Part shown: piece by piece, positions 1 to 46,450 of the stretch
How the letters are laid out: each line of letters begins with the position of its first letter
Position numbering within the stretch: position 1 is the first letter of the stretch
Assembly (NCBI GenBank): GCA_017552715.1
Contig: JAFZOW010000088.1
Location: 1 to 46,450, forward strand
Length of the DNA stretch: 46,450 bases
Direction: 5' to 3'
Source of the DNA: Lachnospiraceae bacterium
Lineage (GTDB): Bacteria > Bacillota > Clostridia > Lachnospirales > Lachnospiraceae
The notes under the pieces: generated by a model
What the model saw: only the letters and a program-made list of their open reading frames with translations
What the model was told of the DNA's origin: nothing
Database searches by the model: none
Program-made: the position numbers and the translations under genes

Positions 1-99
1 GATACTGCCCCGGGGATCCTCCTCGGCAGTGCCGGGAAATGCGCAGCCGGCCAGCAGTACCACACTCATGAATATCGTCAGGAGTTTTTTTCTTTTCAT
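1..99 (-). CDS. Lipoprotein, N-terminal fragment (runs off the window)
   Basis: Only the first 33 codons are present, because the gene continues past base 1. The product starts with a charged MKRKK segment and a hydrophobic stretch, followed by the lipobox LLAGC, so it should be exported and lipid-anchored at Cys19. A good AAAGGAG ribosome binding site lies a few bases upstream of the ATG at 99. The mature protein starts acidic (AEED). Function cannot be read from this fragment. It follows rsmG on the same strand after a gap of about 44 bases, so it may belong to the mecA-rsmG transcript. Confidence 0.75.
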   Translation of the reverse strand, partial: MKRKKLLTIFMSVVLLAGCAFPGTAEEDPRGSI

Positions 100-143
100 G
101 ATCCGATCTCCTTTCCGTAAGTCCCCGATGCGGGACTCCTTCT

Positions 144-851
144 TTATTTCAGCGGTTCCTTCGCCGGAGTACCCGCTTTTCGCGGATATTTCTTCGGCGT
201 TTTCTCTTCCTTCCGGATATGGACCAGCACACGTGCATAATCCTGCCCCGGAAGCTTTACCGTCTGTTCCTCAGCCAGGCACCCTCCCAGCAGCTTTATG
301 GCAGCGGCGGCCTCCGCAGATTCTTCCCCCTGCATGTATTCCGCCGATTTATACGCTACAAACTCGCCGCCCACACGCACAAAAGGCAGGCAGTATTCCG
401 ACAGGATGTTCAAGCGGCTCACCGCCCGGGACACCACCAGCTCATAGGCTTCCCGGTGTTCCGGCTGCCGCGCCAGTTCTTCGGCACGGGCATGAATGGC
501 CTTCACATTCCCAAGGCCCAGCTCCCCGATCACCGCGTTCAGGAAGTTCACCCTCTTCCCCAGGGAATCCATCAGCACGAATTCCGCTTCCGGCCAGGCT
601 ATTGCCAGAGGCAGACCGGGAAAACCGGCTCCGCTGCCCACGTCCAGTACCCGGCCCCGGGGATGCATGCCCCACAGGCTGTCGGCAAAATGCTTTACCA
701 TCACCTCGTCCGGTTCCGTGATACCCGTCAGGTTCATACGGCTGTTCCATTCCACCAAAAGCTCGTAATAACGAACGAAAGCCTCTGCCTGCTCATCCGC
801 AAGCAAAAGGCCCTCCGGTCGCAGGTATTCGATTAATTTCTGTCGCTGCAT
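144..851 (-). CDS. rsmG: 16S rRNA (guanine527-N7)-methyltransferase RsmG (GidB)
   Basis: This 235-residue protein should methylate N7 of G527 in 16S rRNA using S-adenosylmethionine, in the cytoplasm. The SAM-binding loop VLDVGSGAGFPGLPLA is at about residues 68-83. It is preceded by the family hallmark WNSRMNLTGI and followed by a D-S-x-x-K-R helix (LMDSLGKRVNFLN). The length matches the family. The ATG overlaps the stop codon of mecA by one base (TAATG) and has no obvious ribosome binding site, which suggests translational coupling. rsmG is often found beside mnmG near the replication origin; here it follows mecA instead. The C-terminus carries a Lys/Pro-rich tail. Confidence 0.96.
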   Translation of the reverse strand: MQRQKLIEYLRPEGLLLADEQAEAFVRYYELLVEWNSRMNLTGITEPDEVMVKHFADSLWGMHPRGRVLDVGSGAGFPGLPLAIAWPEAEFVLMDSLGKRVNFLNAVIGELGLGNVKAIHARAEELARQPEHREAYELVVSRAVSRLNILSEYCLPFVRVGGEFVAYKSAEYMQGEESAEAAAAIKLLGGCLAEEQTVKLPGQDYARVLVHIRKEEKTPKKYPRKAGTPAKEPLK

Positions 852-1657
852 TACTGATCTACTGATACGAGAGCCTGTAAGGCGTGTTCGGCAACTACGA
901 TGTCGAAATGCTCCTCCATATATGCTTCCATGGTAGGCTGTATCACTTCATCCGCCGAGAAATCCGCCAATGTTACCGTAAGCAGATTATAGCCCGCGGG
1001 TGTCAGGTAATCCGCGTAAAGAAGCAGGTAATAGCTTCCGTCTGCCGGGTTTTTATACAGCACGCTCTCTCCCAGCTCAAAGTTACGGACAGCTGCTGCC
1101 GCATCCAGTACCGATGCGATATCCCTGAAGGTATATATACGGTTCTGCGGCCGCATCACGGCGTTATTATTCTGAACCGGCTTTGATTTGGCCGCTTCGG
1201 TGCCGCGGCTGAACATCTCATGGAAAAGATCCCGCAGGGACAGGCCTCCGATAGGTGCGGAAGGTGTATCTCCCACGGCATGGATATGTATCTGGGCGGA
1301 AAAACCGTCTCCATCTCCTTCCAGAGCGAAATCCTCGCCCTCGCCTTCTTCATCGGTGCTGCCGCGCAGGGCAGAGACCAGCTGGCTTAAGCGGGAATCG
1401 AAATCGTCAGGCGTCGTGACCTTGGTGATCACAAAGACCACCATCCCCGACTGCATGGGCACCGCTTCGATCATCAGAGGGTGCTCGTCCGGGATAAAGC
1501 CGTAATCTTCGCCGGCCTGCTGTATCACATCACGAAAAAGACGGGTTGCCTTTTCGCTTCCGTAGGTCAGCTCGCTGAACTTTATCTTCCGCTCGTCCAG
1601 GTCCTCCTGTGTTAAGATACAGCGGATCTGGTTTTCATTTACCTGCTCGATCCTCAT
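851..1657 (-). CDS. mecA: Adaptor protein MecA
   Basis: MecA-family adaptors deliver substrates to the ClpC/ClpP protease in Firmicutes. The product (268 residues from the chosen start) begins MRIEQVNENQIRC and has the N-terminal substrate-binding domain and an acidic linker (DEEGEGEDFALEGDGDG at about 110-125). The C-terminal ClpC-binding domain contains an FRDI-type helix and ends near DIVVAEHALQALVSV. I place the start at 1657, not the upstream ATG at 1693, because MRIEQ is the usual family start and a strong promoter puts the transcription start next to this ATG, leaving no room for a ribosome binding site. The stop overlaps the rsmG start by one base. Confidence 0.9.
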   Translation of the reverse strand: MRIEQVNENQIRCILTQEDLDERKIKFSELTYGSEKATRLFRDVIQQAGEDYGFIPDEHPLMIEAVPMQSGMVVFVITKVTTPDDFDSRLSQLVSALRGSTDEEGEGEDFALEGDGDGFSAQIHIHAVGDTPSAPIGGLSLRDLFHEMFSRGTEAAKSKPVQNNNAVMRPQNRIYTFRDIASVLDAAAAVRNFELGESVLYKNPADGSYYLLLYADYLTPAGYNLLTVTLADFSADEVIQPTMEAYMEEHFDIVVAEHALQALVSVDQ

Positions 1658-1664
1658 GCCCATG

Positions 1665-1693
1665 ATTATATGCATTTTCCGGGCAGACGTCAA
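1665..1693 (-). promoter_or_regulatory. Promoter of mecA-rsmG, apparently leaderless
   Basis: On the minus strand a -35 TTGACG (1693-1688) and a perfect -10 TATAAT (1670-1665) are separated by exactly 17 bases. The expected transcription start is at about 1658, one base before the mecA ATG. The mRNA would therefore have essentially no leader, which fits the absence of a Shine-Dalgarno sequence. The -35 lies directly after the stop codon of the upstream secreted-protein gene. Confidence 0.7.
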
Positions 1694-1695
1694 GT

Positions 1696-4600
1696 TTACA
1701 TAACGTCCGTTTTCAGTCCGATCATGACCGGCATGTCTTCATCAAAGAACAGTTTTGTCTTGATGCCGCCGTGGTTAACCTTGACCGTTCCGCTCTTGAT
1801 CTTACCGTCTTTCAGGCAGATGGTCAGCTCACTCTCCGCTAAGGTGAACACTCCGCTTACTGCCTTGCCTTCACTGTCCTTCACGCTGCTGATCTCGCCG
1901 TCCTGTTTCACCGCAAAGCTCAGCTCCATGACCGTACCGCTGCCCAGTTCCACGGCTTCCAGGGTGGTCACATCCCCGACGGCCACGCCCAGCTCGGCTC
2001 CGGCATAGTATTTCTTGCCCGAACGGGTGACGGCTCCGCGAATCACCATTCCGTATGCATTGGTCCTGTATTTCACCGATCCGTTATACAGGGAAGTCGA
2101 GCGGCGCAGCTTTCCGTCACTGCCTACCGCCAGCATTACCTTTTCGTTTGCGGCTTCCGCTGCACGTATCTTCTTTCTTTCCGTTCCGTTCAGACGGATC
2201 AGCACCAGATCCTTCAGATCCAGTTCCACCAGCGCCGTCATATCATCCGCCGAATGGTTCAGCCAGCTGCCGGAAGTACGCAGATAACCTTCCGTATCGC
2301 AGAGGTAATAATCCTTACCGCTCTTTATGATCTCCAGGCCGCTAGCCGCCTTAAGCCTTGTTCCGTTCTTGGTAATGAACACCAGCACGGGCTTACCGTC
2401 CTTCATACCCTCCTGCACTCCCGATGCGGGCTTGCCCTTGGCATCCAGCCCCAGATACTCTCCGTTGACCGTTATCAGCGTACTCGTAAGGTCCAGACCT
2501 CCGGCAGTCTTTACACCGATCAGGTTACCCTTCTTGGCAAAGACCGGATAGACCACGGTACCGCTGAGGGTGCGGAAGGCGCCGATGGGAGCCGTAGCGG
2601 TGGCTTTCCCGTCTGCTCCGTAGAAGTACCACTTGTTCCCGGTCCTGCGTACCACGCCGCAGCTGTTCTCGCCGGTCACGGTATCCACATAGGAAAAGCT
2701 CTTATCCGCATTCTTGACACGGCCGCTGCTCAGCTTCCGGCCCATGCCCTTTGCATCAAAGCTCCAGAGCTTTCCGGAGATTGTCACCTTTGCATTTTCC
2801 ACCCGCTGCCCTTTTGCGAAGTAGCAGAGCTTTCCTTCGGGATCGTAGCCGCTCATATCCGAAGAGGCGAAATAGTATTTCACACCGTTCACCTTGGACC
2901 AGCCGGTGAGCATGCGGCCGTTATTCGCGAAACAGAAATTACCGCTCACCTTCAGGCTGCTGCGTCCGGTATCCAGGTCGTAAGCACAGTTCAGGCTCAG
3001 GCTTGCAAGCCCCCTGGTCATTCTTCCGTCGCCGTCAAAGTGATACCACTTGCTGCCGATCTTATACAGGGTCTCTTCCTCGCTTAAGAAAGAGGAACCC
3101 AGGAAGTATCCGCTCCACTTCGCCTTCTTGACCGAGCTGATCTTGGAATCATCATCCGGATCGTCGGTATTTAAGTGTATCCAGCCCTGCTTCAGGGTGC
3201 CGTCCTTGTTCACCCAGGCATAGCCTTCTTCTGTTTCGGCAAGGCCCTTTGCTTTGCCGCCTACCACGCCTTCCTCGGTATCCATGCTGCGGGCGAAATA
3301 GTATTGCCCCTTGTATACGAAGATGCCTGTGGCCATGCGGTATGTTCCGGGGAAGAAGTAGCGTTTCCGGTTATGAACGGTCTTGAAGCCGCTCAGCAGC
3401 ACACCCTTCGTACTTACCAGGAAGTAAGAATCCTCGCCGTCCACCTCCATGTTCACCAGGCCGTATTTCTTTTCCGTCATGGCCCGGGTGATCACAAAGC
3501 CTCTCTCATCCAGCAGATAGCGCTGTCCGTCCACCGAGATCATCTTGTTCTTCTGCAGTTCGCCGGTGGTCTTATCGGCATAAACCCAGGAACTGATGTT
3601 GTTGCTGCTGGCGGTGATCAGGCCCTTCACGATCTTTCCGTCGGGATCGTAATACCAGGCGCTGCCGTCCACCACCACCAGGGCATTGGTGGGTACATTC
3701 CTGCCGGCTTCATCGATATAGAGGGCGAAGCTCTTCCTGCCTGTCCTGTCATCGGTGATGTTCTTGATATACAGCTTTTTCCGGGTCTTCTCCTTATCGG
3801 GGATATCCATATCCACGATACCCTTTTTATCCATGTAGCAGAAATAGCTGTTTTGCAAAGTCTCATCCAGAAGATGGACCCTGTCGTTGATCTCGGAATC
3901 GTAGGCCACGATACCCGGATTGAAGAGCACCATACTGCCCTTCACCAGACGGACGCCGTAATACAGGCCGTCATCCGTGGACTGGTCCACCCACACGCCG
4001 TGGTAGGTCAGTTCGTCATTGGCGCGTATATCCCGGTCCACCAGCTTGTTGTTCAGGAAAGCACCGTTTTCATCAACATAACGCCACAGAGGATCGTCCA
4101 GACCGCGGACGTTCACCAGCAGGTTGGAGGATACCGCACCGTGGGGAACACCCTTTCCGTATTTACCCACATAACCGTCCCACCAGAGATTCTCATCATC
4201 GATGCTCTGCCAGTACTTCTTGCCGGCGACAGTGAATTCCCCTTCGATCAGCTCACCCGTCTCCGGCAGGGCATAATAGAAGGTCACGGCCTTGGACCGT
4301 TCCGTGGTCTTCTTCCCTTTATCGTCCAGCCATACCCAGCCCGAGGCCCGTTCATCCTTATACATGAAATACCACTTGCCGTTGTATTTCTGAAGGCCTT
4401 CTTCTCTTCCCAGCGTACGGCAGATCTTGGAGCCGATATAGGTATAGCTCTTTCCGAGAGGGGCCCACACTTCCTTCTTCAGCCGGCCGTTATCGTCCGG
4501 ATCGCCGTAATACAGCTCCTTTGCCTTGGTACGGTCGGTGGTCAGCGTGTTTTCTTCATCAAAAAGGATCGTGCCGGTGAGCACCTCACCGCTGACGCTT

Positions 4601-5979
4601 AAGAGGTATTCATCCCTCAGGCTCATATCCGTGAAATTGTTCTCCCGGCTGCGGACCAGACCGCAGTTTCCGGACACGGTATAGTAAACTTTTCCCTTAT
4701 AGGTGAAAAATCCCCAGGAAGGCTTGTGGGTCTCGGGGTCCGCATAAAAGAGGGCTCCGGGATAGATCCAGGCCTTTGTCTTTATCCAGGTCCCCACTTC
4801 CACATCTGCCTTTTCCCTGTATACATGCTTGATAAAGTAGCTGATTGCTTCTTTTCCGGAAATGGCTTCGGTTCCCAGCAGGCAGTCCCTGTTGCTGAAG
4901 GTGGAGCGGTAAGGAGCAGCTCCCACGTATTCGGAGGAATAGATCTTTTCACCTACCCAGCCGGAAGCGGGCTGACCGCCGACCCAGACGGGAGTATCCG
5001 GATCCAGACCGGAAGAATTCTGATTGATGATGATATTTTCGGAGGCCGTTTTGTTTCCGATGGTCACATTGGCCTGTACGATACCCGGCGAGCTGATGGC
5101 AAAATCCGCCACGAGTATGGCCTGGTGCTTCTTATTATGGTTTTCCTTCAGGGCCAGCTTGATGAGCTTTACCTGTGCGGTACTGCCGTCGGTATTTACG
5201 TAGTAAGACATATTGGCCGAGGGAGTAAGCTCCTCCTCCAGCACATCGCACACGGCCGCATCCAGGGTGATGTCCATGGAACGGACCTTTACGCTGCCCT
5301 CGCTCACGCTGGGATAATCAAAGCTCTTCCCGCCGGTATCCGCGATCTTCAGCGTCTTCACCGTAGGCAGGGCCTTTACTTCCACGGGTATGCTCACGCT
5401 CTTGCCGCCCTTCTGGGTAGCGGTGATGGTTGCGGTCCCGGGCTTCACACCCACGGCCTTGCCGCTGTAGTTAACCTTCACGATCTTGGAGGAGCTGCTC
5501 TTCCAGCTGATGTCCAGCTCATCCACATCTTCTTCCGTAAGCACGGAAAGGGTGCAGTTACCGCTGACAAAAAGGATCAGCTTATTTACAGGCTCCCCGT
5601 TCCGCAGGATGATGGGGTTTTCGGTCTTCTTTCCGTCCGGGTCTTCCGTCTCTTCCTTCGTTTCGTTATCACTTACTTCCGCTTCATCATCGGAAGCGCT
5701 TTCCGTATCGTCCCCGGTAAGCACATCGTTTTCGGAGACAGCTTCTTTATCGGGATCCACCGGAGCTCCGGGTTCTTCCTCTGCTTCCTCTTTTTCTTCC
5801 GCTTCCGGCTGCTCCTCCGCTTCCAGAAGAGGTTCTTCCTCCTCGGTGAGAACAGCCTCTTCCCCTTCTTCCACCGCATCCGCGGCGATCTCGCTGTCAT
5901 ATCCGTAAGCCTGCAATGCCGGTGCAAAATCTCCCAGCAGCATTGATAGACATAATATCATTGCGATCTTTCTTTTCAT
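1696..5979 (-). CDS. Large secreted protein with Big2 domain and choline/glucan-binding-like repeats
   Basis: The product has 1427 residues from the ATG at 5979, which is preceded by GGAGG; the upstream in-frame ATG lacks a site. It has a signal peptide (MKRKIAMILCLSMLLGDFAPALQA). A very acidic, probably disordered stretch covers about residues 30-120. One Ig-like Big2 domain follows at about 135-205 (WKSSSSKIVKV, GTATITATQKGG). The rest holds many degenerate aromatic repeats of the choline/glucan-binding type, such as GVKYYFASSD, KWYHFDGDGRMTRG and KWYFYGADGKA. Such repeats usually bind wall polysaccharide, so an extracellular, surface-attached role is inferred. No catalytic domain and no LPXTG motif were seen. 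It has its own promoter. Confidence 0.8.
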   Translation of the reverse strand: MKRKIAMILCLSMLLGDFAPALQAYGYDSEIAADAVEEGEEAVLTEEEEPLLEAEEQPEAEEKEEAEEEPGAPVDPDKEAVSENDVLTGDDTESASDDEAEVSDNETKEETEDPDGKKTENPIILRNGEPVNKLILFVSGNCTLSVLTEEDVDELDISWKSSSSKIVKVNYSGKAVGVKPGTATITATQKGGKSVSIPVEVKALPTVKTLKIADTGGKSFDYPSVSEGSVKVRSMDITLDAAVCDVLEEELTPSANMSYYVNTDGSTAQVKLIKLALKENHNKKHQAILVADFAISSPGIVQANVTIGNKTASENIIINQNSSGLDPDTPVWVGGQPASGWVGEKIYSSEYVGAAPYRSTFSNRDCLLGTEAISGKEAISYFIKHVYREKADVEVGTWIKTKAWIYPGALFYADPETHKPSWGFFTYKGKVYYTVSGNCGLVRSRENNFTDMSLRDEYLLSVSGEVLTGTILFDEENTLTTDRTKAKELYYGDPDDNGRLKKEVWAPLGKSYTYIGSKICRTLGREEGLQKYNGKWYFMYKDERASGWVWLDDKGKKTTERSKAVTFYYALPETGELIEGEFTVAGKKYWQSIDDENLWWDGYVGKYGKGVPHGAVSSNLLVNVRGLDDPLWRYVDENGAFLNNKLVDRDIRANDELTYHGVWVDQSTDDGLYYGVRLVKGSMVLFNPGIVAYDSEINDRVHLLDETLQNSYFCYMDKKGIVDMDIPDKEKTRKKLYIKNITDDRTGRKSFALYIDEAGRNVPTNALVVVDGSAWYYDPDGKIVKGLITASSNNISSWVYADKTTGELQKNKMISVDGQRYLLDERGFVITRAMTEKKYGLVNMEVDGEDSYFLVSTKGVLLSGFKTVHNRKRYFFPGTYRMATGIFVYKGQYYFARSMDTEEGVVGGKAKGLAETEEGYAWVNKDGTLKQGWIHLNTDDPDDDSKISSVKKAKWSGYFLGSSFLSEEETLYKIGSKWYHFDGDGRMTRGLASLSLNCAYDLDTGRSSLKVSGNFCFANNGRMLTGWSKVNGVKYYFASSDMSGYDPEGKLCYFAKGQRVENAKVTISGKLWSFDAKGMGRKLSSGRVKNADKSFSYVDTVTGENSCGVVRRTGNKWYFYGADGKATATAPIGAFRTLSGTVVYPVFAKKGNLIGVKTAGGLDLTSTLITVNGEYLGLDAKGKPASGVQEGMKDGKPVLVFITKNGTRLKAASGLEIIKSGKDYYLCDTEGYLRTSGSWLNHSADDMTALVELDLKDLVLIRLNGTERKKIRAAEAANEKVMLAVGSDGKLRRSTSLYNGSVKYRTNAYGMVIRGAVTRSGKKYYAGAELGVAVGDVTTLEAVELGSGTVMELSFAVKQDGEISSVKDSEGKAVSGVFTLAESELTICLKDGKIKSGTVKVNHGGIKTKLFFDEDMPVMIGLKTDVM

Positions 5980-6030
5980 CCGGTCAATCCTCCACAATAT
6001 CTTGTACTTCACGCAAAAATCCCACCAGAT

Positions 6031-6059
6031 ATTCTACTATGTTATGTCAACTCCGTCAA
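6031..6059 (-). promoter_or_regulatory. Promoter of the 1696-5979 secreted-protein gene
   Basis: On the minus strand TTGACG (6059-6054) and TAGAAT (6036-6031) are spaced by 17 bases, giving a start near 6024 and a leader of about 45 bases carrying GGAGG. It is divergent from the promoter of the plus-strand gene at 6217, with the two -35 boxes about 12 bases apart, so the two genes may share regulation. Confidence 0.6.
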
Positions 6060-6071
6060 GCTATTTTTCCC

Positions 6072-6100
6072 TTTACATATGGACAATTCTATAGTATTAT
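6072..6100 (+). promoter_or_regulatory. Promoter of the 6217-6846 gene
   Basis: TTTACA (6072-6077) and TATTAT (6095-6100) with a 17-base spacer match the vegetative sigma consensus well. The expected start is near 6107, giving a leader of about 110 bases that contains the dispersed repeat at 6124-6156. Confidence 0.6.
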
Positions 6101-6123
6101 AATAATGAGTAAATATCGGATGT

Positions 6124-6156
6124 ATCCCGCGAGGGTGAGCTTGCGAATCCCGAGTT
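6124..6156 (+). repeat. 33-base dispersed repeat, copy 1 (leader of the 6217 gene)
   Basis: This 33-base block matches the minus-strand block at 36231-36199 at 29 of 33 positions. Both copies contain GAGCTTGCGA and CGAGTT. The start can fold as a short stem (CGCGAG with CTTGCG, one G-U pair). Both copies lie in a non-coding region upstream of, and in the same orientation as, the next gene. It may be a species-specific intergenic repeat. Confidence 0.6.
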
Positions 6157-6216
6157 TTACGTCCCTTATTTACGGTAACTATAGGCGCTACAACCAATCA
6201 GAAAGGAATGGTGATT

Positions 6217-6846
6217 ATGAGCGTAAACGGAATTACGGGTAGTGTAGCCACCAGTGCAGCCGAGGCCTACAGCTATACGGCACCCACTACAACAGGTATC
6301 AGTGATCAAAAGGCCACGGCAGAAGTAAAAGCGACCAGCACCTCAGCCAGCGAGGGCGTTATCTACGAGAGAAGCGCCGATGCGGAGGGAAGCAAAAAGG
6401 CCGCTGAGACCAAGACCTACAAGCAGGATCCGGCGATGATCAGCAAGCTGAAAGCCGATGCGGAAGCCCGCACTCAGCAGCTGCAGGATATCGTCAGCAA
6501 GCTCCTGAGCAAGCAGGGCCAGACTTTTGACCTTGCCAACGGGACGAACCTGAAGAAGGCCTTTGAAGGGCTTGAGGTCGATGAAGAGACCCGTGCCCAG
6601 GCACAGAAGGACATCGCCGAAGACGGATACTGGGGCGTTAAGCAGACCAGTGAGCGGATCTTCGATTTTGCTAAGGCTCTTACAGGCGGCGATCCCGACA
6701 AGATGGAAGAAATGCGAAGCGCATTCGAAAAAGGCTTCAAGCAGGCCACGGCCGCATGGGGCGCAGAGCTTCCCAGCATCAGTCAGGACACCTACGCAGC
6801 CGTAGAGAAGATGTTCGACGATTACGCAAACGAGAACTCAAACTAA
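6217..6846 (+). CDS. Uncharacterised 209-residue cytosolic protein
   Basis: I do not recognise this protein with confidence. The start at 6217 (MSVNGITGSV) is chosen because AAAGGA lies 9 bases upstream, whereas the in-frame ATG at 6208 touches that site. The first 70 residues are rich in Ala, Ser and Thr and probably disordered. The C-terminal 130 residues are helical and contain DIAEDGYWGVKQTSERIFDFAKALTGGDPDKMEEM, a tract that vaguely recalls the DUF5610 group (from memory, weak). There is no signal peptide or membrane segment. It is one of only two plus-strand genes in the window, has its own promoter and ends at a bidirectional terminator. Confidence 0.8.
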   Translation: MSVNGITGSVATSAAEAYSYTAPTTTGISDQKATAEVKATSTSASEGVIYERSADAEGSKKAAETKTYKQDPAMISKLKADAEARTQQLQDIVSKLLSKQGQTFDLANGTNLKKAFEGLEVDEETRAQAQKDIAEDGYWGVKQTSERIFDFAKALTGGDPDKMEEMRSAFEKGFKQATAAWGAELPSISQDTYAAVEKMFDDYANENSN

Positions 6847-6860
6847 AAAAGCTAAACCCG

Positions 6861-6890
6861 AAAAAAGCCCCGGATCTCCGGGGCTTTTTT
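6861..6890. terminator. Bidirectional intrinsic terminator
   Basis: The stem GCCCCGG-ATCT-CCGGGGC is flanked by six A on the left and six T on the right. It can therefore stop transcription of the plus-strand gene ending at 6846 and of the minus-strand operon ending at 6918. Confidence 0.9.
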
Positions 6891-6917
6891 GATGCAGATC
6901 TAACGGGCAGGATCTCT

Positions 6918-9803
6918 TTATTCCCCTGCTTTCCCGGAAGCCGCAGCTTTCTTTACATCCTCCTGCGGATGAGACTGCAGATAGGCTTTCTCCACGGCAG
7001 CCATCTCCATAAATTTCCGTACGCTTTCGGCGTTCTCCTCCGGCGTGCCCCCTTCCCCGTATAAGCGCTTCTGGAAAAAGCTGTATATCATCTGGCAGGC
7101 GCCGTTATAGTAATTGTAAAAACGGATCAGATGTACCAGACGCACATCCTGGTCGTCGCCGTCCGTGATCGTGTCCTGAGGATCTCCCGGCTTTTGCGTT
7201 GCCGTGACCTCAAGTACCTCTCTGTCGTGATCCACCAGATTGTTATCTACCTGCGTATTGGCAAAATCCTTTACCAGCTCATTCCAGTGCAGCATGAGCC
7301 AGGACGGATCCCCCAACTCGTAGCCGTATTTTTTCTCCATCTGCTCGTAATGCCTGCGTACAGTATCATAATAAGTGCGCAGTCCTTTTTTATTCTGTTT
7401 TCTGGCAGCATTGACTTCTTTCCAACGTGCTTCTTTCTCTTTCGCGTTTTCTGCTTTATCCCTCTCCAGAAAAGCTCCGGCAGAAAGATCCCTGAGCATG
7501 TTATTATAATCTTCTTCCTTCATCTCCCGGATCGAACTCATCATCTCGGTGGAAGCGAAAGAACGGAACAGCGGCTCTGTGATAAGTCTTTGGGTACTCC
7601 CTGCCAGACGGTAATGTTCCATCTTGAATCTCTTATAGCAGGAAAGGATAAACATCGTTTCATCGTCTCCCGCCTGCTGCGCTTCTTTATACAGGTTTTT
7701 GATCAGCTGGACCTCCGAACATTGATACGGCTGTTTCCCATTCGCCTTCGCCCACTCCTTTTTCTTCTCATCCAGAAGCTTACGGGCTTTTTCATGGTAT
7801 TCCGCTCCTTTATGCACATCTTTCATAGCTCCGGGCAAAAGGTCGGGATACTTTTTTTTGCGTTCATTGATGCTCCCGATATTTTTGATCATAGCATTAT
7901 CCTTATTAAGGAGCATCTCTTCCCTTTCCTTCTCGGACTTCTTTATCGCCACGGAAGCACTCCTCTTCAGGGTGGAAGCATATCGCTTCGCAATTTCTTT
8001 CCCCTCAAGGCCCGGATAAGTTTCCGTGACCCGGGCCAGCTCTTCTTTACTCAGCAAAGAGAAGAAGTCAGCACCGTTCTCCACTTCCATACGGATCTTT
8101 TCCGCGCGGCTCTTAAGACGCAGCCCTTCCAGCAGTTTGATATCCGGAGCCGCTGCCTCCGCATACTGCTTATAATCTGCCTTAAGATACTCGTAGCGCT
8201 TATCATTATAAGCCGATAACACTTCCCTGTTATCTCCGCCTATACCCTCAAGCAGCTTTTCCAGCTCGGGAGCCATACTGCAGATCTTTTCCCATTCCGC
8301 GCCCAGCGCATCTCCCTCAAGTCCCCGTATCCTGCGGATCTCGTCGTCCAGCTTAACGATCCTTTCCATCCTGGCCCGCTCTTCCTGCTCGGCTTCCCGC
8401 GCCACTTCCTCAAGGGTAGGCTTCTTATCCTGTCCGTCCAACTGTTTCCGGGTCTGTTCCGCAACTATATCGCCATACCGTTTATTGATCTCTTCATTCA
8501 AAAGATCCTGGCACTGATCCATGATCTTCTGAAGATTGAGAAGATAGCTCAGGTTCGCTTTCGTATACGCCTTATTCTCCTTCTTCAGGTCTTTGTTAAA
8601 AAGCGTGGCACTTAAACGGCTAAGCAGGGTGACCGTATTCGTTTCTCCGTATTTCTTCTTCAGGGCAGCAAGCATCGCGGTGCTTTGCTGCTTCAGCGTT
8701 CTGGGACTGAGCTTTTCGCTTTCCAGATACTCTTTATAGCAGTCGCTCAGTTCTTCCGCCTGCTTCATGGAGTCCACATATTCTTTTTTCTTCTCTTCCT
8801 CCAGGGCTTCCTTTTCCAGCGCTTTCAGATCCGCGCCCTTTCCATAGCGGCTGCTCTTTAAGGCCTTTGCATCCTGAAGATAACGATCGAGGCTTCCGCC
8901 TTTCCCGCTTCTTGAAACGATCCCGGGTATATCCTCTTCCTTTATCTCACTCACATCCGTTCCTGCCAGAAGGCTGTAATACTCCGAGCTGATCATGGAC
9001 ATGCGCCGCTCATAATCCTCCCTGATCCCCACTAGGAGCTTCAGCTTTGCCTTCAGCTTCACGGCATTGACTCCGCCCATATCCGGGATATATCCGTCGG
9101 TCTTTTCCATATCCTCCGAGATGGCCTGTGCATGGGTCAGGGCCTTCAGGCGGGCATATTTCCGGTGATAATCCTTTATGAATTCCTCATCATTCTTATA
9201 GGCAAACTCGCTCAGATCCGCATCCTGGGCTTCCTTCAGTACGATGTCGATATTTAAACGCTCCGTCTCCTTCGACTGCATCCTGCCAAGGAGACTGGTC
9301 GCTTTATCCTCTTCGCCGTATAGCGTTGCATAAGCTCCCCAGTCCCGCAGCAGTTCTCCGTATTCGGAATCTGCATCTGCTTTCGTTAGGAGGGCGCTGC
9401 CCGAGCCCGTCTTCTCTATCTTTTTCGCTGCTGCTTCCGTAAGTCCCGTTTCCCGGGCCGTCTCATAAGCTTCGTTCTCTTTCAGCAGCTGCTCCTGAAG
9501 AGAGAGATTTTCCTTCATTTTTTTAGCTCTCTTCCCCAGCTGGGATTTACTTAAGTTCCATTTCCTTCCCAGCAGCTGCTGTGAATTCCTGATCTGCATG
9601 TCCGCTCTTGCCGGACTAAGTCCCTTAACAAAAGTGAGATTACTTCTTGCCTCTGACACGCGATCCCTGTATTTTGCCGCTTGCGCCGAATCATGACCCA
9701 GAAGCTTCCCTAGCTTTTCCTGTACCTTAAGGACCGTTGCGCTTGATACTGCCTGTTTTTGTTCCTGCCTTGTCTTCTGCAGGTTCGTTTCCGTTCTGCT
9801 CAT
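6918..9803 (-). CDS. Uncharacterised 961-residue helical protein
   Basis: I do not recognise this protein. It is highly charged (Lys/Glu-rich) and almost entirely helical, with long coiled-coil-like tracts, for example around KALEKEALEEEKKKEYV and EEVAREAEQEERARMERI. There is no signal peptide, membrane segment or obvious catalytic motif, so it is probably cytoplasmic. The C-terminal third is less repetitive and contains more aromatic residues (YGYELGDPSWLMLHWNELV; IRFYNYYNGACQMIYSFFQ), possibly a globular domain. A GGGGGAAG ribosome binding site precedes the ATG. It starts 3 bases after the GNAT gene stop and is the last gene of that operon before the terminator at 6861-6890. Confidence 0.85.
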   Translation of the reverse strand: MSRTETNLQKTRQEQKQAVSSATVLKVQEKLGKLLGHDSAQAAKYRDRVSEARSNLTFVKGLSPARADMQIRNSQQLLGRKWNLSKSQLGKRAKKMKENLSLQEQLLKENEAYETARETGLTEAAAKKIEKTGSGSALLTKADADSEYGELLRDWGAYATLYGEEDKATSLLGRMQSKETERLNIDIVLKEAQDADLSEFAYKNDEEFIKDYHRKYARLKALTHAQAISEDMEKTDGYIPDMGGVNAVKLKAKLKLLVGIREDYERRMSMISSEYYSLLAGTDVSEIKEEDIPGIVSRSGKGGSLDRYLQDAKALKSSRYGKGADLKALEKEALEEEKKKEYVDSMKQAEELSDCYKEYLESEKLSPRTLKQQSTAMLAALKKKYGETNTVTLLSRLSATLFNKDLKKENKAYTKANLSYLLNLQKIMDQCQDLLNEEINKRYGDIVAEQTRKQLDGQDKKPTLEEVAREAEQEERARMERIVKLDDEIRRIRGLEGDALGAEWEKICSMAPELEKLLEGIGGDNREVLSAYNDKRYEYLKADYKQYAEAAAPDIKLLEGLRLKSRAEKIRMEVENGADFFSLLSKEELARVTETYPGLEGKEIAKRYASTLKRSASVAIKKSEKEREEMLLNKDNAMIKNIGSINERKKKYPDLLPGAMKDVHKGAEYHEKARKLLDEKKKEWAKANGKQPYQCSEVQLIKNLYKEAQQAGDDETMFILSCYKRFKMEHYRLAGSTQRLITEPLFRSFASTEMMSSIREMKEEDYNNMLRDLSAGAFLERDKAENAKEKEARWKEVNAARKQNKKGLRTYYDTVRRHYEQMEKKYGYELGDPSWLMLHWNELVKDFANTQVDNNLVDHDREVLEVTATQKPGDPQDTITDGDDQDVRLVHLIRFYNYYNGACQMIYSFFQKRLYGEGGTPEENAESVRKFMEMAAVEKAYLQSHPQEDVKKAAASGKAGE

Positions 9804-9806
9804 CTT

Positions 9807-10622
9807 TTATCTTCCCCCCAATCTCCCTATCATAGTAAGCATGCGTCCCTCTTTGACCAGCGCATCTCCGGCCAGTCTTTCCGAAAAGTGCAGTACACTC
9901 AGCTCCGCCGGAAGGAAGCGCAGGCTGCACCCGTCATATTCCGCGGCCTCCGTCGCTTTCAGGAAAGCCTGGAACAGTGCCAGCATATGATCCGTATTTT
10001 GGGAACGGTTCAGCAGCAGCGTAAGCAGCAGTGTATCCTCAAAACGGTCACAGAGCAGAAGCGCCCGGATCTCTCCCGCATCATCCTTACATACAAAGGA
10101 AAGCTCCTCCGTAAAGCGGCCTTCCGAGATCAGCTCCGTATCCAGCTTTTCCTGCAGAAGCAGCCTTAACAGTTCCTTTCTCTCCAGGACGGTATCGATA
10201 CTGCTCGCCTCCACAGCGGTCTTTTTGCGGAACAGAGGAGACTCGTTACATCGCTTACGGAGCTCCTTCATAGGGATGCTTATGACGTCCGTATCCTCGA
10301 TCATCATAAAGCCCAGCTTTTCAAAAAAGGGAAGCATCCCCTCCGTATCATCCGAAAAGGCCGCCTGGACCAGATCCAGATCCAGAGCGGACAGACTCTC
10401 CTTAAGCAGGAAGCTTCCCACGCCCCGCCGCCGGTACTCCGGCAGCACATAGAGATATTCAAGGATGGCCGCATCCTCATCTGTCGAAAAGAGGGCCGCT
10501 GCCACAGCCTTATCGTCTTCCACAACGCCTACGGCAAGCTTGTCTTCGTCCCGTACCAGCTCCGGAGGTATCACAGCCGTGAAGCCTTCCGCATTTTCCG
10601 TACCTATCCCACTCAGTATCAT
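9807..10622 (-). CDS. GNAT-family N-acetyltransferase, two-domain form
   Basis: This is a 271-residue acyl-CoA-dependent N-acetyltransferase of unknown substrate. The acetyl-CoA pyrophosphate-binding motif A is clear at about residues 57-73 (LYVLPEYRRRGVGSFLL, the R/Q-x-x-G-x-G/A type), followed by FFEKLGF, the usual GNAT beta-5 end. The second half (about 125-271) looks like a degenerate second GNAT-like domain without motif A. AGGAGGGAG directly precedes the ATG. It is followed after 3 bases by the 961-residue gene, so the two are translated from one message, and the unknown protein may be its substrate or partner (inference). Confidence 0.85.
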   Translation of the reverse strand: MILSGIGTENAEGFTAVIPPELVRDEDKLAVGVVEDDKAVAAALFSTDEDAAILEYLYVLPEYRRRGVGSFLLKESLSALDLDLVQAAFSDDTEGMLPFFEKLGFMMIEDTDVISIPMKELRKRCNESPLFRKKTAVEASSIDTVLERKELLRLLLQEKLDTELISEGRFTEELSFVCKDDAGEIRALLLCDRFEDTLLLTLLLNRSQNTDHMLALFQAFLKATEAAEYDGCSLRFLPAELSVLHFSERLAGDALVKEGRMLTMIGRLGGR

Positions 10623-10644
10623 AACTCCCTCCTTTTCCTGATGT

Positions 10645-12474
10645 TTATTCTTTTATCCATATCCGCTCTTCTTCCGGCAGTTCCGTTATAAAGACATTAT
10701 CCTTGAACTTCAGGCCGGAGGTATATTTCTTCCCCATCCCCGCCACGATGATATGCCCTATCTGCTCCGGGGGACGGCTTACTTCGAAAGTATTTCCCTG
10801 AAACAATACTCCCGCGCAGCGGTTGATCTCCACCTCGGGGGTATCCGGATCGGAGCCGTTATCCTTAAGATGATTATCCACTATCTTCGTCTTCTTTACA
10901 ATGCCTGAATTTTCAGGATCATATCCGCCGATCCACAAGCCCCCGTGAAGATTGTCGTGAAGGTAGTTTCCCTTTACCGTGATATTCTTCACCGGATACT
11001 TATCCTTCTTTATCTCTGCCCCCACTTCCATACCGTAATCGCAGTGGTGTACCGTATTGTCCGCAAGCAGCGTATCCCTGGCACCGTCCACGTAGATCCC
11101 CGCGCAGTATGCATATTCACAATGACAGTTATAGACTGTGTTCCCCCTGGCTTCACAGAATCTGGGTTGATCCAGCTTGGGCTTCGGACAATAGCCCGTA
11201 TTCCCGTTGAAGTCGATGCCGATGTTCGTGTTGTCATGCACCTGATTATACAGAACACAGATATGAGAGACATTACCGGCCGCCGACACGGCTTCGCTCC
11301 AGTTGGTCACATTATCACAGATCTCGTTATAACATATATGCACCCGGCTGACGGCACGGGCCGCGGTCGTTCCTTCCCCGAAACAGAGTATGGCATTGGC
11401 TTCTCCGGCGGCATCCTCATTTTCTTCCGGAGAACAAAGATAAGGCTCCGCCACCCGTATATCGTGTATCCTGCAGTTTTCGATCCGGATGTTCTTACTG
11501 TTTTCCGGGATATAGATCCCGCAGGCGTATTTGCAGCTGATATTTCCGATATCCAGATCCCTTATACAGATGTCCGACTGCCCGTTGATATCCATCAGCG
11601 TAATACTCTCATCACTGCCGGAGTATGTCAGCACGGAAGGGCATTTCAGCTTCCATTCTTCCTCCTCCGTCCTTTCCGCCGGCTCTCCCATAAGGGTGAT
11701 GGGATCTGTCTTCTCCCCGCTCCGGGGGAAGCTCAGGCATTCGTCATAAATACCCGCCTTTACATGGACCGTGGATCCCGGCTGTGCCTGATCCAGGGCA
11801 TGCTGTATGCTGCGGAAGGGACGGTCTTCGCTTCCGTCATTTTCATCGTTCCCCTCCGTCGATACGTAAAGATCCACCGCAGCGTTGTTATCCCACTGGG
11901 CATATAGGACGAGCTTCTCTCCCCTTCCCGTAACGCTCCCGGCCTTAATCGTGCCCTCCGGCCCGAATTCAAGGCCTTCCTCGCAGGCCAGCTTTGCACT
12001 TTTCCAGGAACGGAATCCATGAGCGGCATAAGAAAAAGCGCAGGACGGAAGCTTAAGATCCGCGGCAGCCGTTCCGCGCAGCTTCTTCATCCGGCCCTTG
12101 CCGCCGTTCGCTTTGAATACGACAGTATACTTATTTTCCGTCCATTTTGCGTAAAGACAAAGATCCCCCGTACTGTTCTTTTTTATCTTTGTGATCTTCT
12201 TTGTAAGTGCCGCATCCTTATACCAGCCGCCGAAGCTATAACCCTCGCGTGTCGGCTTCTTAAGACGGATGCTGTCCCCGGGGCTGTAGCTGTCGGGATT
12301 CTCGGGAGGATTCGTGACAGCGTCCCAGCTGTCATCCTCCGGCCCGTTCAGCACATATTCGATCTTATAGGAAAGCTGTGTATCTTCCCCTGCCAGAACA
12401 GGCAGAGTCACAGAAAGAAACAATAACAAAATGATGAGAACGGATCTGAACAGATTAAGAAAACTCCGACGCAT
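10645..12474 (-). CDS. Secreted protein with InlB-type repeats and a right-handed beta-helix
   Basis: The 609-residue product has a signal peptide (LIILLLFLSVTLPVLAG). Two Listeria/Bacteroides-type InlB B-repeats follow (about residues 30-200; GYSFGGWYKDAALTKKI and a second ending LYAQW). A parallel beta-helix domain then begins with the DUF1565-like signature LYVSTEGNDENDGSEDRPF and runs to the end, with many N-x-I/V-x-x-N turns. Such folds often bind or cleave polysaccharide, but no active site can be assigned. GGAGAGG lies about 10 bases before the ATG. It sits between the GtrII-like gene and the GNAT gene on the same strand. Confidence 0.8.
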   Translation of the reverse strand: MRRSFLNLFRSVLIILLLFLSVTLPVLAGEDTQLSYKIEYVLNGPEDDSWDAVTNPPENPDSYSPGDSIRLKKPTREGYSFGGWYKDAALTKKITKIKKNSTGDLCLYAKWTENKYTVVFKANGGKGRMKKLRGTAAADLKLPSCAFSYAAHGFRSWKSAKLACEEGLEFGPEGTIKAGSVTGRGEKLVLYAQWDNNAAVDLYVSTEGNDENDGSEDRPFRSIQHALDQAQPGSTVHVKAGIYDECLSFPRSGEKTDPITLMGEPAERTEEEEWKLKCPSVLTYSGSDESITLMDINGQSDICIRDLDIGNISCKYACGIYIPENSKNIRIENCRIHDIRVAEPYLCSPEENEDAAGEANAILCFGEGTTAARAVSRVHICYNEICDNVTNWSEAVSAAGNVSHICVLYNQVHDNTNIGIDFNGNTGYCPKPKLDQPRFCEARGNTVYNCHCEYAYCAGIYVDGARDTLLADNTVHHCDYGMEVGAEIKKDKYPVKNITVKGNYLHDNLHGGLWIGGYDPENSGIVKKTKIVDNHLKDNGSDPDTPEVEINRCAGVLFQGNTFEVSRPPEQIGHIIVAGMGKKYTSGLKFKDNVFITELPEEERIWIKE

Positions 12475-12531
12475 GGCAGCAATACCTCTCCGTATGGATC
12501 CGCGATCCGGTTGCGAAGGGAGCTTCGAACA

Positions 12532-14064
12532 TTACCGGGTCTTGATCACCGCATATCTTCCGATCATCTTTACTGAACCGGGCTCCGGCCACACCGGCAT
12601 CTCCACGTACTCCGTATTGTTGATCACAAATTCAAATTCCTCCACGTCGATCCACTGGGGATCCACGCCCATCCATTCACGGAAAAACCAGTAGCGGCCC
12701 GTAGTCATGCCGTAAGGCCCTTCCCAGAACACCGGTCCGCCGGCCATATAGGCATAGCGGAACATCTGGGGATAGATGCCCTCGATATCCTTATAATCAA
12801 TAGGATCACCCAGTACGATGGGCGTCTCATGGGGAACGTAATCCTCCAGCTCGTAAACCCTGCCCAGCATCAGCCCCGCTTCCCTTATGGTATAGTCATA
12901 GATGATGCCGTTTAAGATAAAGGTGGCATTGGCCGAAAGCACATAGCAGGCCGTAAGCAGCGCCCCCACGGTGCAGCCGCCCTTATACATCCACAGGAAG
13001 CTCTTATGCTCCGGAAGTTTTTCGTAAAGGAAGAAGAACAATACCACCAGAAGCAGGTACTGCTGCCGCATGATATCGTACAATCCGTTATGAGGGAAAA
13101 GCACCACGCATACGTTCATGGCCAAAGGGAGCAGCAGAACGGATGCAAGGCACAATGCGAAACGCAGATACTCCTTCTTTTTGATCTGCCCCCAAAACAT
13201 TACGAACAGGGCTGCCAGAAGCAGCAGGAAGAGCAGCAGATACTGCTTATCCTTGGACAGTACATCCGTAGTAAAGGGCGTAACAAACCATACATAGGAA
13301 TACTTGAGTGTGAAGGGAAGATTCTCAATGATATCCTTCAGGGAAAAATCCGACACGCGGCTGATGATGCCCATGCCTACCTGCTTTGCCATAAAATCGG
13401 AAAAGGGGAAGTTGATGAGGGCAGCGGCAAAGGCGGTGGCCACCACCAGTCCCAGATCTATCCAGGCATCCTTCTGCTTTACCCCGCACAGCTGGTCCCG
13501 GAAGAAGAGCAGCAGTCCCAGGGCAGCGATCATGGCGATATAGGACTGATAACAGCCCAGCATGATGAGATAACAGGGAACAGACATCAGTACATAAAGA
13601 GGCTTACGTTTCCTGGAAAGCCACATGGCCACGGTCACCAGCAGGAAAGACAGGCAGTAACCCAGACACATATAAAGAAAAGCAAACTGCTGGGTCGCGA
13701 TGGGGCAGCTGATCATCAGCGCCGCCGCGATCACATGACTCAGAGGTCTTTTTATCTCAAATAATTCACAGAGAAAGCACAATGCCAGAGCCAGCATCGC
13801 GCAATAGAGGATCACCACGATGAAAGGGATGATCACGTTCTTTCCCACTATCAGATTTACATAGCGCACCATCCAGCGGGCCGAGGCCGTAGCCCAGTCC
13901 TCGTTATGATAATAGTGCACGCCCTCGCACACGGCATCGGCGCCGCCCTGTCCTTTCACCATCAGATAAAAGTAGCTGAAGAAGCAGGTAAGGCCGGCAG
14001 TGATGAAGAGGCTGCGGTATTTTTTCAATTGTCTGCGGAGCATATCCGTAAAGGCAGTTTTCAA
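12532..14064 (-). CDS. GtrII-like polytopic membrane glycosyltransferase
   Basis: This 510-residue protein has about ten or eleven membrane segments and an external C-terminal region (from about residue 400). The N-terminal layout (short cytosolic helix, TM1, a long loop with HYYHNEDWATASARW, and alternating TM pairs) resembles the GtrII glucosyltransferase family, which transfers glucose from a lipid carrier to surface polymers. The start is TTG at 14064, one base after the stop of the upstream ABC gene, with a weak AAGGTG site 8 bases upstream; the ATG at 14043 has no site. Tight spacing suggests cotranscription with the transporter genes. Substrate is unknown. Confidence 0.7.
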   Translation of the reverse strand: MKTAFTDMLRRQLKKYRSLFITAGLTCFFSYFYLMVKGQGGADAVCEGVHYYHNEDWATASARWMVRYVNLIVGKNVIIPFIVVILYCAMLALALCFLCELFEIKRPLSHVIAAALMISCPIATQQFAFLYMCLGYCLSFLLVTVAMWLSRKRKPLYVLMSVPCYLIMLGCYQSYIAMIAALGLLLFFRDQLCGVKQKDAWIDLGLVVATAFAAALINFPFSDFMAKQVGMGIISRVSDFSLKDIIENLPFTLKYSYVWFVTPFTTDVLSKDKQYLLLFLLLLAALFVMFWGQIKKKEYLRFALCLASVLLLPLAMNVCVVLFPHNGLYDIMRQQYLLLVVLFFFLYEKLPEHKSFLWMYKGGCTVGALLTACYVLSANATFILNGIIYDYTIREAGLMLGRVYELEDYVPHETPIVLGDPIDYKDIEGIYPQMFRYAYMAGGPVFWEGPYGMTTGRYWFFREWMGVDPQWIDVEEFEFVINNTEYVEMPVWPEPGSVKMIGRYAVIKTR

Positions 14065-14065
14065 C

Positions 14066-14800
14066 TTACAGCACCTTGGAAAGGAAGTCCTTTAAGCGCG
14101 GATGCTGCGGGTTTCCGAAGAATTCCTCCGGGGCACCGCTCTCCAGGATCTTTCCTTCATCTACAAAAAGCACTCGCTTCGCCACTTCTCTGGCAAAGCC
14201 CATCTCATGGGTCACGATGATCATGGTCATGCCTTCCTTTGCCAGATCACGCATCAGATCCAGCACCTCTCCCACCATTTCGGGGTCCAGAGCACTGGTG
14301 GGCTCATCGAAGAGTATAAGCTTCGGCTTCATGGCCAGGGCACGGATGATGGCGACACGCTGTTTCTGGCCGCCGGAAAGCGTAGAGGGATAAACCTCCG
14401 CCTTATCCGCCAGCCCGATACGCTCCAGCAGAGCCATGGCTTCCTTACGCGCCTCTTCCTCGGTACACTTTTTTGTCTGCACCGGGGCCAACATGATATT
14501 TTCCAGTACGTTCTTATTATTGAACAGGTTAAAGTGCTGGAAGACCATCCCCATGTTCTGACGGTGCACATTGATATCCACGCTCATATCCGCCAGGTCC
14601 ACGCCTTCGAACCAGATGCGCCCCCCGTCGGGATCCTCCATACAATTCAGGCAGCGCAGAAAAGTGCTCTTGCCCGATCCCGAGGGCCCGATCACGCAGA
14701 GTATATCTCCCTGACAGACGCTCAGATCGATGCCGTTCAGCACCTTACGTCCGTCAAAGATCTTTTCCAGACCTTCCACTTTTAAGATCTCTTCCGCCAT
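14066..14800 (-). CDS. Polar amino acid ABC transporter ATP-binding protein (GlnQ type)
   Basis: This 244-residue ATPase powers the amino acid importer encoded with 14807-15505 and 15890-16732. It has Walker [15 protein letters not shown] at about 34-47, the Q-loop FQHFNLFNN, the signature [15 protein letters not shown] at about 135-149, Walker [15 protein letters not shown] and the switch His in VTHEMGFA. The length is typical. A 6-base gap separates it from the permease gene. Which amino acid is carried cannot be read from this subunit. Confidence 0.95.
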
Positions 14801-14806
14801 ACTCTC

Positions 14807-15505
14807 CTACTTTCTGTCGCTGCGCCGCAGCTGTTTCTCCATCACTTTGATGAGCAGGGTGATGATCAGCACCAGCACGATATAGATCAGGGCCATCACC
14901 AGATAAGGCACCATGAATTCGTAGCTGTTACTGCCGATGTAGTTAAACGCCACATACAGATCGGAGGCTCCGACAAAGCTCACCACGGAAGTCTCTTTGA
15001 TCAGAGCGATGAATTCGTTGCCCAGGGTAGGCAGGATGTTCTTTACTGCCTGGGGGATAACGATCAGGCGCATGGTAGTGGCAAAGGACAGGCCCAGCGC
15101 CCTGCCGGCCTCCATCTGGCCTTTATCCACCGACTGTATGCCGCTGCGCATGATCTCGGAGATATAGGCACCGGAATTCAGCCCGAAAACCCATACCGAA
15201 ACTGTCACGCTGTTCATCTTCAAGCCCAGCAGGGGCAGCAGCACATAATAAAAAAGCAGCAGCTGCACCACCATGGGGGTTCCGCGGAAGAAACCCACAT
15301 AGAAAGAGCAGAAGCCGTTCAGCACTCTCGGCAGGCGCTTATACTTCGGTACCACACGCACCGTGGCGATGAGAGTACCGATGATGATACCGATGAAAAG
15401 ACCGAGCACCGCTATGATCAGCGTGTTGCCCAGTCCCTCCAGGACTTTTTTATAGCCGCCGTAGTCTATGAAATATTGTAAAAATCGATTGATCTTTGCC
15501 TGCAT
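14807..15505 (-). CDS. Polar amino acid ABC transporter permease (GlnP/HisM type)
   Basis: This 232-residue inner-membrane permease has about five membrane segments. The EAA loop that docks the ATPase is EAGRALGLSFATTMRLIVIPQA at about 133-154, and FFRGTPMVVQLLLFYY at about 72-87 is typical of the family. GAGG lies 5 bases before the ATG. Only one permease is present, so it probably acts as a homodimer. It is separated from its binding-protein gene by 384 bases that carry a structured repeat. Confidence 0.95.
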   Translation of the reverse strand: MQAKINRFLQYFIDYGGYKKVLEGLGNTLIIAVLGLFIGIIIGTLIATVRVVPKYKRLPRVLNGFCSFYVGFFRGTPMVVQLLLFYYVLLPLLGLKMNSVTVSVWVFGLNSGAYISEIMRSGIQSVDKGQMEAGRALGLSFATTMRLIVIPQAVKNILPTLGNEFIALIKETSVVSFVGASDLYVAFNYIGSNSYEFMVPYLVMALIYIVLVLIITLLIKVMEKQLRRSDRK

Positions 15506-15525
15506 AAAATCCTCAAACGGCCTCT

Positions 15526-15756
15526 GAGCATGTATTCATGCGACGACACAGCTCGCGCTCGGATCTCGCCACAGGATCTTCCCGCTGCCTGAACGATCGC
15601 ACATCTCCCCACATACGTGGGGCCCCTCATGTGCTCCAGGCAGCAGGCCCCTCCTCGTGGCTGGCTCGTAGCGGACGCTAAACTCGCAGGCGGCCTTACG
15701 GCCTGCTCGTTAAGCGCCGACGGCTCGATACGGTCGTCGCATTGAATACATGACTC
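15526..15756 (-). repeat. Structured modular intergenic element, copy 1 (modules A and B)
   Basis: This fills most of the 384-base gap (15506-15889) between binding protein and permease. The ends are a near-perfect inverted repeat: ATGTATTCATGCGACGAC at 15530-15547 and GTCGTCGCATTGAATACAT at 15733-15751, extendable by GAG/CTC. Inside are two hairpins. Module B uses GCCAC/GTGGC (15568-15572/15657-15661), GCTGCCTG/CAGGCAGC (15584-15591/15637-15644), GCACAT/ATGTGC (15599-15604/15629-15634) and CCCCAC-ATAC-GTGGGG (15607-15622). Module A folds CGCTAAAC with GTTAAGCG around GGCC-TTAC-GGCC (about 15675-15718). Strand is given as that of the operon. It could act as an RNA stabiliser/processing hairpin or be a MITE-like insertion. 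Confidence 0.8.
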
Positions 15757-15828
15757 ATCGGCCGTGTAAGTGTTTCGTTGGCGGTAAAAATATGGTCAAC
15801 TCGTAACAGAACTATGCAATCAGGCCGG

Positions 15829-15867
15829 GTACATTAACGCTGAATGTACATTACATTGAATACATGA
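15829..15867. repeat. Small hairpin and second copy of the element end
   Basis: GTACATT (15829-15835) and AATGTAC (15843-15849) form a perfect 7-bp stem. It is followed by CATTGAATACATGA (15854-15867), an exact direct copy of 15740-15753 in the right arm of the structured element. It lies about 23 bases past the stop of the binding-protein gene and could form an alternative partner for the left arm. Confidence 0.6.
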
Positions 15868-15889
15868 TGGCTTGGCCCTGTTTATTGTC

Positions 15890-16732
15890 TCACTGTAATG
15901 AATTAATAGATTCTGTAATGAACTTCGCGGGGGCGGCGTCGATGACCACGTAGTCCAGGTTGCCGTTGAGCAGATCCTGGACGGCCAGGGAGCCGTTCTT
16001 GTAACCTACGACGGTCATCTTGTAGCCGTCGAAGCCCCATTCCTCATCGCCTTCGCAGTAGAGCTTACCGGTGGTGCCGTTCTGCACACCTACCTTTGTG
16101 CTGTTATCCTTTCCGTTCAGGATGGCTTCGATGGCAGCGGCAGTCGTAGCGGAATCGAAGTCCGTATTATCGGAACGGACGATCAGCTTCTGGGAAGCTT
16201 CGTAGTAAGTATCGGTGAAGTTCACCATCTCCTTACGCTCTTCGGTAACGGTCAGGCCGCTCATGCCGATGTCGCTCTTCCCCTGCTGTACGGAAAGCAG
16301 CACGGAATCGAAGTCCATGTTCTGGATCACCAGCTCCTTGCCCAGATACTCCGCAAGACCGGCAGCGATCTCCATATCAATGCCCAGATAGTTCTCGCCC
16401 TCCATATACTCAAAAGGCGCGAAAGCCGCATTGGTGGCTACCAGCAGCTGGTCCTTGGAGGAATCCTCCACAGCGCTGGTCACCGGAGTAGGAGTGCCGT
16501 CGCCGAAATACTTCTCACAGATCCTGTCAAAAGTGCCGTCGGACATGATGCGGGAGATATACTCATTTGTCTTTGTCAGCAGCTCACTCTGGTTCTGATC
16601 CACACCAAAAGCATATTGCTCGGTGGTCAGATCCACATCGATGACCTTGGCAGTGAGCTTGCCTGCGCCCGAGGCGCCGCAGCCGCTCAGCAAAAGAGCG
16701 GCGGTAAGAATTACGGTTAAAAACTTTTTCAT
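15890..16732 (-). CDS. Amino acid ABC transporter binding lipoprotein, circularly permuted
   Basis: This 280-residue protein has signal peptide and lipobox LLLSGC (Cys18), so it is an exported lipid-anchored binding protein of the SBP_bac_3 family. The core begins at about residue 95 (QLLVATNAAFAPFEYMEG) and ends at VVIDAAPAKFITESINSLQ, where normal members still need their last 50 residues. That missing part (LTTEQYAFGVDQNQ to DGTFDRICEKYFG) is instead found at residues 35-77, right after the lipobox, joined by a linker DGTPTPVTSAVEDSSKD. The order is therefore permuted while all parts are kept. I believe related Clostridia carry the same form. It belongs with the permease and ATPase downstream. 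AAAGGAGGG precedes the ATG. Confidence 0.9.
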   Translation of the reverse strand: MKKFLTVILTAALLLSGCGASGAGKLTAKVIDVDLTTEQYAFGVDQNQSELLTKTNEYISRIMSDGTFDRICEKYFGDGTPTPVTSAVEDSSKDQLLVATNAAFAPFEYMEGENYLGIDMEIAAGLAEYLGKELVIQNMDFDSVLLSVQQGKSDIGMSGLTVTEERKEMVNFTDTYYEASQKLIVRSDNTDFDSATTAAAIEAILNGKDNSTKVGVQNGTTGKLYCEGDEEWGFDGYKMTVVGYKNGSLAVQDLLNGNLDYVVIDAAPAKFITESINSLQ

Positions 16733-16776
16733 AATATTTCCCTCCTTTTGCTTATTCCCTGAGTCAGCATCGCAAG

Positions 16777-16813
16777 GAATCTCCCCACATACGTGGGTCC
16801 CCCCTTAAGATTC
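16777..16813 (-). repeat. Minimal copy of the structured element at the carB 3' end
   Basis: GAATCT (16777-16782) pairs with AGATTC (16808-16813) and encloses CCCAC-ATAC-GTGGG (16784-16797). The apex differs from that of copy 1 by a single base over more than 20 bases. The outer stem overlaps the last codons and stop of carB, between carB and the amino acid binding-protein gene. There is no T-run, so it is more likely a processing or stabilising hairpin than a terminator. Confidence 0.65.
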
Positions 16814-19800
16814 GTGCCAACTCTGCAATGATCTCACATCGCTGCGGCCGTGTTTCTTGACGTGGCGGATACCGTCTGCTGCCGCGGCTGCCGCAGCCAT
16901 GGTGGTGATATAAGGGATACGCGCCTTGATGGCGGCCTTACGCAGGTAACTGTCGTCGTTCACGCTCTCCTTGCCGGCGGGCGTGTTCACGATCAGCTGG
17001 ATGTCACCGTTGGTGATCAGATCCAGGATGTTGGGACGTCCCTCATAAAGCTTCTTCACCTTCTCCACAGGGATGCCGGCCTTATCGATCAGGTCGCAGG
17101 TGGTACCGGTGGCCAGCAGCTTGAAGCCGGCTTCATGGAAGGCCTGGGCCACACCCACGGCTTCGGGCTTATCCTTACGGTTTACGGAGATGAGCACCGT
17201 TCCTTCCAGAGGCAGGCCTGCATTGGCGGCTTCCTCCGCCTTATAGAAGGCGCCTGCAAGGGACTTGCTGATGCCCAGCACCTCACCGGTGGAGCGCATC
17301 TCGGGCCCGAGGATCGGATCCACTTCCTGGAACATATTGAAGGGGAATACGGCTTCCTTCACGCCGTAGTACTGGATATCTCTCTCCTTCAGCTCGGGTA
17401 CCGGCGAAGGACGGCCCGTAAGGCTGCCCGTGATGATATCCGTAGCCAGGGGCACCATGCGGATGCCGCAGACCTTGGAGACCAAAGGCACGGTACGGGA
17501 AGCACGGGGATTGGCTTCCAGCACATAGACCGTATCGTTCTCAATAGCGTACTGCATGTTCATCAGACCCACCACATGCATCTCCTCGGCGATCTTCCGG
17601 GTATATTCCTTAATGGTGGCCAGATGCTTATCATCGATGTGGCGGGAAGGGATCATGCAGGCCGAGTCACCGGAATGGATACCGGCAAGTTCGATGTGTT
17701 CCATGACTGCGGGAACGAATGCATGGGTGCCGTCGCTGATGGCATCGGCCTCGCACTCAAGTGCATGGTTCAGGAAACGGTCGATGAGGATGGGACGGTC
17801 GGGGGTCACACCCACGGCAGCACGCATGTAGTCCGCGATGCTCTCTTCATCGTATACCACTTCCATGCCGCGGCCGCCCAGCACGTAGGAAGGACGCACC
17901 ATCACGGGATAACCGATACGCGCGGCGATCTCCTTGGCTTCCTCCACGGTGGTGGCCATGCCGCTCTCGGGCATGGGGATCCCCAGCTTATCCATCATGG
18001 CGCGGAACTGGTCACGGTCTTCCGCCAGGTCGATGACCTCGGGCGAAGTGCCCAGGATGTTCACGCCGTTCTTCTTCAGATCCGCCGCAAGGTTCAGCGG
18101 TGTCTGTCCGCCGAACTGGGCGATGACGCCCACGGGCTTTTCCTTATGGTAGATGCTCAGCACATCCTCCAGGGTCAGCGGCTCGAAATAGAGCTTATCC
18201 GAGGTATCGTAGTCGGTGGACACGGTCTCGGGATTGCAGTTGACGATGATGGTCTCGAAGCCCAGCTTCTTAAGGCTCATGGCTGCATGTACGCAGCAGT
18301 AGTCAAATTCGATACCCTGGCCGATACGGTTGGGACCGCCACCTAAGATCATGATCTTTTTCTTATCGCTGGCTTCGGCTATGTCCTTATCCATATTGTA
18401 GCTGGAGTAGTAATAGCAGCTGTCCTCGGTGCCGGATACATGCACCTTATCCCAGTGCTCCTCGCAGCCTGCCGCAAGACGTGCATTGCGGATCTCATCC
18501 TCGGAAACGCTCAGGATCTCGCTTAAGTACTTATCCGCGAAGCCGTCCTTCTTAGCCTGCACCAGCTTATCCGCAGGAGGGACCTGACCCTTATATGCAG
18601 CCACCAGGGCTTCCTCTTCGTCCACCAGTTCCTTCATCTGCTCGATGAAATACTTCTTTACCTTGGTGAGCTCGTGGATCTCATCTACGCTCACGCCTTT
18701 ACGAAGAGCTTCGTACATCTGGAAGTGACGCTCGGAATTGGGGGTGACCAGCTTCTGCTTCAGTTCTTCCGCAGAAAGCTCGTTAAAGTTCTTCACATGA
18801 CCCAGACCGTAGCGGCCCTTTTCAAGGGAACGCACAGCCTTCTGGAAGGCCTCCTTATAGTTCTTACCGATGCTCATAACTTCGCCAACGGCGCGCATCT
18901 GGGTGCCCAGCTTATCCTCCACACCCTTGAACTTCTCAAAGGCCCAGCGGGCAAACTTCACAACCACATAGTCGCCGCCAGGTACGTACTTATCCAGCGT
19001 TCCGTACTTGCCGCAGGGGATCTCGGAAAGAGAAAGCCCGCTGGCCAGCATGGCGGAAACCAGGGCGATGGGGAAGCCCGTTGCCTTACTTGCCAGAGCG
19101 GAAGAACGGGAGGTACGGGGATTGATCTCGATAACGATGATACGATCGCTGACGGGATCGTGTGCAAACTGCACGTTCGTACCGCCGATGACCTGGATAC
19201 GGTCTACGATCTTATAGGCCTGCTCCTGCAGACGCTTCTGCAGATCCTCGCTGATGGTGAGCATGGGAGCCGTACAGAAGGAATCACCGGTGTGCACGCC
19301 CATGGGATCCACATTCTCGATAAAGCAGACGGTGATCATGTTTCCGTCCTTATCGCGGACCACCTCCAGCTCCAGCTCTTCCCAGCCGGCCACGCACTCT
19401 TCCACCAGTACCTGTCCCACAGGGCTGGCCTGCAGGCCTCTGGCGCAGACGGTCTTCAGCTCCTCCTTATTATAGACCAGGCCGCCGCCGGTGCCGCCCA
19501 TGGTATAAGCGGGGCGCAGCACCACCGGGTAACCCAGGCTGTCGGCGATCTTCAGCGCTTCCTCCACGCTGTAGCTCACTTCGCTGCGGGCCATGCCGAT
19601 GCCGAGGCTCTCCATGGTCTGCTTGAACTCGATACGGTCTTCACCGCGCTCGATGGCATCCACCTGCACGCCGATGACCTTTACTCCGTACTTATCCAGT
19701 ATTCCTCTGCGGTTCAGCTCGGCGCTTAAGTTTAAGCCCGACTGTCCGCCCAGGTTGGGAAGCAGCGCATCCGGCCGCTCCTTTTCTATGATCTGCTCCA

Positions 19801-20020
19801 GACGATCCGCATTGAGGGGCTCGATATAGGTAACATCGGCCATCTCCGGATCCGTCATGATCGTTGCCGGATTGGAGTTCACCAGGATGATGCGGTACCC
19901 CAGCTTCCGTAACGCTTTACAGGCCTGCGTTCCCGAATAATCGAATTCGCAGGCCTGCCCGATAATGATGGGTCCGCTCCCAATGATCAATACACTCTTG
20001 ATATCCGTTCTCTGTGCCAT
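16805..20020 (-). CDS. carB: Carbamoyl-phosphate synthase large subunit
   Basis: This 1071-residue enzyme makes carbamoyl phosphate from bicarbonate, ATP and ammonia, the last supplied by glutamine hydrolysis in the small subunit CarA, for pyrimidine and arginine synthesis. Two homologous ATP-grasp halves are visible: the first from VLIIGSGPIIIGQACEFDYSGTQA (about 11-34) with NPRTSRSSALASKATG, the second from IMILGGGPNRIGQGIEFDYC (about 555) with EANPRASRTVPLVSK. A MGS-like regulatory domain ends the protein (FKLLATGTT, about residue 955). Length is standard. GGGAGG in the last codons of livF serves as its site, with only 3 bases between genes. carA is not in the window. Confidence 0.97.
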   Translation of the reverse strand: MAQRTDIKSVLIIGSGPIIIGQACEFDYSGTQACKALRKLGYRIILVNSNPATIMTDPEMADVTYIEPLNADRLEQIIEKERPDALLPNLGGQSGLNLSAELNRRGILDKYGVKVIGVQVDAIERGEDRIEFKQTMESLGIGMARSEVSYSVEEALKIADSLGYPVVLRPAYTMGGTGGGLVYNKEELKTVCARGLQASPVGQVLVEECVAGWEELELEVVRDKDGNMITVCFIENVDPMGVHTGDSFCTAPMLTISEDLQKRLQEQAYKIVDRIQVIGGTNVQFAHDPVSDRIIVIEINPRTSRSSALASKATGFPIALVSAMLASGLSLSEIPCGKYGTLDKYVPGGDYVVVKFARWAFEKFKGVEDKLGTQMRAVGEVMSIGKNYKEAFQKAVRSLEKGRYGLGHVKNFNELSAEELKQKLVTPNSERHFQMYEALRKGVSVDEIHELTKVKKYFIEQMKELVDEEEALVAAYKGQVPPADKLVQAKKDGFADKYLSEILSVSEDEIRNARLAAGCEEHWDKVHVSGTEDSCYYYSSYNMDKDIAEASDKKKIMILGGGPNRIGQGIEFDYCCVHAAMSLKKLGFETIIVNCNPETVSTDYDTSDKLYFEPLTLEDVLSIYHKEKPVGVIAQFGGQTPLNLAADLKKNGVNILGTSPEVIDLAEDRDQFRAMMDKLGIPMPESGMATTVEEAKEIAARIGYPVMVRPSYVLGGRGMEVVYDEESIADYMRAAVGVTPDRPILIDRFLNHALECEADAISDGTHAFVPAVMEHIELAGIHSGDSACMIPSRHIDDKHLATIKEYTRKIAEEMHVVGLMNMQYAIENDTVYVLEANPRASRTVPLVSKVCGIRMVPLATDIITGSLTGRPSPVPELKERDIQYYGVKEAVFPFNMFQEVDPILGPEMRSTGEVLGISKSLAGAFYKAEEAANAGLPLEGTVLISVNRKDKPEAVGVAQAFHEAGFKLLATGTTCDLIDKAGIPVEKVKKLYEGRPNILDLITNGDIQLIVNTPAGKESVNDDSYLRKAAIKARIPYITTMAAAAAAADGIRHVKKHGRSDVRSLQSWHES

Positions 20021-20023
20021 GGA

Positions 20024-20734
20024 TCAACCTCCCAGATATGCTTTTTTTATGGCTTCACTTTCCAACAGTTCATTTGCTTTTCCTTCCATGCTGATCTTCC
20101 CGACCTCCAGTACATATGCACGGTCGGCAATGTTCAGCGCCATGCGGGCATTCTGCTCCACCAGAAGTATGGTGATGCCCTGGCTGTGACAGAACTCTAT
20201 GATGGAGAAAACCTCCTTCACCAGAAGAGGAGACAGGCCCATGGAGGGCTCGTCCATCAGGATCATGGTGGGTTTGCTCATCAGCGCACGGCCCATGGCC
20301 AGCATCTGCTGCTCGCCGCCGGACAGGGTTCCTGCCAGCTGGCTGCGACGCTCCTTCAGCCGCGGGAAATGCTGGTAGATCATCTCCAGCGTCTCCTCGG
20401 TCTCGGCGCTGTCCTTCCGGGTATAAGCTCCCAGACGCAGATTCTGCAGCACCGTCATCTCGGCAAAGACTCTCCGGCCTTCCGGCACATGAGCCATGCC
20501 CAGTCCCGTCAGCTTATAGCCCGGGATACGGCGCACGTCATTCCCTTCAAAAACTATGCTGCCGGCTGCCGCAGGGATCAGGCCGCTGATGGTATGCAGG
20601 ATCGTCGTCTTCCCCGCGCCGTTGGCGCCGATCAGAGCCACTATCTCGCCGGCTTCCACATGGAAGCTGACGCCCTTGATGGCCTTGATCATACCGTAAT
20701 TCACTTCCAGGTCTTTGACTTCCAACATGCTCAT
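20024..20734 (-). CDS. livF: Branched-chain amino acid ABC transporter ATP-binding protein LivF
   Basis: This 236-residue ATPase is one of the pair energising the branched-chain amino acid importer. It shows Walker A GANGAGKTTILH at about 36-47, signature LSGGEQQMLAMGRAL at about 137-151, Walker B MILMDEPSMGLSP and the switch His position replaced by Gln in LLVEQNARMALN, which is usual for LivF. Gap to livG is 6 bases; carB follows after 3 bases. Confidence 0.96.
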   Translation of the reverse strand: MSMLEVKDLEVNYGMIKAIKGVSFHVEAGEIVALIGANGAGKTTILHTISGLIPAAAGSIVFEGNDVRRIPGYKLTGLGMAHVPEGRRVFAEMTVLQNLRLGAYTRKDSAETEETLEMIYQHFPRLKERRSQLAGTLSGGEQQMLAMGRALMSKPTMILMDEPSMGLSPLLVKEVFSIIEFCHSQGITILLVEQNARMALNIADRAYVLEVGKISMEGKANELLESEAIKKAYLGG

Positions 20735-20740
20735 AGCCGT

Positions 20741-21505
20741 TTACTCACCAATATATGCCTTGATCACTTCCGGATCGCTGAGAACTTCCTTTGTAGCACC
20801 CTGTTTCAGCACCTGTCCGAAATTCAGCACTGTCAGTTCTTCACAGATCCCGCCCACCAGCTTCATATCATGCTCGATGAGCAGTATGGTCATATCAAAT
20901 TTATCCCGCACAAAGCGGATCGTATCCATCAGTTCCTGGGTCTCGTTGGGGTTCATGCCCGCCGCAGGCTCGTCCAGAAGCAGCAGCACGGGATCCGTCG
21001 CCAGCGCTCTTGCGATCTCCAGCTTACGCTGTTTTCCGTAAGGCAGATTGGAAGCAAGGGTAGCCGCTTCCCCGTCCAGGTCGAATACCTTCAGAAGTTC
21101 CATGGCACGCTCGTCCATGGCCGTTTCCTGCTTAAAGTATTTCGGCAGCCGCAGCACCGCGGTGATGGTACGGTAGGGATAGCGATGATGCAGGCCCAGC
21201 TTTACATTATCCAGAACGCTCAGATCCTTGAACAGGCGGATGTTCTGGAAGGTACGGGCGATGCCGTCGCGATTGATCTCGATGGTCTTATGGCCGGTGA
21301 TGTTACGGCCGTTCAGCAGGATGGCACCGTCGGTGGGCTTATACACCCCCGTGAGAAGATTAAATACCGTGGTCTTACCTGCCCCGTTGGGACCGATAAG
21401 GCCATAAAGCTGCCCTTTTTCGATGGAGAGGTTGAAGTCATCCACCGCCCGCAGGCCGCCGAAACTTATGCTCAGATTTTTTACTTCCAGTAAGGGCATA
21501 TTCAT
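20741..21505 (-). CDS. livG: Branched-chain amino acid ABC transporter ATP-binding protein LivG
   Basis: This 254-residue ATPase pairs with LivF. It shows Walker A GPNGAGKTTVFNLL at about 37-50, the LivG-specific insertion with IARTFQNIRLFKDLSVLDNV, signature LPYGKQRKLEIARAL, Walker B LLLLDEPAAGMNP and switch LLIEHDMKLV. Two start codons are possible (21505 and 21499); both have only a weak GGAAAAG site, unlike most genes here. It is preceded by a 239-base gap holding copy 2 of the structured element. Confidence 0.95.
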   Translation of the reverse strand: MNMPLLEVKNLSISFGGLRAVDDFNLSIEKGQLYGLIGPNGAGKTTVFNLLTGVYKPTDGAILLNGRNITGHKTIEINRDGIARTFQNIRLFKDLSVLDNVKLGLHHRYPYRTITAVLRLPKYFKQETAMDERAMELLKVFDLDGEAATLASNLPYGKQRKLEIARALATDPVLLLLDEPAAGMNPNETQELMDTIRFVRDKFDMTILLIEHDMKLVGGICEELTVLNFGQVLKQGATKEVLSDPEVIKAYIGE

Positions 21506-21518
21506 TCTTTTCCGCTTC

Positions 21519-21721
21519 GGAAGCTCTTATTCGTGCTTCGACACGCTTTCGCTCCGTTGCTCACGTTCGAATTGCGGTACATAGTCACAGGTTCTTCCCG
21601 CTGCCTGTGCGTCGCATGCATCCCCCACTACCGTGGGGCCCCACACATGCTCCAGTCAGCGGGCCCCTCCTCGTGACTGTGCCAACGCTCGCAAAGGGTC
21701 TCGCATCGAAAAAGAGCTTCC
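21519..21721 (-). repeat. Structured modular intergenic element, copy 2 (module B)
   Basis: It lies between livM and livG and fills the 21506-21744 gap. Ends: GGAAGCTCTTATTCGTGC (21519-21536) and GCATCGAAAAAGAGCTTCC (21703-21721) are complementary. Module B keeps all stems of copy 1 with compensating changes: GTCAC/GTGAC (21584-21588/21673-21677), CCCGCTGCCTG/CAGTCAGCGGG (21597-21607/21653-21663), GCATG/CATGC (21614-21618/21646-21650) and CCCCAC-TACC-GTGGGG (21623-21638). Module A is absent. Confidence 0.8.
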
Positions 21722-21744
21722 TACGCTGGTGTATGATGATAATT

Positions 21745-22800
21745 TCAGCTTTCTTGTTTCTGTTTATTCTTACTCTTAAAAACTCTTTCGCGCCAGGCGC
21801 GGGCGGCGGGGGCCCAGTTCCAGAGCATCACGGCGATGAGGATCACGGAGTAGATGAGCATACGGTAATTGCTCAGGTTCCCCAGGCCGCGGAGCATCTC
21901 GGGCAGGGCATAGAGCAGGGCCGCCGCGATCACGGAACCGCGGATGGAGCCTATGCCTCCCAGCACCACATAAACCAGGATCATAATGGACACATTATAT
22001 CCGAAGTAGGTGGATGCCGCCGTCAGTGTACTGGTATTATGCGCAAAGAGCACACCCACGGTACCTGCGATAGCCGCAGATACGGTGAAAGCAAGCATCT
22101 TATATTTTGTGATATCGATACCGATGGATTCCGCCGCGATGCGGTTATCCCTGATACTCATGATGGCACGGCCCGTACGGGAATTCACCATATGGTAGAT
22201 CACCAGAAGTGTGATGAGCAGCACCAGCATGGCAATAAGGAATTTGGAATCGGTGGGCACACCCTGTATGCCCATGGCACCGTTGATCAGCATCTTTCCT
22301 TCGCCCTGCAGGGGGAAGCTCTTCAGGGAGATATGCACTCCCGCCTCGTCCTTACCCAGGTAGATGGCTGCAAGGATGTTCTTGATGATCTCGCCGAAGG
22401 CCAGGGTCACGATGGCCAGATAGTCACCGTTTAAGCGTAATACGGGTATCCCGATGAGAAAACCGAAAAGAGCGGCCACAGCCGTTCCGATGAGCAATGC
22501 GATAAAGAAGCGCAGGCCTGCAGGCATGGTGCTTTCCTTCATAGCAACGGAAAACAGCGCCGAAGAAAAGGCTCCGACACACATAAAGCCCGCATGGCCG
22601 AGACTCAGGTCTCCCAGAAAACCTACCACCAGGTTCAAGGAAACCGCCGCCGTAGCGTAATAACAGATGGGCACCAGCAGGCCCTTGGTATGGCTCTTCA
22701 GGTTCCCGGTCTTATCCAGTATGGTGATCACGATATAAAAAAGCACCACGATACCGCAGGTGATGAGTTCCTGTTTGGTTGTCTTTTTAAGCTTTCCCAT
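21745..22800 (-). CDS. livM: Branched-chain amino acid ABC transporter permease LivM
   Basis: This 351-residue membrane protein has about ten hydrophobic segments. The family features are GHAGFMCVGAFSSALF near residue 70, YLAIVTLAFGEIIKNI near 130 and GRAIMSIRDNRIAAESIGI near 215 (the cytosolic loop that meets the ATPases). The start overlaps the stop of livH by one base (TGATG), which indicates translational coupling. It forms a heterodimer with LivH. Confidence 0.95.
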   Translation of the reverse strand: MGKLKKTTKQELITCGIVVLFYIVITILDKTGNLKSHTKGLLVPICYYATAAVSLNLVVGFLGDLSLGHAGFMCVGAFSSALFSVAMKESTMPAGLRFFIALLIGTAVAALFGFLIGIPVLRLNGDYLAIVTLAFGEIIKNILAAIYLGKDEAGVHISLKSFPLQGEGKMLINGAMGIQGVPTDSKFLIAMLVLLITLLVIYHMVNSRTGRAIMSIRDNRIAAESIGIDITKYKMLAFTVSAAIAGTVGVLFAHNTSTLTAASTYFGYNVSIMILVYVVLGGIGSIRGSVIAAALLYALPEMLRGLGNLSNYRMLIYSVILIAVMLWNWAPAARAWRERVFKSKNKQKQES

Positions 22801-23687
22801 CAGACCTTCTCCTGCAGCTTCCGCCCCATCAGGCCCGTAGGTCTTACCAGGAGCACGATGATCAGTATGGTGAACACAATGGCGTCCGCCAGCTGTGTAG
22901 AGATGAAACGCTTACTTAAGCTTTCCGCCACGCCCAGCAGCAGTCCGCCGATCATGGCACCGGGAATGGAACCGATACCTCCCAGCACCGCCGCCACAAA
23001 AGCTTTGATACCCGGCATGGCACCGGTATAAGGTGTAAGTACCGGATAGGCTGAGCAGAGCAGCGCTCCAGCGATGGCTGCCAGTCCGGAGCCGATGGCG
23101 AAGGTCAGGGAGATGGTCTTATTTACATCAATACCCATGAGGGTCGCCGCACCTTTATCTTCGGAAACGGCCAGCATGGCCTGGCCGGCTTTTGTCTTAT
23201 TTATGAAGAGCTGCAGTGCCAGCAGGATCACTGCGCCCGTAAGTATCGTAATGATGGTCACGCCCTGGATCTTCAGCTGTCCGTCGGCAAGGCTGATGCC
23301 TTCCCACTTTACCACGCTGGTGAAGGATTTCGGATTGGCAGTGAAGATCTGCAGCGAGATGTTCTGCAGAAAATAGCTCATCCCGATGGCGGTGATGAGC
23401 ACGGCAAGATTGGAAGTGGCCCCGCGCAGGGGCTTATAGGCGATACGCTCGGTAAGGATACCGAGGATGGTACAGCCCACCATAGCAAAAAGTATGGCCA
23501 GCAGGGGGTTGAACCCCCAGCTGATCATACCGGTATAAACCAGATAGCCGCCCACCATGATCACGTCACCATGGGCGAAGTTTAACATTTTAGCGATGCC
23601 GTACACCATGGTATACCCGAGGGCAATGATCGCGTAGATACTGCCCAGACTTATACCGCTGATGAAGGTGTTGAGAAAATCAAGCAT
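22800..23687 (-). CDS. livH: Branched-chain amino acid ABC transporter permease LivH
   Basis: This 295-residue membrane protein has about eight hydrophobic segments. It shows the LivH features GISLGSIYAIIALGYTMVYGI at the start, LNFAHGDVIMVGGY near residue 35 and the coupling loop KGAATLMGIDVNKTISLTFAIGS near 183-205. The gene lies after copy 3 of the structured element and has only a weak CAGGG ribosome binding site, so its expression may be set well below that of the binding protein. Confidence 0.95.
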   Translation of the reverse strand: MLDFLNTFISGISLGSIYAIIALGYTMVYGIAKMLNFAHGDVIMVGGYLVYTGMISWGFNPLLAILFAMVGCTILGILTERIAYKPLRGATSNLAVLITAIGMSYFLQNISLQIFTANPKSFTSVVKWEGISLADGQLKIQGVTIITILTGAVILLALQLFINKTKAGQAMLAVSEDKGAATLMGIDVNKTISLTFAIGSGLAAIAGALLCSAYPVLTPYTGAMPGIKAFVAAVLGGIGSIPGAMIGGLLLGVAESLSKRFISTQLADAIVFTILIIVLLVRPTGLMGRKLQEKV

Positions 23688-23715
23688 TCGGTTTTTACCC
23701 TGTGTTCCCGGCTCC

Positions 23716-23835
23716 GGAACTGCCGTTCATGCTCGACACGCTCCCGCTCCGCTGCTCATGTAGCGGACACTAAACTCGCTTCGCTCGTTAAGTGCCGACA
23801 CTCGCAGAGGGTCTCGCATTGAAGCGGCAGATTCC
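23716..23835 (-). repeat. Structured modular intergenic element, copy 3 (module A)
   Basis: It lies in the 215-base gap between the liv binding-protein gene and livH. Ends: GGAACTGCCGTTCATGC (23716-23732) and GCATTGAAGCGGCAGATTCC (23816-23835) are complementary apart from three single-base bulges. Module A folds CACTAAAC (about 23767-23774) with GTTAAGTG (about 23786-23794); in copy 1 the equivalent pair is CGCT/AGCG, a compensatory change. Module B is absent. The rest of the gap (23836-23902) is AT-rich with no gene. Confidence 0.78.
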
Positions 23836-23902
23836 TTCGCTCATAACATAAGTATTATTGTATGCTCTGCTCGCAGAAATTTACATGATCTCTTTGAGCT
23901 GC

Positions 23903-25090
23903 TTATTCAGCAAGAACGTATACGCCGTTCTGGATGATGACTGCACGGGGATCCTTGTTGGGCTCGCCGTCGGCAGTCCAGGTGATGGTGGTAGGACTGG
24001 TGAGCACGTTATCAATGGTCACGGTAGCCATACCGGCCTTCATCTTGTCGCACATATCGGAGATGCTCATGTCGGCAGTGATGCCCTGCTCTTCGGCAAC
24101 CTTCTTGATGATGTATACTGCATCGTATGCATCGGCACCGAACTGGTTGGGCACGTGGCCGGTCTTCTCCTGGAACTTGGTAACGAAATTCTTGGTAAGT
24201 TCGTCCTCGGCGGTAGCGGAGAAGGGAGTGAGCAGATATACGCCCTCAGCCAGAGAGGTATCGAAGTTCTCAACCTCCAGGATACCGTCCATGCCGTCCA
24301 CACCGAAGTAGATGGGCTTATAACCCATGGTATCGGACTGCTGCAGGATCAGGGAAGCTTCCGTATAATAAATGGGCAGGAAGAGCAGGTCAGCGCCTGC
24401 ACCCTGTACACTCTGAAGCTGAGCCGTGAAATCCGTAGCGGAATCAGCGGTGAAGGACTGGTCGGATACGATGGTCAGTCCCAGCTCGCCGGCCTTGCTC
24501 ACGAAGCTGTCGTGGATACCGGTGGAATACTCGGTAGAGCTGTCGTAGATGATACCGATGGCCTTATCCTTCAGGGCGCCGTCAGCGATATACTGTGCCG
24601 AAGCTGCTCCCTGGTTAGGATCGGAGAAGCACACACGGAAAGCGTTATCATACTGTACGCACTGAACTGCGGTACCGGAGGGAGTAAGCTGGAACATGTT
24701 GTCTTCCTTACTCTTCTCGGATACAGCGATGCAGGGACCGCTGGTAACGGAACCGATGAGCATCTGCATACCCCAGTCCTTCAGGCTGTTATAAGCGTTC
24801 ACGGACTTCTCTGCGTTGTGCTCGTCATCCTCAAACTTGTACTCGATCTGCATGCCGTTGATACCGCCGGCGGCATTGATCTCGTCTACGGCGATGGAGA
24901 TGGCATCACGCACATCGGAACCATAGATGGCTGCAGGACCGGTAGTGGGTCCGATACCGCCGATCTTCAGGGTAGCAGAGCTTCCGCCTTCCCCGCCGGT
25001 CGTTGCAGGAGTGCCCTCCGTACCGCAGCCGGCCAGAGCGCCAACGCTCATCACAGCTGTCATTGCCAATGCTGCAAGTCTCTTCTTCAT
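23903..25090 (-). CDS. Branched-chain amino acid ABC transporter binding lipoprotein (LivJ/LivK type)
   Basis: This 395-residue exported lipoprotein has lipobox LAGC within MSVGALAGCGTEG. It is followed by a Gly/Ser/Thr linker and a type I periplasmic-binding fold (LKIGGIGPTTGPAAIYGSDVRDAISIAVDEINAAGGINGMQIEY is the usual start region). It should deliver Leu/Ile/Val or a related ligand to LivHM. The start at 25090 is chosen because AAAGGAGG lies upstream; the longer reading frame up to 25195 runs through the promoter and leader hairpin and is not expected to be translated. It is the first gene of the liv-carB operon. Confidence 0.95.
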   Translation of the reverse strand: MKKRLAALAMTAVMSVGALAGCGTEGTPATTGGEGGSSATLKIGGIGPTTGPAAIYGSDVRDAISIAVDEINAAGGINGMQIEYKFEDDEHNAEKSVNAYNSLKDWGMQMLIGSVTSGPCIAVSEKSKEDNMFQLTPSGTAVQCVQYDNAFRVCFSDPNQGAASAQYIADGALKDKAIGIIYDSSTEYSTGIHDSFVSKAGELGLTIVSDQSFTADSATDFTAQLQSVQGAGADLLFLPIYYTEASLILQQSDTMGYKPIYFGVDGMDGILEVENFDTSLAEGVYLLTPFSATAEDELTKNFVTKFQEKTGHVPNQFGADAYDAVYIIKKVAEEQGITADMSISDMCDKMKAGMATVTIDNVLTSPTTITWTADGEPNKDPRAVIIQNGVYVLAE

Positions 25091-25131
25091 AACTTTTTCC
25101 TCCTTTTTCATAATTCCTCCCGGATTACAAG

Positions 25132-25175
25132 AAAAAAGGGGGCGCAGGAATCCTTCCGGATCACTGAACCCCTTT
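25132..25175 (-). promoter_or_regulatory. Attenuator-like hairpin in the liv leader
   Basis: On the minus strand AAAGGGG (25175-25169) pairs with CCCCTTT (about 25141-25135), with inner stems CAG/CTG and ATCC-GGAA-GGAT closed by a GNRA-type tetraloop. A run of six T follows, so it has the form of an intrinsic terminator. It sits between the predicted transcription start (about 25187) and the ribosome binding site. A competing pairing of GCGGGAA (about 25182-25176) with TTCCTGC inside the hairpin is possible. The controlling signal is unknown. Confidence 0.55.
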
Positions 25176-25193
25176 GTTCCCGCAATCTGACAC

Positions 25194-25222
25194 ATTTTAG
25201 CATAGCAGGCGGCTTTTTACAA
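25194..25222 (-). promoter_or_regulatory. Promoter of the liv-carB operon
   Basis: On the minus strand TTGTAA (25222-25217) and TAAAAT (25199-25194) are 17 bases apart, and TGC directly before the -10 makes it an extended -10 promoter. The start should be near 25187, giving a leader of about 97 bases. It lies in the gap after the kinase gene. Confidence 0.65.
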
Positions 25223-25246
25223 GAACTTTTTTATCACACCCGCCGC

Positions 25247-27613
25247 TTAATACAGTTCCACGGAGCTTTCGCCGATCTCATTATAGTATTCATCAATAAA
25301 CTTGAAGGTAAGGGTCGCGGCTTTTCCCTTATGATCCGTATAATATGCAGAAGCCGTAGTCGTATCTCCTGCCGAAGTCAGCGTCCCATCCAGATCAAAG
25401 GTCGTCTTATAGGACCCGTTTGAATACACTTCAAATTTCTTCACCGACGTAGTCGCTCCGGGTTCACCACCCACCAGCTTTATATGACAATACCAGTCAT
25501 CTGAGGTTTTCAGTGAAGTTTTATAGTTTGTAGAGTTTTTATCATTCGTCCATCCAAGGACCTCTATCTTCCAAGCGTAAAGGTCTGACCAGGCATCGGC
25601 AGCTCCGTAGTAATCACTATCCGCCAGCGCACCCAGATACACGTAAGTATCCCAATCCGTGTTGTCATAATGCGTTTCTACATAGCCCCACATGGCATCC
25701 TGATAATCCGGATCGAATTGTGAGATTCCCATATCCTGATAAAGGCTGATGGCATCCTGGTATTCTCCGTTATCCACCATCGCCCGGGCCATCTGTTTCA
25801 TGGCTTCCTGATAATCCGGATCGCTTTCCGTAATACCCAGCTCCTCATAGATGGCGATGGCTTCGTCATACTTTCCATCTGCCAGCAGAGACTGGGCTTT
25901 CTGCTTCATGAGATCGGTATAGGCTGTTTTAGCACCGGTATAATCATTAAACAGAAGGTTATCAAGATATTCTGCGGTATCGGGATCCGAAAGGGTATAG
26001 TGATCCTGCACATAGCCCCACTGGGCCGCCATGTAGTCCTTATCGTCGTCTTTATACTTCAACTCTTTGTAGATCGCGATGGCATCCTCGTATGCTTCCT
26101 TCTTTACGAGGCTGTGAGCCTTCTGCTTCATGGCTTCCTGAACCATGGTTTTTGAATCCTGATAGTCGCCCAGGGCTTTGAAGCTCTCGATAGCGGCATC
26201 ATAGTTCTGATTCTGCAGGTATTCCTCGGCTTTTTTGTACTTAAGCATGGGCAGCCCGACGAAATACCCTGCCGCGCCGGCACCGGCAAGGAGCAGCAGA
26301 ACGATAAGGATGATCAGGGGAGCCTTCGACTTCTTTTTAGCCGGAGGCGTAAAGGACGCTGCTCCTCCCTGAGGCTGCATCACGTTATTCGGGGCAAATC
26401 CTCCGCCCTGGGGTACCGTGGCACCGGAAGGATTTACTCCGCTCTGAGGAGCCACAGCTCCCTGAGGGGCCATCCCGCTGCCGGCGATCGTCCCGCTGGT
26501 GGGGATCGTCCCGCTGGTGGGGATGGTGGCACTGTTCGGGATCGTAGAGCTGTTTGGAATCGTAGAGCTGTTGGGTATCGTACTGCTGTTGGGTATCGTA
26601 CTGCTGTTAGGGATCGTCCCGCTGTTCGGGATGGTCCCACTGTTCGGCATCATCCCGCTCTGGGGTGCCGGTCCGCTCTGGGAGAAGGTGATCATACGGG
26701 TCGTCTGTCCCACGGAAGACTGTGCTTCCTGGGTTGAGGTCACAAACTGCATAGCCGCCTTAAACGCAGCCATACTCTGGAAACGATCCTCCGCCCGGAC
26801 ATTCAGGGCCTGTAGGATCGCAGCCTCCGCCTCACGGCTCAGCTTCACACCAAGAGTGCTGGGGGGAACCAGCTCATCCTCATCCATACGCTCCACGGAA
26901 TCGGGGGGTCTCTTACCGGTCAGGGCAAAGTAGAAGGTTGCACCCAATGCATAAACATCCGTGAACGGGCCCTGCCGGCCGTGCCGGGCGTACTGTTCCT
27001 TGGGTGCAAAGCCATGCTTCAGCACCACATCCAGGCTGCGGCTCTTATCACCCAGGCTGTACCGGGCTGCACCGAAATCCAGCAGCTTCACCACTCCATT
27101 CCTGGTGATATAGATATTGTCAGGTGCCACATCTCTGTGCACCATGCCTTTTTCATGTACCGCACCCAGCGCATCCATGACAGGGATCAGGATACGGGCC
27201 GCATCTTCAAAGGGGATACTTCCGCCATGCTCCTTCAGGTAAGTATCAAAGCTGGTACCTTCAATGAACTCCATCACGAAGTAAGCTGTCCCGTATTCCT
27301 CGAAATAGCTGTAGATACGGACCACATTTTCGTTTCCGATGAACTGTGCCAGGGTCTCGGCTTCCGAAAGAAAGCCTTCTTTTCCGAAATTAAAGCTCTC
27401 TCCCCGTTCTCCGGAATATGGAACGACCATCTGCTCCTGCCGCATGGCCATACCTTCCGGGAAAAACTCCTTTACCGCAAATTTTTGTCCCGTGTTGTGA
27501 TCCGTCGCTTCATAAGTGATGCCGAAACCGCCCTGTCCCAGCACCCTTCCGATCACATACTGTCCAGCGAGCACGGTCCCTTCCGGCAGTGCCAAAGGAT
27601 ATTTTTCGTTCAT
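25247..27613 (-). CDS. Membrane-anchored eukaryotic-type Ser/Thr protein kinase with extracellular helical repeats
   Basis: The 788-residue product has a cytosolic kinase domain (about 10-280) with glycine loop GQGGFGITYEA, lysine AVKEF, catalytic HRDVAPDN and DFGAARYS, so it should be active. A 6-residue repeat of the type PNS(G/S)TI runs over about 319-373, followed by a Gln/Gly-rich linker and one membrane segment (about 430-452). Outside are TPR/Sel1-like repeats (KYDEAIAIYEELG, EYQDAISLYQDMG) and a C-terminal beta-rich domain. It has no PASTA repeats, unlike PknB/PrkC. The ATG at 27613 follows GGGGGAAGAGG. Three zinc-ribbon membrane proteins next door are candidate partners (inference). 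Confidence 0.9.
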   Translation of the reverse strand: MNEKYPLALPEGTVLAGQYVIGRVLGQGGFGITYEATDHNTGQKFAVKEFFPEGMAMRQEQMVVPYSGERGESFNFGKEGFLSEAETLAQFIGNENVVRIYSYFEEYGTAYFVMEFIEGTSFDTYLKEHGGSIPFEDAARILIPVMDALGAVHEKGMVHRDVAPDNIYITRNGVVKLLDFGAARYSLGDKSRSLDVVLKHGFAPKEQYARHGRQGPFTDVYALGATFYFALTGKRPPDSVERMDEDELVPPSTLGVKLSREAEAAILQALNVRAEDRFQSMAAFKAAMQFVTSTQEAQSSVGQTTRMITFSQSGPAPQSGMMPNSGTIPNSGTIPNSSTIPNSSTIPNSSTIPNSSTIPNSATIPTSGTIPTSGTIAGSGMAPQGAVAPQSGVNPSGATVPQGGGFAPNNVMQPQGGAASFTPPAKKKSKAPLIILIVLLLLAGAGAAGYFVGLPMLKYKKAEEYLQNQNYDAAIESFKALGDYQDSKTMVQEAMKQKAHSLVKKEAYEDAIAIYKELKYKDDDKDYMAAQWGYVQDHYTLSDPDTAEYLDNLLFNDYTGAKTAYTDLMKQKAQSLLADGKYDEAIAIYEELGITESDPDYQEAMKQMARAMVDNGEYQDAISLYQDMGISQFDPDYQDAMWGYVETHYDNTDWDTYVYLGALADSDYYGAADAWSDLYAWKIEVLGWTNDKNSTNYKTSLKTSDDWYCHIKLVGGEPGATTSVKKFEVYSNGSYKTTFDLDGTLTSAGDTTTASAYYTDHKGKAATLTFKFIDEYYNEIGESSVELY
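26494..26655 (-). repeat. 18-base tandem repeat inside the kinase gene
   Basis: About nine 18-base units encode PNS(G/S/A)TI or PTSGTI hexapeptides in the cytosolic linker between kinase domain and membrane segment. Units differ mainly at the fourth residue. The array could change length by slippage and gives multiple Ser/Thr residues that might be autophosphorylated. Confidence 0.8.
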
Positions 27614-27663
27614 TACCTCTTCCCCCTGTATCATTCCGGGCGCATCTGCCCCGGGAATATTTT

Positions 27664-27704
27664 ACAGCTGTTATATAAAAGTCATTATACACAGCCCCGG
27701 CTGT
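27664..27704 (-). promoter_or_regulatory. Kinase promoter region with two ACAGC palindromes
   Basis: On the minus strand a perfect -10 TATAAT is at 27689-27684; the matching -35 is poor. Directly upstream in the spacer is the palindrome ACAGCC-CC-GGCTGT (27691-27704, plus-strand reading) and downstream is ACAGCTGT (27664-27671). Both share the half-site ACAGC/GCTGT, so a repressor or activator may bind here. In the plus direction the first palindrome is followed by T-runs, so it could also act as a terminator. Confidence 0.45.
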
Positions 27705-27759
27705 TTTTGCACTATTTTTTTATCTGTTTTTCTGTCGGAGCATCGGAACAGGCTCCTGC

Positions 27760-29928
27760 CTAATAAACCGTGATCTCTCCGCCATTTCCGCTGCCGGAGG
27801 AATCGGTTCCCTCCAGCACAACTTTCACAGCGATACCGCTTTTATCCAGATACACCCAGATCCGGCCGGTGGCGCCTGCAGAATTCAGCTTTCCGCTCAG
27901 TTCATGCAGATCGTCTACTCCCATGATCTCCGCCACTTCACCCAGGAGAGTGTATTCCTTTCCCGTATACTGTGTGATATCGATCCCGTCCTGCATAAGC
28001 TCACAGATCTCATCGTAATCGGGACTGGTTACGACAAAGGGATCCATCAGAGCTGTCAGAACCGCCGTATGTACCGCATCGGCAAGCTGTGTATCCTGAC
28101 TCACCTTGCTTTTCGAGATATAGCGGATGAGCTGGCTGAACACAGCGCCTTTTTCGATCCAGTCGGCCACTTCCTCCGGCATGCCCAGATCCTCCAGGTC
28201 ATCTGCCAGGTCTTCAAAATCGCAGTCATCTATATAATCCAGAAAATCATCCGCATCACCGATCTCATCGCACTTGGAATCGGAAGGAACGCTGATGCTC
28301 CCTGCCTTTCCGAAGCTCCCGCTCAGGGAAAGCTTTGCAAATTCATCCTTACCGTCTCTTAAAAGGAAGTCCACGCCGGTCTTCTTTTTATCCAGGGCAA
28401 AGTGGATCACAGCTGTCTGGTCATCCAGTTCGGAAAGCGGCGTACGTTTCAGTACGGAGCCGAACTGATCCAGCTCCACCGACAGTTCTCCTTCCGCCTT
28501 TCCTCTCAGAAGGTCCGCCACCTTCATATTATCGACTGCAAATTCCAGGGTCTTTGAGGAATTCGATGAAGCCAGTTCAAACTCCGCCTTAAGCTTTCCG
28601 CCCGAAAGCTTTCCCTCTCCCGTCAGTTCATATCTGTCCTCCGACCATTTGTCGTTATACTCATAAAAGGCTTCATAGCCAAAGCGGGTCCCGTTCAGGG
28701 CATAGACCGAAGATACCTTCCAGTCGGAATCGCTGTCTTCCATGCTCAGTTCCCCGCCCTGGACCTGCCCGGTGGAGGATACGTAAAGCTTCAGCTCATA
28801 TTCTTCATCACCAAAGTTAATCTTATCGATATGATCTTCGGCCTCCTCCAGAGCATCAACAAAATAGTCCCAGAAGAACTGGATGTACTTCGATCGGTCG
28901 TCCCCGTATCCGGAGAAATCAGCGTATCTTGCGCTTCCGAAGATCTTCTCTATCATGGGAATCCCATTCTTTTCCATATCCAGAGCAACATCGACAATAT
29001 TGAAGAAAATATCCTCCAGTTCTTTATCCTCTACAGCTTCTTCACATATGGCTTCAACGATATTCTGTATCAGTTCCTCATCGATCTCGATGGTCAGGGC
29101 CGTGCTCTTCTGCTTTACGCCTCCGATCTTCAGATTTTCATCTTTTTTCTTAACATCATCGATCTGTGCAATGGCGATCTTCAGATAACGGTCCACGATC
29201 TTCTGCAGCTGCTTCGGCTCCGGAAGCGCTTTTGCCCAGGCCTCGCCGCTGTTAAGGATCAGATCCAGCTGCTCCAGCTGCTCATCCTCCAGTACATCTC
29301 CCAGTTCCACTTTGGCATACTGCGTATTGACTTCCGGGATATTAAAGTACAGGGCTTCTTCCTTCCCGTCATAGGCAGCTTTTACGGTAAGGATGCTCTT
29401 TTTCCCGGAACTGAACTTAAGCTCCCAGGCCATCTTGTCGCCTTTGCGATTCTGTTCATATGCAAGCTTAACATCGCTTAAGCTTTCGATGCCGTCTATA
29501 TGCAGATCATCTTCCAGCATATCCTGGGCATCGTCCGAAAGCGTTATCCCCAGCTCTCCCGATATACCGGAATCATTATAGTTCTTCACGCGGTCATAGA
29601 TATAATCCCCGTAAAGCGTCTTTACCGCCGGCGAACCCACAAGGTTCTTTTTCAGCACATACCGGCAATAATCCTCGGGTGAAGAAGTGAGCTTCATAAA
29701 AGTATTTGCGATAAAGGGTCCCGCAAACACAACGACTGCCGCGATAAGGAGCAGGATGACGACCGGGATCAGGATCTTAAGCCCCAGACGTGAAGAACGC
29801 GCAGGCTTTGGCTTCGGAGCGTTCATCCCGCTTCCGCTTCCCATCGCCGGATTGGCTGTACTCTGTCCGCAAAAAAGGCAATAAACCGTTCCGTCCGGAA
29901 CCTCTCTGCCGCAATGTGCACAAATCAT
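27760..29928 (-). CDS. Zinc-ribbon single-pass membrane protein with large extracellular domain
   Basis: The 722-residue protein starts with a zinc ribbon (CAHCGREVPDGTVYCLFCG, two CxxC knuckles at 3-6 and 17-20). A short Pro/Lys linker and one membrane segment (about 49-73) follow, then about 640 extracellular residues of repeated alpha/beta character, rich in Asp and Glu (for example DDCDFEDLADDLEDLGMPEEV). No catalytic motif was recognised. The start at 29928 is supported by AAAGGAGG; the longer in-frame start has none. It lies downstream of the TPR gene and upstream of the kinase gene on the same strand, with its own promoter. A cytosolic zinc ribbon joined to an outside sensor suggests signalling or envelope monitoring (inference). 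Confidence 0.8.
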   Translation of the reverse strand: MICAHCGREVPDGTVYCLFCGQSTANPAMGSGSGMNAPKPKPARSSRLGLKILIPVVILLLIAAVVVFAGPFIANTFMKLTSSPEDYCRYVLKKNLVGSPAVKTLYGDYIYDRVKNYNDSGISGELGITLSDDAQDMLEDDLHIDGIESLSDVKLAYEQNRKGDKMAWELKFSSGKKSILTVKAAYDGKEEALYFNIPEVNTQYAKVELGDVLEDEQLEQLDLILNSGEAWAKALPEPKQLQKIVDRYLKIAIAQIDDVKKKDENLKIGGVKQKSTALTIEIDEELIQNIVEAICEEAVEDKELEDIFFNIVDVALDMEKNGIPMIEKIFGSARYADFSGYGDDRSKYIQFFWDYFVDALEEAEDHIDKINFGDEEYELKLYVSSTGQVQGGELSMEDSDSDWKVSSVYALNGTRFGYEAFYEYNDKWSEDRYELTGEGKLSGGKLKAEFELASSNSSKTLEFAVDNMKVADLLRGKAEGELSVELDQFGSVLKRTPLSELDDQTAVIHFALDKKKTGVDFLLRDGKDEFAKLSLSGSFGKAGSISVPSDSKCDEIGDADDFLDYIDDCDFEDLADDLEDLGMPEEVADWIEKGAVFSQLIRYISKSKVSQDTQLADAVHTAVLTALMDPFVVTSPDYDEICELMQDGIDITQYTGKEYTLLGEVAEIMGVDDLHELSGKLNSAGATGRIWVYLDKSGIAVKVVLEGTDSSGSGNGGEITVY

Positions 29929-29950
29929 ACGTTCTTCCTCCTTTTGATCC

Positions 29951-29979
29951 ATTATAGCCTGCAAGCCCGGCATGAGCAA
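29951..29979 (-). promoter_or_regulatory. Promoter of the 27760-29928 zinc-ribbon gene
   Basis: On the minus strand TTGCTC (29979-29974) and TATAAT (29956-29951) have a 17-base spacer. The expected start near 29944 gives a leader of about 16 bases that still holds the GGAGG site. Confidence 0.65.
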
Positions 29980-30000
29980 CTCACGATACCCCGGCTATGC

Positions 30001-31074
30001 TCAGTTCTCCCCGCAGACATCCTTAAGGATAGTCCAGTACTGTTTGCCGTCGATCGTTTTCTGTTCCGCCGTCATCACACGCTGCGCTATCGATGCCGGA
30101 CTTCCGTCTCCCGGCTCGGAAAAATACTCAAACAGCTCGTAGGTCACGGTATAGGTCTTTCCGTCCGTCGTAACCTTTACGATCCTTGCATCGTAACCGC
30201 CTCCCACGCCTCCGGAGATCTTATAATACTTGCCCTCATGCAGGTAACCTCTGACCTTTACATCCTGCGAAGTATCGGACCAGCGTTCCTTCATGGTCTT
30301 TATATCCTCATCACTCAGGTTAAGGATGTTGGAGAGGATCCAGTCCACGCTCTCCTCGTCCCAGACCATGCAGGGACCGCCCAGTTCTCCCAGAGGATCT
30401 TCCTCAGCATCTTCGCTCCAGGGGAAGATGGGCTGCTCTATGGGATATTTTTCAAAGGGAACACAGGGTATGGAAGCCATGAGCCAGTCGATGGCGGTCC
30501 CATAGCTGAATTCCGCAGGGAGTGTTGCCGGGTAGTTTGCAAAGGGATGCGTGTGATCGTACTCCGACTGATAATCCCAGTTCAGATGCCAGGCAAAGCA
30601 GTTCAGCAGTTCCACAAACGCTTCTTCATCCGGCAGCTCCACAATATCACCTCCTTCATCCCCGGGTTCGGCGGGCTCTTCCGCTTCCGTGGGGGTGGGA
30701 TCGGCAGCCCTTACATCCTCTCCCGTTTTTTTCTTTATCTTTTCCAGCTTATCCGCCAGGCTCTCATCCCCTGTTTCGTCATAGCCTTCTTCAAGGATCT
30801 TCATGGCTTTATCGTAATCCTCCTGTTCCGCATACAGATCTGCCAGCCCCGCATATGCTTCCGGCCTTTTCGGATCGATACCTATCGCTTCCTTAAAAGC
30901 CGAGATCGCTTCCTTAAAATCCAGCTCGTTCAGATAACGCTCCGCGTTTTCCATCTGTTTCTCATATTTCTTTTCCGTATTGCCGGAAAAAAAGGCCACG
31001 ATCAGTACGCCCGCAAGAACAAGCACCACAGCCACTGCCGCAAGAGCAATGATCAGAACATTGTTTTTTTTCAT
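30001..31074 (-). CDS. Membrane-anchored TPR protein, function unknown
   Basis: The 357-residue protein has a single N-terminal membrane segment (about 6-29, no lipobox). Two to three TPR-like units follow at about 35-115 (AERYLNELDFKEAISAFKEAIGIDPKRPEAYAGLADLYAEQEDYDKAM). Then comes an acidic Pro/Glu linker and a C-terminal domain of about 200 residues with many Trp and Tyr that I do not recognise. The bulk is expected outside the cell. It starts 3 bases after the stop of the CAP/Big2 gene with GAGGTAAAG as its site, so the two form a pair. Confidence 0.8.
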   Translation of the reverse strand: MKKNNVLIIALAAVAVVLVLAGVLIVAFFSGNTEKKYEKQMENAERYLNELDFKEAISAFKEAIGIDPKRPEAYAGLADLYAEQEDYDKAMKILEEGYDETGDESLADKLEKIKKKTGEDVRAADPTPTEAEEPAEPGDEGGDIVELPDEEAFVELLNCFAWHLNWDYQSEYDHTHPFANYPATLPAEFSYGTAIDWLMASIPCVPFEKYPIEQPIFPWSEDAEEDPLGELGGPCMVWDEESVDWILSNILNLSDEDIKTMKERWSDTSQDVKVRGYLHEGKYYKISGGVGGGYDARIVKVTTDGKTYTVTYELFEYFSEPGDGSPASIAQRVMTAEQKTIDGKQYWTILKDVCGEN

Positions 31075-31077
31075 ACT

Positions 31078-32826
31078 TTACCTCACGATCACGGGGATCC
31101 CGTATTCCTGACCATCCACCACGGCCCGAAGATTTGCCATCCCGGCCGTTATCCCATAGATCCGTACTTTATTGTATTTCGGTGTATCCACGATCTGTAT
31201 CCCTTCACTTTCATCACAGAACCATTCCACCTGCGTATAGGAACTTACATTCTTCAGCGTTACGGTCTTGTATCCGCCTTCCTTAAGTTTAACGGAACGC
31301 GGCGCCTTCGGGATCCAGACCTTCAGGGTCGCTTTATATTTTGCGGCGTACTTCCCTTCGCCGATGATGCAGCTTACCTTCACCTTTCCGTTCTTCAGGG
31401 CACGTATCTCCCCGCTGTCGCTGTCAATCACAGCCACCTTAGTTGAAGAAGGAACGGCCCAGCTCACCTTCTGTCCCTCCGGCAGGTCCGAAACAAAGTC
31501 CGCGGCTTCCAGGGAGGCCCCCGCGCAGGTCAGGTCCCGGGTAAACTTAAGGACCGGTTTCGTAACATGCACGGTATATGTGGCAAGAAGCACTTTCTGT
31601 CCGCTTATCGCAGTATAGACTTCAATGGAGGTCGTGCCGGCTTTCTTTGCCGTTACAACGCCTTTCTTTGTCACCCCGGCCGTACGCTTATCCTGCGATA
31701 CATACTTCAGATTTCCTATACCTTCCGCCGTAATGGCTTCCGAAACCGCAGCCGAGATATCCAGCTTCTGCTTTGCTGCCAGCGTCGCGCTTCCGGCATC
31801 CGCCACCACTATATCCTCCGGACGGGGAGGTTCCGGCGTGGGCGGCTCGGAAGAACCCGAACCCGTTACCTGTATCGAAAACTCCTTTGTCCCGTAGCCC
31901 GGTGCCGAGACCGTAAGCTTTGCGGTACCGGCTTTCAGGCCTTTCAGGCTGCCGTTCTCCGTCACTTTTAATATACTCTCGTCATCGGAGCTGTAGCTGA
32001 TCCCGTTGATCCGTGCCTTAAGCCGCTCGCGGTCGCTTTCACAGGTACTGTGCGCAAGTATGCTTATGTCCGCAGTCTCGCCTACTGCCAGCGAATCGGG
32101 CACCTTGGTATCAAAGCGGATGTGTTCACTCTTAAATTCGATGGTACGCTCCGTGTTCAGTGCATCTTCCTGTATGGTAACATCTCCGCCCCTGTCATAT
32201 CCGATATAGAAGAAGAATAACAGCCCGTTACCGGGATGATTCACGCAGGCAATACCCACGTTCCTGGCATCCCCGCAGCAGCCGCTCCGGAGGTTGGTCT
32301 CCACACAGCGCTTCACACTGCTGTCAAACCATTCCTGTGCAATGGCATCGCTGTCGTAGGAAGTTCTGTAGCTGTTTTCATCATAAGCGCGGGAGGTGGC
32401 ACGGAAAGTCTGACCGCAGACACTCGTGCCCTCCACATTAAAACTGTTCTCCCCGTTGGGTCTTACCCCGTCCATCAGATAGACCTCCGTAGCCCGGTCC
32501 AGTCCCAGCTTCGTCAGTCCTTCCGTCAGGCGGTACTCGCCGCTGATCCCGTTCTCGATCCCCCATTCATGGATCAGATTGAAGGTCTTCTGCATCACTT
32601 CGTAGTATATGTCTTCCCGGATCACCATACTGCCCTGTTCTCCAGTGGGCTCGGGCTCGGGTTCGGGTTCGGGGATGGGTTCCGGTTCCTCTTCGGACAG
32701 TTCCACCCCGGGAGCCGCCCCGTCCTCATCACTGTCTCCCGCGTTCACCTGAATAAAAAAACTGTCCATAGCCAGCAGAATGACCAGGAGCATTCCCACG
32801 AGTGAGCTTCTTTTCCGAATCTTCAT
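31078..32826 (-). CDS. Secreted CAP (SCP)-domain protein with Big2 domains
   Basis: The product has 582 residues from the ATG at 32826 (GGGGGAAG upstream). It has a signal peptide (LVGMLLVILLAMDSFFIQVNA), then a Pro-Glu repeat spacer (PEPIPEPEPEPEP). A CAP-like domain at about 60-220 shows LGLDRATEVYLMDGVRPNG and a late VGIACVN strand. Three Ig-like Big2-type modules follow, with motifs such as GLKAGTAKLTVSAPG, KKAGTTSIEVYT and KNGKVKVSC. The CAP His/Glu site is not clearly complete, so activity is uncertain. No wall anchor was found. The TPR gene follows after 3 bases. Confidence 0.8.
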   Translation of the reverse strand: MKIRKRSSLVGMLLVILLAMDSFFIQVNAGDSDEDGAAPGVELSEEEPEPIPEPEPEPEPTGEQGSMVIREDIYYEVMQKTFNLIHEWGIENGISGEYRLTEGLTKLGLDRATEVYLMDGVRPNGENSFNVEGTSVCGQTFRATSRAYDENSYRTSYDSDAIAQEWFDSSVKRCVETNLRSGCCGDARNVGIACVNHPGNGLLFFFYIGYDRGGDVTIQEDALNTERTIEFKSEHIRFDTKVPDSLAVGETADISILAHSTCESDRERLKARINGISYSSDDESILKVTENGSLKGLKAGTAKLTVSAPGYGTKEFSIQVTGSGSSEPPTPEPPRPEDIVVADAGSATLAAKQKLDISAAVSEAITAEGIGNLKYVSQDKRTAGVTKKGVVTAKKAGTTSIEVYTAISGQKVLLATYTVHVTKPVLKFTRDLTCAGASLEAADFVSDLPEGQKVSWAVPSSTKVAVIDSDSGEIRALKNGKVKVSCIIGEGKYAAKYKATLKVWIPKAPRSVKLKEGGYKTVTLKNVSSYTQVEWFCDESEGIQIVDTPKYNKVRIYGITAGMANLRAVVDGQEYGIPVIVR

Positions 32827-32877
32827 ATGCTTCCCCCTTTCACCGATACCACTCTGTAAAAGCATTTAACTCCGTTT

Positions 32878-33530
32878 TTAATCACCGAGCTGATCCAGCA
32901 GTTCCTGCCAGGAGTATTCATTATCCGGCTCCTCCGGTTCCCCGCCCATGGCGGCTTCCTTTCGTTCCTCATAGTCCAGATAGGACATCCATTCCCCTTC
33001 CCACTGGTAGGCGTAGCCCAGAAAATCCAAAGGCTCCACCGCCTCGTGTTCCATGTATTCCGGATCTCCCATCACTCCGCTTTCCACGATCTCAAAATCC
33101 GGTACGCTGTATACGATATCCCAGGGCGACATGCTCATGCCTCTGTAACAGCAGAGGCGTCCGCTTTTCGGTACATAGGTGATGGTACAGGCGCTTCCGA
33201 AATCATAACCCTTCAGCTCCCCATCCTGCAGATACAGCAAGCCGCTTCTTCTTTCTCCTCTTTCTTCTTCGCTTCTTTATCTCTGTCCTTCCCGTAGTCA
33301 TCGCTTTCCCGGGCAGCCTCTCGGCCGGAGTCATCTTTCCGGTCTCCGAAAGCAATGAACCAGACCAGCACGCCAGCCAGGAGCAGGGCAACTACCGAAC
33401 CGATAAGGATCAGGGGCCATATCTTCTTTTTTGCTGCGCCGTTTACGGATAAAGGCACTCCGCAGTTATAGCAAAAGCTTTCGTTATCACTCAGTTGTGT
33501 TCCGCATTTAGGACAAAACATGTTTTTCAT
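32878..33530 (-). pseudogene. Zinc-ribbon membrane protein gene split by a frameshift
   Basis: Two overlapping frames cover one apparent gene. The first (33530-33213) encodes a zinc ribbon (FCPKCGTQLSDNESFCYNCG), a membrane segment (about 38-60) and a Lys/Glu linker, then ends abruptly after CCICRMGS. The second (33240-32878, -1 relative to the first) starts with no ribosome binding site at LLYLQDGELKGYDFGSACTI and looks like the missing extracellular domain of 120 residues. The break lies in an AG-rich tract near 33240-33260. No classical slippery heptamer is visible, so a true mutation or a sequencing error is likelier than programmed frameshifting. Confidence 0.65.
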
Positions 33531-33560
33531 CTCTTATATCATCCCCTCTTCGGGTCTTTA

Positions 33561-34664
33561 TCATTTATCATACACAAAGGCCGCCCAGGCATAGTCCCCC
33601 GCAAGGTCATTGATGTAATTATCCTGGGCATAGACCACGCCCCTGTTGCAGTAACAGGCCAGCCACAGGGGCGCCCTCTGCTGATAATCCGCCTCCATGT
33701 GGAAGATCTGACCGCTCTGATCGAACACCGTCACCTCCACGCCTTCCTTTTCCATCCCGGGTTCGTCGCCGTCCAGGATCGCCGTGGTATCCATGACGAA
33801 AACACTCCGTACCGTTTTCTTTCCGCTGATATCGGCGAAGTACAGCATCTCGAAGCCTTCCGCCGCATCGTTATCCCCGCAGAGCCGGTCTCCCGCCTTG
33901 CTCTGGGGCCGGTCGTAATGTATATATTCCCCGGTATCCGAATTGAAGCCGCAAAGATCCAGATCCCTCTTGCCCGTCCATTCCAGCAGGATATAAGCTT
34001 CCTTTCCCGTGATCTCGGGGGGCATCGCCACCTTCAGATCCCTGTATCCGGGATTTAACGAGATCTTGATCTCTCTTGTGGTAAAATCCTCCGCGGACAC
34101 GTTCAGGATATAGGTTCCCGGACCCGAATAATCCAGGATGGCCCTTCCGTCACCGCCGCTCGTCTTCTCATCGACGAGCTCGTTCTTTTCACTCCACAGG
34201 CCGATGCGGGCTCCGGGGATCACACCCTTATCCGGATCCAGCACCTGAACCTCCAGGGCTCCGGAGGTGGGCTCCTCCTCTTCTTCCGCCTCAGCGGCTT
34301 CGGGCTTATCCTCTTCCGCTTCCTCCGCTTCTTCCGTCCCGTTGTCGCTTACCGTATCCGCGGGATCCTCCGGCTTTTCCGTATCGTTCTTTTCTTTCTT
34401 TTCCTTCCGCTCCGCTTCTTCCGTTTCCCGGCTCTCTTTGGCAGGCTCCGGCTGCTGTGACGATCCGTCCTGTTTATCCTTGAATAAGAGCAGGAGCAGA
34501 ACGATGACGCCCACAAGCACCAGTAAGCCCCCAACAAGTATCAGAGGCCAATAGACTTTCTTCTTCCCCGGAGCATCTTCCGGACTTCTCCCCGTAGCTG
34601 CCCCGCAATGGGAACAGTACATTGCATCATCCCGTATCTTTTTACCGCAATTTCCGCAAAACAT
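33561..34664 (-). CDS. Zinc-ribbon single-pass membrane protein with carboxypeptidase-regulatory-like and DUF2135-like domains
   Basis: The 367-residue protein has zinc ribbon CGNCGKKIRDDAMYCSHCG (3-21), a membrane segment (about 39-61) and an acidic, repetitive linker (about 70-150). A beta-sandwich resembling carboxypeptidase regulatory domains follows at about 155-230 (LEVQVLDPDKGVIPGARIGL, GTYILNVSAEDF). The final domain has WTGKRDLDLCGFNSDTGEYI, reminiscent of DUF2135/YfaP-type DLDLxV modules (memory only). The last two parts should lie outside the cell. Together with the two neighbouring genes of the same plan it forms a small family beside the kinase. Confidence 0.75.
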   Translation of the reverse strand: MFCGNCGKKIRDDAMYCSHCGAATGRSPEDAPGKKKVYWPLILVGGLLVLVGVIVLLLLLFKDKQDGSSQQPEPAKESRETEEAERKEKKEKNDTEKPEDPADTVSDNGTEEAEEAEEDKPEAAEAEEEEEPTSGALEVQVLDPDKGVIPGARIGLWSEKNELVDEKTSGGDGRAILDYSGPGTYILNVSAEDFTTREIKISLNPGYRDLKVAMPPEITGKEAYILLEWTGKRDLDLCGFNSDTGEYIHYDRPQSKAGDRLCGDNDAAEGFEMLYFADISGKKTVRSVFVMDTTAILDGDEPGMEKEGVEVTVFDQSGQIFHMEADYQQRAPLWLACYCNRGVVYAQDNYINDLAGDYAWAAFVYDK

Positions 34665-34694
34665 GGTGCACCTCTGTCATTAAATCCTGTCTGC

Positions 34695-35573
34695 TCACAG
34701 ATCAAAAATACTCAGCTGCGTTTCCTTCTCGGGAAATTCATACAGGAAACGGAAACAATCCTCCGGGCGGGAAAGCATGCCCTTCTCCCTGCAGATCCCG
34801 CGAAAGAGCTTTGTCAGTTCCTTTGCTTTCGGGCTGGGCAGCTCATACGCATTACCGTAAGAACGGATATAACGCTCCTTCAGCCCGGGAAAGTGTTTAT
34901 CCAAAGCCGCATAATAATATTCCCTGTCGCCTTCCCGCAGGGTAAGCCCCATGCCGAAATCGATGATCCCCTTTACCCCCGCATCCGCACAAGCCTCCAG
35001 GATGGCCGTGATATTTTCCTCCGTATCGTTGACAAAGGGAAGGATGGGCGTCATCCACACAACGGTCGCTATCCCTCTGTCCCGCAGGATCTTCAGCACT
35101 TCCATGCGGCGTTTCGTGTTGCACACATTGGGCTCCAGTATGCCGCACAGCTCATCATCCCAGGTGGTAAGGGTCATCTGGACCACGCATTTCGCGGATC
35201 GGTTGATCTCCTCCAGCAGGTCCAGATCCCGGAGGATGCGGTCCGACTTTGTCTGAATGGCAACTCCGAAACCGTATTTCAGGATGAGCTCCAGGCAGCG
35301 CCGGCTCAGCTTAAGCTGTTCTTCGCAATGCATGTAGGGGTCCGACATCGCGCCGGTGCCGATCATGCATTTTTTCCTTTTGCTCCGCAGCGCCTTCTCC
35401 AGCAGCTCCGGCGCATTCTGCTTTACTTCGATATCTTCAAAATCATGTGAAAACTGATAACAGCGGCTCCGGCTGTCACAATAGATACAGCCATGGGTGC
35501 AGCCGCGGTATATGTTCATCCCCACATGGCCGCTGCTGCCGACAAGTATCCCTTTTGCATCCACAAAATGCAT
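34695..35573 (-). CDS. Radical SAM protein of the spore-photoproduct-lyase-like group
   Basis: The 292-residue protein has the radical SAM cysteines in RGCTHGCIYCD (CxxxCxxC, about residues 24-31), which bind a 4Fe-4S cluster. GTGAMSDPYMHCE and an IQTKSDRILRD strand are typical of the SPL-like (Rv2578c) group. The C-terminus ends QLSIFDL, which fits the beta-clamp-binding pattern QLx(L/I)F. It begins 5 bases after recU, which supports a DNA repair or DNA-associated role. The true substrate is unknown; classic SPL repairs UV spore photoproduct. Confidence 0.85.
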   Translation of the reverse strand: MHFVDAKGILVGSSGHVGMNIYRGCTHGCIYCDSRSRCYQFSHDFEDIEVKQNAPELLEKALRSKRKKCMIGTGAMSDPYMHCEEQLKLSRRCLELILKYGFGVAIQTKSDRILRDLDLLEEINRSAKCVVQMTLTTWDDELCGILEPNVCNTKRRMEVLKILRDRGIATVVWMTPILPFVNDTEENITAILEACADAGVKGIIDFGMGLTLREGDREYYYAALDKHFPGLKERYIRSYGNAYELPSPKAKELTKLFRGICREKGMLSRPEDCFRFLYEFPEKETQLSIFDL

Positions 35574-35578
35574 CCGGC

Positions 35579-36112
35579 TTACTCCCGCCCCGCCAGGTCA
35601 CGGTTCAGGGCATCCAGATAGGGCACGGGAATGCTGCGGTGCTCGGGAAGGATAAAGTCGGGATCCAGCTCATCGTAGCGGAAGCTCTTGCGTCCGCCCT
35701 GTTCCGCACGCTGCCAGAAACGTTCCAGCTCCGCAAAGCGCAGGTAATAGTGAACGTCAAGTCCCGTAAAATGAATGAGCAGAAAGGCCACGCCCTCCTG
35801 CTTTTCAAAATCCCGCATAAATTCCACCTGATGCGGGTGGATGTTCTGCAGGGCAAAGGTGGTCTCGGCGCATTCCTTCGCATCAAAGCAAAGGGGTACG
35901 CCCTGTACCACACCGATATAATCTACTGTACTCTTGCGGTCGAAATAGGCCAGAGTGATACGCGAAGAATCCTTATCGATCTCCATGGGAGTGATGGGCG
36001 TAGGGATCTTCTGGATGAGCGCCAGCCCGTTCTCGCGATACTTCTCGTTGCTGCGGTTGATCATCTCTTCCAGATTGGAACCCCGCAGCCCCCTCGTCGC
36101 CCATCTGCTCAA
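35579..36112 (-). CDS. recU: Holliday junction resolvase RecU
   Basis: The 177-residue nuclease should resolve Holliday junctions during recombination and repair. Family motifs are RGSNLEEMINRSNEKYRENGLALIQKIPTPI (split here for reference) near 10-40, AYFDRKSTVDYIGV near 55-68 with the metal-binding Asp, and LCFDAKECAETTFALQNIHPHQ near 75-96. The usual E of the FEAKE motif is D here. The start is TTG at 36112, with GGAGGG 7 bases upstream; no suitable ATG exists. Both the site and the TTG lie inside a strong hairpin (36108-36145). The radical SAM gene follows after 5 bases. Confidence 0.93.
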   Translation of the reverse strand: MSRWATRGLRGSNLEEMINRSNEKYRENGLALIQKIPTPITPMEIDKDSSRITLAYFDRKSTVDYIGVVQGVPLCFDAKECAETTFALQNIHPHQVEFMRDFEKQEGVAFLLIHFTGLDVHYYLRFAELERFWQRAEQGGRKSFRYDELDPDFILPEHRSIPVPYLDALNRDLAGRE

Positions 36113-36145
36113 AGCAGAACCCTCCTTCGGAGTTTCTGCTTTGAG
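36108..36145 (-). promoter_or_regulatory. Hairpin occluding the recU ribosome binding site and TTG start
   Basis: On the minus strand the arms CTCAAAGCAGAA and TTCTGCTTTGAG form 12 perfect pairs. They enclose CTCC-GAA-GGAG, in which the Shine-Dalgarno GGAG is paired. The TTG start codon is inside the 3' arm. Translation of recU should be low unless the structure is opened, for example by a protein, temperature or an alternative fold. Confidence 0.75.
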
Positions 36146-36146
36146 C

Positions 36147-36193
36147 GCGTAAGCGGCATCCAGAATTCTGCTGTCGCAGAATGCCGCTTACGC
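36147..36193. repeat. Strong stem-loop upstream of recU
   Basis: GCGTAAGCGGCAT (36147-36159) and ATGCCGCTTACGC (36181-36193) form a perfect 13-bp stem, with a nested TTCTGC/GCAGAA stem (36166-36171/36176-36181). It abuts the recU start-site hairpin with one base between. There is no T-run, so it is not a standard terminator. Confidence 0.75.
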
Positions 36194-36198
36194 CGTTC

Positions 36199-36231
36199 AA
36201 CTCGAGACTCGCAAGCTCGCTCTCGCGGGAT
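36199..36231 (-). repeat. 33-base dispersed repeat, copy 2 (upstream of recU)
   Basis: The minus-strand block matches 6124-6156 at 29 of 33 positions. It lies in the gap between the 36276-36737 gene and recU, reading in the same direction as recU. It can form the same small CGCGAG/CTTGCG stem. Confidence 0.6.
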
Positions 36232-36275
36232 TTTCTCACTATCTACATACATACAAAAAGGAGAGCCTCCCTCAT

Positions 36276-36737
36276 TTACAATTCCTTCGCGCGGTCGACC
36301 CGGATGATCACATCATCCGCTTTCTGGAAGACCGACAGCTCCGGCTCGTCTATCACGGCCGTCAGCCCGTTTTTATTGAAAATGCGGACACCTCCCACAA
36401 ACTGGAAGCGCAGCATTATCCCCTCTTTCTCGGAAAAGCTGTATCGCGTCTCTTTGTTGGGCCGAAGTATGTAGGCGCTGTGGGGCAGTGTATGATCCAG
36501 AAAGGTCCACACCTTGGCAGTGATCACCTCGTTGCGTCCCACAAAAACGATATATTCGTCGCCCACCTCCGAGACCTGGATCACCTCTTTGGATTCCCAG
36601 TAATGCGCGTACGTAACATCTTCCCGCTTCGTTTCCGACAGCCACATCGCTACTTCTTCCCGGCTCACGGTCCGGCGTGCGATCTGGTCTCTGGACAGGG
36701 GGCGTCTTCCGCCCAGTCCTCCCTCAATATCTGCCAT
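36276..36737 (-). CDS. Uncharacterised 153-residue protein
   Basis: I do not recognise a family. The product is a soluble alpha/beta protein without signal peptide or membrane segment. The first 25 residues are basic and flexible (GGRRPLSRDQIARRTVSREEV). The rest alternates beta-strand-like stretches (YIVFVGRNEVITAKVWTFL, GIMLRFQFVGGVRIFNK). GAGGAGGGGACA precedes the ATG. It is the first gene of a unit with recU and the radical SAM gene, followed by 163 non-coding bases with hairpins. A weak GGAG-GCT-CTCC-T5 hairpin just after its stop may partly terminate. Confidence 0.75.
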   Translation of the reverse strand: MADIEGGLGGRRPLSRDQIARRTVSREEVAMWLSETKREDVTYAHYWESKEVIQVSEVGDEYIVFVGRNEVITAKVWTFLDHTLPHSAYILRPNKETRYSFSEKEGIMLRFQFVGGVRIFNKNGLTAVIDEPELSVFQKADDVIIRVDRAKEL

Positions 36738-36773
36738 TGTCCCCTCCTCATAACAGATATGTTACCATACAGA

Positions 36774-36803
36774 AGTTTAGCATATTTACGGGGTCTTTGT
36801 AAA
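36774..36803 (-). promoter_or_regulatory. Promoter of the 36276-36737 gene (recU unit)
   Basis: On the minus strand TTTACA (36803-36798) and TAAACT (36779-36774) are 18 bases apart, with TGC before the -10 (extended -10). The start would be near 36767, about 30 bases before the ATG. Confidence 0.5.
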
Positions 36804-36805
36804 GC

Positions 36806-37504
36806 TTAAGCCCCTTCGCTCCGAAAGACGTAACCCACCCCCCAGGCGGTGGAGATCAGCTCCGGCTCTCCCGGCCGTTCCTCCAGCTTGGCCCTCAGCT
36901 TACGGATATGCACGGTCACCGTGGCCAGGCCTCCCACGGCCTCATCCTTCCAGACCGCACGGTACAGGGCCTCCCGGGTAAAAGGCTGGTCGGGATGCTC
37001 CATAAAATACAATAAGAGCTCGTATTCCCTGCGGGTAAAGCTCTTTTCCCTCCGGCGCACCCATACCCGGCGACGGATGGGATCGAGACGTATCCCCCGC
37101 ATTTCGATCACGGCACGCTCCTCATCACTGTCCCTGAGATAACGCTCACGGGCGCGCAGGGCGGCCAGGATGCGGGCGCTCAGCTCACCGGGACGCAGAG
37201 GCTTGCGGATATAATCATCCGCTCCGGCATCCAGGGCCCGGATGGCATCCTCCTCCGCGGCACCCGCACTCAGGAAAAAGAGAGGCGCATCACAGTATTC
37301 CCGAAGCTTCGAAAGGTAGCGGCGTATGTCCGCGGCCACCGCATCCCCGTTCAGGATCACCGCATCATAGCGTTTGTGACTGAGCAGGGCCAGGGCTGCG
37401 GAAGCATCTGTCTCGAGATAATGCTCCAGCCCGTGCAGCTTCAGAAAATCCCCGATCTCCCGGGCACAGTCTCTGTCATTTTCCACCAGCAGTATCGTAT
37501 ACAT
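36806..37504 (-). CDS. Atypical OmpR-family response regulator (Asn at phosphoacceptor site)
   Basis: The 232-residue protein has a receiver-like domain (1-115) and a winged-helix DNA-binding domain (about 130-228; FTRREYELLLYFMEHPDQPFTREAL, ATVTVHIRKLRAKL, GVGYVF). The conserved acid pair VDD is VEN (residues 7-9), and the phosphorylated Asp is Asn52 in YDAVILNGD, while the Lys (IRKP) is kept. Normal phosphorylation is therefore unlikely. No histidine kinase is next to it. The ATG at 37504 has no ribosome binding site and coincides with the predicted transcription start; the upstream in-frame ATG at 37543 also lacks a site. Confidence 0.88.
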   Translation of the reverse strand: MYTILLVENDRDCAREIGDFLKLHGLEHYLETDASAALALLSHKRYDAVILNGDAVAADIRRYLSKLREYCDAPLFFLSAGAAEEDAIRALDAGADDYIRKPLRPGELSARILAALRARERYLRDSDEERAVIEMRGIRLDPIRRRVWVRRREKSFTRREYELLLYFMEHPDQPFTREALYRAVWKDEAVGGLATVTVHIRKLRAKLEERPGEPELISTAWGVGYVFRSEGA

Positions 37505-37510
37505 ATTCTG

Positions 37511-37530
37511 AGTATACCATAGAATGGTAT
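37511..37530 (-). promoter_or_regulatory. Extended -10 promoter with overlapping palindrome (response regulator)
   Basis: On the minus strand TGG-TATACT (extended -10, TATACT at 37516-37511) is followed by six bases and then the ATG, implying a leaderless message. The palindrome ATACCAT-AGA-ATGGTAT (37514-37530) overlaps the -10, a good place for an autoregulatory operator. A weak -35, TAGACC, lies 17 bases upstream. Confidence 0.5.
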
Positions 37531-37558
37531 CAGGGTCTATCATCCGTGTTATGTAATC

Positions 37559-37587
37559 TTTTCAACTGCCTGCTTTTCTGATATTAT
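37559..37587 (+). promoter_or_regulatory. Promoter of the 37610-39970 gene
   Basis: TTTTCA (37559-37564) and TATTAT (37582-37587) are 17 bases apart. The start would be about 37594, downstream of the ATG at 37586, which supports translation from 37610. Confidence 0.45.
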
Positions 37588-37609
37588 GAGTAAATACGAG
37601 GTAGACAAA

Positions 37610-39970
37610 ATGGGCGCAGCTACACAGGGACAGGATACTCATCCTTTTCAACCCGAGATCAAATCCGGATCCGTGATCCACACGGATGCCGATAAAGTCG
37701 AAAAACTTGAACTGGTGACCAGCGGCAAAGTAGAGATCATCGGGTCGGAATTCCGCATCACGGCGGAACGGGGCGCGATCCTGGGCCTTTTTGAATTCCC
37801 CGGTGAAAACTACAACTATACCTATGTTGCCAAAGAAACCTGCACCCTGGAATCCTGGCCTTTCCGCCGCAAATCCGATGTAGACCCCATCGTAAAAGCC
37901 CGTTCCGGGGAATGTGATGTGCTGGTGAGCGCGAATGCCGCCATGACCCTTTCCCTGCTGGGGCATTACAAACGCAACCTGCGCCGGGCCGAACTCCTTA
38001 AAAGGACCATCAGCCAGGGCTACGCCGATTACCGTAAGCTCTGCGTTAGCGGCTCCTTCGAGATACAGTCCTGGCCTCTTGCCGAGGAACTGGAGCAGTT
38101 CATTCCCGAGACCGATCTTCCGGACTGGCTGGGGGATTATTACGACCAGCTGGGCCTCATGCCTTCCGGTATCAAGAAAAACTTTTATTCCGTTCACACT
38201 TCCCTGACCACTGCCGCCATCCTGGAATCCGTAAGCCACATCCAGCTGATCCGCCGTCTTTTCGACCAGCTGGAAAATTACAGCAACGGTGTGCGGGTAC
38301 AGTACGAATCGGAAGCAGATCTTTACGACCTTTATACAAACTTAAAGCAGCGCTGCAGATATAATCCCAAGGTCTGCGAATATATAGACAAAAAACTGGC
38401 AGCTTACGTCACCGCCCTGGAAAAGACGGGACTGGTGCCCGAAAGCATACTTGATAAATACCGTCAGAAAGCCGCTCCCGTTCCCGCGGAAGTACCGGCG
38501 GAGACAAAAGCGGCAGAAAGTACGGGGGAGGATGATCCTTTCCGCCAGCTGGAACGTTCCCTGGACCGTATCCTGGCTTATACCCAGCTGGATGAAGCCG
38601 AGGAAGAACGCTTCCGGGAAATGATAGATGAATACAAGGCTTTAAACGACAAGAACTCTGCCGACAACGAAGTACGGCGTCTTCGCAAAGATCTGTCCAA
38701 AGGCTTTTTCGACCTTTACGAGAGTGCCGTCCTGCAGGCCATGGAGGACAGGCGCCGTCCTCCTGCTGCCGTACGACTCTTCCTCTGCTTCGGCTACATG
38801 GACGAAGAACTGACGGGAAGGGAGAACGCCCTGCAGCTGCTGAAGCTGCTGGAGCAGGTGGAACAGGCCGACGAAGAGGAAGAACTGGAACTGGTGGGCT
38901 TTTCCGACAAAGCCAACAAAGAGGCGGCCCCGCCGAAGCATATCTATACCATATTCGAATGGCTCTCCGCCATATACCGGGGCGCCAGGGAGCCTTCCAA
39001 GAACGAATTTGAACAGGATTACCCCCAGTGGCTGCGTAGCCGCCGTCAGAGCGGGGATATCACCGAGGAGCAGGAGAAACGCTATCTGAACTCTCCCCGT
39101 GAGCGCATGCGTTTCGAGCTGGATAACTTTTTCCATCTGGGAATGCGTATCGCCTCGGGACGTCCCAGCGTGTTCTGTCCGCTGCTCTCGGCCCACAACA
39201 TCGTACGTTCCCTGGAGCAGACCCTTGTTACGGCTGCCGCCATCGAGAAAAACTGGGCCGATATCAAAAAGACCGATTACTCCCTTTTCTTCCGGGAGGC
39301 ATTGTACCAGAACCCTGATTATAAGCTGCCCCGGGAGACCATACTCCTGGAGGTTATGCCGGATGTGATACTGCTGCCCATGGTAGGCAGCCGCGGCGGA
39401 CTCTGGCAGGAGATCGCCGGTGTGCACCGGGATACTCCGGCACGTATGTTCCTACCCATCTTCTGCAGCGAGGATCTTTCCCTGATCCAGCTGCGTATGG
39501 CCGCCCAGTTCCGCTGGCAGATCTGCCGCCGTGTACAGGGGGCCCGCTGGAACGATGTTTCAGATCCTTCCCTTACCGCCGATTACTGCGATTACCTGCA
39601 GTTCTACCGCAAGAACAGCGAACTGTCGCCGGATGCCCGTGAAAAGGTCAAGTCCGAGATCTTAAGCTGTAAGAACAGTTTTGAAAATGTCTTTGTGCTG
39701 GATTATATCCAGTGGATACGCTTTGAAGCCCATGGCTCGCCGCGGCTTACCAAGGTGGCAAAACGCATACTCTTCTCCTACTGTCCCTTCTCCGCGGAGA
39801 TACGCAAACGCCTGGAGAGCAATCCCATGTATGCGGATCTTGTCCGCCGTCACGACGGGAAAGCCGCCAAGCAGCTTAAACTCCTGTTAACGAAATACGA
39901 CAAAACAAAGAAAGAGTACGGCAGTCTGCCGAAGACCATAGAAGCTTATATAAAATACTTTTCCAGCTGA
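37610..39970 (+). CDS. Large protein with N-terminal cyclic-nucleotide-binding-like domain
   Basis: The 786-residue protein starts at 37610 (GAGG 8 bases upstream; the ATG at 37586 lies in the -10). Residues about 12-115 read like a CRP-type beta-roll (LELVTSGKVEIIGSEFRI, GAILGLFEFPGENYNYTYVAKETCTLESWPF), then a helical linker. There is no DNA-binding helix-turn-helix. The remaining 650 residues are mostly helical, with a predicted coiled region (about 300-420) and a C-terminal half rich in Arg and aromatic residues that I do not recognise. There is no signal peptide. It is transcribed divergently from the atypical response regulator and overlaps the convergent 39946 gene by 25 bases. Confidence 0.75.
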   Translation: MGAATQGQDTHPFQPEIKSGSVIHTDADKVEKLELVTSGKVEIIGSEFRITAERGAILGLFEFPGENYNYTYVAKETCTLESWPFRRKSDVDPIVKARSGECDVLVSANAAMTLSLLGHYKRNLRRAELLKRTISQGYADYRKLCVSGSFEIQSWPLAEELEQFIPETDLPDWLGDYYDQLGLMPSGIKKNFYSVHTSLTTAAILESVSHIQLIRRLFDQLENYSNGVRVQYESEADLYDLYTNLKQRCRYNPKVCEYIDKKLAAYVTALEKTGLVPESILDKYRQKAAPVPAEVPAETKAAESTGEDDPFRQLERSLDRILAYTQLDEAEEERFREMIDEYKALNDKNSADNEVRRLRKDLSKGFFDLYESAVLQAMEDRRRPPAAVRLFLCFGYMDEELTGRENALQLLKLLEQVEQADEEEELELVGFSDKANKEAAPPKHIYTIFEWLSAIYRGAREPSKNEFEQDYPQWLRSRRQSGDITEEQEKRYLNSPRERMRFELDNFFHLGMRIASGRPSVFCPLLSAHNIVRSLEQTLVTAAAIEKNWADIKKTDYSLFFREALYQNPDYKLPRETILLEVMPDVILLPMVGSRGGLWQEIAGVHRDTPARMFLPIFCSEDLSLIQLRMAAQFRWQICRRVQGARWNDVSDPSLTADYCDYLQFYRKNSELSPDAREKVKSEILSCKNSFENVFVLDYIQWIRFEAHGSPRLTKVAKRILFSYCPFSAEIRKRLESNPMYADLVRRHDGKAAKQLKLLLTKYDKTKKEYGSLPKTIEAYIKYFSS

Positions 39971-40905
39971 TCGATCCAGTGAAGGGGAGAGAACTCCCCG
40001 GAATAAGGCTGTATCGCTGCTTCCTCTTCAAAAAACGAAGCGGGGATATCGCTGCATGATGTGATATAGAGCATCTGACACGGATCGTAAAGACGCATAC
40101 GCTTTATCTCGGGATTGTTGCTGATGAGCTTTTTCCCGTAAGCTGCCGCCTCATGGTAGCGCAGGCTCACGCCGCCCTTCCCGTCAATGATATCCAGAAG
40201 CACCTTCGCCCCCGCGATGTCTTTTAAGATCTCTTCATATTCCCGGGGTTCATCGTAGCTTATCCCCGGCAGTCGCGGGCTGTCCCCCTGGGCATAGCAT
40301 ATCCCCATACGGACTTTTTTCCCAAGGCCCGTCACATGAAGGAAGATCTCCTCCAGCATCTTCCTGCGGCCCGTATCCGAGCCCCAGAAATATAGATCGC
40401 TCTCTTCCCCTTCTCCCTCCGCTTCCGCTTTGGAATAATAGCAGTCAAAGAATTCCCAGCCCATGCTTTCCGCATCGGGACGGGAGTAGCTGTATATACG
40501 GTCAAAGTCCACATGCTCTGTAAGCATCAGGGCTTCCGCGGAAAACCAGCTCACCGCCCTGTCGATGAAACAGAGCACCAGCTTTACACCATAGTCCTTC
40601 TTCCAGTGCTTCAGCTGGGAAGGTTCAAAAAAACGCAGGGAAAAATTATTAAAAAGGAGGCAAAGCCCGGTAGAAGCAGATGCCTCTTCCCGTACCATTG
40701 CCTCGAAAGCTTTATCCGACCATACAGAGCGGAACGGGGCAGGCCGTTTCCGGTTCAGCCCCCGTTTATGATGCAGTTTCCACAGCGCGGAGGAATGCCG
40801 GGGCAGGCCGGATACCATACGTACACGGCTGTCCCCCGCCAGATCGGCAAACATCCGGTCAAAGAGCGGATTTTCTTCCCCGGCGGTAAAGCAGATAAAA
40901 CGCAT
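39946..40905 (-). CDS. Uncharacterised protein, possibly glycosyltransferase-like
   Basis: The 319-residue cytosolic protein starts MRFICFTAG at 40905. That ATG overlaps the stop of the surface-protein gene by one base (TAATG), and GGAAGGA lies upstream. The C-terminal part (VSLRYHEAAAYGKKLISNNPEIKRMRLY) resembles the end of GT-B glycosyltransferases, where a Glu-rich helix precedes K-L-I-S/T-N. The middle has several Trp/Phe-rich strands. No sugar-nucleotide motif is certain. Coupling to a secreted, wall-anchored protein suggests glycosylation of that protein (inference). Its 3' end overlaps the convergent plus-strand gene. Confidence 0.65.
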   Translation of the reverse strand: MRFICFTAGEENPLFDRMFADLAGDSRVRMVSGLPRHSSALWKLHHKRGLNRKRPAPFRSVWSDKAFEAMVREEASASTGLCLLFNNFSLRFFEPSQLKHWKKDYGVKLVLCFIDRAVSWFSAEALMLTEHVDFDRIYSYSRPDAESMGWEFFDCYYSKAEAEGEGEESDLYFWGSDTGRRKMLEEIFLHVTGLGKKVRMGICYAQGDSPRLPGISYDEPREYEEILKDIAGAKVLLDIIDGKGGVSLRYHEAAAYGKKLISNNPEIKRMRLYDPCQMLYITSCSDIPASFFEEEAAIQPYSGEFSPLHWIDQLEKYFI

Positions 40906-43900
40906 TACTTCGTTTCGTCCTTCCGCTTCTTTTCCATCAGATTGATGCCCAGCAGTGCCAGCAGGCACATGGAGCCCACTGCTGCCAGGATACCGGCCGG
41001 ATTCTTCCGGTCGCCGGTCTTGGGCGAAGAATCCCTCTCTCCCCGGGTAGTGCCGCTTCCGCGGGTCACCACCGTAGGTGTACCGGAAGTCTTCCCGGTA
41101 GGTGTGACCGACACCTTCTTTGTAGGTGTGGGTGAACCCTTCTTTGTAGGGGTAGGCGTTACCTTTTTGGTAGGTGTGGGCGTAACCGTTGCCTTCTTTG
41201 TAGGCGTAGGCTTAACGGTAGGCGAAGGAGTAGGGGTAGGCGTTGCCGGGTAGGGATCGTCGATCATCACCACTGTGGCTCCGCGCACCTCGCCGCTGCT
41301 GGTCACCTTTCCGTCCGCATCCACGGTAAAATGCACGGGCCGGGAAAGCTTATAGCCCTCCGGCGCTTCAATCTCGGTAAGGGTATAGGAACCGGAAGGA
41401 ATGCCCGTGATCACCGTCAGGTTCCCCGAAACGGTGGTAAAGCGGATGGCACGGCGGCTCACATCCAGGTCCCTGGCCGGCTGTCCGCCCTGGGTCACCC
41501 TGACGCGGCTGTCACGCAGATCAAAATCGTCCGTATCCCGGGTAAATACCATTTTGGCACCGCCCAGAGATGCACCGTCCGCGGTCTCCACCACTTTGTT
41601 GACGCTCACATAAAAGCGCCCGTTGTTATAGACAAAGTTGTTGGTAAAGCTGTTCTTCCCGTCGGCAAAGCTGATCACGGGATCCGCTGCGTCAGCCACC
41701 GTCACGGTACCGTTGAGCTTGGCAGTATCCAGCGTGAGATGTCCGTCAGATTCCGTTTCAAGATCCGCTGCAGCACCTGTTTCCGAGACGGTGAAGGCGT
41801 AATCCCCGGCGGCAGCGGGAAGGGGGATGTCGGTAAAGCGGACAGTGCCTCCGGCCTCATTGACCGCCGTATACTTCTTCCCCCGGAAATCCAGGGTAAA
41901 GGAGAACTCGCCGCCCTTCAGGTCGCTGTCGGTCCAGTCGCCGCTCATATGCTTTTTGACTTCGATACCGAAGAACTTCTTATCCCCCGCATTCTGCAGA
42001 GTATTGGTAAAGACAGGTTTTGCCACATTGCTGCTGATGGAAGCCGTCAGCTTTCCGGTCCCCATGTCCTTAACGATCACGCTCAGCTCATACTTTTTCG
42101 TATCATAAGTGATGTCATCCCTATCCCCTGCTTTTTCCTCAAGGGTATAGCGGTATGTGCCTGCTTCGGTAAACTCCTGCTCAAAGCTGATCTTCGAGCC
42201 CACATTGGTTGCCGTATGAGTGGATACGGGATTTCCGCTCCCGTCCAGACGGGTAAGGATGAACTCGAAACGGCCGCTGCTCAGATCCCCGTTATACTGC
42301 TTTTCGGCTTCGATGGCTACCTTGACCGATTCGGGGCTGTAGCTGTTACGGAAGATCACTTCACCTCCGGTCACAACCGCACCGCTCTCCCTTTCGGTGA
42401 TCTTTACATCGGCAACGGGGTTCAGATCCACTCCGTTTTCCGCCAGCGTGGCCGTGATCACCACATCATATACTTTTGCATCGTATTCTATACCCGGCAG
42501 GCCGTCATTCACTTCGGCCATCTCGTAACGGTAGACACCTGCGGATTTTACCTTGATGGTGATCTTGGAAGAACCGCGTTCCGTAAACACCTTGTAGTCG
42601 GTAGTCCCCGGATTACCGTCGATGATACGGGTAAAGCGCACCTTAAAGCCCGCAGGGGACTTGGCGCTTCCGCTGGCTTTGTCCGTCAGCACCTTGGAAA
42701 TGACAAAGTTGGCACTGGCCACGGAATTACCGGAGGGCGTGGGGGTCGGTGTAGGAGTGGCAGGTTCCTCCTCCGTGGTAAGGTTGTAGAAAGCTCCCAG
42801 GTCAACGGTAGGTCCGCTTACGATGAAGGGATCCGTAACGGACTTATAGGGATTCGCATCCGTCGAACGCAGGAAATACTTATAGCTGACCTTGTAGTCC
42901 AGGCCGTCCACAGCTTCCACTACCTGCACATCAATGGCGAAATAGCCCGTGGAAAGCGCAGACGCCTTCTCGTTCTTTGTCTCACTCTCCCTGATCACAT
43001 AATGGAAGGTCTTGTTCTTATCCGTGGCCGCATTGTACTTAAGTACCGGGAAATCCACCATACCGGTGGCATAGTTCTTACACTTAACGGCTGTTTTCCC
43101 GGCAGTATTGTAGTCGGCATCCGTTGCATACCAGTCAAAGGTGAAATCTCCTTCCGCGGAAGGCACCCCGGAATCCTCGATCAGCTTATTGGCGGCATTG
43201 CGTGTGGTATAGCTTTCCGTAAAGGCCTTACGCAGGGAGAAGTTGATCTCGTCCACACCGTTGGTACGCACGTTCTCACTGGAACCCTGGTAGATATAGT
43301 GCCACTGGCACTTCAGTTCCACCTTGCCGCCGGCCACCAGCCAGCCGGAAGCGGAACCGGTCACGGTTACGGTATTCGCATAAGGGGCCAGGAAGGTACC
43401 CGAAGCGATGTTCAGTTCCACATTGCCCGCGGAGCGGATGTTCCAGATCAGCTTCTGGCAGATCTCGGCATCCACGGCAGTATTATTGGCTTCCCCGTTC
43501 ATCTGCCCGTTCACATCCGTATGGGACGTGACTTCGATCTTCTTTGTGGGATCCGCATCATCCACTGCCGTAACGCAGCACTTATCCACGTGGAATGCAG
43601 AGCCGTTGTTCGTTACACCGGCTTCCACATTAAAGACTATGATGGTGGAGGAATACTTGGTGATGCGCAGGTCTCCTGTTTTAGCGATGCACTTCGCCAG
43701 TTTATCATCCACATTGATGTAAACTACCTTGCCTTTGAACACATCTTTCTTCAGGTCCAGATAGCACTTGTCATCTTTCCACTTGCCGTCCGCGCCCTTT
43801 TCGACGTAATCATCATATTTAAGGGCATACTTCGCAGAATTCGCACCGGCGGCTTTCCCGGAGAATTCCACGGAACGCTCATCGGCATTTTCGATGATGC

Positions 43901-44768
43901 CGTCGATATTGTTGTCGATGGCACTCTTTGAACGCTGTGAGATCTCTACCGCAGGGATCCCCGCATTACGGTCACGGAAGAAAGCAGTCTGGAAAGAGAA
44001 GTTGCCGCATTCACCGGCTGCATCGATAAAGCTTCCGTCGCCCTTTTTGGTATAGGGACTCTGATAGCCCGCAGCCACTTCCGGCGTGGTCTCGATATTG
44101 AAGGTATCTACGGCGTGACTTTCACCTTCGTTATCGTAATGAGCGGGGCCGAAGGTGATCTTGTGGCTTCCGCTGCTTAAAGATCCGATGATGAACTGGG
44201 CCGTTCCGTTGATGAAGTCCACATCATTGTTCTCGCTGCCGTTATTGTATTCCTTTACGGCAAAGGTGGTCTCCATATGGCCGTGATTGTGCAGATAGGC
44301 CGCAGTGATACCGAAGTTCCTGGCACGTTTAAGCACGGTGGAATAGTTCACATTGCCGGCAGCATCCAGCTTTTCCGGTACGGCGGCATCCTGCGGATCG
44401 GGTGTGATATCATCGCTTCCCTCGATCCCGGGTTCTTCCATGTCTGCCTCTTTTTCCTCAGGAACAGCTTTGCCCGTGGGCGTTACGGTACTGCCGGAGG
44501 AAACTGTCTTTCCGGAAGGCGTGGCTGTTGCATTATCGCTTTCCGCCGCAACATTCCCGCTGCCGGAAGCGGTATTCCCACTCTCCGCAGCATTCTTACT
44601 TTCCGCGCCGTTGGCACTTTCCGCAACATTTGCACTCTGGGCCGCATTGCCGCTCACATCGGCTGCCTGTGTGCTCAGCGAATAAGCCGCACCTATATAG
44701 CTCAGCAGCATGATCAGCGTAAGTACTGCCGATATCCTGCCTGTATAGTTTCTGAAAAACTGTTTCAT
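40905..44768 (-). CDS. Sortase-anchored pilin/adhesin-like surface protein
   Basis: The 1287-residue protein has an N-terminal signal segment (ISAVLTLIMLLSYIGAAYSL) and a Ser/Asn/Ala-rich repeat stretch (SANVAESANGAES). A unique domain covers about 130-680. Several Spy0128/FctA-type pilin modules follow, ending in YRYEMAEVN, YRYTLEEKAG and YAFTVSETG. A SpaA-like prealbumin domain has YTLTEIEAPEGYKLSRPV. A Thr-Pro-rich wall spacer (TPTPTKK repeats) precedes the sorting signal SPKTGD at residue 1248, a hydrophobic segment and KKRK. SPKTG fits the (S/P)PxTG type known for Clostridioides difficile sortase. Isopeptide cross-links in the pilin modules are likely. No sortase gene is in the window. 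Confidence 0.85.
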   Translation of the reverse strand: MKQFFRNYTGRISAVLTLIMLLSYIGAAYSLSTQAADVSGNAAQSANVAESANGAESKNAAESGNTASGSGNVAAESDNATATPSGKTVSSGSTVTPTGKAVPEEKEADMEEPGIEGSDDITPDPQDAAVPEKLDAAGNVNYSTVLKRARNFGITAAYLHNHGHMETTFAVKEYNNGSENNDVDFINGTAQFIIGSLSSGSHKITFGPAHYDNEGESHAVDTFNIETTPEVAAGYQSPYTKKGDGSFIDAAGECGNFSFQTAFFRDRNAGIPAVEISQRSKSAIDNNIDGIIENADERSVEFSGKAAGANSAKYALKYDDYVEKGADGKWKDDKCYLDLKKDVFKGKVVYINVDDKLAKCIAKTGDLRITKYSSTIIVFNVEAGVTNNGSAFHVDKCCVTAVDDADPTKKIEVTSHTDVNGQMNGEANNTAVDAEICQKLIWNIRSAGNVELNIASGTFLAPYANTVTVTGSASGWLVAGGKVELKCQWHYIYQGSSENVRTNGVDEINFSLRKAFTESYTTRNAANKLIEDSGVPSAEGDFTFDWYATDADYNTAGKTAVKCKNYATGMVDFPVLKYNAATDKNKTFHYVIRESETKNEKASALSTGYFAIDVQVVEAVDGLDYKVSYKYFLRSTDANPYKSVTDPFIVSGPTVDLGAFYNLTTEEEPATPTPTPTPSGNSVASANFVISKVLTDKASGSAKSPAGFKVRFTRIIDGNPGTTDYKVFTERGSSKITIKVKSAGVYRYEMAEVNDGLPGIEYDAKVYDVVITATLAENGVDLNPVADVKITERESGAVVTGGEVIFRNSYSPESVKVAIEAEKQYNGDLSSGRFEFILTRLDGSGNPVSTHTATNVGSKISFEQEFTEAGTYRYTLEEKAGDRDDITYDTKKYELSVIVKDMGTGKLTASISSNVAKPVFTNTLQNAGDKKFFGIEVKKHMSGDWTDSDLKGGEFSFTLDFRGKKYTAVNEAGGTVRFTDIPLPAAAGDYAFTVSETGAAADLETESDGHLTLDTAKLNGTVTVADAADPVISFADGKNSFTNNFVYNNGRFYVSVNKVVETADGASLGGAKMVFTRDTDDFDLRDSRVRVTQGGQPARDLDVSRRAIRFTTVSGNLTVITGIPSGSYTLTEIEAPEGYKLSRPVHFTVDADGKVTSSGEVRGATVVMIDDPYPATPTPTPSPTVKPTPTKKATVTPTPTKKVTPTPTKKGSPTPTKKVSVTPTGKTSGTPTVVTRGSGTTRGERDSSPKTGDRKNPAGILAAVGSMCLLALLGINLMEKKRKDETK
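41086..41250 (-). repeat. Thr-Pro-Lys wall-spacer repeat
   Basis: Imperfect tandem units encode TPTPTKK, SPTPTKK and related short peptides in the wall-spanning spacer between the last SpaA-like domain and SPKTG. The units differ slightly, so the repeat is degenerate. Confidence 0.7.
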
Positions 44769-44829
44769 TTCTAGTTAGTATCCTTTCAGCATTCCTTTAT
44801 CAACGTGTAGAAATAGTATTGACAGGCTT

Positions 44830-46233
44830 TCAGGATTCCCTGCTCCTGCGGTTAAATTCGGGATGCGTTCTGTAAAACTCTCCTTTGTCCTTATACATCC
44901 GCTCATCCGCAAGATGCATCGCCGTACGTATATCCAGGCTCTCATCACCAAAGCAGGTGCCCAGGGCGACCCGGATATCCTTTGAGCCTTCGGAAGCCTT
45001 TTTCAGCTTATCCGCAAGCGCATTAAATTCCTCTTCGCTGCATCCCGTAACAAGGATCAGGAACTCGTCTCCGCCCACGCGGTAGATCTCCTGGTCGGCA
45101 AAGCACTCCTTAAGCAAATTGGCCGTTCCTTTCAGCAGCCTGTCACCGGCCGGATGACCATCCCTGTCATTCACGGTCTTCAAGCCGTTCAGATCCACAA
45201 AAATGACACCGTATTTCCCGCCCAGCTTTACTTCTCCCGTCACAATATCCGTAACACGGTTGTTCATGGCATTACGGTTCAAAAGACCGGTCAGAAGATC
45301 CGTATCACTCAGCAGCTTCATCTTTTTCAGCAGCTGCTGATTGGCGATCTCGGAGGCCAGAAGAAAGGCCGTGATCTCCAGGATCGACTTGATCCGCAGC
45401 GTATTATCACTGTTAAAATTGATGGCCCATACATAGCCTATGGTCCCGCCGTTGGCTTTCAGGGGATAGATCACCATGCTGTATGCATCTATCTTCTTCA
45501 GCGAATCGTACCAGACAGGATTTGATTCTTTTATAGTCTCCAGCTCGTTCTTATCATGTATGATATAGCAGTTACTCTTCTCGATGAGCTTATCCCAGCT
45601 TTCCACGATATGGAAGAAGGTCTCTTCCTGCAGGAACTTCAGGTCTTCGTCCGAGGTCTCTTCCACGGAGGCGTCCGCAGACAGAACGGAACACTGTTTT
45701 TCCTTGAAATCCGTAAGCAGGATGCAGCATCTTTCCGCCTCGCAGTTCAGGCGTATATCATGGAGGACCGAGTCCACTCCCTCGTTGAAATCGGCACTTT
45801 CACGCAGCTTCATGGTGATCTGGAGCACCTTCATGGCGATCTCGGGTTCCAGATCCGCAAGCTTTTCCGCTTCCGGCCCTGCTTTCATATCGTAGGAAAA
45901 GAGGTAATAGCCTTTATCCGCTTCTTCGGATTTAAGAGGCAGCATGTAAACTTCCATCCAGGCGTTGTATAAGCCCACATGGATATAGAAGTGGACCAGA
46001 CGGTTTTCCTTCACGCAGCGGTAGCTCATGTCCTCGTAATTGCGTGTGGGCGGAACATAACAGCTGTATGGCTTTCCCGGGACGAAGTCTTCGCGCTTTA
46101 CGTGCACGGACTCCAGATAGATATCGTTTGCCGCTTCCACACAGATCTCGCCGCAGGAGCCGTCCGGGTTCATCTGTACGGACAGAACACTTGCGATCTT
46201 ATTAAGGCCGTTAACTATCAGATCATAATCCAT
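44830..46233 (-). CDS. GAF-GGDEF diguanylate cyclase
   Basis: The 467-residue soluble protein has an N-terminal PAS-like sensory part (about 1-140) and a GAF-like domain (about 150-310; CCILLTDFKEKQCSVLS, AYSMVIYPLKANGGTIGYVW). A GGDEF domain follows (about 320-455) with intact GGDEF at 387-391 and DLLTGLLNRNAM at its start, so it should make c-di-GMP from two GTP. The RxxD inhibitory site that normally precedes GGDEF is absent (FADQEIYRVGGDEF). There are no membrane segments, so it senses a cytosolic signal. GGGAGAGG lies upstream of the ATG. Confidence 0.9.
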   Translation of the reverse strand: MDYDLIVNGLNKIASVLSVQMNPDGSCGEICVEAANDIYLESVHVKREDFVPGKPYSCYVPPTRNYEDMSYRCVKENRLVHFYIHVGLYNAWMEVYMLPLKSEEADKGYYLFSYDMKAGPEAEKLADLEPEIAMKVLQITMKLRESADFNEGVDSVLHDIRLNCEAERCCILLTDFKEKQCSVLSADASVEETSDEDLKFLQEETFFHIVESWDKLIEKSNCYIIHDKNELETIKESNPVWYDSLKKIDAYSMVIYPLKANGGTIGYVWAINFNSDNTLRIKSILEITAFLLASEIANQQLLKKMKLLSDTDLLTGLLNRNAMNNRVTDIVTGEVKLGGKYGVIFVDLNGLKTVNDRDGHPAGDRLLKGTANLLKECFADQEIYRVGGDEFLILVTGCSEEEFNALADKLKKASEGSKDIRVALGTCFGDESLDIRTAMHLADERMYKDKGEFYRTHPEFNRRSRES

Positions 46234-46266
46234 AGCTATACCTCTCCCATATTATCCTAAGTTATC

Positions 46267-46295
46267 ATTTTATCAGAATTCTCCGATATCTGCAA
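46267..46295 (-). promoter_or_regulatory. Promoter of the diguanylate cyclase gene
   Basis: On the minus strand TTGCAG (46295-46290) and TAAAAT (46272-46267) have a 17-base spacer. The start near 46260 gives a leader of about 27 bases that includes GGGAGAGG. Confidence 0.6.
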
Positions 46296-46319
46296 GAAAA
46301 AAACGCCCCCCGATGGCGT
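46296..46319 (-). terminator. Intrinsic terminator of a minus-strand gene beyond the window
   Basis: On the minus strand ACGCC-(7)-GGCGT is followed by seven T. It should end transcription of a gene lying upstream (to the right, past 46450). The stretch 46320-46450 has no gene that I can assign; three short reading frames end there (stops near 46371, 46414 and 46392), and none is convincing as the true 3' end of that gene. Confidence 0.6.
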
Positions 46320-46450
46320 AAAGGAATCGTCAGTTGACAGGAATGAGATTGATCCAAGGATAGATGATTCTAACCAGATTTGATTATTATCTTACATCCC
46401 GCCAACGCTTCCGTCAAATATTGTCGATCTGTTCCCGGATTGCCAGTATC

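Follow-up and report, generated by a model that had tools for sequence, protein, structure and literature searches.

The window, a stretch of 46,450 nucleotides from a Lachnospiraceae bacterium (contig JAFZOW010000088.1) that was analysed as a whole, holds three members of a widespread group of repeated hairpin DNA modules that lie after genes and between operon genes of gut and rumen bacteria. The reading preferred here, at a probability of roughly 0.6, is that of a modular, chromosomal, probably mobile and non-coding palindromic DNA repeat, the arms of which are kept complementary by arm-to-arm copying of DNA.

An earlier note made from the letters alone had placed three copies with a common frame (TTC-TGC ... 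GCA-TGAA) at 15526-15756, 21519-21721 and 23716-23835, with module A in copies 1 and 3 and module B in copies 1 and 2, and its coordinates, frame and modules all hold (Table 1). Each copy in the window is enclosed by an outer inverted repeat, sometimes imperfect, which differs in sequence from copy to copy and reads CATGTATTCA/TGAATACATG in copy 1. The covariance model R1 scored no A core in copy 2, where module B sits inside remnants of the A frame. All three copies are intergenic with neighbouring genes on the minus strand. Copy 1 is flanked by genes for an amino-acid binding protein (15890-16732) and a permease (14807-15505), and copies 2 and 3 lie within a liv-like (branched-chain amino acid transporter) gene cluster, the former between livM-like and livG-like genes and the latter between a liv-like binding-protein gene and a livH-like gene.

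Table 1. Positions of the copies and modules of the element in the window.
Feature	Position	Strand	Details
Copy 1	15517..15765	+	Outer inverted repeat ACGGCC..TGAGCATGTATTC / GAATACATGACTCA..CGGCCGT around frame, module B and module A
Module B, copy 1	15570..15663	+	CACAGG...GTGGC; inserted after ATCTCGC
Module A core hairpin, copy 1	15666..15726	+	Covariance model R1, 73.4 bits
Copy 2	21519..21721	+	Outer inverted repeat GGAAGCTCTT/AAGAGCTTCC, frame, A remnants, module B
A remnants, copy 2	left ~21530-21565, right ~21681-21710	+	Read by eye
Module B, copy 2	21586..21677	+	End pair GTCAC/GTGAC
Copy 3, minimal, A only	23716..23835	+	Outer inverted repeat GGAACTGCCG/CGGCAGATTCC, frame, A core
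Module A core hairpin, copy 3	23758..23804	+	Covariance model R1, 60.4 bits
Lone B-tip hairpin TCTCCCCACATACGTGGG	16779..16802	+	Basal stem differs (GAATC/GATTC), extending just past the range

The copies form long imperfect hairpins in which modules are nested. An outer stem, for the most part peculiar to the individual copy, is followed inwards by the frame, the conserved A core and a tip subject to wholesale replacement, and module B may be inserted in the left arm. In this genome the A core measures 47-82 nt, and the nested structures reach about 120-350 nt overall. The consensus of the A core is CGT-AG-CGG-A-CRCT-A-ARC-TC-GC, tip, GC-TC-GYT-A-AGYG-CCG-ACG. Its bulged A and its A.A and TC/TC mismatches are largely conserved, the bulged A being absent from some cores in which CGGTGCT replaces CGGACGCT (e.g. 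L142, L143, L145 and L180-L188). Two points of the A arm carry module B, which also occurs twice in tandem and by itself. Two composite copies (C50) agree closely across two B modules and the A core, and their end and tip stems differ yet stay complementary. A target-site duplication, as expected of a MITE (non-autonomous transposon), was looked for at module B: GC borders it at either end in 10 of 13 distinct copies, and the 2-bp duplication that this suggests holds in just two of five distinct contexts.

Building a covariance model and searching the genome and its relatives, as the earlier note had suggested, yielded 28 A cores in this genome, and the family is present in 23 of 35 genomes of the genus, in 85 of 299 sampled Lachnospiraceae genomes (84 of 298 genera) and in 7 of 391 genomes of a class-wide sample, the own genome being counted in all three samples and the class-wide matches falling in the home family only. 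By the record titles of its matches, the family is confined in these samples to Lachnospiraceae. Carriage by plasmids or phages was rejected, as one A copy used as blastn query gave no match to plasmids or phages and a single IMG/VR contig matched by exact pattern. The statement that no named family matches has also stood: Rfam gave no match in the window at the gathering score and three weak matches in five loci at E<=1, none of them within the element, and a named RNA family was rejected. No description of the element was found in the open-access papers searched.

Several known systems invite comparison. Integron attC sites, which have R and L boxes and an integron integrase, were considered for likeness in conserved extrahelical bases and a variable tip only. 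BOX elements are modular in build. Together with RUP and SPRITE of Streptococcus pneumoniae they are interspersed, have extensive secondary structure and were judged parasitic, with a likely effect on co-transcribed genes (PMC3049150); they are likened to the present element by description rather than sequence, both being interspersed and structured but from different clades. REPs with an unpaired GTAG tag, 20-40 bp long and mobilised by RAYT (PMC3733652), are many-copy interspersed extragenic palindromes with conserved unpaired bases, as is the element here. In contrast to theirs, the T of its GTAG-like letters is paired with A, a pair replaced by C-G in 4 of 19 and 13 of 54 rows with letters, and Y1_Tnp (PF01797, the sole transposase profile searched) had no match in this genome, compared with 5 of 14 in the control set; a GTAG REP/RAYT system was ruled out on both grounds, and the PF01797 search of this genome tied no transposase or other mobilising gene to the element. 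CGTC REPs, with stems of 8-9 bp, loops of 4-5 and an unpaired tag (PMC3733652), are, like the element, palindromes without known transposase, and the A core read on its minus strand begins with CGTC; here, however, these letters are paired (columns 2-4 with 58-60) and the core alone takes up 47-82 nt. The terms 'Firmicutes', 'Clostrid' and 'Lachnospir' do not occur in the main text of that paper. Among candidate structured RNAs from human microbiomes, 250 of 3,161 were palindromic, 230 of these being predicted terminators (PMC8040213), and 'Lachnospiraceae' has no occurrence in the main text of that report.

All three window copies fold better than dinucleotide shuffles (z -8.65, -5.47 and -3.13 for copies 1, 2 and 3), with 0, 0 and 1 of 200 shuffles folding as well. 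Paired changes between copies (GCCAC/GTGGC versus GTCAC/GTGAC, GCACAT/ATGTGC versus GCATG/CATGC, CGCT/AGCG versus CACT/AGTG), from which the earlier note had argued for selection on RNA or DNA structure, are present in the sequence, and the covariation is real, lying above shuffled and slid controls. Cells with double changes numbered 100 in the A core versus 22.6 in shuffles, and 19 in module B versus 4.6. One-sided cells were 9 and 3, respectively, and frame plus core gave 25 double and 2 one-sided cells, in none of their pairs variation being confined to one side.

The copies are not merely identical transposed ones, a pattern that the earlier note had raised. Arms pair far better within their own copy than with the arms of other copies. 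In an alignment anchored at the core with stiffer gaps, own pairing averaged 7.7, 6.6 and 7.6 and cross pairing 2.1, 1.2 and 1.2 in three sets of 18, 24 and 12 hand-chosen copies (copies of the own genome without module B, plus selections from relatives). None of 20,000 permutations reached the own-pairing mean in any set, and 84 control positions averaged 1.4 with a maximum of 6.0. With looser gaps, own pairing exceeded every cross pairing in 9/18, 15/24 and 9/12 copies. This alignment replaced a loose-window test of the outermost arms, which performed poorly (own above all others in 18/27, and in 8/27 for the outermost part).

Six orthologous sites, those of the three window copies and of L035, L039 and L042, were compared with relatives lacking the element, in which 30 stretches comprising 16,852 bases contained no R1 match at E<=0.1; L031, L032 and L026 lacked usable flank pairs. 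No insertion polymorphic within a species was seen among these genomes, which comprise one per species and of which the nearest relative is about 80% identical, so that gain and loss are indistinguishable at the sites without the element. Relatives were free of any hairpin at the copy 2 site (G015), the L035 site and most L042 sites, and it is thus not established that the outer stems derive from insertion into a pre-existing hairpin. By eye, plain hairpins were seen at the copy 1 site (G030, G013) and at the copy 3 site (G023, G013, G030, G009). The L039 site carries terminator-like hairpins in G030 and G013 and other long nested palindromes in G011, G015 and G023.

In an RNA made from a single strand, G.U would be expected to be tolerated and A.C not. 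Isolated mismatches comprised 48 G.T and 58 A.C versus 8,863 Watson-Crick columns, with 24, 26 and 5,099 in a first set of 80 copies without module B and 24, 32 and 3,764 in a second set, another 60 copies taken from ten other genera; as a mismatch was counted only where two pairs adjoined it on either side, the true share of G.T is somewhat higher. The first set goes back to 96 of the 153 R1 matches, less those with identical cores and those that carry module B. It also showed 184 other isolated mismatches, probably including the A.A of the core. G.T and A.C being about equal, selection on RNA, as part of the earlier claim, is unsupported. The paired changes look as if they belonged to a DNA palindrome and not to an RNA gene, and the data favour DNA structure, the alternative that the earlier note had itself offered.

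A cis-acting role in mRNA, in which intercistronic or 3' UTR hairpins would be selected as RNA for mRNA stability or differential expression, as is reportedly the case for the malE-malF REP of E. coli, is rather improbable. It would suit the three window copies, which all lie in clusters of co-directional genes and in two cases follow a binding-protein gene, and the plain hairpins of relatives at the copy 1 and copy 3 sites. Read in the direction of the flanking genes, G.U exceeded A.C by 17:7 in the first set, but the second set gave 18:16 (35:23 together, p 0.15); this excess leans to the RNA side without reaching significance and leaves room for some RNA selection. Further points against such a role are the scarcity of isolated G.T, the several sites that are hairpin-free in relatives, and orientation, which relative to codirectional genes was the same in 15 and opposite in 28 copies of the first set (p 0.066), 24 and 14 in the second and 39:42 overall, with no consistent strand.

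In this genome, 21 flanking gaps were tandem, 5 convergent and none divergent (26 classed, two more unclassed), as compared to 21 tandem, 0 convergent and 5 divergent among the element-free gaps of the analysed DNA, in which overlapping loci may have been counted twice (p 0.008 for convergent versus divergent). Divergent genes occurred at 7 of 59 classed sites in the set from other genera and at 2 of 54 in another set, and the 3' bias of this genome is therefore not absolute. Intrinsic transcription terminators enlarged by nesting could account for the lack of divergent gaps in this genome, for the short T runs (3 to 7) after four copies (L040, L041, L043, L046) and for the terminator-like hairpins at the L039 site. 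Such an origin is nevertheless hardly probable. Termination within the liv-like cluster would cut the cluster, and none of the three window copies has a terminator-like site in gene direction, which ruled out an intrinsic terminator in that direction for these copies.

For the preferred reading of a mobile palindromic DNA repeat, the element would spread as folded single-stranded DNA, handled by a putative structure-specific enzyme that might recognise the unpaired bases of the core. Complementarity of the arms would be upheld mainly by arm-to-arm templated correction, i.e. template switching in replication, which would give double changes with few G.U intermediates. Template switching has been described for RNA genes, where it produces paired changes in one event and keeps stems perfect (PMC8794818); the present proposal extends it to a dispersed repeat whose mismatches are largely fixed. 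Insertion would be tolerated at 3' ends and in the gaps within operons, where the hairpin, once transcribed, may attenuate the mRNA or protect it.

A purely mutational account, with palindromes arising and being renewed by template switching without a dedicated mobilising enzyme or function, would also agree with the few one-sided changes, the similar numbers of G.T and A.C, the wholesale replacement of stems and the other nested palindromes at the L039 site. It leaves unexplained how a strongly conserved core of 59 positions came to be dispersed over 84 of 298 genera and why module B occurs at two defined points of the arm, and is given little chance. More speculatively, the family might represent an undescribed kind of self-propagating folded-DNA element, a proposal regarded as doubtful. 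A structure-specific enzyme acting on the single-stranded core hairpin would put the core, and module B, into other hairpins, or make the flanks complementary on insertion, and so give rise to private outer stems in nearly every copy and to nested palindromes at gene ends across the family.

Covariation is widely read as a mark of functional RNA, and here strong covariation seems to derive from a DNA palindrome with strand-symmetric mismatches. The family, a large natural example, could thus be used as a test set for RNA selection versus template-switch correction. The element, which matched no Rfam family in the scanned stretches, may exert a common influence on operon expression in Lachnospiraceae, and it possibly points to a new enzyme handling hairpin DNA in a major family of gut bacteria.

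The three copies of the repeat, and their make-up from a common frame with two exchangeable hairpin modules, A and B, were found as the earlier note had described them (table). All three folded better than their dinucleotide shuffles, and each is surrounded by an outer inverted repeat whose sequence differs from copy to copy. From its sequence, copy 2 reads as the A frame with the core largely swapped for B, and no core was scored in it by R1, a covariance model built from 19 diverse A cores. The second right-end frame lies within a small hairpin, 114 bases past that of copy 1.

Repeat copies and an additional frame in the window, with folding energy relative to dinucleotide shuffles
Feature	Position	Modules	Folding z
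Copy 1	15526-15756	A, B	-8.65
Copy 2	21519-21721	B	-5.47
Copy 3	23716-23835	A	-3.13
Second right-end frame (CATTGAATACATGATGGC)	15854-15881		

The consensus of the A core is CGT-[AG]-CGG-[A]-CRCT-[A]-ARC-[TC]-GC, tip, GC-[TC]-GYT-[A]-AGYG-CCG-ACG, and its bulged A was invariant in a 19-row alignment (A5) and absent from some copies elsewhere. In A5, 99.3% of 285 cells were paired and 6 of 15 pairs were altered on both sides. A larger alignment of 58 distinct rows (A6), which were fitted to R1 and are hence biased towards it, was paired in 98.9% of 824 cells, with 100 double-change cells vs 22.6 in shuffles, nine one-sided and nine unpaired. Frame and core of the 12 own-genome copies without B (A2) gave 25 vs 7.9, with two one-sided and nine unpaired among 383 cells and no pair varying on one side only, and module B gave 19 vs 4.6, with three one-sided and 26 unpaired among 376 cells. 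The observed double-change counts and covariation scores were reached in none of 500 shuffles, which supports the covarying stems proposed in the earlier note. Further pair types showed no excess, being as high in 498 (A5), 434 (A2) and 194 (B) of 500 shuffles. As shuffles are lenient where copies are related, slid controls and an anchored arm test were added; in the latter, pairing beyond the core was higher within than across copies in all three hand-chosen sets (18, 24 and 12 copies).

Selection on RNA (or DNA) structure had been proposed to maintain this pairing. Left arms were aligned to the reverse complement of right arms with an equal score for every mismatch, and only transition-type mismatches with two pairs on either side were counted. 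In element orientation, G.T and A.C numbered 24 and 26 in 80 copies, 24 and 32 in another 60 copies drawn from ten other genera, and three and six over all pairs of module B alone. Mismatches of both types were rare and symmetric, consistent with a DNA-level process. In the sense of codirectional flanking genes, which were called approximately by a custom codon-score script trained on window genes or, for the second set, on each genome's long ORFs, the counts were 17 and 7 in a first set (35 copies overlapping with the 80; eight more containing B were skipped) and 18 and 16 in a second (38 copies). Orientation to these genes was the same in 15 and opposite in 28 cases in the first set, and 24 and 14 in the second. 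Of the two proposed alternatives, DNA structure is favoured by the data. The pooled lean towards G.T (35:23) is not significant (p 0.15), and RNA-level selection may keep some of the pairing.

The favoured reading (roughly 60%) is a DNA-hairpin repeat that is probably mobile and whose arms are kept complementary through template switching. A mobilising enzyme would act on it, a single-stranded intermediate would be formed, and mRNA might be affected. REP and BOX repeats are known relatives in kind. The element failed the tested features of both GTAG and CGTC REPs and is thus regarded as a separate variant of interspersed palindromic repeats.

Module B spans 92-93 nt, from CACAGG to GTGRC, and lies in the left arm after ATCTCGC or CTCGCGC. 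Tandem pairs occur at two places in contig C50, B without A in C31 (L002) and, diverged, in C108 (L014), and a fragment in C116. Of 13 distinct copies of B, 10 are flanked by GC on either side, compared with just two of five distinct contexts. The contexts carry more weight, because a single composite may be the ancestor of many B-plus-A copies. Over about 350 columns, the two C50 composites differ at 24 aligned and 14 gap positions, chiefly in the end and tip stems, and each pair of arms is still complementary.

With copy 2 as query, 20 matches at E<=1 were found in the own genome (3.43 Mb), of which 14, including itself, span most of module B; copy 1 gave 54 at E<=10, the weakest at chance level. 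The covariance search of the genome and its relatives suggested in the earlier note was run with R1 and recovered 28 own-genome cores at E<=1 (weakest 3.8e-7; 150 of 1,015 first-look candidates scored). Counting the own genome each time, matches were present in 23 of 35 genomes within the genus (E<=0.01), 85 of 299 in a family sample (E<=1e-4; 18 candidates scored per genome) and seven of 391 in a class-wide sample. All seven bear the home-family label, under which 16 genomes are listed, and no genome outside that family in the class-wide sample gave an R1 match. An exact-pattern search recovered 10 stretches titled Lachnospiraceae MAGs. Several copies (L175, L190, L191, L229 and L230) are no more than ~280 bases from the end of a contig, so the size of the family may be underestimated in draft assemblies.

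At L279, L280, L281, L282 and L135/L139 (G000:C125), A copies form inverted pairs with a span of 228-559 bp. At L279 and L280 both members share one tip, which differs between the two loci, as might result from local gene conversion. Short hairpins bearing the tip motif CTAARYTCGC...GCTCRYTAAG form arrays in three relatives (L175, G015:C39; L174, G013:C17; L176, G019:C56), with a spacing of 56-58 bases in L175 and L174. At L054 (G023:C57) a second frame, CCACATGTGTTCGG...CCGAACACATGCTGG, encloses an A copy. One outer stem (GGACGGGATATG) is common to four A copies (L132, L137, L138 and L141 on C124, C16, C19 and C76); the C124 copy lies within a larger repeat, GGTCCTTTTGTC...GACAAAAGGACC, and those on C16 and C19 within a diverged form of it.

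Orthologous sites were compared in relatives; at those of the window copies, hairpins were read by eye. At the copy 3 site, two bases separate the genes in G015, and short plain hairpins occur in G023, G013, G030 and G009. The copy 1 site has plain hairpins in G030 and G013 and none in G011, and the copy 2 site in G015 has 31 bases without a hairpin. Hairpins were also absent at the L035 site from G011 and G023, and at the L042 site from G015, G030 and G023, with a weak imperfect one in G011. R1 found no match in the 30 stretches fetched, so the element was either gained in the own genome or lost repeatedly; judged from these sequences, its absence from several relatives at each site makes gain the likelier of the two. 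The L039 site carries terminator-like hairpins in G030 and G013 and other nested palindromes in G015, G011 and G023. These long nested palindromes with a different sequence at an orthologous site (L248, L249, L251) suggest that the growth of such structures may be a general feature of the genus.
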